From the IMG/VR virus record IMGVR_UViG_3300035670_000495, positions 1 to 41,716 of that record: a stretch of DNA of 41,716 bases; one strand, written 5' to 3'. The notes beneath the pieces are model-generated. The model worked only from the letters and a program-made list of their open reading frames with translations, had not been told where the DNA came from and did no database searches. Below are positions 1 to 41,716 of this stretch, piece after piece (within the stretch, counting starts at the first letter, position 1; the number at the start of each line of letters is the position of its first letter). The translations under genes and the position numbers were made by a program. Source of the DNA: a virus.

Positions 1-1138
<1,138 letters not shown>

Positions 1139-1139
<1 letters not shown>

Positions 1140-1663
1140 TATTGATCAACCGCCACAAATACCCAGCCTGATGGTGTCTTTATCTCGAGCTTATCGTACT
1201 CTGTATTGTAACGCAGGTAGCCTACTTGCGCGTTTTCTCGCCGTTGTGCCGTTGTTCCAATGTCTACGTAGACAGTGTTTTCTACTCCTCGTATTGTCTT
1301 GTTGGTAAACGTTTGAATCAAGTCACCCTGGCCTACTACATCGTCTTGTAGAATGCCATAGATACTAAAAGCGCTGTTTGCGACTGTGGATCTAACGTAT
1401 AGTGCATCACCTGCGTTGACAGCAAATCTGAAAGTCTCAAAAGAAGACCCGAGGGGGACAGTGAGATTTGAGCAAATGTAAGCGTAGCCTGACTCTTGCA
1501 CCACACCAGACGGAACAACATAGACAGCAATTTTCATTGCTGGAGTAGCCGTAGGCGCGAGATTAGCGCAGATGACCGAGATAAGATGACTCGAGGCAAA
1601 CGTAGTAACAAGTGTTGGCTCGTTTGCGTTTGGTCTTGCGACTCCAAGTCTTGAGATAGCCAC
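1139..1663 (-). CDS. Short fibre-associated protein, paralogue of the next gene's N-terminus
   Basis: A 174-aa protein without collagen repeats. The N-terminal ~115 residues match the N-terminus of the following gene product in length and pattern, including FETFRFA followed by a GDALYV stretch, so the two arose by duplication or share a virion-docking domain. The C-terminal ~55 residues ([19 protein letters not shown], then [12 protein letters not shown], ending in GWV-F-V) resemble the short motifs that end many phage fibre or neck-whisker proteins, where an LRYNT-x2-xKLE-type strand occurs. It lies 10 bases downstream of the 2853-aa gene and overlaps the next start by one base, so it is part of the same fibre operon. 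A structural role is inferred. Confidence 0.75.
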
Positions 1664-1672
1664 TGTGCTTCC

Positions 1673-4600
1673 TTACGCTTGAGCTTCGCGCCAGGAGAGC
1701 TTGGCCGAGGTAAGAGTTTCAGCACCAGTGAGTCGTGCTACTGCGATAGTAAGAATGTCCGGACCATCTGGGAAAACGCTGCTTCCGCCAAGGATAGAGT
1801 TCGAGAGTTCAAACAGCTCGCCGACGTCTACTGTCGTCGTCTGCTCGACGCCGTTGTCTCCGCTTGCTCGGAAGTTGTACACCTGAACTCCACCGGATAC
1901 GGTGTCGTTAGACGTGTGTTCAACGATTTGAACAAGTGACGGTGAATCCACGCCGACAAAGTTGAGGTTGTTGAGTCGAGCATTGAGCAGAAGCTTTACG
2001 TCGACGAGCTGATTTGTCTGTACGCCTACTTCATTCATTCTAAGTTGCATTCTGTTGATAACGTCTCTATCTCCCAGGTTTCCAGTGAGACCTTCGGAAA
2101 CTGACGGGCTCAATCTCAGCGAAATAAGCGGCTGATAGTTAGCACCAGAAGTATTATTCAAGCTGTCTCCTGGAGCAAGTACGTAGTTTGCTTGGCTGTT
2201 ACCAGAGTTCTGGTAATTGAGCATGTACGGAACGGCGTACGCCGTAGATGCCGGAGGAGTGATAGTTCCAAAGTCTCTGTTTCCAACAAACGCGAAATAC
2301 CTGTACTGAGTGCTTGACGGAGTATCAAACAGTCTGTACGACCCTGACACTGAGCTAAAGAAGCTATTTGTAGACGGAACGTAGGTCCACACACTTTGGC
2401 CTGTGGTAAATCCGTGTGCCGAAGCAGTGTTTACTGTGACAAGCCAGCCGCTCTTCGAGTAGTTCGTAATGTTTATCGCTGTTGCTTCAGCTTGAGCTTT
2501 TGTCACGGCAAGAGTCAATGTGTTGTCAGTGATCTTTCTGACAAAGTATGTTTTCTCATTTATCAAGTTGCTGTCTTGGTTGCCGCTTGGCACGACTTCA
2601 GTGGCTGGGTTCTGGCTGTTAGCCTGAGCCGTGCCTGACGTACCTTGCGAAGTAAACGAGACAGCTTCGCCAGTCGTAAAGCCGTGCGAAGGAATTGTAA
2701 TGATGTCGAGTGTTGGGTTTATGGCTGTCGATCCAAAGACCTTTGTAGTCGTCCCACCAATGTTCAAGTTTTGCGAAGACTTAGAGAACAGATAGGCTCT
2801 GTCGTCGTCAAATCGACCGTCCATGATGACCGAGGTGCCCCAGTGGAACAGCGACGGAATGTAGGTCGGATTTGCGAACGTAGTTACTTCGTAGCGAGCT
2901 GGCAAGTTACCAGATCGGAAGTACGACTCGTACAGGTTGTTGTTGTGCGTGAACTCGTGCGTGTACTGGACTTGACCTTCGAGTGTCTTGAAGCCAAAGC
3001 GAATCTTTCCAGCGCCATACCACGAGTAATCCATGTAGATCATTTGGATCTTTGACAAGTCAAGGTTGTAGCCTGTAGGACCAGTCCCGTCGCACGGATC
3101 GAGGCTCCAGTTTTCTTGAGGAACTCTCGTGTCTACCGTCAAGGTCGCGATGATTCCAGTCTTTGCGGGAGTAAACGAGTGCGGATTGCCCGCTCCTACT
3201 GATGAAATAGCAACTGTTTGCTGCGTATCAGGAGAAGCTTTCAGTCTAAATCTATTGTTATCTACAACTGAGACGTAGTACGTCTTGCCGTTGATTAGTC
3301 CGCCGACAGGAGTTCCGTCAATCGAGTTGTAAACAACTGGAAGATCGCCTGTAAAGCCGTGACTGAGAATCGTGAAGTAATCGTCCGCAACGTTTACCAC
3401 TGTTGCTGGATTGAATTCTTTTTCTATGCCAGAATTGCCCTTGTATTCAGGCTTGATTGAAATTCTAGTGTCGCTAATAATGCTAGCAACCTTGTAAGAC
3501 TGTCCACGAAGAACAATGCTGTCATCAACGTTTAGCTGTGTGGTGAAGCTGGTGTTCGTGCCAAAGATAAACTCGCTCCCCTTGAGAGCAGCGCACGTAC
3601 CGGCAATCTGCTGAGTAGAAGAGCGACGAACTGCGTAGAGCTTCTGACCGTCGAACTCATAGAACATACCGTTCTGGAAGTCGAACATACCCGCTCTGAT
3701 CGCGCCGTTTGTCCAAGCCTCAACGTGGAGGCGTGGGTAGCCGTAGGCTCTAGTCTCTGTCAGAGTTCCGTTTGCAATCACAAGGAGGTTGAACGAGTCA
3801 ACGACAGTGACCTGGAATCTTCCATTGAACTGAGTGCTAAGTGCACCAGCCGATGTTTCGGCTTCATCAACATTGATGAAAAGTCCGTTGATTAGACCGT
3901 GCGGTCTTCTTGTTCTAATAGAAATCGAGTTAGAAATACCGACTCTTCGCATTTCTTCGATGTCGATTGACGGCTTGAAGTTGACAGCCGCGGAAGTTTG
4001 AATGCCTTTTCCAGACTGGTATCTAAAGTACTTTCTAGTCTGTCGAACGATCGAGCCATACCATGTTCCAAATCCAGTTGACATTTCAACACCGCCATCA
4101 AATGGACGATGCAGTGAGTAGCCCTGCGGACGAACGTACACGAATGTTGGATACGAGTACCCAATAGCTGAGTATCCAGTCGAGTAAGGCCTATTTACTG
4201 TAACTTGAGTGTCTGATCCAATTGCCGCAATTGTTCTAACAATTGGAGCAGCAGGTGTGATCTTCGAAAGAGTAAGAGAAGATCCAGTTCCAGTGTTGGA
4301 AAGATCTACGGCGTTGCTGTTGCCTACTGCATCGGCGGGAATCTCGTGAAGAGTCACTGAGTTGCTGCTTGAAGGCGTAAGAGTTCCAGTTACTCCAGCG
4401 TTTCCAATGTTGACGCCTTCGCTGATTACTTTTATCTGATTAGCCGCAGACACCTGTGCAACAGTAAATGTTCCGTTGAATACTTCAGGATTTACACCTG
4501 AAATTCCAGTAACTGTAAACGTATTCCCTGGCAACAAGTTGTGGTTAGTTGATGTAGTAAATGTAATGACGTTGCTTGTTCTGTCGCGGGCGCTCAACGT

Positions 4601-7600
4601 GTACACTTGGTCATTTGGAATAGACCTGATGTAGTAGTAGTAGCCGTCGATAAGAGGAGTTGGAGCGACACCGGCAACGCCAGCAATCTTCGCCGTTCCT
4701 GTTGTCTGATTCTCTGTACCGAGAGTCAGTGAGTTCGCAGCTACGTACTGGAACTGGAACGAGTTTGGAATGCTTGTGATTGTGAACGTTCCCTCGAACT
4801 CGGCCTTTGAAGTCGAGCTTAGGCCTGAAACTGTAACAACGTTTGGAGCAACATAGCCGTGCGGCTCAGCCGTTGTGATTGTTCGCGTCGTGCCAGAGCT
4901 TGAGATCTGGAAGATACTTCTAACAGGTCCACCAGTGCCGGGAGTAAACACGACGGCTTCTCCAGTAGTGAACGGATGATTTGGAAGTGTAATTACATTT
5001 GTCGTCGTGTTTACTCCAGACGACAAGAAATACGCTGGAAGTTCAACATCTGGTGGGAAGATTCTAAAGCGATCGCCGACTTTCAAAATCTTAGAGAACG
5101 ACGTGCCTGTACCGTCTACGAGCACAGAGTCGGCTGTAGTTGTAATTGTTCCAGATCCAGTAATTTGTCCATTGATTTGGAAGCTGGTCAGCGTGTGACT
5201 CAAGCCGGCGCCGTACGAAGTGAGTGTTATGGACACTCCAGACTCGGCATCGACGGCAGATGCGGCAAGACGGACGTAGTCTCTGTTTACGGCAATGATG
5301 TAGTAGTGAGTACCGTCTGTGAGACCGCCCATAGCGGTTTCTCCGCCGTCAGAGTAGGTAACTTCGGTGCCAGTGATGAAGCCGTGAGAAGGAAGTTCAA
5401 TAATACTCTGCGTAAGATCAACTGTGAATCTTGGGCTAAATGTCTTGACAATTTCTGGAACTTGACCAGAAGCGAGTACTTCAAATGTGAACGCGTCTGG
5501 AACACTGCTAATTACGTACGTGCCGTCTGGAGTGCGAATAAGTGACTTGAGCTTGTGACGGCCAGTTGGAGTAGGAGTTGTTACTAGATCAATTGCTGTA
5601 CCAGCTTGTGCGTTATTTAGCGTTGTTGCCAGCTTGATTGTGTTTCCATCGATTGGAATTACGTAGTATGGAGTTGCACTCGTAAGACCGCCGATTTCGG
5701 TATTGCCTTGCGTGTCGTACTCTACAAGTTCTCCAAGACCAAATCCGTGGTTAGGAATTGTCAGTGTGTTATCAGTGTAGTTTACAGACGTTGTAACAAT
5801 CTGCTGTGATCCAATTCCAGTGCCAGTAATGTCAGCGATTTGCGTTAGGTTCTGATTCTCTGACAGCTTGATAGTGTTGGCGTCAACTCTCTGAATGTAG
5901 TAAGTTCTTTGGTTAGTAAGACCTGTAACTTCAGTGTCCACGAGCATGTCACCAGTGTCGCCGGTAGACCCGATCTCGGAAACATCTAAAGTTCCAGCAG
6001 TCTTTACCTGTGCAGGAATCGTGTTTAGTGTAGCTGTTCCAGTGATGTTTGCTCCTGGGACGATGTCGACTTGAAGGTTTCCTGTCACTGATGCAGAGTT
6101 GATAGTGCCGGAAGTAAGCGTAAAGTACTGAATTCTATTTGTAGCAGGGACCGCGCTAATAGTGAAAGTCCCATTGAACACTGAAGCGTCTGCGCCAGTC
6201 ATGTTGCTAATTGTTACAGTGTCGCCAGTCTGTAGATTGTGCGTTGTGTTCAACGTCAAATCAGCAACATTTGCTGTTCGCAAGCGGCTTGAAACTGTAA
6301 AGGTAGTAACATTGGCCTGAGAAGGACGAGTTACTGTAAACGTAGTAGCAGAAGGCACAGACTCGACAACAAACGATCCTGTGAAGATTCCAGTGTTTGT
6401 CCCGCTCAAGCTAGACATGGTGACCGTGCTTCCAACAGAAAGATCGTGTCTGAAAGAAGTTGTGTACAGCGCAATGTTGTGAGACACTAGTTCTCTGCGA
6501 GACAGAGATCTAAAGTGAGTAGGAATGCTGTACCTGATCTGCTGTACCGCTGTTGCGGTGCCGCTAACTCCAAGAGCGGAGATAGTGCCAGAAGTCGCTG
6601 TAGTGAATTGAATTCTGTTTGCCGCGGGTACGTTTGTGATTGTAAAGTCACCAGTAAAGACGCTGGCATCTACGCCAGTCATGTTTTCAATTCTTACTAC
6701 ATCGCCAACGATAAGGTCGTGGTTTGCGGTAAACGTGACATCAGCAACATTTGCTGTTCTGTTTCTGTTGTTGATGCTGTATGTCGGCACTGAAGACACG
6801 ATCTTCGCACGCTGAATCTTGCCAGCCGTGGCAGTTGTAGTAGCGATTGTAAAGTTGGTGACGGCATTGTAATTGAATGAAGTTGTGCTATTTACTCCTG
6901 AAACAATGTAGTCGCCGACCCAGTCACTGGCAGTGATTCCTGGTGCTGCAAGATCGTAGATTCTAAATCTGTCGTTTGTGCTCAAATAGTGCGGATTGTT
7001 GGTGTTGATTGTTCGCGACGTACCGCCAGAAGCAGCTACAGATGCGATCTCTGCAACTCCATTCCAGTACTCGCCGTTGTCACCATCGACATTGTTGAGA
7101 TAGAAGTAGTTATTAGTGACTAAGTTGTGCGCTGCTGTTGTGTTTACCCTTGCACTATTGGTGCCTGACAAAGCGACATTTGCCAATGTCTTTGGATTTC
7201 CAGGATACAAGAATTGTAGAGTTGTCGTGTTTGGAACGCCGGTCACGGTATAGATGCCGTTGAATACGTCGTTGTTGTTGCCTGTAATACTTCTAACTCT
7301 AAATCTGTCTCCAACAGAAAGACCGTGAACGGACTGCGTACTGTACTGTCCAAGCACTCTGCTGGTCAGCTGTCTTGCAGACACTCTAACATTTACCCTA
7401 GAAGTTCTTCCTTCAACACTTGACTCAAGTGAGTGAGTAAAACTAGATTGCGGCATTTGGTATCTAAATCTAGTAGAGCTAACAATTTGATCAACAATCA
7501 TTGTCATGTTGCACTTGCCAGTCGATGCAACTTCAGTGATTGTGATGCTTGCGTTTCTTATTTGAGCGCGGGTTGGATCTTCGTACACTCCAGTATACGT

Positions 7601-10234
7601 GAACGCGTTTACCGTGGGTGTAGATGTGATCACGAACGTTCCGTTGAAGTAGTTTCCAGTTTCTCCCGGAATTCCTGAAATTTCAACAATGTAGCCGGTA
7701 GTAAATCTGTGCGGCTTTGTTGTATTGACTGTTCGTGTTGTTCCAGAAGACGCAATTGTTCTAATGTCCAAAATTCTTGAATTTTCGTCGTATTCTGCGA
7801 CTGGATTTCTCTTGATAGTTGCAGTTTCACCAACGTTTTCTGTGCTGATTGTCACTGATTCTTCAGCAGTGTAGGTAAGCGTGTTGCCCGTTGGCACGCT
7901 TGTCACAATGAAAGTTCCGTTGAATCTTCCGTCACGAGTGCTTGTAAAGCCTGTGACATCGATGAAATTGCCAGTAATTAGGTTGTGGTTTGCGGCAAGA
8001 GTAAGAGTTCTTGTCTGCCCTGAGCTTGCAATCTGCGTGACTGCAATAGTTGGAGTTGAAATACTTGGGCGAGCAAGCGAATCAAATGTAATTCTGTTGT
8101 TCACCTGCAAGTTGTGCGGAACATTTGTTGACACGAATCTCGAAGTGCCAGAAGACTCGAGATTTGTAATAACAAGATCTCCGCTCTTTTGATACTTGAC
8201 AGTCTGGCCAGAAACAAAGCCGTGACTTGGCAGATAAATGCTGTCTTCAAGCTCATTTAGAACCGTGTAGATAAAGCTGTGGTTGCTTCCAGTCCCAGCA
8301 GTGAGAATGTCAATTGCAGGACCGTTCAACGACTGACTAATTGTGAATCGGTTGTTGTCGATAACTTCTTTTACGTAGTACGTAGCATTGTTTTGTAGTG
8401 GAGAAATGTTTACGTTAGTTCCTCCACCATTGCTGTACCGCACTGGCTGTCCAACCAAGAATCCGTGGTTGTTGATTGTAAATGAGTTAGTTGCTGTGTT
8501 TACAGTAACTACAAGCAGCTCTTCTGTTGTTGTATTCGCAGAAGGAGTAGTAAGATCGACTGTTGTAAAGCTCGGGTCGGGCGTAGAACTCAACTTGATG
8601 GTGTAGTCGTCAATCTTTTCTACGTAATAGACGGTGCCAGACTGCTCAAGTCCACCTGCGGCAGTGCCTCCAGTCGAAACGTAGTTGACTGCGGCGCCGT
8701 TTGGAAGACCGTGAGCTGATGTAAAGTTGATTGTATTTCCAACAGTGTCGTAAGTGACTGGCACAAACGAGTGGTAATTATTGCCGGCTGCTGCAACTGG
8801 AATTGCGTTTGTGTCATTGTGCGCGTCGTCAGCGGTTGGGTGAAGTGTAAATCCAAACACAGAAGACTCTACAAGTGTAACAGTTACTGAACCTTCGACA
8901 GCACCAGTGTTGTACAAGTTCAAGTTAGTAATTGGCTCTGAGCGGAAAAGCGATGAATCGTTGTATTGGCCTGTTGAAGTTGCAACATCTGTAGCCGTCG
9001 GGAAAACGTATGATCCGCCGCCGCCGCCTTGCTGCGAACCAACAGCATCGTTTGTTGCGCCGCCGCCGTAGCCACCTGCACCGCCAGGACCGCCCCACGT
9101 CTGACCGTCAGAGCCACCGCCGCCGCCGAAGCCGCCGTTACCCGAGCTGCCACCGCCGGCAAAGCCGCCGACAAGGCCGTTGTTGAAGCCGCCGCCGCCA
9201 CCGCCAACGCTCGAGTTACCGCCAGCAGAGAAGAATCCACCGCCTGCACCACCGGAGTTGATTCCGCCTGCGCCGTTTCCGTTTACACCACCGCCGTATC
9301 CTCGAGAAGAAGAACCGCCGGTGTTTGTAAGAACAGCGTTACGGCCGATAGTTGCGTTCGAAGAAGACGAGCCGCCGCCGGCAACAAACAAAGGAATGTT
9401 GCCATTCTTGCGCACAACAAACGTACCGCCCGAAGAAGCTGGCCACGCGAGATTGTTTGGAGGAAGCTCGCCGCGCTGACCGACTGCAATTGTGATGATC
9501 TCGTCTTTGAACAGTCGAACCTTACCGCGAACAATCGCGCCGCCTCCGCCGAGGTTGTTTCCTTGACGACCAGGCGCGCCCATTGCGGTGATTTCATAGA
9601 GTCCGTCTTCTGGTACTGTCCAGTCTTGATAGCCCTGGTACGTACCTTGCGCAAGATAGTTGGTCGCCCACGTTGCTCCACCGTTGACGTATTCTGCTCG
9701 AACTGTGGAAATTGTAGGACCAAATCTACCAGACGAGCCTCCTGTCGTAAAAGTATGAGTAGTAAAGTCGTACAGCGACGATCCACCAAGACCAGTGAGC
9801 AAATTCTTTACGTAGTAAATCGAGTTATTAGCCAGTCCAGTGATAGGACTTCCATTTGTAACGTATCTAAGCGCTTGACCGTCGTCGTACTTGACCTGTG
9901 AAATGTTGAAAGAACCGTCAAGAACGTACGGAAAGTTGAAAGTAACTGCGCCGTTCGTGTACTCCAAGAGATCGATTACACTGCCTCCAGAAGTAGTCGA
10001 AAACGAAACGCTAAAACCGTCAGAATTGACGTAGTACACGGCTCCGCTATCTACTCCAGCGACAGATCCAGTTGTTTCTCTCCACACCCAAGCGGAATCG
10101 TCGGTGATCTTTGTAGGATACGCGGTTGACTGATCTCGATTTGCGTAGTAGATGTAATCTTCTTCGAGATTGACATTGGTCTTCGTAAGAGTGTGAGTAC
10201 CGGCTCCACCCACCGATGTGATGTTGATTGTCAT
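1673..10234 (-). CDS. Giant repeat-containing tail fibre/adhesin with ALK-type glycine-rich domain (2853 aa)
   Basis: The longest protein in the window. Residues ~205-415 form a glycine-rich domain like the ALK/LTK receptor family: G-rich loops around strands such as IITIAVGQRG and PLFVAGGGSSS. Much of the rest is tandem beta modules of two kinds. One has an HGF/HGL turn followed by G-x2-V-x-Y, a GL-x2-G-x2-YYV strand and a D-x-N-x-[IF]-x-L strand (for example around 8700, 8470, 5750, 5390, 3340 and 2660). The other has a TRT-x-N/T-T strand, an H-x-L/F turn and an FNGTF-x-[IV]-x-x-VP strand. Residues ~2050-2480 contain segments (QTRKYFRYQSGKG, SWYGAGKIRFGF, RSGNLPARYEV) that I recognise from virion structural proteins of pelagic T4-like phages. 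The start has a clear RBS (AGGAG, 9 bases before ATG). It is probably a long trimeric fibre; the receptor is unknown. Confidence 0.88.
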   Translation of the reverse strand: MTINITSVGGAGTHTLTKTNVNLEEDYIYYANRDQSTAYPTKITDDSAWVWRETTGSVAGVDSGAVYYVNSDGFSVSFSTTSGGSVIDLLEYTNGAVTFNFPYVLDGSFNISQVKYDDGQALRYVTNGSPITGLANNSIYYVKNLLTGLGGSSLYDFTTHTFTTGGSSGRFGPTISTVRAEYVNGGATWATNYLAQGTYQGYQDWTVPEDGLYEITAMGAPGRQGNNLGGGGAIVRGKVRLFKDEIITIAVGQRGELPPNNLAWPASSGGTFVVRKNGNIPLFVAGGGSSSSNATIGRNAVLTNTGGSSSRGYGGGVNGNGAGGINSGGAGGGFFSAGGNSSVGGGGGGFNNGLVGGFAGGGSSGNGGFGGGGGSDGQTWGGPGGAGGYGGGATNDAVGSQQGGGGGSYVFPTATDVATSTGQYNDSSLFRSEPITNLNLYNTGAVEGSVTVTLVESSVFGFTLHPTADDAHNDTNAIPVAAAGNNYHSFVPVTYDTVGNTINFTSAHGLPNGAAVNYVSTGGTAAGGLEQSGTVYYVEKIDDYTIKLSSTPDPSFTTVDLTTPSANTTTEELLVVTVNTATNSFTINNHGFLVGQPVRYSNGGGTNVNISPLQNNATYYVKEVIDNNRFTISQSLNGPAIDILTAGTGSNHSFIYTVLNELEDSIYLPSHGFVSGQTVKYQKSGDLVITNLESSGTSRFVSTNVPHNLQVNNRITFDSLARPSISTPTIAVTQIASSGQTRTLTLAANHNLITGNFIDVTGFTSTRDGRFNGTFIVTSVPTGNTLTYTAEESVTISTENVGETATIKRNPVAEYDENSRILDIRTIASSGTTRTVNTTKPHRFTTGYIVEISGIPGETGNYFNGTFVITSTPTVNAFTYTGVYEDPTRAQIRNASITITEVASTGKCNMTMIVDQIVSSTRFRYQMPQSSFTHSLESSVEGRTSRVNVRVSARQLTSRVLGQYSTQSVHGLSVGDRFRVRSITGNNNDVFNGIYTVTGVPNTTTLQFLYPGNPKTLANVALSGTNSARVNTTAAHNLVTNNYFYLNNVDGDNGEYWNGVAEIASVAASGGTSRTINTNNPHYLSTNDRFRIYDLAAPGITASDWVGDYIVSGVNSTTSFNYNAVTNFTIATTTATAGKIQRAKIVSSVPTYSINNRNRTANVADVTFTANHDLIVGDVVRIENMTGVDASVFTGDFTITNVPAANRIQFTTATSGTISALGVSGTATAVQQIRYSIPTHFRSLSRRELVSHNIALYTTSFRHDLSVGSTVTMSSLSGTNTGIFTGSFVVESVPSATTFTVTRPSQANVTTFTVSSRLRTANVADLTLNTTHNLQTGDTVTISNMTGADASVFNGTFTISAVPATNRIQYFTLTSGTINSASVTGNLQVDIVPGANITGTATLNTIPAQVKTAGTLDVSEIGSTGDTGDMLVDTEVTGLTNQRTYYIQRVDANTIKLSENQNLTQIADITGTGIGSQQIVTTSVNYTDNTLTIPNHGFGLGELVEYDTQGNTEIGGLTSATPYYVIPIDGNTIKLATTLNNAQAGTAIDLVTTPTPTGRHKLKSLIRTPDGTYVISSVPDAFTFEVLASGQVPEIVKTFSPRFTVDLTQSIIELPSHGFITGTEVTYSDGGETAMGGLTDGTHYYIIAVNRDYVRLAASAVDAESGVSITLTSYGAGLSHTLTSFQINGQITGSGTITTTADSVLVDGTGTSFSKILKVGDRFRIFPPDVELPAYFLSSGVNTTTNVITLPNHPFTTGEAVVFTPGTGGPVRSIFQISSSGTTRTITTAEPHGYVAPNVVTVSGLSSTSKAEFEGTFTITSIPNSFQFQYVAANSLTLGTENQTTGTAKIAGVAGVAPTPLIDGYYYYIRSIPNDQVYTLSARDRTSNVITFTTSTNHNLLPGNTFTVTGISGVNPEVFNGTFTVAQVSAANQIKVISEGVNIGNAGVTGTLTPSSSNSVTLHEIPADAVGNSNAVDLSNTGTGSSLTLSKITPAAPIVRTIAAIGSDTQVTVNRPYSTGYSAIGYSYPTFVYVRPQGYSLHRPFDGGVEMSTGFGTWYGSIVRQTRKYFRYQSGKGIQTSAAVNFKPSIDIEEMRRVGISNSISIRTRRPHGLINGLFINVDEAETSAGALSTQFNGRFQVTVVDSFNLLVIANGTLTETRAYGYPRLHVEAWTNGAIRAGMFDFQNGMFYEFDGQKLYAVRRSSTQQIAGTCAALKGSEFIFGTNTSFTTQLNVDDSIVLRGQSYKVASIISDTRISIKPEYKGNSGIEKEFNPATVVNVADDYFTILSHGFTGDLPVVYNSIDGTPVGGLINGKTYYVSVVDNNRFRLKASPDTQQTVAISSVGAGNPHSFTPAKTGIIATLTVDTRVPQENWSLDPCDGTGPTGYNLDLSKIQMIYMDYSWYGAGKIRFGFKTLEGQVQYTHEFTHNNNLYESYFRSGNLPARYEVTTFANPTYIPSLFHWGTSVIMDGRFDDDRAYLFSKSSQNLNIGGTTTKVFGSTAINPTLDIITIPSHGFTTGEAVSFTSQGTSGTAQANSQNPATEVVPSGNQDSNLINEKTYFVRKITDNTLTLAVTKAQAEATAINITNYSKSGWLVTVNTASAHGFTTGQSVWTYVPSTNSFFSSVSGSYRLFDTPSSTQYRYFAFVGNRDFGTITPPASTAYAVPYMLNYQNSGNSQANYVLAPGDSLNNTSGANYQPLISLRLSPSVSEGLTGNLGDRDVINRMQLRMNEVGVQTNQLVDVKLLLNARLNNLNFVGVDSPSLVQIVEHTSNDTVSGGVQVYNFRASGDNGVEQTTTVDVGELFELSNSILGGSSVFPDGPDILTIAVARLTGAETLTSAKLSWREAQA

Positions 10235-10246
10235 CTTGATCTACTC

Positions 10247-12718
10247 CTATCTCACGAAGACTGCAAGGCCGGTGAATGTTCTATTGCTTGCCCCACCTGA
10301 TGTGACGCCCTGGTTCCAAAAGTGCCCGTGCGCTCTCCACTGCGAGTTCGCTGTGTAGGTAAATCCAATTCCACCGCCCCAGCGGCCGCCGGTGTTTGAC
10401 GTACCGCCCATGCCAATCATCGAAACACCGTGACCAGTTACACCTGCAGATGTGTTTGTAGTGTACCCGCCTGTAATAAAGCTGTTGACATTGCCATAAT
10501 TGTTTGCTCTGTCTGAAAGAATCTTGAAGCCGTAGACGGTAGGAACCTGCGACTGAAACTGCGCCACGCTGGCAACAGTCTGAAGTCTACGAACCCACGA
10601 ATACTCTTCTTGAACAACGTTTGGAAATAGCCACTGATCTCCGTACGTCGTTTGGTTCGTGCCTCCTGTGACACTTCGCAGATTCAAGATTGTTGCGTTG
10701 TGGCGCCAGCCGACTCTTCTAGAAGTGTCGTTGATTGAAATAACCATGATGTCGTTGAACGCCAAAGAGTGAAAGAGCGGGCTGAACGAGTCGATGTCTG
10801 TAAAGTTAGAGTTGTTCACGAGAGGGAACAGAGTTGTGTACTGCGCCTCTGTGCTCCACAGCCAGCCGTCCCAGTGAGGCCCGAATGTCACACCGGCTCC
10901 AGCCGATGTCTGATTCGCAGTCGCGCCTGGCAAGCTGTTCGTGAGAAGTGTGTTGCTCGACAGCTTCATAACTTGTGTCCAGCCACCGCTTTCAATCGAA
11001 AAGTTGCAGTACGTCAAGTATGCTGTAGAAGATCCTGCTGGTTTGATCCAGTATGATCCGTCCGTGGCAGCCGGATTGATTTCTTTGATCGCCTGAGCGC
11101 TCACCGCAGCACGTGCTTCGGATGTTCCGTCAAGCGTAAATCCTTTGACTCTTGTTAGTTGAATGTGCGTTGTGTCATAGACTCTCTTGATAAAGAAATA
11201 GTCCTTGTCACTTCCATCTCCTGTAATTCCGAGCTTTCCTCCTGCAGGATACTGGTAAAGAACCATGTCTGCTTCTTCAAAATTATGTCCAGGAACAGCA
11301 AGAATTTCTCGGTCAAGAGAGACAGAGATTGATGTAAAAGTCTGCGTACCTGTCCCCCCGGAGATTGTCGTTATTGTTGCGCCACCAGGTGAGTCAGAAA
11401 TGTTGATCAAGTTTGTCTGAGCATTTAGAGCTGTTACCCAGTAGGTGGTGTCGTTTGTCAGGCTCGTGGCTGGAGTACCGGTGGTCGAGTAAAGAACCAT
11501 CTGACCTTCAGTCCAGTTTGTTGCTGCGTTGAGAGTAATGTTTCCAAGACCAGTGATTGAAGAAACTGTAAATGTCTGCGAGCCAGAGTTGTCTCCGTCG
11601 AACTCTTTTGCTTCTCCAGTCGTAAGAGTCGTAACTACTTGGTCATCTGGATCAAGATTGGATCCAGAAAAACGAGCAACGAGATCTGCAAGTTGAAAAA
11701 TTCCGCTCATGTTTGATGAGATGTCGATTGCGTCTCCGTCTGGAGTCGCGCTGACTTGGAAAGTAGAAGTTGAAGTTCCAAGACCTGCTGTTGTCTTTAG
11801 ATAGACAATTCCTCGTGGATTAGTGAGAAAGTAGCCACTTGAGGCAACAACGTTGTACTGTAGAGGTGTCGCAAGAAGTCTACCAGAAAAATTCTCAGTC
11901 GAGTGACTGACTGTAATCGTGTCGGCAACTGTATCGACAGCAGACACAGAGCTTGCTACCGACGTACCGCTACTTGTTGCTCTGTTGGAAAAATCTACGC
12001 TAAAAGCGCCAACGGTATTTGATCCGTCAAATGTTCGTGCAGTAGCGCTGTTGCTCGAGTCAAATGATTTTGCTTCTGTGTTCGTCGAGTCAAACTCAAG
12101 AGTGATTGAAGAATTCAAGTTCAAGAAGTAGAAAGGAGTGTTTACGCCAAAGCCGTGAGGACTGTCAGTCTTCACAGTAAGTGTTGATGTCGCCTGCGCG
12201 TCAGTTTCAACACCTCTTGCGTCAGAAATCTTGATCTGAGATCCCTGGAAGAATTCACCAGTTGCAATACCAGTGTACAAGTCTTCGATACTGGCGGTCT
12301 GGAACTGATTTTCCTTGGCAAGATACGTAAATGTTCTAGCAGTAGGAATGCTGTTGATGATGTACGAACCATCGGCAGTAAGTGATTTTGTCCCTGTCAC
12401 TGTAATCGGAGTACCGACAGAAAGCCCATGATCTAAGGATGTCGTGACTGTAATTTCACGAGAACCAGTAATCGTCGTGATAGAGGAAATGTTAGGAATT
12501 GTTGTGTCACCAGACTTCGAGAAGAACGAAGGGGTGTTGTTGATCAGTTCAAGAGTTTCCCACTTGGTCGGCTGAAGACCGTACTCAAAGTCGGTGTCAA
12601 TGAGATTCTCTGGCTCGGAGACACGGAACTTTGTTACTGGGTCGATGAATTCCTTCGGGAAGGAGATCTCACCGCCCGTTCCGCCACCGCTTGAGCTACC
12701 ACCTAAAAATCCAGGCAT
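10247..12718 (-). CDS. Tail fibre protein with C-terminal fibrinogen-like domain (823 aa)
   Basis: The N-terminus (MPGFLGG, glycine/serine run, then IDPVTKFRVSEPENLIDTDF and LQPTKWETLEL) matches a conserved opening of structural proteins in T4-like pelagic phages, probably the part that docks on the virion. The middle (residues ~75-540) repeats the H-x-L/F-x-x-G and VP-x-x-x-T-F beta modules of the giant protein downstream. From about residue 550 comes a fibrinogen-related domain. It opens with a DGSYWIKP strand, continues with a YC-x-F and a GGWTQVMK strand, and ends with a W/G-rich core (HWDGWLWS, GGRWGGGIGF). Fibrinogen-like domains bind sugars or acetyl groups in lectins, so glycan recognition on the host is a reasonable inference. 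The gene ends 12 bases before the 2853-aa gene. Confidence 0.87.
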   Translation of the reverse strand: MPGFLGGSSSGGGTGGEISFPKEFIDPVTKFRVSEPENLIDTDFEYGLQPTKWETLELINNTPSFFSKSGDTTIPNISSITTITGSREITVTTSLDHGLSVGTPITVTGTKSLTADGSYIINSIPTARTFTYLAKENQFQTASIEDLYTGIATGEFFQGSQIKISDARGVETDAQATSTLTVKTDSPHGFGVNTPFYFLNLNSSITLEFDSTNTEAKSFDSSNSATARTFDGSNTVGAFSVDFSNRATSSGTSVASSVSAVDTVADTITVSHSTENFSGRLLATPLQYNVVASSGYFLTNPRGIVYLKTTAGLGTSTSTFQVSATPDGDAIDISSNMSGIFQLADLVARFSGSNLDPDDQVVTTLTTGEAKEFDGDNSGSQTFTVSSITGLGNITLNAATNWTEGQMVLYSTTGTPATSLTNDTTYWVTALNAQTNLINISDSPGGATITTISGGTGTQTFTSISVSLDREILAVPGHNFEEADMVLYQYPAGGKLGITGDGSDKDYFFIKRVYDTTHIQLTRVKGFTLDGTSEARAAVSAQAIKEINPAATDGSYWIKPAGSSTAYLTYCNFSIESGGWTQVMKLSSNTLLTNSLPGATANQTSAGAGVTFGPHWDGWLWSTEAQYTTLFPLVNNSNFTDIDSFSPLFHSLAFNDIMVISINDTSRRVGWRHNATILNLRSVTGGTNQTTYGDQWLFPNVVQEEYSWVRRLQTVASVAQFQSQVPTVYGFKILSDRANNYGNVNSFITGGYTTNTSAGVTGHGVSMIGMGGTSNTGGRWGGGIGFTYTANSQWRAHGHFWNQGVTSGGASNRTFTGLAVFVR

Positions 12719-12800
12719 TACTTAGAACCTCTCATACTTGAAGATCGGCGACTTCCACTAGCGATAGTAACATCAAATCTCTACTACGACAGTTGCAAAA
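12719..12800 (-). other. Remnant of a fibre gene 3' end
   Basis: Between the 183-aa collagen-like gene and the 823-aa gene, one frame reads FATVVVEI, stop, then after a second stop WKSPIFKYERF and a stop (12722-12724) directly before the next start. The last residues resemble the FMYERT end of the 1099-aa collagen-like protein, which also abuts the next start. This suggests the 183-aa gene once continued through here and was truncated by a frameshift and stop mutations. It could also be chance. Confidence 0.3.
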
Positions 12801-13352
12801 CTAAACACCAAGCCACCAAGATGTTGACAGCTTGTATGATCCCTGACCTCCGGTCGGCCCGGTCGGTCCTTGAGTGCCTCCAGCAGCTTCAACAAATGCT
12901 CCAGAAAAGAATACGTATGTCTTTGCACTATTAGTGTCAAACCACACGTCGCCATTGACTGCTGTCTCCGAGCTCGGTTGTGTTGGGCCTGCGGTGAATG
13001 TGCCTTCTGGACCAGTAGGCCCAAGGGGGCCGGTAGGGCCGGTAGGACCGGTCGGGCCTGAGTCGCCTTGCGGCCCGGTCGGACCAACAAATCCTCTGGG
13101 TCCTGTTGGGCCTAGAGGTCCTGTCGGGCCTAGAGGTCCTGTTGGACCAGTAACGTTTGATGGAGCACCTGTAGGTCCAGTTGGTCCAGTAACTGCTGGT
13201 CCAATTGGCCCGGTTGGCCCTGTTGGACCCGTTGGACCAGTCGGGGTAATTCTTTGGATCTCCCAGACGACGCCGTTCCAAACCCACGCAGAGCTGCCTA
13301 CGACAACGACATCACCGATTTGTGGTGAATTTGGAAAATCAATCGCTGACAC
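12801..13352 (-). CDS. Short collagen-like fibre protein, possibly 3'-truncated (183 aa)
   Basis: It begins with GTG (13352) behind GGAG. The N-terminal module [14 protein letters not shown]...WVWNG-x-VWE is nearly the same as the start of the 676-aa protein upstream and is a common phage fibre module. About 85 residues of Gly-X-Y repeats follow, mostly Gly-Pro-Thr with SNVTGPTGP interruptions. [16 protein letters not shown] module shared with the other collagen-like proteins comes next, then a short GPTGPTGGQ stretch. The last 14 residues ([12 protein letters not shown] region) look unlike any C-terminal domain of the paralogues, and the following 80 bases contain an out-of-frame remnant, so the protein may have lost its tip domain. 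Collagen-like triple helices form rigid fibre shafts in phages; this role is inferred. Confidence 0.78.
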
Positions 13353-13392
13353 CGGAGCTCCTATGCGCTAGACCTAGAAATCTTATACCTTG

Positions 13393-13557
13393 CTAAAGAA
13401 CGTCAGTTCCAGAGTTTAGTCTTGAAACCATAACTTCGGCCCAAGAAGTTGCCGCGTCGACTGACTCCCACGGACCTGACACATCGACTACCACTCCGTT
13501 TTTAGTGATCTCGACAGAAACTGCTTGTTCGTCTACCGTGTACGCGTATTCTTCCAT
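13393..13557 (-). CDS. 54-aa conserved-looking small protein in the fibre operon
   Basis: A 54-codon frame from ATG (13557) to TAG (13393), with an AGGAG sequence about 7 bases before the start. The product begins MEEYAYTVDEQAVSVEI and reads as two or three beta strands followed by an amphipathic helix (SVDAATSWAEVMVSRL). No known domain was recognised. The start is 10 bases downstream of the propeller gene stop and the gene ends 41 bases before the 183-aa collagen-like gene, so it is co-transcribed with fibre genes. It may be a fibre chaperone or an adaptor; there is no direct evidence for either. Confidence 0.65.
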   Translation of the reverse strand: MEEYAYTVDEQAVSVEITKNGVVVDVSGPWESVDAATSWAEVMVSRLNSGTDVL

Positions 13558-13566
13558 GTCTTTCTC

Positions 13567-14490
13567 CTACTGTCTTGTTGCCGTTGCTATTGTTCCGAGT
13601 TCTCCGACAGCCACCCACTCAAGACTGCCAAATGCCGATGCTCTTATTGCTGTACTGCCAAAGTTGGTGTTTCTCTGCGCCCAAGACTCGTTAGAAGCTG
13701 ATCCTGTTCTAGATGATGAAGCCTTTCCGCTCGCTCCTACGGCCAAAAATACACCGAATCCGCCAAAGTCAACACCGTAGATCAATGATCCACTAAATGT
13801 ATTTGCTTGCTGAGTCCATACAATTCCGTCTGTAGATACGGCTACTTTTCCTCCATCGCCCACGACTACTGCGAGACCACTGTCAGAGTGAGCGGCAGAG
13901 TAGATGCGATCAGTGCCAAAAGAAGAAGTTCTTTGAGTCCACGGGCCTTCTTTTACTGACGATGTCGCAAGTTTACCTGTGTCTCCTACGGCAAGCCAAT
14001 AGCCATCACCGTACGACAGTCCATAGATAAATGTAGTGCCGAAAGAAGACGTTCGTTGCGTCCACGATAGTCCGTCAGAGCTTGTTGCAAGCTTTCCGCT
14101 TGCGCCAGCGGCAACCCAGCCGTCGTCCCCGTAGCTGACAGACAAAATAGCAGTCGTGCCAAACGAAGAAGTTCTAAGTGTCCATGAAGTTCCTGTTGTC
14201 GATGTTGCGAGCTTGCCACTACTTCCGGCTGCGACCCAAAGGTTGTTGCCGTAGTAAATTGAGCGAACTGCGCTTGTTCCAAATGGAGAAGTTACTACAG
14301 ACCACGTCACTCCTCCGTCTACTGAAGTCGACATCTTTCCGCTGTCGCCAACTGCGATGTATCTACCTGCGCCGTACGCGACATCGTTTATCGTAGAAGT
14401 TCCAAATGTAGACGATCTAATTGTCCACAAGTTTGGAATAACTCTGCGAGTTGTCGCTGTAACAATCGAATGAATTGCTGCAATAACCAC
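13567..14490 (-). CDS. Seven-bladed beta-propeller fibre/adhesin protein (307 aa)
   Basis: After ~21 leading residues the protein consists of exactly seven repeats of 38-46 residues with the pattern W-[TS]-x-R...FG-[TS]-x2-I, then [YF]-G, W-[VL]-A-[VA]-G-x-[ST]-GK-[LM]-[AS]-[TV]-S. This spacing and the W...FG...VG-x-x-GK motif fit the Ycf48/BNR-like seven-bladed propeller family. The repeat count equals one closed propeller with no spare blade. The start is GTG, three bases after the preceding gene's stop; the RBS is weak, so translation is probably coupled. Propellers in phage fibres bind glycans or act as depolymerases. No sialidase-type Asp box (S-x-D-x-G-x-T-W) is complete in every blade, so binding is more likely than catalysis. 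Confidence 0.8.
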   Translation of the reverse strand: MVIAAIHSIVTATTRRVIPNLWTIRSSTFGTSTINDVAYGAGRYIAVGDSGKMSTSVDGGVTWSVVTSPFGTSAVRSIYYGNNLWVAAGSSGKLATSTTGTSWTLRTSSFGTTAILSVSYGDDGWVAAGASGKLATSSDGLSWTQRTSSFGTTFIYGLSYGDGYWLAVGDTGKLATSSVKEGPWTQRTSSFGTDRIYSAAHSDSGLAVVVGDGGKVAVSTDGIVWTQQANTFSGSLIYGVDFGGFGVFLAVGASGKASSSRTGSASNESWAQRNTNFGSTAIRASAFGSLEWVAVGELGTIATATRQ

Positions 14491-14493
14491 GGC

Positions 14494-16524
<2,031 letters not shown>

Positions 16525-16529
16525 CTACG

Positions 16530-19916
<3,387 letters not shown>

Positions 19917-19924
<8 letters not shown>

Positions 19925-20288
19925 GACTCTTTGGCGAAGCAACAAAGCCAATTGCCGACTTTGTCTGCTCTTCGTCGGCCTTCTCTTGAGATTTGGCTTC
20001 TTCTTTCTGCGGCTCGGCATACGCCCCAAGAGCCGCATACGTCGCCGCGCTGATCCAATAGTCCTCGGAATCAACGAGTCTGGTCGCGCGAATAAGATCA
20101 TGAGCGCACATAAGTGCTGCCACTTCCGATGGAGCGATAGGGTTCTCGAGCTCTAACATGCCAGCCCATACAACGCCTGTTCGAGCCAAGTCCTCGAGAA
20201 AAGCATCTTCTGACTTCTCGTGAGCCAGGTCTTCGGCTGCGCGAAGGATCTTCTTCCTGGTGTCCTTCACAGCCTTTGACCTAATCAT
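19917..20288 (-). CDS. Small helical protein of unknown function (123 aa)
   Basis: An ATG start follows GGAGG with a 5-base spacer. The sequence is almost all helical: a basic N-terminal helix (KAVKDTRKKILRAAEDLAHEK), a middle section with LEDLARTGVVWAGMLELENPIAPSEVAALM, and an acidic/lysine-rich tail (EEAKSQEKADEEQ). No known domain was recognised. It is the first gene of the fibre operon, and an 81-bp gap separates it from the metallophosphoesterase gene further upstream on the same strand. Small helical proteins ahead of fibre genes sometimes are assembly factors, but this is only a positional guess. Confidence 0.7.
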
Positions 20289-20369
20289 GCCAGCCTCCGA
20301 CAGGAGTCAAGAGTGGCACGTATCTGCCACATGCAGATTGTATCTTCAGCTAGAAAAACTGACTTTAGA

Positions 20370-21377
20370 CTAGTCTAGCCAGACGACGTACTCGGCTGTA
20401 ACTCTTCCCTTTTCGGGGTCAACAAAGTGCACTCGCTGAGACGGTTTGCCTACGGCGGCAATAAACTCTCGGGCGTACTCGTTGTGCGACTCGGGCGATC
20501 CAGTCACGAAGACGCGGCCACCGTTAGCCATCGTCAATGCCATCGGTGTATGCCAATGACCCATGTAGACGTCTTGAAAATCTTCAACAACTCCAGTGGC
20601 CCAGGCGTTCGCCTTGCGGAGAATACCGAATGCTGGCGTATTACCACCAAAGCTCTTGATCTCATCGCCGTGAACAAGTAGAGCTTTATAGTTACCGACA
20701 GTGACAATTTGGTACCAGTCGTTGGACATCTGCCAGGTAACGTTCTTTAGATCCTTTGTTCTGTCTTGAGTGATCCGATACGCCATCGCATCGATGTTGT
20801 CCCCCGAAGGGAGCTCGCCCTTGCGACCGAGGCGTCCGTGATTGCCGAACTCGCACACGACCTGAACTTTTTCGTAGTTCTGTGAGAATGTTCTTACCAT
20901 TCTTTCCATGATTCTGGCGGCTTCAAAGAGCTGCTCAAAGAGGTGAGCTTCTACCTCCCAGGCCTGACCTGGAAAGATAGTGATTCCTTCGACCATGTCA
21001 CCGCCAAACATCAAAACCATGTCCTTGACTGGGTGATCTGCTCTTTGGACAGCCGTCAGATGAAGAGTCTTTTCAATGAGCTGATCCATACGAGCGGCGC
21101 ATGTGGCCATGCCGTACGTAACAGTCTTCTTGCCAAGCTGCCAGTCTGTCGCGTGTGCGATGACGCACTCGGCTTTCTGCTTCCGAATGTCCTTTGCTGG
21201 GGGCTTTGCAGCACCTCTTCCGACAGCAAGAGATCCTTCTCTTGCTGCCTTGTACACTGCCTCGACTAGATCTTCATTCTTTCTCTTGGCCTTGTACTCA
21301 GCCTGCTGAGCTTTCTTCAGCGCGGCTCTGAGCTCATCGAGTTCTTCTTCGTATCTTAGATCTTTTTCAATGCTCAT
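20370..21377 (-). CDS. Calcineurin-like metallophosphoesterase (phage nuclease type)
   Basis: After an N-terminal coiled coil (residues 1-45) the metallophosphoesterase motifs appear in order: D78 in HATDWQLG (Q instead of the usual H at the third position), G126-D127 in GGDMVEG, N179-H180 in GNHG, H236 in VHGDE, and H274/H276 in GHWH. These residues bind two metal ions in this superfamily. Phage members of this type are thought to be DNA exonucleases or phosphodiesterases; the substrate here is unknown. The ATG overlaps the stop of the 80-aa gene (ATGA), so the two are co-translated. It reads away from the replication unit across a shared 148-bp divergent region, which fits a role in DNA metabolism. 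Confidence 0.85.
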   Translation of the reverse strand: MSIEKDLRYEEELDELRAALKKAQQAEYKAKRKNEDLVEAVYKAAREGSLAVGRGAAKPPAKDIRKQKAECVIAHATDWQLGKKTVTYGMATCAARMDQLIEKTLHLTAVQRADHPVKDMVLMFGGDMVEGITIFPGQAWEVEAHLFEQLFEAARIMERMVRTFSQNYEKVQVVCEFGNHGRLGRKGELPSGDNIDAMAYRITQDRTKDLKNVTWQMSNDWYQIVTVGNYKALLVHGDEIKSFGGNTPAFGILRKANAWATGVVEDFQDVYMGHWHTPMALTMANGGRVFVTGSPESHNEYAREFIAAVGKPSQRVHFVDPEKGRVTAEYVVWLD

Positions 21378-21616
21378 TTGGCAACCTTTGTCGCGAGCTC
21401 TCCACGCCTGTACCTGGAGATTACCTGTACCGAGAGCTTATGCCCTCGTCTTGCCATGACCCTAGAGATCTTTGATGCTGGAATAGCGCTATCGTCAAGT
21501 GCCGCAAGAAAATCTTTCTTGTCTGTCTCTGACATGCCTTCCATGATCTCTGCGATCCTGGATTTCTTGCCTTGCTGTACTCGCTCTTTCTTTATTTCGT
21601 TGAGCAAGTCTCCCAT
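21374..21616 (-). CDS. 80-aa partner of the metallophosphoesterase, HTH-like
   Basis: An ATG follows GGAGG with a 4-base spacer. The product is helical and basic. Residues ~45-75 (IPASKISRVMARRGHKLSVQVISRYRRGE) have the layout of a helix-turn-helix: a short helix beginning A-S-K-I-S, a turn, then SVQVISRYRRG as recognition helix. It overlaps the metallophosphoesterase start by four bases. This tight pairing suggests the small protein guides the nuclease to DNA or regulates it. Family membership was not identified, so the HTH assignment rests on pattern only. Confidence 0.72.
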   Translation of the reverse strand: MGDLLNEIKKERVQQGKKSRIAEIMEGMSETDKKDFLAALDDSAIPASKISRVMARRGHKLSVQVISRYRRGELATKVAK

Positions 21617-21764
21617 ACATGAACCTCCATCTGGTGAATTGATGTGTGCTCCGCCCCTTATGTACTACGATAATACACTATGCGAAAATGTAATGTATGA
21701 CGAATTGACAACTTCTCTTTCAAGAATTTGATCAACATTCAGACTTTGTCACCGTACTTGGTGT
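21617..21764. promoter_or_regulatory. Divergent promoter region between nuclease and replication units
   Basis: 148 AT-rich bases separate the starts of two divergent units. A TTGACA hexamer occurs at 21705-21710 on the plus strand, but no good -10 lies 16-18 bases from it. TATGAT overlaps the plus-strand start (21764-21769). On the minus strand TATTAT lies at 21670-21675. The exact promoters cannot be fixed by eye. Confidence 0.4.
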
Positions 21765-22046
21765 ATGATGTCAGTACACAAAAATCGCAAAACTTCACAA
21801 TCTCTCAAAATCTGGGGTTCTACATTGACAAATACTGAGACTGCCACGCGGCGCGTCAGCGTTCGCAAGGTGGCTATAAAGTACGGCGTCCCGGCAGGGG
21901 CCGTCATTCGAGCAATTGATTCTGGTGAACTTTCCGCCGTAATGATACGCACGCCGAGTGGACAGGAGCGACTGTACATCTGTGAGGTTGATGCTGCAAA
22001 CTGGATAGAATCTTTGCGCACCGACCGAACGGAGATCGCGCAATGA
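21765..22046 (+). CDS. Excisionase/MerR-like helix-turn-helix protein (93 aa)
   Basis: The core (VSVRKVAIKYGVPAGAVIRAIDSGELSAVMIRT...RLYICEVDAANWIESL) is a winged helix-turn-helix of the excisionase/MerR type: a VRKVA helix, a turn, a VIRAIDSGELSAV recognition helix, then a beta wing and a D-A-x-x-W-I helix. The stop overlaps the primase start (ATGA), so they form one unit. In satellite and phage replicons this kind of gene directs DNA rearrangement or represses its own operon. The start is uncertain: ATG at 21765 or 21768, neither with an RBS, and the first ~30 residues look unstructured, so a later non-ATG start is possible. Confidence 0.75.
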   Translation: MMSVHKNRKTSQSLKIWGSTLTNTETATRRVSVRKVAIKYGVPAGAVIRAIDSGELSAVMIRTPSGQERLYICEVDAANWIESLRTDRTEIAQ

Positions 22047-24661
22047 CGGCCTGGGAATCAGCGGCAGGCAGGCTGTCACCTGCTGCGGAGTGGTACGCAG
22101 AGTCCGGCTGGAAAGTGTTGCCGTGCTACGGAATTATTGACGGTCGTTGCACATGTGGAAGTACGCACCCTGAGCCGAAAGATGTCGGCAAACACCCGAG
22201 TATTCAAGAGTGGAACAATCAGGCCACGAGTGAAGTTGAAACAGTCAAGCAGTGGTGGTCAAACGCTCCTGAAAGCAACGTAGCTGTTTATTGTCGCCCG
22301 AGCGGATTCTTTGTAATCGACATCGACCCACGAGCTGGCGGCCCAGATTCTTTCTCAAAGTTTGAGGCGCTTGTCGAAGGCGCGTTACCGCCGACTGTCG
22401 AAGCGATCACTGGAGAATACTCGATGAATGGTCGCATCATTCGTGGGCGACACTTATTCTATAAGTGCGAAGAGTCTGAAGCATTCGTCGGCAATCTTCG
22501 CAAGGCTGGACTTCCAGGCATCGACATCAAGCACAACGGCTATGTACTTATCGCTCCATCACGACACTTTTCTGGTGTTTGTTACGAGTGGGCAAAAGGA
22601 AAAGCTCCTTGGGAAGTTGAGATGGCGACGGCACCAGAAGAACTTCTCGTCGCTCTTCGTAAAAGCGGACGTCGTAATCCTACGACAGCTCTTGGTTCTG
22701 GCGACTGGGGATTCCTTGACGGTATTGAATGGGGCGGCGAACGAGTAGATGTTGACAGACTTCTTCAGGAAGGTATTGACGAAGGTTCACGAGCCGTTGA
22801 CATCTACGCACTTAGTTGCGCGCTCGCTAATAAGTTCCCAGTCAATACTGAAGCAGGTCGTCTTGCAGTTGAAACAATGATGATTCGCTTCAACGCTGAA
22901 AAAGTTAGACCGCCTCTCGAGTTGGAAGGTCCTGGCGGACTTCTTATGCACGTCCGCCGTGCTATTCAATTCGTTGTTGATAACCCAAAGACAGAGAGAC
23001 TCTGGCCAGGGTTGCAGGACTGGGCAGTCAAGTCACAAGAAGAAAGTCGAGCAAAGATGGCAGCAAGCGCTAAGCCATCAACGCCTCGTTCAAAGGAAGT
23101 CATCGACAACAGCACGCTGCCAGGGACTGTTGGTGGTGCGATAAAAGCAGCAGTCGAAGATGGCGACTCACTAGCTGTAGCAGCAAACTTGACAAACATC
23201 GACGTGCCTCTTGACCCAGACGCGTTGGGTGACGCAGAAGGTGGAGTGCCAGGGCAGCGTTCGCTAACAGACGTTGGAAACGGACGTCGTCTTGTCGATG
23301 CGTTCGGTCCCGCTGTTCGTTACACGCCTGGTCTTGGCTGGTTCCATTGGGACGGTGGGTATTGGAAGCCAGACGTTGAGAGCCTCGAGATGCGCGAGCT
23401 ATCTAAGAAGATCGCACCAATTGTCGCAAGCGAAGTCGTTCACTATCTCGACGACGCCGATAAGCAGTCAGAGGTCATCAAGTGGGCGCAGCAGGCAAAG
23501 TCAAACGCTCGCATAAACAACATGATTGAAAGCGCGACGTCAGACCCACGTGTTCTTGTCGATGTCAACAAATGGGACAGCGATGAGACATTGCTTGGTG
23601 TTGCTAACGGTGTCATCGACTTGCGCACTGGTGAATTGCTGAAAGGACGACCGGACTTATACATCACTCGTCGCGCACCTGTTGCGTACAATCCTGGTAT
23701 TCGCAACGTGCGTTGGGAACAATTCATCGACTTTGCGACAGGTGGAGACAAAGAACTTCAAGAGTGGCTGCAAAAAGCAGCAGGCTATTCGCTAACTGGT
23801 CTGCGCACTTACGACGTCTTGTTCTTGGTCTATGGACCTCCAGGCTCTGGTAAGAACACAATGGTTGAAGCTCTTGTGAAAGCTGTCGGTACTTCGCAGT
23901 ATGCGTGGCCTCTTGACTCTAGTATCTTGGCACAAGGAGACGGTCAAGCACATGGTTCAGACTTGTATCACTGGGCCGAGCTTCGCGGGCGTCGTGTCGT
24001 GTGGGTTGACGAATTGCCAGACGGAGAGCGAGTCAAGGAAAACTCAATCAAGAAACTGACAGGCTCAAGCGAAATCTCGGCGCGCTCTCCTGGCGAAAAG
24101 CCGTTTACGTTCCAGTCACGTGCGAAGTTGTGGATCACGACAAACCACAGGCCAATCATCACTGACGATGCGATGTGGCGACGACTTCGTCCAGTTCCAT
24201 TGACAAACGTGCCAGAGAATCCAGATCCAGACCTCAAGCACTACATCTTCGACCCAGAAGGTGCGTTGCCGGCAGTGCTGTCGTGGGCAGTCGAAGGCGC
24301 GATCAAACTGCTTGGATCATCTGCTCGAGATGCTCTCGGCTGGTGTAAGGCTGTCAGCGACGCCGCTGAGATCTATCGCAAGAACGAAGACCGCATTGGA
24401 ATCTTCCTAAACGAAGAAACACGAGAGAACGAAGGCTCTGCTGTCCCCATCAAGTCGCTGTACGCAGTCTACAGAGCGTGGAGTGACGAACGTGGCGAGC
24501 GCCCAATGACGCAGATCGCCTTTCAGCGCAAGATCACAGAGCGAGGCGTCGAGGTCGAGGGTCTTGGCTCTAGGGCACAAATTCTCGGCAGGCAGTTGAT
24601 TCCACGAGCTGTTCCGACCGGAGAAGTTGACTGGGGAATGGTGCAACGCTTTGCTCGCTGA
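22043..24661 (+). CDS. Primase-polymerase / D5-type SF3 helicase (replication protein)
   Basis: An 872-aa fused replication enzyme. Residues ~10-200 form a bifunctional Prim-Pol domain: GWKVLPCYG, GKHP, the acidic metal-binding VIDIDPRAGG (around residue 93) and GIDIKHNGYVLIAPS. After a linker the D5-N domain leads to a superfamily 3 helicase. It has Walker A GPPGSGKNT (~597-606), Walker B VVWVDE (~652), a WITTN sensor/motif C (~696) and an arginine finger region WRRLRPVP (~712). The last ~100 residues carry a small winged-helix region (Y-R-A-W...M-T-Q-I-A-F-Q-R-K-I). This architecture primes and unwinds DNA at the replicon origin in P4-like satellites and many actinophages. The start is ATG at 22043, overlapping the HTH gene. 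GC and codon use look like the neighbours. Confidence 0.93.
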   Translation: MTAWESAAGRLSPAAEWYAESGWKVLPCYGIIDGRCTCGSTHPEPKDVGKHPSIQEWNNQATSEVETVKQWWSNAPESNVAVYCRPSGFFVIDIDPRAGGPDSFSKFEALVEGALPPTVEAITGEYSMNGRIIRGRHLFYKCEESEAFVGNLRKAGLPGIDIKHNGYVLIAPSRHFSGVCYEWAKGKAPWEVEMATAPEELLVALRKSGRRNPTTALGSGDWGFLDGIEWGGERVDVDRLLQEGIDEGSRAVDIYALSCALANKFPVNTEAGRLAVETMMIRFNAEKVRPPLELEGPGGLLMHVRRAIQFVVDNPKTERLWPGLQDWAVKSQEESRAKMAASAKPSTPRSKEVIDNSTLPGTVGGAIKAAVEDGDSLAVAANLTNIDVPLDPDALGDAEGGVPGQRSLTDVGNGRRLVDAFGPAVRYTPGLGWFHWDGGYWKPDVESLEMRELSKKIAPIVASEVVHYLDDADKQSEVIKWAQQAKSNARINNMIESATSDPRVLVDVNKWDSDETLLGVANGVIDLRTGELLKGRPDLYITRRAPVAYNPGIRNVRWEQFIDFATGGDKELQEWLQKAAGYSLTGLRTYDVLFLVYGPPGSGKNTMVEALVKAVGTSQYAWPLDSSILAQGDGQAHGSDLYHWAELRGRRVVWVDELPDGERVKENSIKKLTGSSEISARSPGEKPFTFQSRAKLWITTNHRPIITDDAMWRRLRPVPLTNVPENPDPDLKHYIFDPEGALPAVLSWAVEGAIKLLGSSARDALGWCKAVSDAAEIYRKNEDRIGIFLNEETRENEGSAVPIKSLYAVYRAWSDERGERPMTQIAFQRKITERGVEVEGLGSRAQILGRQLIPRAVPTGEVDWGMVQRFAR

Positions 24662-24839
24662 GATTATCGACAAGCTTCGTGGCCACACGTACGTATTTCG
24701 CGGAACTGACGGAAGAAAGCTCTTCAAGGTCAGAGTCGGGAAAGAGCTCCACGACAAGGTGGTGGAGGCGGCGGAGAGGGATGGAATAGAGATCAGCGAG
24801 TTCGTGGTCTCGGCGATCCGGAGACTGTCTAATAGTTAG
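24627..24839 (+). CDS. Small ribbon-helix-helix-like protein (70 aa)
   Basis: The frame overlaps the end of the primase gene by 35 bases. A TTG at 24627 behind GGAG is the likeliest start; a second TTG lies at 24651. Residues ~32-68 (a beta strand LFKVRVGK, then helices ELHDKVVEAAERDG and ISEFVVSAIRRLS) fit the ribbon-helix-helix fold of Arc/CopG regulators, whose beta strand pairs in the dimer and enters the DNA major groove. It could be the copy-number or early-gene repressor of the replication unit. The family assignment rests on the strand-helix-helix pattern. Confidence 0.65.
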   Translation: MTGEWCNALLAEIIDKLRGHTYVFRGTDGRKLFKVRVGKELHDKVVEAAERDGIEISEFVVSAIRRLSNS

Positions 24840-24859
24840 ATCAAGTCTGGTACACGGTT

Positions 24860-24888
24860 TTGATTCGTACTATGATACATTGTATAAG
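24860..24888 (+). promoter_or_regulatory. Sigma-70-like promoter with no long gene downstream
   Basis: TTGATT, a 17-base spacer and TATAAG give a near-consensus promoter directed rightward. The predicted start near 24895 precedes AAGGAG and a four-codon frame ATG-GCG-CTT-GAC-TAA (24903-24917), then an 11-bp hairpin. Beyond this lies only the 3' end of the oppositely oriented recombinase gene, so the product is either a short RNA or an antisense transcript. Confidence 0.55.
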
Positions 24889-24920
24889 TGGCGCTAAGGA
24901 GAGATGGCGCTTGACTAACA

Positions 24921-24964
24921 GAGTGGAGGCGTACGGACGCGGTGAAGATCCGGCGCCTCCACTC
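24921..24964 (+). repeat. Perfect 11-bp inverted repeat next to the recombinase gene
   Basis: GAGTGGAGGCG at 24921-24931 pairs with CGCCTCCACTC at 24954-24964 around a 22-nt loop. It sits three bases past the recombinase stop and could end a short RNA, serve as a bidirectional terminator for the convergent units (no U-run follows on either strand), or be part of a recombination site beside the recombinase gene. Confidence 0.6.
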
Positions 24965-24966
24965 AA

Positions 24967-25659
24967 CTAGTCTTTGGCTAAAGACTCTTTCTTCTTGACC
25001 AACTTGAGAACATTTGAGACGGTTGAGGCGTACCACCGCCCACCGGCACCTGTAGGAATGTTTAGATTGTTCAACTTTCTAGCTATTTGATGAAGAGAAA
25101 CGCCCTTTGCCCGGTCGTCGATGATGATTTGCTGAATTTCTTCACTAACCTTCGACCTAGGACCAAGATCAATTCCCCAAACCTTTCCGCTTTCTCGTCG
25201 GTCCCGGTGGACGTCCTTCTGACGCTCGGCGATGATGGCTCTTTCCATCTCCGCTAGAGCTGACATGATTGTGACAACGAACCGACCTTGGTAGCTGGCT
25301 GTGTCGAGGTTGAGATCGAGCATGACAACTCGCCAGTCGTTCTTGGTCGCTCGGTCGATGATACTTAGGAAGTCCTGAGTAGATCTGGCCAGGCGGTCGA
25401 TCCTGGTTACGAACAGGGCGGTCGCGTCTCCTCGGTCTAGCCGCTCGAGGCAGTCCTGAAGAACAGGCCGACCCGAGATGTTCTTCCCTGACCGACCTTC
25501 CTCCTTCATAAGCTCGGTCTTCTTGTACCCGGCGGCTGTGGCGGCCTTCTTCAGGGCTCTTTCTTGAACGGCAAGGGATTGACCGTCACTTGCTTGCATC
25601 TGAGTTGACACTCTTGCGTACAGAAGTGCCACTTCTTTCTTTGTTGACCCCATAGTCAT
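24967..25659 (-). CDS. Small serine recombinase (resolvase/invertase family, 230 aa)
   Basis: The resolvase catalytic domain is clear: LLYARVSTQ with nucleophile Ser18 (numbered from the chosen start), then a GRSGKNISGRPVLQ region, ALFVTRIDRLARS, and ALAEMERAIIAERQK leading into the long helix. The C-terminal ~60 residues (VSEEIQQIIIDDRAKGVSLHQIARKLNNLNIPTGAGGRWYASTVSNVLK) are a single helix-turn-helix segment. The protein is thus of resolvase/invertase size, not a large ~450-500 aa serine integrase. The open frame extends 47 codons further upstream, but ATG 25659 (or 25653) follows AAGGG and the upstream part contains a promoter, so the longer form is unlikely. Candidate roles are fibre-gene inversion, multimer resolution or small-element transposition. 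Confidence 0.85.
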   Translation of the reverse strand: MTMGSTKKEVALLYARVSTQMQASDGQSLAVQERALKKAATAAGYKKTELMKEEGRSGKNISGRPVLQDCLERLDRGDATALFVTRIDRLARSTQDFLSIIDRATKNDWRVVMLDLNLDTASYQGRFVVTIMSALAEMERAIIAERQKDVHRDRRESGKVWGIDLGPRSKVSEEIQQIIIDDRAKGVSLHQIARKLNNLNIPTGAGGRWYASTVSNVLKLVKKKESLAKD

Positions 25660-25696
25660 GAAACCCTTACTGGTCTTATGTTTGAGTGAATAAGGT

Positions 25697-25727
25697 ATCA
25701 TAACACATGAAACTGCTGGTTGTACAA
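25697..25727 (-). promoter_or_regulatory. Probable promoter of the serine recombinase
   Basis: On the minus strand TTGTAC (25722-25727), a 19-base spacer and TATGAT (25697-25702) place the start near 25690, about 30 bases before the chosen ATG and its AAGGG. The spacer is longer than ideal. This placement supports the shorter 230-aa form of the recombinase. Confidence 0.4.
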
Positions 25728-25842
25728 AGCTAAACCTAAGTATGTACAGCCAGAAAGCCCTGCCAGTATGGCCCGTTTCACAAAAACTAGGTGCTAGCAT
25801 CTGACTCCGCCAACAGTTATTATCTAGACAGGGAGGCCATTC

Positions 25843-26145
25843 ATGTTAGACACTCAAATCAAAGAATCAGAGCTGTTCAGGGACTACACCACCGTTGTGA
25901 CAGACATCGCGCTTGCACGAGGTGAAAGAATGCTGCTTCAGCGAAAAAGCGGGATCGCGACAACGCTGACAGTCACAAAGGGATACGGCTGGTTGCTCGT
26001 TGACAACGCGCAAATCGAAATCAAGCCAGGTCGTGTCATTGACTTGGCGAATTACACGCGCAAGGATGCCGATTACTTTGTCTCGCCGACGAGCGAGAAG
26101 GGCATGGAAATCCTCAAGGTTGAGACTCGATACGTCGCAGACTGA
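25843..26145 (+). CDS. Unknown 100-aa protein, divergent from the recombinase
   Basis: An ATG start follows GGGAGG with a 6-base spacer, and TATTAT at 25816-25821 may be its -10. The N-terminal third is helical (TQIKESELFRDYTTVVTDIALAR) and the rest reads as short beta strands (MLLQRKSGIATTLTVTKGYGWLLV, AQIEIKPGRVIDL, YFVSPTSEKGMEILKVE). No family was recognised. The divergent arrangement with the recombinase may hint at a directionality or regulatory factor, but nothing in the sequence shows it. Confidence 0.7.
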   Translation: MLDTQIKESELFRDYTTVVTDIALARGERMLLQRKSGIATTLTVTKGYGWLLVDNAQIEIKPGRVIDLANYTRKDADYFVSPTSEKGMEILKVETRYVAD

Positions 26146-26323
26146 GAAAATAAATAGATCTAAAGCACTTCATCTAGGGTAAAAGTCGTTGGCCAGCAAC
26201 GGCTTGAGTGATTCTCCACGATTGTCACGGAAGTGTAACTTTCAGGGGCTGGCTGACTATAATAGATACCGGGCCCCCTTTATGGGCCGACAGAGCCTTA
26301 TCCCCTAGTGAAGGAGCTCACGC
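26146..26323 (+). promoter_or_regulatory. Intergenic leader and promoter of the lytic transglycosylase
   Basis: This 178-bp gap holds a small hairpin (CGTTG-GCCAG-CAACG, 26189-26203) that may end the upstream transcript weakly, then a perfect -10 TATAAT at 26258-26263 without a good -35. Downstream a GGCCC...GGGCC stem lies in the leader (26272-26288), and AAGGAG precedes the TTG start. No long frame was seen. Confidence 0.5.
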
Positions 26324-27088
26324 TTGAAAACAACAATAGTTACTTTTGTGCTATTCCTGAGTTCAGTGTTTGGTTTACGACATACCAACGTGACAGTAGA
26401 AACAGTAAAGACAGTAGAGACAGCAAAGACGGCGGTGACGGTGGGGACGATCCGGGAGATCGAGGCCCGGGAAGCCCAGGTCAGGGACCAGGGTGAAAAC
26501 GCGAGATTTCAGGCGTCCCTATTGATCCTCCAAGGATCATACAAGTTCGACGAGGTCAGTGAAAACGTGAAGGCTCTCCAGAATGTTCTGGGGAATGTGA
26601 GGGTTGATGGCCACTACGGCGGGATTACCCGGAAGCGTCACATTGAGGCGCTGAAGGCGAACGGTCTGCCCACTGACAACGTCCCGGACGCTAAGTACCG
26701 AAGTTCTGAACTTGGCAAGTACAACATTTCAGACAACCTCGAAGAGCGCTGTCCAATGTGGGAAGACAAGTTTAGAGAATACGGTCTTGAACCAGTCGAG
26801 GTGTTCTCATACATTGCGTACAGAGAAAGTCGGTGCAACCCCAAGGCTGTCAACGCGAAGTTTGACGCTAATGGAAACGTGACGTGGACGCTGAACAAAG
26901 ACGGGTCTGTCGATCGTGGACTTGTTCAAATCAATTCGACATGGCGAACTGTGACTTCTGAAGTGTGCAATGCACCCAAGGGCAAGCTTGAAGTTCTTTA
27001 CGATGTTGACTGCAATCTCAAGGTCGCTAAATACTTGATGGACAACACGGACTCAAAGCTCGGTAATTGGAGAGTTTGGAAAAAATAA
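26324..27088 (+). CDS. Secreted lytic transglycosylase-like lysozyme (254 aa)
   Basis: The start is TTG at 26324 with AAGGAG eight bases before it. An N-terminal hydrophobic segment (TTIVTFVLFLSSVFGL, residues 3-18) is a signal peptide or anchor. Residues ~80-120 contain a peptidoglycan-binding-like stretch (VKALQNVLGNVRVDGHYGG...RHIEALKANGLPTDNVP) of a type I associate with Acidimicrobiia and other actinobacterial cell-wall proteins. Residues ~150-254 form an SLT/lysozyme-like domain: catalytic E168 in AYRESRCNP, DRGLVQINSTWR, a C-x-N-LKVAKYL helix and NWRVWKK at the end. The enzyme should cleave the glycan strand of peptidoglycan outside the membrane, during lysis or virion entry. It reads convergently with the basic protein and endolysin group. 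Confidence 0.85.
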   Translation: MKTTIVTFVLFLSSVFGLRHTNVTVETVKTVETAKTAVTVGTIREIEAREAQVRDQGENARFQASLLILQGSYKFDEVSENVKALQNVLGNVRVDGHYGGITRKRHIEALKANGLPTDNVPDAKYRSSELGKYNISDNLEERCPMWEDKFREYGLEPVEVFSYIAYRESRCNPKAVNAKFDANGNVTWTLNKDGSVDRGLVQINSTWRTVTSEVCNAPKGKLEVLYDVDCNLKVAKYLMDNTDSKLGNWRVWKK

Positions 27089-27262
27089 GTAGCCAGGCTC
27101 TCGGCCGTCACCTCCGAGCGGCCGAGACGCCCGTCCTAAGGTAGCGGTAGGAATTGTCTAACGCTACGACTGTCCTTCGTTGCTCCAGCGCGGGTCGGAT
27201 TGCTCCTTTCATGCCCGTGCAAGTTGTGATTATGACAGGTCGCTGTGTCGTTAGACCTTAGC
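27089..27262 (+). ncRNA. Candidate structured RNA with a short 23S-rRNA-like segment
   Basis: Three nested or adjacent stems occur in a space between convergent genes. P1 is a perfect 9-bp stem, TCTCGGCCG (27099-27107) with CGGCCGAGA (27119-27127). P2 is TCCTA (27134-27138) with TAGGA (27148-27152). P3 pairs GTCTAACG (27156-27163) with CGTTAGAC (27249-27256), continued by CGACTGTC (27167-27174) with GACAGGTCG (27234-27242, one bulge), and encloses a GCGCGGG/CCCGTGC stem. GTCCTAAGGTAGCG (27133-27146) is identical to the universally conserved helix 69-71 segment of bacterial 23S rRNA. The strand is unproven because stems work on both. P3 includes the stop codon of the minus-strand gene. Alternatives are a complex bidirectional terminator or a decayed insert. 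Confidence 0.5.
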
Positions 27263-27454
27263 TTTGATCTTCTTTCCCCGCTTGTCAACAATGGGACCGC
27301 GAAGATCGTGCGTTCTTAGTGGGTGGCCGATTGGAAGACGGCTGCGCTTTCTGCCAGCCTTAGTACCGGGAACTGTTTCCATCTTCTTTTCGATGTAGTT
27401 CCAGCGCTCGCGCTGCTGGGCTCCTCTGGATACTTTCTTGTTCTTCTTACCCAT
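27251..27454 (-). CDS. Small very basic protein (67 aa)
   Basis: The product (MGKKNKKVSRGAQQRERWNY... ending KRGKKIKAKV) is about one third lysine and arginine with a helical centre, so it probably binds nucleic acid or a polyanion. No domain was recognised. It lies 9 bases after the small membrane-protein gene stop and completes the minus-strand lysis group. Its stop lies inside the long stem of the structured intergenic region. Function is unknown. Confidence 0.62.
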   Translation of the reverse strand: MGKKNKKVSRGAQQRERWNYIEKKMETVPGTKAGRKRSRLPIGHPLRTHDLRGPIVDKRGKKIKAKV

Positions 27455-27463
27455 AGGTAGACC

Positions 27464-27718
27464 TTACCCTGCGAGTTTACCTGTGACATGGTCATTGATG
27501 TGCTGGTCGAGCTTAGCCTCTGTTCTAAGCGAAGTAACTTCAACACGATCAATTGAGCGACCGAGATTACTTCCCAACGTGTCAATCTTGTCCATGATCG
27601 CGCCATGAGCGTCATCACTATCTTGCCAGTGCTTATTAGCAACGCGACGTTCTCGCTCCATGTACGCAACAACAATAGCTGCTACACCTGTAACCGCCGA
27701 AGCAAACACCAGTTCCAT
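27464..27718 (-). CDS. Small membrane-anchored coiled-coil protein, holin-like candidate (84 aa)
   Basis: Residues 2-19 (ELVFASAVTGVAAIVVAY) are one transmembrane segment. It is followed by a charged helical region (ERERRVANKHWQDSDDAHGAIMDKIDTLGSNLGRSIDRVEV...LRTEAKLDQHINDHV) with heptad-like spacing, which should lie inside the cell. The start lies two bases past the endolysin stop, so it follows the endolysin directly. Single-pass small proteins next to endolysins are often holins or their regulators. The family was not recognised, so holin is an inference from position and topology. Confidence 0.65.
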   Translation of the reverse strand: MELVFASAVTGVAAIVVAYMERERRVANKHWQDSDDAHGAIMDKIDTLGSNLGRSIDRVEVTSLRTEAKLDQHINDHVTGKLAG

Positions 27719-27720
27719 GA

Positions 27721-28545
27721 CTAAGCGATGTCCAACATCTTGAGGACTCTTGGTCCGGCTTTTGGTCCCTTCTTCAGGCCATTAGCTGCCTTGAACGCTT
27801 GGACTGCTGCTGCTGTTGACTGACCAAACACTCCGTCAGCCTCTCGTGCAAAGTGACCGTGCTTCTTGAGAGCCTCTTGAAGCTTCTTCACTCTGTCGCC
27901 CTTGTCGCCCGGCTTCAGCGCCTTTGGATCGTCGTCATCTGCCGGTTCCTTAGCATTCTCACCGGGGGCTGCTGGCGGCGGTGGTGTTGTCATCTCGGCA
28001 GGCTGTCCTGACGCAAACGCCTTGACGGCCTCAGGAAGATTGTCGCCGCAGACGTATCGCAAGTGCCACGGCTCTGATGGAACAACTTCCCACGAGAAAC
28101 CGAACTTGGCGACATTGGCGATCAGCCAATTGAGGCGCTTTGGCTCAGAGGCTGTATGAACGTCAACAGCGATGCCGAGGTTGTGCATGCTCTTTCCGGG
28201 AGTAGCGAGCATCGCCATTCCCTTCTTGAGATACCACTTCTTGCCTTCGAACTCCTTTGTGCTGGCGCCAGGAATTGGCTCGAGCTGATAGCGCTGGAGA
28301 AATCCGCGCTTTTGGAATTCGTACTCACGGTAGGTGTCACCGGAAGATGTCGGCTTTAGTTCAACTCCGTCTGCTTTCGCCGCAGCGACCATAGCTGCCC
28401 AAGCCTGCGCTGCCAGCCAATGAAGCTTTCCGCCTCCGACCGCCGGGCGCAGCAAGCGCTCGGGGAGCTTTCCCGGCTCGATCCCTTGGAGGTCTTTTGG
28501 CATTGTGACTTTGACAATGTAATCCCACGCTACTTTCTTTGACAC
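27721..28545 (-). CDS. M15-type D-Ala-D-Ala peptidase endolysin with peptidoglycan-binding domain
   Basis: Start GTG (28545) behind AAGGAG. Residues ~40-175 carry the VanY/M15B zinc peptidase signature: S119-x-H121-x2-G-x-A-x-D128 in SMHNLGIAVDVH and E158-P-W-H161 in EPWHLRY; H121, D128 and H161 bind zinc and E158 is the base. A proline/acid-rich linker (~180-205) leads to a PG_binding_1 domain (KPGDKGDRVKKLQEAL, DGVFGQSTAAAVQAFKAANGL). The enzyme would cut stem peptides of host peptidoglycan at lysis. No signal peptide is present, so it needs a holin; small membrane proteins are encoded on both sides (27464-27718 and 28612-28695). Confidence 0.9.
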   Translation of the reverse strand: MSKKVAWDYIVKVTMPKDLQGIEPGKLPERLLRPAVGGGKLHWLAAQAWAAMVAAAKADGVELKPTSSGDTYREYEFQKRGFLQRYQLEPIPGASTKEFEGKKWYLKKGMAMLATPGKSMHNLGIAVDVHTASEPKRLNWLIANVAKFGFSWEVVPSEPWHLRYVCGDNLPEAVKAFASGQPAEMTTPPPPAAPGENAKEPADDDDPKALKPGDKGDRVKKLQEALKKHGHFAREADGVFGQSTAAAVQAFKAANGLKKGPKAGPRVLKMLDIA

Positions 28546-28611
28546 TGTAGATCTCCTTGACAGCTAGACGTCTTGGAAAATACTACATTGGGTTCTAAAC
28601 TGTGATTTCTT

Positions 28612-28695
28612 CTAGTCTCTGTGTTTCTGTTTCTGTTGAATGTACCAAGGTACGAGTATAAGAGCGCTGATAGCCAGAAGCACGCATTCAAGCAT
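28612..28695 (-). CDS. 27-aa single-pass membrane micro-protein
   Basis: ATG at 28695 overlaps the last bases of the oxygenase gene and the frame ends with TAG at 28612. The product MLECVLLAISALILVPWYIQ followed by QKQKHRD is a perfect one-helix membrane peptide with a basic tail. The RBS is weak (GGACAG). Lying directly upstream of the endolysin gene it could be a micro-holin or a regulator. It is too short to judge from statistics. Confidence 0.45.
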   Translation of the reverse strand: MLECVLLAISALILVPWYIQQKQKHRD

Positions 28696-29509
28696 GACTG
28701 GACTGTCCAAATGTAGTTGTTATAACATTATTGACAAAGTCAAAGTGTTCTTTGGCAGGCAGAATTCTGCGCGTCATGGCTCGAAGAAGCCACCTGTCAG
28801 TTCCGTCATACCGTGCCTGGAATGGCTTTCTGCCGTGAATGACGGTGTTGTTGTTGATGATTAGTAGCTGACCGGCGTCCAGCGCGTACTCTTCAATCGA
28901 CTCGCTAATCGCCTCTTCCAAAACTTGAAGCGCTCTCTCAGCACCAGGAGTCAGGCCGCGCATGAGGTGGTGGTCGTAGGTCATGTGCCAAGGAGCGTCG
29001 GTGCGACGAGGGTCGCCGACGAGGCGAAGTATCGGCATGACAAACTTCGAGTTTGGAGTGCCATCAACCATAAAGCTGTCGTCAAGTGATGTCTCGAAGT
29101 TTGGAAGCTGAAGCTCATCAACTACATCCTCGGCATCGAACTTATACAAAAGCTTATCTACAATTGTAGATACCTTTGCGTAAGTCGTCGGAGCGTTTTG
29201 ATCACCTCGAAGACACAGTAAAAAGATGTGATCTGGCTTGTATGGGTGAAACGCCGTCTCGGTATGAAGCTTGAGCTCTGTCTTTGACGATGTTGAGATC
29301 TGACCGTACTCAGTCTTTGGATTTGGAAGAACATGCTGAATGCGAAGACCACGCTGCTCTTGCTTGTACCCGACAATGACACCATAGCGCGACGCGATAG
29401 TGCGAAGAACATTGTAGGCATCAGGGATCATCTCCTCACCGTGCGTAGTGATCATCGGGGTAGCAGGAATGTGCCCGATGTCTAGGCCGGTGTAGAGCTT
29501 TACTTCCAT
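28688..29509 (-). CDS. Clavaminate-synthase-like Fe(II)/2-oxoglutarate oxygenase (amino-acid hydroxylase type)
   Basis: The facial triad is visible: H82-x-E84 in KLHTETAFHPYKPDHIFLLCLRGD, distal H225 in NNNTVIHGRKPF, and R243 in DRWLLRAM, which would bind 2-oxoglutarate. The HTE-x-AFH-x7-L-x-CLR stretch is typical of the AsnO/VioC/OrfP branch, where free L-asparagine or L-arginine is hydroxylated at the beta carbon; E replaces the usual D of other TauD-like enzymes. At 273 aa it is somewhat shorter than VioC. TATAAA lies four bases before the ATG, suggesting leaderless expression. It is divergent from a methyltransferase and a GH130-like gene. The substrate could be a free amino acid, a virion protein residue or a small metabolite. 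Confidence 0.85.
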   Translation of the reverse strand: MEVKLYTGLDIGHIPATPMITTHGEEMIPDAYNVLRTIASRYGVIVGYKQEQRGLRIQHVLPNPKTEYGQISTSSKTELKLHTETAFHPYKPDHIFLLCLRGDQNAPTTYAKVSTIVDKLLYKFDAEDVVDELQLPNFETSLDDSFMVDGTPNSKFVMPILRLVGDPRRTDAPWHMTYDHHLMRGLTPGAERALQVLEEAISESIEEYALDAGQLLIINNNTVIHGRKPFQARYDGTDRWLLRAMTRRILPAKEHFDFVNNVITTTFGQSSHA

Positions 29510-29543
29510 ACAGTTTATAGTACCTTGTATTGAGGGCTAAAAG

Positions 29544-29549
29544 TAGAAT
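29544..29549 (+). promoter_or_regulatory. -10 element for leaderless expression of the methyltransferase
   Basis: TAGAAT is followed by exactly six bases and then ATG at 29556, which places the transcript start on the A of the start codon. There is no RBS and no good -35. Confidence 0.5.
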
Positions 29550-29555
29550 GATCGA

Positions 29556-30302
29556 ATGAAGTCAAATCCTTTCAACAATGTTCGGCCGGACGTAGCCGAG
29601 GCTGTAAGAACCGTGACTCAACGCGCCGATGACTACCACCGGACGCACCTTGCTCGGCTGGCCCGAACAGCGGGACTGTTCGTAGACATGAATCCTCAGG
29701 GGAAGGTTCTCGAGATGGGAACCTCCGGATTCTTTCCCGCACTTGTCGATGAGCTCGAGCTACCGGTCGAGGTGTCCGTGACTCGTCATCAGCGGGGCGG
29801 AGGCGGAAGCTACAAAGAGATGCTCGTTGATCTTGAGTACGACAAACTACCTGTTGAGGACGAGACGTTTGACTTTGTGCTGTGCTGCGAGGTCCTCGAG
29901 CACATGGAGATCGACCCGATGTTCATGCTGTGCGAGATGAACCGAGTCATGAAACTTGGCGCGTCCCTATTGTTGACAACTCCGAACATAACGAGCTCGC
30001 GAGGTCTGGCAAAGATGAGGGCGGGCGGAGAGCCGTACTTCTACATGCAGTACCACAAGAGCCGCGAGTATCATCGTCATAACTACGAGTACAGCGTTCC
30101 GTCGCTGACACGGTTGCTGGCGGCGGCAGGATTTCAAGGATACATCTGGACAGAGGACCTGTTCGAGGACGGAATGCCAGATGTCGTTGAAAAGTGTAAG
30201 GCGGCAGGATTCAATGTCGATAACGTGGGCGACAACATACTTGCAAAGTGCATAAAATCAGGCGTCCCTATCGACAGGTATCCAAGTGGAATCTACGTTT
30301 GA
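29556..30302 (+). CDS. Class I SAM-dependent methyltransferase (248 aa)
   Basis: Motif I VLEMGTSG (residues 51-58), the post-I acidic region near residues 66-75, FDFVLCCEVLEHM (105-117) and LLLTTPN (~140) match the Methyltransf_11/23 family that methylates sugars or small molecules. A C-terminal part (YHKSREYHRHNYEYSVPSL...LAAAGF) is the usual closing helix-strand pair of polysaccharide-type methyltransferases. The next gene's GTG lies inside its last codons (17-bp overlap), so the two are co-translated. Together with the divergent oxygenase this forms a small modification cluster. The acceptor is unknown. Confidence 0.85.
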   Translation: MKSNPFNNVRPDVAEAVRTVTQRADDYHRTHLARLARTAGLFVDMNPQGKVLEMGTSGFFPALVDELELPVEVSVTRHQRGGGGSYKEMLVDLEYDKLPVEDETFDFVLCCEVLEHMEIDPMFMLCEMNRVMKLGASLLLTTPNITSSRGLAKMRAGGEPYFYMQYHKSREYHRHNYEYSVPSLTRLLAAAGFQGYIWTEDLFEDGMPDVVEKCKAAGFNVDNVGDNILAKCIKSGVPIDRYPSGIYV

Positions 30303-31221
30303 AACACTAGGAGGAGAGGTCAGGAATCTTAGGAGACTTGTAGATCCTGAGGTCAAGATCTGGTCGGCGTTCAATCCGTCAATTGGCATGTCGCCAGATG
30401 GCAAGTACGCGATCGCGATCAGGTCGAGCAACTACGTGATCCTCCCTTCAGGTGAGTTGTACGTAACCGTAGGTGGACCGATCAAGAATCAAGTCTGGTT
30501 CTCGGAATTAGACAACGACTTGAAGATAACTAACCTGAGACAGATCGACTTCTCAAATTGTGGCTATTCAATACGACGCGGGGTTGAAGATCCCAAGCTG
30601 ATGTGGCGGGACGGAGGGTGGAACTTTACCGGCGTCCTGATGGAAAGAGAACACACACCGGTCGCCCGTCACTGCTACTGCGAGATGGACAAGAGCGCGA
30701 CGAAGGTTGTAAAGATAGAGAAACATCTCGGCGTTGAGGCAAAAAAGCCAGAAAAGAACTGGATGACGCCGTACGAAAGATCGCCGCACTTTGACTACAT
30801 CTATGGCCCGTCAGCAATTATCAAAGACGACAAGATGATTCACACGCTGCTAGACAAGAAAGAATACACAGGTCTTCGAGGAAACACTCACCTGCACGCG
30901 CTCGGCGATGGAACCTATCTTTGTGTAATGCACAAGCTGTGGTCGAAAGAATACACCGTCTATTCAGATAGGCACTTCAGCAACGTCACCGCTAAAGATA
31001 AAAACTACTTTCATTACTTTGTTCGGTTTGACGAGCGTGGGACTTTGATCGAGATTAGTGAGCCGTTTCAATTCGTGTCTAGAGGAATCGAGTTTGCTGC
31101 TGGATTGGTTGAAAAAGACGGACACTATGTAATCAGCTTTGGTAAGGAAGATGTGTCGTCCCACCTTGGAATCATTGACAAAAAGATTGTAAGAAAGATG
31201 CTGGTTTCAGTGAACAAGTAG
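30286..31221 (+). CDS. GH130-like five-bladed propeller protein (glycoside phosphorylase/mannosyltransferase type)
   Basis: Motifs run FNPSI (29-33), VEDPKLM (100-106), EKNWM (156-160), LHALGDGTYLCV (~203-214), GIEFAAG (267-273) and SFGKED (284-289). The order of an N-P-S/I, an R-x-EDP and an EKNW motif followed by a late G-x-E-x-A-G and F-G-x-x-D pattern fits the GH130 and related GH43/32-like propellers, which cleave or form beta-mannosidic bonds. The catalytic carboxylates were not assigned with certainty, and some members of this superfamily are inactive or act as transferases. The GTG start overlaps the methyltransferase gene. A role in building or editing a methylated glycan is inferred. 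Confidence 0.65.
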   Translation: MESTFETLGGEVRNLRRLVDPEVKIWSAFNPSIGMSPDGKYAIAIRSSNYVILPSGELYVTVGGPIKNQVWFSELDNDLKITNLRQIDFSNCGYSIRRGVEDPKLMWRDGGWNFTGVLMEREHTPVARHCYCEMDKSATKVVKIEKHLGVEAKKPEKNWMTPYERSPHFDYIYGPSAIIKDDKMIHTLLDKKEYTGLRGNTHLHALGDGTYLCVMHKLWSKEYTVYSDRHFSNVTAKDKNYFHYFVRFDERGTLIEISEPFQFVSRGIEFAAGLVEKDGHYVISFGKEDVSSHLGIIDKKIVRKMLVSVNK

Positions 31222-31222
31222 T

Positions 31223-31228
31223 TATAAT
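31223..31228 (+). promoter_or_regulatory. -10 element for leaderless expression of nei2
   Basis: A perfect TATAAT is followed by exactly six bases and ATG at 31235, so transcription would begin on the start codon. No RBS and no clear -35. Leaderless genes are common in Actinomycetota. Confidence 0.6.
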
Positions 31229-31234
31229 AGATCT

Positions 31235-32029
31235 ATGCCAGAAGGACACAGCATACGACATCTAGCGACAGTTCACAGTTATGGATTTGTAGGGACGAAA
31301 GTACGAGCGTCAAGCCCGCAAGGCAGATTCGCAGAAGGAGCCGCGCTGATTGACGGCAGAGTTATGACCGACACCAGCGCTCATGGCAAGCACCTCTTTC
31401 TTCACTTCGACGACGTAATTGTTCATGTTCATCTTGGGCTCTATGGCTGGTTCAAGACAAGAAAAAACAAGGGACAAAAGCCTGCTGAAAGTACAAGGCT
31501 TAGACTTGAGAACGACGACTACATCTCAGATTTGAGTGGTCCTACTCAATGTGAGACTATGACTGTCGAGGAAATGATAAAGAAAAAGTCCACACTCGGT
31601 GAGGATCCAATTCATGATTCTGCTAACCCGGAAATTGTGTGGCAGAAAATAAAGAAGAGCAAGAAGTCGGTTGGTCAGTTGCTCATGGATCAGGCGGTGG
31701 TTGCTGGGATCGGCAATGTCTACAGAGCCGAATTGTTGTTCTTGTCAAATGTGTCACCTTTCATGCCTGGTAAAGACCTCGACGAGAAAACATTCAGAAA
31801 GATGTGGAGTGACTCGGTCAGACTTCTACGTCTTGGAGCTGAAGATGGCAAGATAAAAACTGTGCTCGAGGAGCACTTGACCGACGACGAGGTCAAACTT
31901 CATGGTTGTACACAAACGAGCTATGTGTACAAAAGAACGGGAAATCCTTGTAGAAGGTGTGATTCGAACATCATGTCAGACGACATGGGAGGTCGTACTG
32001 TATACTGGTGCCCGAGCTGTCAGAAGTAG
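31235..32029 (+). CDS. nei2: Nei2/Fpg-family DNA glycosylase (endonuclease VIII-like)
   Basis: The N-terminus MPEGHSI gives the catalytic P2 (Schiff base) and E3; a conserved lysine lies in AHGKHL. The helix-two-turn-helix motif is VVAGIGNVYRAE, and the C-terminal zinc finger has C239-x2-C242 ... C259-x2-C262 with the arginine of GGRTVYWC. The MPEGH start and finger type fit actinobacterial Nei2, which removes oxidised pyrimidines and nicks the strand. At 264 aa it is full length. The next gene starts inside its end, so they are co-expressed. Phage-borne base excision repair may protect the genome in sunlit or oxidising water. Confidence 0.9.
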   Translation: MPEGHSIRHLATVHSYGFVGTKVRASSPQGRFAEGAALIDGRVMTDTSAHGKHLFLHFDDVIVHVHLGLYGWFKTRKNKGQKPAESTRLRLENDDYISDLSGPTQCETMTVEEMIKKKSTLGEDPIHDSANPEIVWQKIKKSKKSVGQLLMDQAVVAGIGNVYRAELLFLSNVSPFMPGKDLDEKTFRKMWSDSVRLLRLGAEDGKIKTVLEEHLTDDEVKLHGCTQTSYVYKRTGNPCRRCDSNIMSDDMGGRTVYWCPSCQK

Positions 32030-32226
32030 AAGAGATACGCGTCACAGATGATGGCGACCACGACAGGTTCGCGCACTACGTTGAAAAAGACGAAATCACT
32101 TACGCCCTAGTTACAGGAGCACCTGTCATCGCGCTATGTGGAAAAATCTGGGTTCCGTCCAGGGATCCAGATAAGTATCCTGTCTGTAAAACTTGCGCCG
32201 AGGTACTTGCGAAATTGTCAAGTTAG
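32008..32226 (+). CDS. DUF3039-type zinc-binding small protein (72 aa)
   Basis: A GTG start at 32008 lies inside nei2 (22-bp overlap). The sequence D-D-GDHDRFAHYVEKDEI, then VTGAPVIALCGKIWVPSRDP and PVCKTC matches the actinobacterial DUF3039 family almost along its whole length. Three cysteines plus a histidine can form one zinc site. In hosts the gene is widespread and its role is not known to me. Finding it overlapped with nei2 suggests capture from an actinobacterial host. Confidence 0.82.
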   Translation: MPELSEVEEIRVTDDGDHDRFAHYVEKDEITYALVTGAPVIALCGKIWVPSRDPDKYPVCKTCAEVLAKLSS

Positions 32227-32244
32227 AGCCGTTCCAAGTATAAT
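32215..32244 (+). promoter_or_regulatory. Promoter of the ribonucleotide reductase operon
   Basis: TTGTCA (32215-32220), an 18-base spacer and TATAAT (32239-32244) form the clearest sigma-70 promoter in the window. The start near 32251 leaves a ~30-base leader with GAAGGG eight bases before the GTG of the reductase gene. Confidence 0.75.
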
Positions 32245-32281
32245 TTACTTCTCTCCAATTTCACAGTGAAGGGCCTATTCC

Positions 32282-34339
32282 GTGTCAACATCGTCTATGT
32301 ACTCATTCCGCATCAGCCAAGACTTCGTGGAGGAGTATAAGACGAAAAAGCCGCCATTTGGCTATCAAGACGCGGCGGGAAACTCTGTCGGTGAGATTAC
32401 CTTCCTACGCACCTATTCGCGACTCAAGGAAGACGGAACAAAAGAAACATGGGCCGAGGTATGCGAGCGAGTCATCAACGGCATGTACTCGCTTCAGAAA
32501 GATCACTGTAAGACAAACAGACTTCCTTGGAACGATGCCAAGGCCCAGGCCAGCGCGAAAGACGCGTTTGATCGACTGTTCAATCTCAAGTGGACGCCTC
32601 CTGGTCGCGGTCTGTGGGTCATGGGTACACCGCTTGTAAACATTCAAAAGAACTCGGCCGCTCTTCAAAACTGCGCATTTGTTTCAACAATGGAAATGAC
32701 AAAGGCAAATCCAGCAAAGCCTTTCGCTTTCTTGATGGAGGCGTCGATGCTCGGCGTAGGTGTCGGCTTTGACAACAAGGGCGCAGACAAAGAGTTCAAG
32801 ATCTACAAGCCGCTTGACGCTGGTATCTACGTGTATGAAGTACCGGACACTCGAGAGGGCTGGGTTGAGTCGGTGACAATGTTGCTGAACTCGTACTTGA
32901 AGCCAGAGATGAACAGAGTTGGATTTGACTATCGCTATGTTCGTCCAGCAGGCGCTCCGATCAAGACATTTGGTGGAACAGCCGCAGGTCACGAGCCGCT
33001 TGAGAAGCTTCACAATCACATCGTGAAGTTGTTTGAAGGTCGTGAAGGTCAACTACTGACTCGCACCGACATTGCTGACATTGGCAACTTGATCGGCGTT
33101 TGTGTCGTTTCTGGTAATGTTCGTCGCTCGGCAGAGCTGCTGATCGGTCAAATCGATGACAAAGACTTCTTGAACCTCAAGAACGCAGAGGCATTTCCGA
33201 CAAGAAACTCGTATGACCCTGATGCACCGGGCTGGGGCTGGATGTCAAATAACTCAGTTGAAGTTCGTGTCGGTCAAGATCTCACTCCAATCATCGAAGG
33301 CATCGCGCTCAATGGTGAGCCTGGCGTCATTTGGATGGATGTTACGAGGAAGTTTGGCAGACTAGGCGACAAGCCAAACAACAAAGATCACCGCGTTGCC
33401 GGATACAACCCATGTGCTGAACAGTCGCTTGAGTCGTACGAATGCTGCACACTTGTTGAGACATACCTCAACCGTCATGAAAACCTCGAGGACTATAGAA
33501 AGACGCTGAAGTACGCGTATCTGTATGCCAAGACGGTGACACTGCTTCCTACGCACTGGGAAGAAACAAACGCGATTATGCAGAGGAACCGACGCATCGG
33601 CGCCTCGATGTCAGGCGTTGCTAACTTTGCAGACACTCACGGACTTCCAGTTCTCAGGGACTGGATGGACGCAGGCTACGAGACAATCAAAGGCTACGAC
33701 GTAACCTACTCAGAGTGGTTAGGCATTCGCGAGTCGATCAAGATGACGACAGTCAAGCCTTCAGGTACAGTGTCAATTCTTGCTGGCGAGTCGCCAGGAG
33801 TTCACTGGACACCAGGTGGAAAGTACTTCCTCAGAGCGATCAGATTCTCAAACGAAGACCCGATGCTCGCGCTGTTCAAGATGGCGAACTATCGAGTAGA
33901 GCCAGCATCTGAGTCTCCTGACACGACGTCGGTGGTGTTTTTCCCGATTATGTCACACGCCAAGCGCGCCGAGCGAGACGTGACGATCTTTGAAAAGATG
34001 TCGCTGGCCGGTACCGCTCAGCACCACTGGTCGGACAATTCTGTGTCGGTGACAATCTCGTTCGATCCAGAGACAGAGGCCAAGCACATCGGAACTGTTC
34101 TTCACATGTACGACGGCCGTCTCAAGACGGTGTCGTTCTTGCCGAGTGGAAGCATGACCTACCCGCAGATGCCATACACGCAGATCACCGAGGAAGAGTA
34201 CAACACGGCGTCAAGCAACTTGATGCCTATTGACCTCAGTGGAATCTATGCTGGACTTGCTGCTGATGCGATCGGCGAAAGCTACTGCACAACCGATGCC
34301 TGCGAGATCAAGTTTGTCAAGGAGAACGCCAAGTCGTGA
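32282..34339 (+). CDS. nrdJ: Adenosylcobalamin-dependent (class II) ribonucleoside-triphosphate reductase
   Basis: A 685-aa monomeric RTPR-type enzyme. Key sites: C131 in QNCAFVST pairs with the cysteine of YECCTL (C388/C389) as the substrate-reducing dithiol, C378 in NPCAEQ is the thiyl-radical cysteine with N376 and E380 beside it, and VKPSGTVSILAGESPGVHW is the conserved second glycine-rich segment. The C-terminal C669-x4-C674 tail can pass electrons from thioredoxin. It makes dNTPs without oxygen demand, using host vitamin B12. Start GTG at 32282 with GAAGGG. It is about 50 residues shorter than the Lactobacillus enzyme. It supplies phage DNA synthesis and heads an operon of small genes. 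Confidence 0.93.
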   Translation: MSTSSMYSFRISQDFVEEYKTKKPPFGYQDAAGNSVGEITFLRTYSRLKEDGTKETWAEVCERVINGMYSLQKDHCKTNRLPWNDAKAQASAKDAFDRLFNLKWTPPGRGLWVMGTPLVNIQKNSAALQNCAFVSTMEMTKANPAKPFAFLMEASMLGVGVGFDNKGADKEFKIYKPLDAGIYVYEVPDTREGWVESVTMLLNSYLKPEMNRVGFDYRYVRPAGAPIKTFGGTAAGHEPLEKLHNHIVKLFEGREGQLLTRTDIADIGNLIGVCVVSGNVRRSAELLIGQIDDKDFLNLKNAEAFPTRNSYDPDAPGWGWMSNNSVEVRVGQDLTPIIEGIALNGEPGVIWMDVTRKFGRLGDKPNNKDHRVAGYNPCAEQSLESYECCTLVETYLNRHENLEDYRKTLKYAYLYAKTVTLLPTHWEETNAIMQRNRRIGASMSGVANFADTHGLPVLRDWMDAGYETIKGYDVTYSEWLGIRESIKMTTVKPSGTVSILAGESPGVHWTPGGKYFLRAIRFSNEDPMLALFKMANYRVEPASESPDTTSVVFFPIMSHAKRAERDVTIFEKMSLAGTAQHHWSDNSVSVTISFDPETEAKHIGTVLHMYDGRLKTVSFLPSGSMTYPQMPYTQITEEEYNTASSNLMPIDLSGIYAGLAADAIGESYCTTDACEIKFVKENAKS

Positions 34340-34518
34340 TTGACGGGCAGTTTGTCCACTTCTCTATCGGCGGTTGGGGAATGAACTACTACTTGACCCC
34401 GTGTGGTCTCAATGATGGAAACTACTGGGTAACCCAGAGTAAGGCAAGCGTCAGTTGCCCCAAATGCAACGAGGCAATGGAACCTGCCAAAAATAAGGGC
34501 GGTAAGAAACAGGATTAG
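34336..34518 (+). CDS. 60-aa zinc-ribbon-like small protein
   Basis: The GTG overlaps the reductase stop (GTGA). The pattern H-F-x10-L-T-PCG near residue 23 and SVSCPKCNEAM near residue 41 leaves a histidine and three cysteines, as in a small zinc-binding fold often seen in actinobacterial and phage accessory proteins. It ends in a lysine-rich tail. Translation is coupled to the reductase, so it may be an accessory factor, but its function is unknown. Confidence 0.68.
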   Translation: MIDGQFVHFSIGGWGMNYYLTPCGLNDGNYWVTQSKASVSCPKCNEAMEPAKNKGGKKQD

Positions 34519-34557
34519 GATGTATCCAGGGAGAGGGCTCTATAGAGGGAGCTTTCA

Positions 34558-34866
34558 GTGGAACAGATCAAGAACATCCTGCTCAGGATCATTGCAACAT
34601 TCCTGGCAACAGGACTGGGCGTCATCGGCGCAGGCACTATCGCGGGTGTGCCAATTATTCAGTCGATCTTCATGGCGGGCATTGGAGGCGTTGCGTCTGT
34701 CGTCGAAGGACTAAGTCGCGCCTTCTTGAACGACGGAAAGCTTGATGCTGAAGAAATCAACGCCGTGTTTGCCAAGGTTCAGAACGGAACGTACTCGTCA
34801 ACGCCAAACGGCGAAAACGTTTCTACACTTGCTGAGGGCGTCTACGAGGCCGAGCAGCAGTCGTGA
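34558..34866 (+). CDS. Holin-like small membrane protein (102 aa)
   Basis: GTG start behind GAGGGAG. Two hydrophobic segments are present: residues ~6-29 (ILLRIIATFLATGLGVIGAGTIAG) and ~31-48 (PIIQSIFMAGIGGVASVV). A soluble acidic tail follows with an EF-like DGKLDAEEINAVF helix. Proteins of this layout occur in actinophage lysis regions and are usually called holins. A lipoprotein and a two-pass membrane protein follow with overlapping starts, so the three may work together at the envelope. Holin function is not proven by sequence. Confidence 0.68.
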   Translation: MEQIKNILLRIIATFLATGLGVIGAGTIAGVPIIQSIFMAGIGGVASVVEGLSRAFLNDGKLDAEEINAVFAKVQNGTYSSTPNGENVSTLAEGVYEAEQQS

Positions 34867-35099
34867 TTCGTCGAGTCATCGCTGTAGCGGGACTTGTTGT
34901 CGCTGTAGCTGGATGTGGCTATGATGGCCACTATCGCTACGAATGTCAAGACCCCGAAAACTGGGAAGAGGACTACTGTAACCCTCCTCTGTGCCTGGTC
35001 GACGGAATGTGCACGGAGACATTGATCGGCTTTGACCCAGAGAACCCGCCACAAGACTTACCAGAAAACACAGAAACAGAGGACGGTGTTCAGCCATGA
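34863..35099 (+). CDS. Small cysteine-rich lipoprotein (78 aa)
   Basis: The GTG overlaps the previous stop. RRVIAVAGLVVAVAGC is a lipoprotein signal peptide with the lipobox cysteine at residue 18. The mature ~60 residues contain four more cysteines (YEC, DYC, PLC, GMC) and an acidic proline-rich end, so disulfides are likely outside the membrane. Placement between a holin-like and another membrane protein could indicate an envelope-disruption set or a superinfection-exclusion lipoprotein. No family was recognised. Confidence 0.72.
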   Translation: MIRRVIAVAGLVVAVAGCGYDGHYRYECQDPENWEEDYCNPPLCLVDGMCTETLIGFDPENPPQDLPENTETEDGVQP

Positions 35100-35374
35100 A
35101 AAACAAAACCAGAATGTCCCCAGAAGATCTCGACGCTCGGTTGAAGTTCGTCGTCGGCTGCGTACTTGCTGGCGTTCTAACAATCACCTCGGTCGGAGTC
35201 CTCTACGCTTTGGTGTTCGTAACACAGCCAATTGGCGTGCAGGCAGAAAATGACAAGATGTTCTTTGGAGTCTTGTCGTCCGTTGCGACGTTCATCACGG
35301 GAACGCTGGCAGGACTTATGATCTCTACAGGTAGAAATAAGCAAGCAGACGAGGAGGACGAAAGTGCTGAATGA
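35096..35374 (+). CDS. Two-pass small membrane protein (92 aa)
   Basis: The ATG overlaps the lipoprotein stop (ATGA). Two transmembrane helices are seen: residues ~17-42 (KFVVGCVLAGVLTITSVGVLYALVF) and ~55-76 (FFGVLSSVATFITGTLAGLMI), with an acidic tail (ADEEDESAE). The short charged N-terminus and the hairpin layout match class II holins. It is one of several candidates for the lysis pore in this window. Confidence 0.7.
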   Translation: MKNKTRMSPEDLDARLKFVVGCVLAGVLTITSVGVLYALVFVTQPIGVQAENDKMFFGVLSSVATFITGTLAGLMISTGRNKQADEEDESAE

Positions 35375-35480
35375 GTTGATTATGGTCGTAGTAGCTGTAG
35401 TCGGAGTGTTTGCTGGATACGCCGCAGGCAAGAAAGCTAGAAGAGGTCATAACGATAACTGTGTTTGTGCTTGCTGCTAG
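35364..35480 (+). CDS. 38-aa membrane micro-protein with C-terminal cysteine cluster
   Basis: GTG at 35364, six bases after GGAGG, overlaps the end of the 92-aa gene; the frame stops with TAG at 35478-35480. A single hydrophobic helix (LIMVVVAVVGVFAGYAAG) is followed by a basic stretch KKARRGHND and the end NCVCACC, four cysteines in the last six residues. This could bind a metal or a cofactor at the membrane face or form disulfides. The good RBS and the chain of overlapping starts support a real gene. Confidence 0.62.
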   Translation: MLNELIMVVVAVVGVFAGYAAGKKARRGHNDNCVCACC

Positions 35481-35501
35481 TAGTAAAATCTACATAGACG
35501 C

Positions 35502-35666
35502 ATGAGCGCACTTATCGTAGCCACGCACGACATTGCTGTCGAGCTAATCGACCAGTCGTTGAACGAGTATAGCCAGCGAGATCTCGTATCGGGGCAGGAA
35601 CTTTGCGATCTTCTGTTAGACTTGAGATTGCTGTTGTCAATTGAGGTTGAACTGGCGGTTGAATGA
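35502..35666 (+). CDS. 54-aa helical protein of unknown function
   Basis: ATG at 35502, 12 bases after TAAAAT (35484-35489), so the transcript leader would be only about six bases and the gene nearly leaderless. The product (MSALIVATHDIAVELIDQSL, then leucine-rich LCDLLLDLRLLLSIEVELAVE) is acidic and fully helical, probably a small dimeric adaptor. No family was recognised. Confidence 0.55.
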   Translation: MSALIVATHDIAVELIDQSLNEYSQRDLVSGQELCDLLLDLRLLLSIEVELAVE

Positions 35667-35714
35667 TCTACTCAATGAAGTATCTTGATCTTGTGTTTGA
35701 CAGCATTTCCAAGG

Positions 35715-35720
35715 TAAAAT
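35715..35720 (+). promoter_or_regulatory. -10 element for the WhiB-like gene
   Basis: TAAAAT ends nine bases before the ATG at 35730, giving a leader of about three bases. TTGACA at 35697-35702 is too close (12 bases) to act as its -35 in the usual way. Confidence 0.4.
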
Positions 35721-35729
35721 GGAAATGTC

Positions 35730-36086
35730 ATGAAGACGGCAAAGACAAAGAATCTAAGAATCGTAGACCCGAACACGGAGTGGATGAAGCAAGCTCAGTG
35801 CAAGGGTCAGACTCATCTGTTCTACGAAGACGGGCAGGAAACAAAACTAGCTCGCTCAAAACGCGAGGCGGCGGCAAGAGCGCTATGCGCAGTTTGCCCA
35901 GTATCCGCAGAGTGCAAAGAATACGGACGAAGAAACGGCGAGTACGGGATCTGGGGTAGCGAAAACGAAACCGAAAGATTCTTAGCAGGTCATCTTTCCG
36001 ACGTTCTGATTAGACGCAGAGTTAGAAAAATTGAAGAAAATAAACGAAGACGAGCTCGAGAAAAAGAGCTACTGAAACAGCTCTAA
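35730..36086 (+). CDS. whiB: WhiB-like iron-sulfur transcription regulator (118 aa)
   Basis: The four cluster cysteines are C24 (AQCKG), C53, C56 and C62 (CAVCPVSAEC), followed by the G-[VI]-WG turn at 73-76 (YGIWGSENETER) and a basic C-terminal DNA-binding helix (RRRVRKIEENKRRRAREKE). WhiB proteins occur only in Actinomycetota and their phages and act with the main sigma factor. The S after GIWG replaces the usual second glycine. In mycobacteriophage TM4 a related protein blocks host WhiB2 and prevents superinfection, which is a plausible role here. The last 18 bases overlap the end of the convergent 70-aa gene. Confidence 0.93.
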   Translation: MKTAKTKNLRIVDPNTEWMKQAQCKGQTHLFYEDGQETKLARSKREAAARALCAVCPVSAECKEYGRRNGEYGIWGSENETERFLAGHLSDVLIRRRVRKIEENKRRRAREKELLKQL

Positions 36087-36281
36087 AACAGAATCAATTA
36101 CGGCGTTGCCAACCTCTGGCAACTTGTCTTCTTCAATAATTGTGTACATCGACCAAAGCGAGCTTGTGATTCCTTGAGCAGCCTTGTGGATTTCTTCAAA
36201 CGGTACGCCCCGGTCCTGTACGTCATCGGCAAGCGCGTTGAAGACTCTTCTGTAAATCGTTGTGTAGTCAGGAATCGTCAT
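36069..36281 (-). CDS. 70-aa helical protein of unknown function
   Basis: The frame is open from 36299, but the ATG at 36281 follows AAGGAG with a 9-base spacer and overlaps the upstream stop, so it is the better start. The product (MTIPDYTTIYRRVFNALADD...IHKAAQGITSSLW...PEVGNAVIDSVLELF) is helical and amphipathic. No family was recognised. Its end overlaps the WhiB-like gene tail to tail by 18 bases, so simultaneous transcription would interfere. Confidence 0.65.
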   Translation of the reverse strand: MTIPDYTTIYRRVFNALADDVQDRGVPFEEIHKAAQGITSSLWSMYTIIEEDKLPEVGNAVIDSVLELFQ

Positions 36282-36502
36282 TTGTCTTTCTCCTTGCAAT
36301 TATCGCAGAGCAATGGCTCTGGATTCTCTTTGGCCGCGCAGTCCGTGCACAAATCCCATTCAGCGCGATAGATCGCATTGACGACATCTTTCATCGCTTG
36401 GCGATCAATCATCGCTGCCTCCTCTATTGGTACCCATTCGTAGACAACCTGTCCAAGTGAGGGTTTCTCTAGGTGCACAGGCCGGCGGATCATCTTACCC
36501 AT
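36278..36502 (-). CDS. Small zinc-ribbon protein (74 aa)
   Basis: The C-terminal part has C-x2-C and, after ten residues, C-x2-C (DLCTDCAAKENPEPLLCDNCKE), a compact zinc ribbon. The N-terminal half is a beta/helix mixture (RRPVHLEKPSLG...VYEWVPIEEAAMIDRQAMKDVVNAIYRAEW). It overlaps the following gene by four bases and lies seven bases after the coiled-coil gene. It may bind nucleic acid or a protein partner; the family is not known to me. Confidence 0.68.
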   Translation of the reverse strand: MGKMIRRPVHLEKPSLGQVVYEWVPIEEAAMIDRQAMKDVVNAIYRAEWDLCTDCAAKENPEPLLCDNCKEKDK

Positions 36503-36509
36503 AGTTGAG

Positions 36510-36773
36510 TTACTGTAACGTGATAATCACACTTTGTAAAGCCTGGATTTCAGCTTTGCGCTCTTCGCAGATTCTTCGGAGCCGACGAATCTCGGCCGAA
36601 GCGTCCCTAAGCAAGTTCTCATGAACGATGACGCTGACGGTTTCCCCGTGGTCTCGCATCGTGTCAGCAAACAAGTCTAGGGTTTCTTCGACCGGGATTT
36701 CGCCGAGCTCGACTTCTCCGTAGTACTTAGATTCGAAGTTCTCTGCGTCGTTAGTAGAACTGGCCCGAGTCAC
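36510..36773 (-). CDS. 87-aa acidic protein with C-terminal coiled coil
   Basis: GTG at 36773 overlaps the HTH gene's stop (GTGA). The N-terminal half is acidic with short strands (YYGEVELGEIPVEETLDLFADTMRDHGETVSVIV). The C-terminal half (LRDASAEIRRLRRICEERKAEIQALQSVIITLQ) shows heptad leucine/isoleucine spacing of a coiled coil. No family was recognised. Co-translation with the HTH protein suggests the two may interact. Confidence 0.65.
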   Translation of the reverse strand: MTRASSTNDAENFESKYYGEVELGEIPVEETLDLFADTMRDHGETVSVIVHENLLRDASAEIRRLRRICEERKAEIQALQSVIITLQ

Positions 36774-37255
36774 GCTAGACCAGCGACAGCCGTGTGACGC
36801 TGAACTCCGTAGTACAGAGGCGATGCGTTTGTAATGCCAAGCCCGCGAGCAATGACATTCAACGACACGCCGCTTGCGTATTCTTTTGCAAGCTGTTCGT
36901 GATAGGCAGCAGTACCCTTCTCGCGAGCCTTCTTGACTCGTGAAATGGCCGCTTCGACTTCTTCCTTTGACTTCTTAGGGCGAGCAGTCGTGCCGCGGAC
37001 GGATGTAACCGGCGGCTGCTTGGATGTGAAGACTCGGCGACGCATACCAGAGTATGCGACGTCCAGCTCTCGTGACAGAGCGATAAGGCTTCCACCCTTC
37101 TCGACGTACTCGTTTAGAAGCGCCGTGTACTTGCGACTGGCTTTATGCGCTGGCGTTTCTTGGTTTCGCGAGCCGTACGCTTTCTTGGCAAGCGGAAGGA
37201 TCGGTTTGATCTTCTCCGCGTACCTCTCGGTAAGCTCGTAGTTCTTCTTAGCCAT
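36770..37255 (-). CDS. DNA-binding helix-turn-helix protein (161 aa)
   Basis: ATG behind AAGGAG. Two HTH-like segments are visible: residues ~55-78 (GSLIALSRELDVAYSGMRRRVF) and ~123-152 (EYASGVSLNVIARGLGITNASPLYYGVQRH), joined by a basic linker (ARPKKSKEEVEAAISRVKKAREKG). Repeated HTH units separated by such a linker occur in phage regulators and Hin-like DNA-binding proteins. It heads a four-gene minus-strand unit ending against whiB, and a TATAAT lies 44 bases upstream, so it may be an early regulator of that unit. Confidence 0.75.
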   Translation of the reverse strand: MAKKNYELTERYAEKIKPILPLAKKAYGSRNQETPAHKASRKYTALLNEYVEKGGSLIALSRELDVAYSGMRRRVFTSKQPPVTSVRGTTARPKKSKEEVEAAISRVKKAREKGTAAYHEQLAKEYASGVSLNVIARGLGITNASPLYYGVQRHTAVAGLA

Positions 37256-37298
37256 GTTGTTTGTTTCTCCTTGTCGTGATCCGTGAGGTCACAAAATG

Positions 37299-37304
37299 AT
37301 TATA
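37299..37304 (-). promoter_or_regulatory. -10 element upstream of the HTH gene unit
   Basis: TATAAT on the minus strand, with no clear -35. The expected leader is about 37 bases and includes AAGGAG. Confidence 0.45.
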
Positions 37305-37350
37305 ACAACAAGAAGGTCGAAAAAACACATCGGGGAGGATAGTAGATCTA

Positions 37351-40251
37351 TTACTCCTGGTCGTTGGTAAGCATCGCGTTTACGTAGTGAACTATGAGAG
37401 CAACCGCAGTCGCGATGATCGCGATTCTCTGGGTTTCTCCCGACAGTGTCACGAACACGACGACGCTTCCCGCCAGGGTAAATGCTAGGCCTGCCGTTTC
37501 CTTGGCAAACTTTTTCATGAATCCCATAGGGCTGAATCTCCTTGTGTTGTCGGGGTTGTATGTGTAGATGCTGTTCCTTGTGTATTCTTCGTCATCGTCA
37601 TCGTCCGGGCCGGCGATTTCTCCACCAGCCTCCTCTTCCTCCTCACGCCTGGCGGCGTCATTCGTGCCAGAGGCTGATCCGCCTGGTGACGAACTTGAGC
37701 CGCTCTGGGGGCCTCCAGATGTGCGTGGTGCCGATGCAGCACCTGCTGCCGCAGCACCTGCTGCCATCGTAGAAAGAGTGGTCGTGGCGGCGATCAGCGA
37801 ACGACGCGCACCTACGTCAATGTTGGATCCAGTCGGAACGTAATCGTCAAAGCCTTCTTCGTAGATGTTGATCTCTTCTTCGAACGCTTCCTTGATCTCG
37901 TCTGGAGCCTCGGTAAGAACGGCAGACAGCTCTGACTTCTGCTCTTCTGTGAACGTGTCAGGTTCAATGTTGGCAAACACCTCGGCTGCCGCATCGGCAG
38001 AGATCTCTTCAAACGCACCGCTTGTGATCAATGCGACCGCGACAGCGGCGGTGATGGGTTCATCTTCTTCGACGTTCTCAAGAATTGCGTCGATCGCGGC
38101 CTCGAGATCTTCCGCTGTCTCGATTGTCTCAATGATAGCCGCCACTTCTTCGTCTGACTCGATCTCAGCGATAGCGGTTACGATTTCTTCTTGTGACAAC
38201 GGTTCTGTTTCTTCTTCTATCGTTTGGTCTGGGTCTTGTGATTCTGTTTGCGATTCTTCTTGTTGCGTTTCTTCTTGCTCATCAGCAGGAGGGGTCGGAT
38301 CTGTTTGCGGATCCTCAGGATCTTGTGGCTCATCAACAGGATCAGGCGTTTCGTCAGGAGGCAGAGTCGATGGAGTCGTATCTTCAGGCTCAGCTTCGGG
38401 CTCAGGCTCGTCATCAGGCTCAGCGGAAGGCACAGTCTCTGTTGTCTCAGGAACAGTCGTTGTCGGGGGAAGCGTTGGAAGCGTCGTCTCCACGACAGGA
38501 GGAGCAGTCGTAGTAGTTCCAGGCTGAGTCTGTGGCGGAACTGTTGTTGTTGTTGTTGTAGTTGTAGTAGTTGTAGTTGTTGTAGTAGTAGTTGTAGCAG
38601 GAGACTGTGACACTAAAAGAACTACCGGTGCTGTGAACTGAGAATAGACACCAGACGTATCGTTGTCGGCTCTGACCCTAAACGAGTACTCAACATCCAT
38701 TCCGCCTGTTCCCGAGAACAAGGAGTAGTCTAACAGTATTTGAGTATTCAGCGCGTTTGAGTCACCTACGTTGCCTGTCGCTACGCCCCACCCAGGTCCA
38801 CCTGCTGAAAAAGAGATCGCGTAGCGTTCTGGCGAAACGCCGGTGTTGTCGGTCGCGGCGTCCCACGACAGGCGCACTCCAGTTTCTTCAAGAGTAGCCG
38901 TCAGACCGGTAGGCGTTCCTAGGTACGAAGGAACAGTGGTCGTGGTCGTGGTGGTTGTCGTCGACGAGGTGGTTGTAGTTGTAGTCAAAGATGGGTTGGG
39001 GTCGACAACGCTCGCTACCGCCGTAGCGTCGCTGATGCGAAGCATGTCGACGAAGTAGATGTCGCCCTCGGCTGGAAGTGAAAAGCTCGTGATGATCTTG
39101 CCATTGCCATTGAAGTAGATCTCTTTGTAGTAGCCAGGAGCCTGACATGTTGTGCAACCGGCCGTAAGCACAGAGTTGCCGATTGTAAATGACGCTGTTG
39201 TGCTGTCGGAGTAAGTTACCGTGCCTGTTGCGTCACCGTTCTTAGCACCGACGCGGAAGTAAAAGCTTCGCGGACTGAGCGATGACGGAAGAGTGAACAG
39301 TGCTGCCGCAGTCGGATTTCCAGCGTAGACCGCAAACCCAGATGTGCCGTAACCGCCGCCCATGTTTGCGTAGTACCAGCCAGACTGGTTGCTTGTCGTA
39401 AGCGCACTGCCGTTGACGGTGACGGTAAGATCCGCCGTTGTTGGACCGGGTCCCTCAAATTGCTCTGTTGTTTCTGTTCCAGCACCTGCGTCAGGAACAG
39501 TGGTGGTTGTGGTTGTGGTTGTGGTTGTGGGTGTGGCGGTTGTGGTGGCTGTGGTTGTTGTTGTAGTCGTGGTGGGATTGTTGATCTCGACCGCCGACGA
39601 AGTTCCAACACAGGGCTGGTATCCCGAGTTGCCAGAGCAAGTCTGCCAGCCAAGTGAAGATGTCCAGTCTGCTGTCGACGCGAACTCACCATTAGATAGA
39701 AGCTCCGTACCGTCGAGTGTTAGGGATGCTGACTCGATTTGAGTGCCATAGTTGCCTGCCCAGAACTCGCCGTCGCGCCCGATGATAAAGATACGAGCGG
39801 TGACAGCACTGTTCCAGCCAGCACCAACGCCCTCGGCCGTGACGCTAATAGAATAGTCGTTGAACACTCCGCCGTCGGTAAGAGTGATGAAGCCGGTGCT
39901 GTGCGAGTAGATCACGCCGCCGCCGTCGCCAAGAAGCTCGATGCCGACAGCGAGTGTGTCTGAAGATGCTTTCCAGTCCTGAACCTCCGCCGCGGAGACG
40001 GTTGCCGTAAGAGTGCTTCCGCCCGCGATGACGGACGACACATCTACGTCTTGTGAAATCGTGCCCTGCTGATAGGCAAAGACAACCTTGCCGTCACCAG
40101 AAGCTCTGGCTGTAGTAGACGGTGGAACTACGCCCGAGAAGATCCCCAGAAGTGCTGCTGGAAGAATGGCCCAGCTTCCGCCTCTCGAGATCTTCTTTCT
40201 AAATTTGTGCCGCCCTGAACGCTCTCCCCCGCGCCTCGCGCGGTTGAACAT
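37351..40251 (-). CDS. Large threonine-rich surface protein with FN3 domain and C-terminal membrane anchor (966 aa)
   Basis: ATG behind AAGGA. Basic N-terminus, then a signal peptide (WAILPAALLGIFSGVV) with likely cleavage after ARA near residue 51. Residues ~52-220 and ~265-410 are beta domains, with a C-S-G-N-S-G-Y-Q-P-C loop and a GCTTC pair. Three threonine runs of about 9-18 residues separate the domains. An FN3-like domain (LGTPTGLTATLEETGVRLSWDAATD) spans ~440-545. A long proline/acid-rich stalk, a helical acidic repeat (residues ~680-800), an EEINIYEEGFDDYVPTGSNIDVG motif, an Ala/Gly-rich stretch and membrane helices (ETAGLAFTLAGSVVVFVTL and IAIIATAVALIVHYV) follow. Such mucin-like linkers are typical of Acidimicrobiia-type proteins. 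It is probably displayed on the infected cell or is a virion-associated adhesin. Confidence 0.85.
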   Translation of the reverse strand: MFNRARRGGERSGRHKFRKKISRGGSWAILPAALLGIFSGVVPPSTTARASGDGKVVFAYQQGTISQDVDVSSVIAGGSTLTATVSAAEVQDWKASSDTLAVGIELLGDGGGVIYSHSTGFITLTDGGVFNDYSISVTAEGVGAGWNSAVTARIFIIGRDGEFWAGNYGTQIESASLTLDGTELLSNGEFASTADWTSSLGWQTCSGNSGYQPCVGTSSAVEINNPTTTTTTTTATTTATPTTTTTTTTTTVPDAGAGTETTEQFEGPGPTTADLTVTVNGSALTTSNQSGWYYANMGGGYGTSGFAVYAGNPTAAALFTLPSSLSPRSFYFRVGAKNGDATGTVTYSDSTTASFTIGNSVLTAGCTTCQAPGYYKEIYFNGNGKIITSFSLPAEGDIYFVDMLRISDATAVASVVDPNPSLTTTTTTSSTTTTTTTTTVPSYLGTPTGLTATLEETGVRLSWDAATDNTGVSPERYAISFSAGGPGWGVATGNVGDSNALNTQILLDYSLFSGTGGMDVEYSFRVRADNDTSGVYSQFTAPVVLLVSQSPATTTTTTTTTTTTTTTTTTVPPQTQPGTTTTAPPVVETTLPTLPPTTTVPETTETVPSAEPDDEPEPEAEPEDTTPSTLPPDETPDPVDEPQDPEDPQTDPTPPADEQEETQQEESQTESQDPDQTIEEETEPLSQEEIVTAIAEIESDEEVAAIIETIETAEDLEAAIDAILENVEEDEPITAAVAVALITSGAFEEISADAAAEVFANIEPDTFTEEQKSELSAVLTEAPDEIKEAFEEEINIYEEGFDDYVPTGSNIDVGARRSLIAATTTLSTMAAGAAAAGAASAPRTSGGPQSGSSSSPGGSASGTNDAARREEEEEAGGEIAGPDDDDDEEYTRNSIYTYNPDNTRRFSPMGFMKKFAKETAGLAFTLAGSVVVFVTLSGETQRIAIIATAVALIVHYVNAMLTNDQE

Positions 40252-40261
40252 CTACTTCCTT

Positions 40262-40570
40262 CTAAAAGTTATCGTCTTCTTGAGTATCGGGCACTGGAGA
40301 CGGACTGTGCTTCCAGGCCATGTCACGCGTGTGGTCTGTAAGAAAAGACGCGATGTCAATCAAGTTCTCGACCGCGATCACTAGATCTGCTCGCTGGTCG
40401 GCTGAGACATAGTCGACCCCGTTCGCCATAAAGACCTTGTTTGAGGCAATTGAGTCAATGGCCTCGATCTCCTCGGCTACAGAGTACAGAGTGTGCGTGC
40501 AGGCAGTGATGCGCCTGACAAGTCTTCTGTGAGAGTCGTCGTCAAGAAACGCAGATGCCATGCGCAACAT
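40262..40570 (-). CDS. 102-aa helical protein of unknown function
   Basis: The first ATG is at 40570 and a second at 40561 (MASAFLDDDSHRR); neither has a strong RBS. The product is helical (RRLVRRITACTHTLYSVAEEIEAIDSIA, then DQRADLVIAVENLIDIASFLTD) with an acidic tail. It lies ten bases upstream of the large surface-protein gene on the same strand and next to the palindrome-rich control region. No family was recognised. Confidence 0.65.
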   Translation of the reverse strand: MLRMASAFLDDDSHRRLVRRITACTHTLYSVAEEIEAIDSIASNKVFMANGVDYVSADQRADLVIAVENLIDIASFLTDHTRDMAWKHSPSPVPDTQEDDNF

Positions 40571-40671
40571 CTTACATTGAGAACGCGAACGAGATGGCCA
40601 AAAAACTGTAGAGCAAGCGCGAAAGAACGTGAAAGAAGATGACAGTAAAAACTTCTCGCTATTCTCTTTCG

Positions 40672-40706
40672 CTCTTCTTGTGCTCTTCTTGTGCTCTTCG
40701 AGAGCA
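40672..40706. repeat. 11-bp tandem repeat ending in a small hairpin
   Basis: CTCTTCTTGTG occurs at 40672-40682 and 40683-40693, followed by a partial copy that forms TGCTCT-TCG-AGAGCA (40692-40706). Confidence 0.7.
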
Positions 40707-40736
40707 GAGGAAACAATAGTAAAAATTAGATCAATT

Positions 40737-40764
40737 AGATAATTGACCGCTTGATCAATTATCT
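40737..40764. repeat. 10-bp perfect inverted repeat
   Basis: AGATAATTGA (40737-40746) and TCAATTATCT (40755-40764) are separated by 8 bases. GATCAATTA also occurs as a direct repeat at 40729-40737 and 40753-40761, 24 bases apart. Confidence 0.7.
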
Positions 40765-40771
40765 CTAGAAT

Positions 40772-40812
40772 AAGTTACCGAGCGGTTACTTATGCAAGTT
40801 ACCGGCGGGTAA
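40772..40812. repeat. Two spaced dyads, likely protein-binding sites
   Basis: AAGTTACCG occurs at 40772-40780 and 40796-40804, 24 bases apart. Each is followed by its rough inverse (GCGGTTACTT, then GGGTAAC), giving two dyads GTTACCGAGCGGTTAC and GTTACCGGCGGGTAAC on the same face of the helix. Confidence 0.65.
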
Positions 40813-40821
40813 CCAAGTGAA

Positions 40822-40854
40822 AAGAGCTCCGGAAGAGCTCCGGAAGAGCTCTGA
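40822..40854. repeat. Second 11-bp tandem repeat
   Basis: AAGAGCTCCGG occurs at 40822-40832 and 40833-40843 with a diverged third unit (AAGAGCTCTGA, 40844-40854). Each unit includes the palindrome GAGCTC, and TCCGGA spans the unit joins. Confidence 0.7.
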
Positions 40855-41035
40855 AACGGGGGACTTATAAAGTACTATTTCTTGAAAAAGCGGCTCTGGA
40901 TGAGCTCTTTTGAGCGCCGTTATGAGTGAAGAAAAGTGAGAAGACGAGAGAGAAGTGAGAGATCCGGAAAAATCTTGTGTGAGAGATCTCTGTGATGAGC
41001 TTCGGGGTGTCGCTCATGTACTTAGAGCAAATGAG

Positions 41036-41047
41036 TGTGAGCTCACA
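41036..41047. repeat. 12-bp perfect palindrome, operator candidate
   Basis: TGTGAGCTCACA is fully self-complementary. A 10-bp palindrome AGAGATCTCT lies at 40982-40991, and ATGAGC/GCTCAT form a hairpin between them. Confidence 0.6.
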
Positions 41048-41087
41048 TCAAAGTGTCTAAGTAAGTCTGAATAAACTATAATTTGAA

Positions 41088-41167
41088 ACTCTAATACTGA
41101 ACTATTTCTGGTATACGCGTATACGTGTGCGTATGACATAACGCCAGAAATAGTTCAGTTACAGAGT
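41088..41167. repeat. Long inverted repeat around a Z-DNA-prone core
   Basis: CTGAACTATTTCTGG (41097-41111) is perfectly inverted at 41144-41158. Extended to 41088-41111 and 41144-41167 the arms match at 21 of 24 positions. An outer pair TCTGAATAAA (41066-41075) and TTTATTCAGA (41196-41205) nests outside. The 32-base core includes the palindrome GTATACGCGTATAC (41111-41124) and strictly alternating purine-pyrimidine bases over 41111-41135. Confidence 0.8.
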
Positions 41168-41214
41168 TACAAAAGATTCAGACATAGTTGCAAACTTTAT
41201 TCAGAGTCTCCTGG

Positions 41215-41220
41215 TATAGT
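41215..41220 (+). promoter_or_regulatory. -10 element for near-leaderless expression of the last gene
   Basis: TATAGT ends seven bases before the ATG at 41228. A second TATAAT at 41077-41082 lies inside the left flank of the inverted repeat and would give a longer leader containing it. Confidence 0.45.
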
Positions 41221-41227
41221 TACGGGC

Positions 41228-41716
41228 ATGAGCGAAACAGCGAAAAAAGTGACAGATGAAAGTTGCGTACAAATGTCTGAAGAAGGTGACGAACTTGTAA
41301 GTGTCGAAGACGCACTCGAGGCGATCGGCATGACGCTCGATGAGGCGATCGAGGGCGACGCGGCTCTACTCCGCTCGGCAGGAATGAAGAGCAAGGATGT
41401 GTGCGTATGCGGTCATCCGGTAAGTCGGCACACAGATACACACGGAGTTGTATACTGTAAGCCTACTCGAATGGAGTGCCCGTGCAAGAAGGTCAGACCG
41501 GTCCTTGAGGCCGAGGATCTTCGAGCCTTCCTGCGAAAGACAGCAGGATCTGGATCTCAGCACGCACTTACTCGAGGAATGGCAGCGTCAGCACAAAGGA
41601 GCAAGAAAGTCAAATGGGTCGTAGATCTCAAGTGCGACAGGTGCAAGAAGAAGGTTGGTCGTCTCGTGCCAACGCCGGTAACTCAGTCAGGGATCGCGGT
41701 CAACTACCCGACTGGG
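41228..41716 (+). CDS. Cysteine-rich metal-binding protein, C-terminus cut by the window edge
   Basis: The frame is open from ATG 41228 to the right edge (163 codons). After an acidic N-terminal helix region (SVEDALEAIGMTLDEAIEGDAAL) come VCVCGHPVSRHTDTHG, YCKPTRMECPCKK and, later, KCDRCKKKVG. The C-x-C-x2-H, C-x7-C-x-C set is a metal-binding cluster close to zinc or iron-sulfur types, and the second C-x2-C may begin another. The gene lies immediately after the control region with a near-leaderless promoter. It may be a DNA-binding or regulatory protein for the adjacent repeats; the family was not recognised. Confidence 0.75.
   Translation, partial: MSETAKKVTDESCVQMSEEGDELVSVEDALEAIGMTLDEAIEGDAALLRSAGMKSKDVCVCGHPVSRHTDTHGVVYCKPTRMECPCKKVRPVLEAEDLRAFLRKTAGSGSQHALTRGMAASAQRSKKVKWVVDLKCDRCKKKVGRLVPTPVTQSGIAVNYPTG

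Follow-up and report, generated by a model that had tools for sequence, protein, structure and literature searches.

The intergenic segment between two convergent genes in the window (the whole stretch of viral DNA analyzed here, 41,716 nucleotides) belongs to an undescribed family of conserved, structured phage RNAs, a conclusion that is well supported by the comparison of its copies. The family comprises 37 phage records, including the window and the phage DSL-LC01, and 25 non-identical copies made up our working set; a covariance model located one copy per genome in each of the 16 records scanned. The family has a covarying hairpin, two nearly invariant stretches, and a fixed synteny with lysis genes. 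We infer that the element is transcribed as a discrete RNA, that it base pairs with the ribosome, and that it thereby affects translation. In the reading that we favor, with a probability of roughly 0.4, it would derive from the 3' UTR of the lysis operon, be transcribed from the minus strand, and pair with ribosomes late in infection.

The copy in DSL-LC01, a deposited phage of 129 kb from Dishui Lake with a host predicted as Actinomycetia (PMC10611076), occupies the same genomic place as the window element and is 80.5% identical to it. A gapped pattern scan of viral contigs added 31 further contigs in which the two motifs stand at nearly constant spacing, and looser scans brought in L123, L128, and L131 as well as the divergent L117. 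The phages carrying the element probably infect lake-dwelling actinobacteria. As a check against bias that does not depend on the pattern, we searched with an alignment (18 members) of the small basic protein encoded next to the element. This search returned 80 loci, 27 of which contain the element, with TCACCTCCG exact in all 27 and CCTAAGGTAGCG exact in 24, the other three carrying one mismatch. The initial annotation had centered on a 14-mer resembling 23S rRNA and had made its case depend on conservation in relatives. That conservation is borne out for 12 of the 14 nucleotides, but not for the first two (GT), which are kept only in DSL-LC01, L032, and L117. Since the 12 nucleotides recur in relatives found only via the neighboring protein, a chance 14-mer was rejected. 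Among the element-less basic-protein loci tested, the covariance model found no diverged copies. Two scans of prokaryote genomes (257 Gb) gave no copies, returning nothing or only unrelated matches; a prophage or host gene was therefore rejected, and the family seems to be restricted to phages that are absent from sequenced host genomes. One pattern match, L034, was set aside as a chance occurrence inside a 796-amino-acid ORF resembling a tape measure gene. Two copies are composite: L027 (1323-1517) combines hairpin 1 of L017 with flanks and a remainder identical or nearly identical to those of L021, as if hairpin arms had been exchanged through recombination, and L025 joins a hairpin 1 of the L013 type to a remainder of the L017 type.

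The initial annotation was right to describe a strongly folded noncoding element. It is intergenic, lying between convergent ORFs that end at 27088 (+) and 27251 (-), and on either strand the window segment is more stably folded than its dinucleotide shuffles (z, -2.4 on plus and -3.1 on minus). Ten of the 12 pairs of hairpin 1 show two-sided changes, and hairpin 1 and the small hairpin S1 together give a covariation score of 0.436, versus 0.127 after shuffling and at most 0.120 for slid controls. Covariation beyond both kinds of control marks a conserved structured RNA. An alignment of the whole element was unsatisfactory, as the register of hairpin 3 differs between subgroups, and the formal test was for this reason carried out on hairpin 1 plus S1 and on 14 alignable copies. 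S1 itself shows no covariation because one of its arms is invariant; its pairing is kept in nearly all copies, with shifts in register and loop size, and its arms read CUAAG and CUUAG in most relatives, around the loop CGCUAC. In the possible pseudoknot S2, at least five complementary nucleotides link the S1 loop to an upstream GUAGC(G)-like sequence in all 25 copies; the register changes between copies, and the complementarity is not significant copy by copy. The arms of hairpin 3 are almost wholly unlike those of DSL-LC01, yet paired in both, and across copies the fold and the purine loop on the minus strand are kept while the arms change. Two structural claims of the initial annotation did not hold up in relatives: GGCCGT, taken for the start of helix 69, lies in a stem whose sequence changes freely with pairing kept, and the closing stem of 16 bp is peculiar to the pair formed by the window and DSL-LC01, being weak elsewhere, with five loosely conserved pairs. 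In about half of the copies, a U-rich stretch (no fewer than 5 U among 8 nucleotides) comes after hairpin 1 on the minus strand, clearly so in L117; the U-run is absent in some, e.g., L003, L012, and L123.

Of the two nearly invariant stretches, one (TCACCTCCG) is the loop of hairpin 1, and the other, CCTAAGGTAGC(G), forms the core of the 14-mer. In alignment A3, the hairpin 1 loop is invariant in all 21 distinct rows, and so is GCTACCTTAGG (minus sense). This loop, TCACCTCC on the plus strand, had escaped the initial annotation, although it is as invariant as the 12-mer.

The RNA is quite probably made from the minus strand, i.e., as the complement of the strand read initially, a judgment that we base on the pairs of hairpin 1 and on the orientation of the lysis genes. 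In a strand-neutral stem search, the ratio of G-U to A-C combinations in hairpin 1 was 30:0 on the minus strand, with the qualification that these cells are often shared by descent and do not represent 30 independent events; in aligned columns it was 13:3. Hairpin 1 is also less stable on the plus strand in 25 of 25 copies, partly owing to the shared loop. The U-rich stretch that comes after hairpin 1 on minus in about half of the copies agrees with this orientation. The evidence from hairpin 3 and the closing stem is neutral or slightly opposite: energies computed for hairpin 3 on either strand gave no decision, and G-U pairs in the closing stem are slightly more frequent on plus. With the RNA on the minus strand, the conserved stretches complement rRNA rather than copy it, and the rRNA mimicry suggested by the initial annotation thus probably has the wrong sense.

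The element comes immediately 3' of, and on the same strand as, a lysis cassette made up of an endolysin, a holin-like gene, and a small basic ORF (Table 1). The endolysin carries VanY (2.5e-15) and PG_binding_1 (1.6e-11) domains by Pfam. The minus-strand cassette is present wherever the flanks are long enough, even in the most divergent copy, L117, whereas the gene on the plus side varies; in the window, the ORF ending at 27088 (+) is transglycosylase-like, with an SLT domain (Pfam). The basic ORF found no match in Pfam, PHROG, or PDB, so that homology to a known (e.g., ribosomal) protein was rejected. Its family, represented at loci L035 to L114 and in the window, follows the pattern MGKKKK..NPLTG..E.V.GTKAGKKR..LP.GHPLRTHDL. 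The window has a resolvase/serine recombinase gene at 24967-25800 (-), some 1.3 kb away from the element; such a gene also occurs near the element in DSL-LC01, L008, and L013 and was not seen beside most other copies. In DSL-LC01, the short "hypothetical protein" WJZ48421.1 falls largely inside the element, on the plus strand (L002:4337-4426), and is probably not a real gene.

Table 1. Coordinates in the window of the element, its parts, and the adjoining genes; for the element and its parts, the minus sign denotes the probable RNA strand
Feature	Position	Strand	Remarks
Whole element	27089..27258	-	Minus-strand RNA from the stop codon of the basic ORF to hairpin 1
Hairpin 1	27096..27131	-	GGC+TCTCGGCCG / CGGCCGAGA+GCC, one bulge
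Hairpin 1 loop	27108..27115	-	GGAGGUGA on minus, TCACCTCC on plus
14-mer of the initial annotation, GTCCTAAGGTAGCG	27133..27146	+	Exact; a single occurrence in the window and also in the full virus record
12-mer	27135..27146	-	CGCUACCUUAGG on minus, CCTAAGGTAGCG on plus; complements 23S rRNA 1924-1935
Small hairpin S1	27135..27151	-	CCUA/UAGG here, CUAAG/CUUAG in most relatives; 12-mer in loop and 3' arm
Possible pseudoknot S2	27141..27167	-	GUAGCG (27162-27167) with S1 loop CGCUAC (27141-27146)
Hairpin 3	27188..27220	-	Loop GAAAGGAG at 27203-27210
U-run, possible terminator tail	27080..27085	-	After hairpin 1
Small basic ORF, 67 amino acids	27251..27454	-	Just 5' of the RNA; stop codon inside the 5' end of the element
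Rest of lysis cassette: 84-amino-acid holin-like ORF and endolysin	27464..28545	-	Endolysin assigned by Pfam; order same in relatives

The invariant stretches of the family correspond to functional rRNA sites in both subunits; the comparison used an actinobacterial (Tsukamurella) operon, and positions follow E. coli numbering. For the duplex of CGCUACCUUAGG with 23S rRNA 1924-1935, the predicted energy lies between about -22 and -26 kcal/mol; within the element's own RNA, part of the 12-mer is paired. Taken alone, the 14-mer match in the window sequence is no more than moderately unlikely: the window element and the full actinobacterial operon share at most 13 nucleotides in a row, a length that 0.6% of shuffles reach, and the reference operon has AT, not GT, before CCTAAGG. 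For any one 11- to 12-mer, the probability of a match to an rRNA operon is about 1 in 1,000. For this reason the 23S part alone is not proof, and the match could still be coincidental. A fragment of 23S rRNA or an rRNA gene was rejected, as the bacterial LSU model RF02541 has no match in the virus record and the flanks of the 12-mer are unrelated to 23S rRNA.

The relation to the small subunit involves two loops. That of hairpin 1, which reads GGAGGUGA in minus sense, is complementary to UCACCUCC in the 3' tail of 16S rRNA, with a predicted duplex energy of -15.2 kcal/mol, its plus-strand form being identical to the tail. The hairpin 3 loop, GAAAGGAG, likewise complements the anti-Shine-Dalgarno tail, as do the variants AGAAAGGA, GAGGAGGA, and GAAGGAGG found elsewhere, and in 15 of 25 copies this complementarity exceeds that of shuffles (P <= 0.05). 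It is thus in the hairpin 3 loop that rRNA complementarity is kept through sequence change; the hairpin 1 loop and the 12-mer do not vary. Purine runs that resemble Shine-Dalgarno sequences occur commonly in phage genomes. A ribosome-binding site of a hidden ORF was rejected, since no conserved start codon follows GGAGGUGA at the usual distance. Both loops contain GGA, the loop motif expected of a CsrA-sponge RNA; CsrA is generally missing from actinobacteria.

On these complementarities we base a tentative mechanism. A single-copy RNA of about 165 nucleotides would form the 3' portion of the transcript that covers the lysis cassette, or would be released from that transcript as a processed sRNA. 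The free 3' tail of 16S rRNA might be held by the loops GGAGGUGA and GAAAGGAG, while the hairpin with CGCUACCUUAGG would pair with 23S rRNA 1924-1935, adjoining helix 69 on the intersubunit face; the pseudoknot may hide the 12-mer until the target is met. Ribosomes or subunits could in this way be tied up late in infection, with initiation or subunit joining blocked, or, as an alternative effect, ribosomes could be recruited to the lysis mRNA.

The main rival to this mechanism holds that the element is a conserved 3'-UTR structure of the lysis mRNA, combining a terminator or stability hairpin with a binding site for a phage or host protein, and that the rRNA resemblance is incidental. We consider this possible, if on the doubtful side. 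The GC-rich hairpin 1 at the 3' end of the lysis transcript, with a U-rich stretch next to it in about half of the copies, would suit such a role, and the very basic small protein encoded by the adjacent gene could bind RNA; yet a plain terminator needs neither an invariant loop nor an invariant 11-mer, several copies have no U-run, and the basic ORF is common in phage loci without the element. Unlikely in our view is a plus-strand RNA that mimics rRNA, with the 16S tail in its loops and the 23S segment beside them, and titrates a ribosome or assembly factor or a modification enzyme. It would explain why the plus strand is identical to rRNA at both sites and accords with the slight G-U excess of the closing stem on plus, but it conflicts with the G-U pairs and the stability of hairpin 1, both of which favor the minus strand, and with the lack of conservation of the helix 69 stem resemblance. 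The same pairs of hairpin 1 argue against a plus-strand sRNA whose C-rich loops (CACCUCC and CUCCUUUC) bind the Shine-Dalgarno sequences of mRNAs, like C-rich-loop sRNAs of Gram-positive bacteria. Although two loops are indeed anti-Shine-Dalgarno on plus, the invariant 12-mer would be left unexplained, and we regard this reading as very improbable.

An element acting as DNA at a junction of convergent genes, be it a recombination boundary or a replication or packaging site, is likewise improbable. The composite structure of L027 and the recombinase genes near four of the copies would fit recombination, but most copies have no recombinase beside them, and the G-U asymmetry of hairpin 1 would have no reason in DNA. 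The decoy for a homing endonuclease of the I-CeuI type that the initial annotation had entertained finds no support: only 11 to 12 nucleotides of the site are kept in the family, no endonuclease was found among the neighboring proteins scanned, and an endonuclease would need no more than the DNA word, while conservation here extends to an RNA fold that includes two stretches related to rRNA.

The family belongs to no described class of RNA and is categorically new in that sense. The initial annotation had seen no fit among known phage RNAs, and Rfam release 15 gave no match to the window element at E <= 10. No tRNA, tmRNA, or known riboswitch was found. In the relatives, the best sub-threshold matches were DUF3800-XI (19.0 of 37.8 bits) and epsC (17.7 of 42), far below the gathering cut-off that a covariance-model score must exceed for membership, and DUF3800-XI also matched below threshold in 8 of 14 control genomes; both were rejected.

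Phage RNAs that act on the host mostly target mRNAs or proteins. In a review of sRNAs encoded by phages, those covered have mRNAs or proteins as their targets, and the word rRNA is absent from its text (PMC12197685). With these regulators, such as c4 RNA, the element shares small size, phage origin, and complementarity between loop and target, but its proposed target is rRNA; another of them, PAK_P4as15, concerns an endolysin gene (PMC12197685). Our literature search yielded no description of the element family. The 6C RNA of actinobacteria is an sRNA with C-rich loops, and the element resembles it in having hairpin loops related to Shine-Dalgarno pairing; in contrast, the probable RNA strand of the element carries the Shine-Dalgarno side and would be aimed at rRNA, not mRNA. 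The 3' cap-independent translation enhancers of plant viruses, found in eukaryotic RNA viruses, are complementary to 18S rRNA. These share with the element a structure in the 3' UTR whose conserved loop complements small-subunit rRNA, but serve translation enhancement and have no homology to it.

Conceivably, although we think it rather doubtful, the element is an anti-ribosomal phage RNA that addresses at once the 16S anti-Shine-Dalgarno tail, by two loops, and the 23S helix 69-71 junction, and so controls host ribosomes at the end of infection. If true, an RNA aimed at two highly conserved ribosome sites would constitute a new form of viral translation control, with proposed targets named to the nucleotide. 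Even if the ribosome idea fails, a conserved structured phage RNA family without a described class remains. As a minor observation, the window reads GTCGCTGTGTCG at 27240-27250, where GCTCGTGTGTC is not kept; many copies have GCTCGTGTGTC, at the 3' end (plus sense) of L007, L012, L013, L016, and L032, and within it lies GCTCGTGT, an 8-nucleotide 16S rRNA word that may be due to chance.
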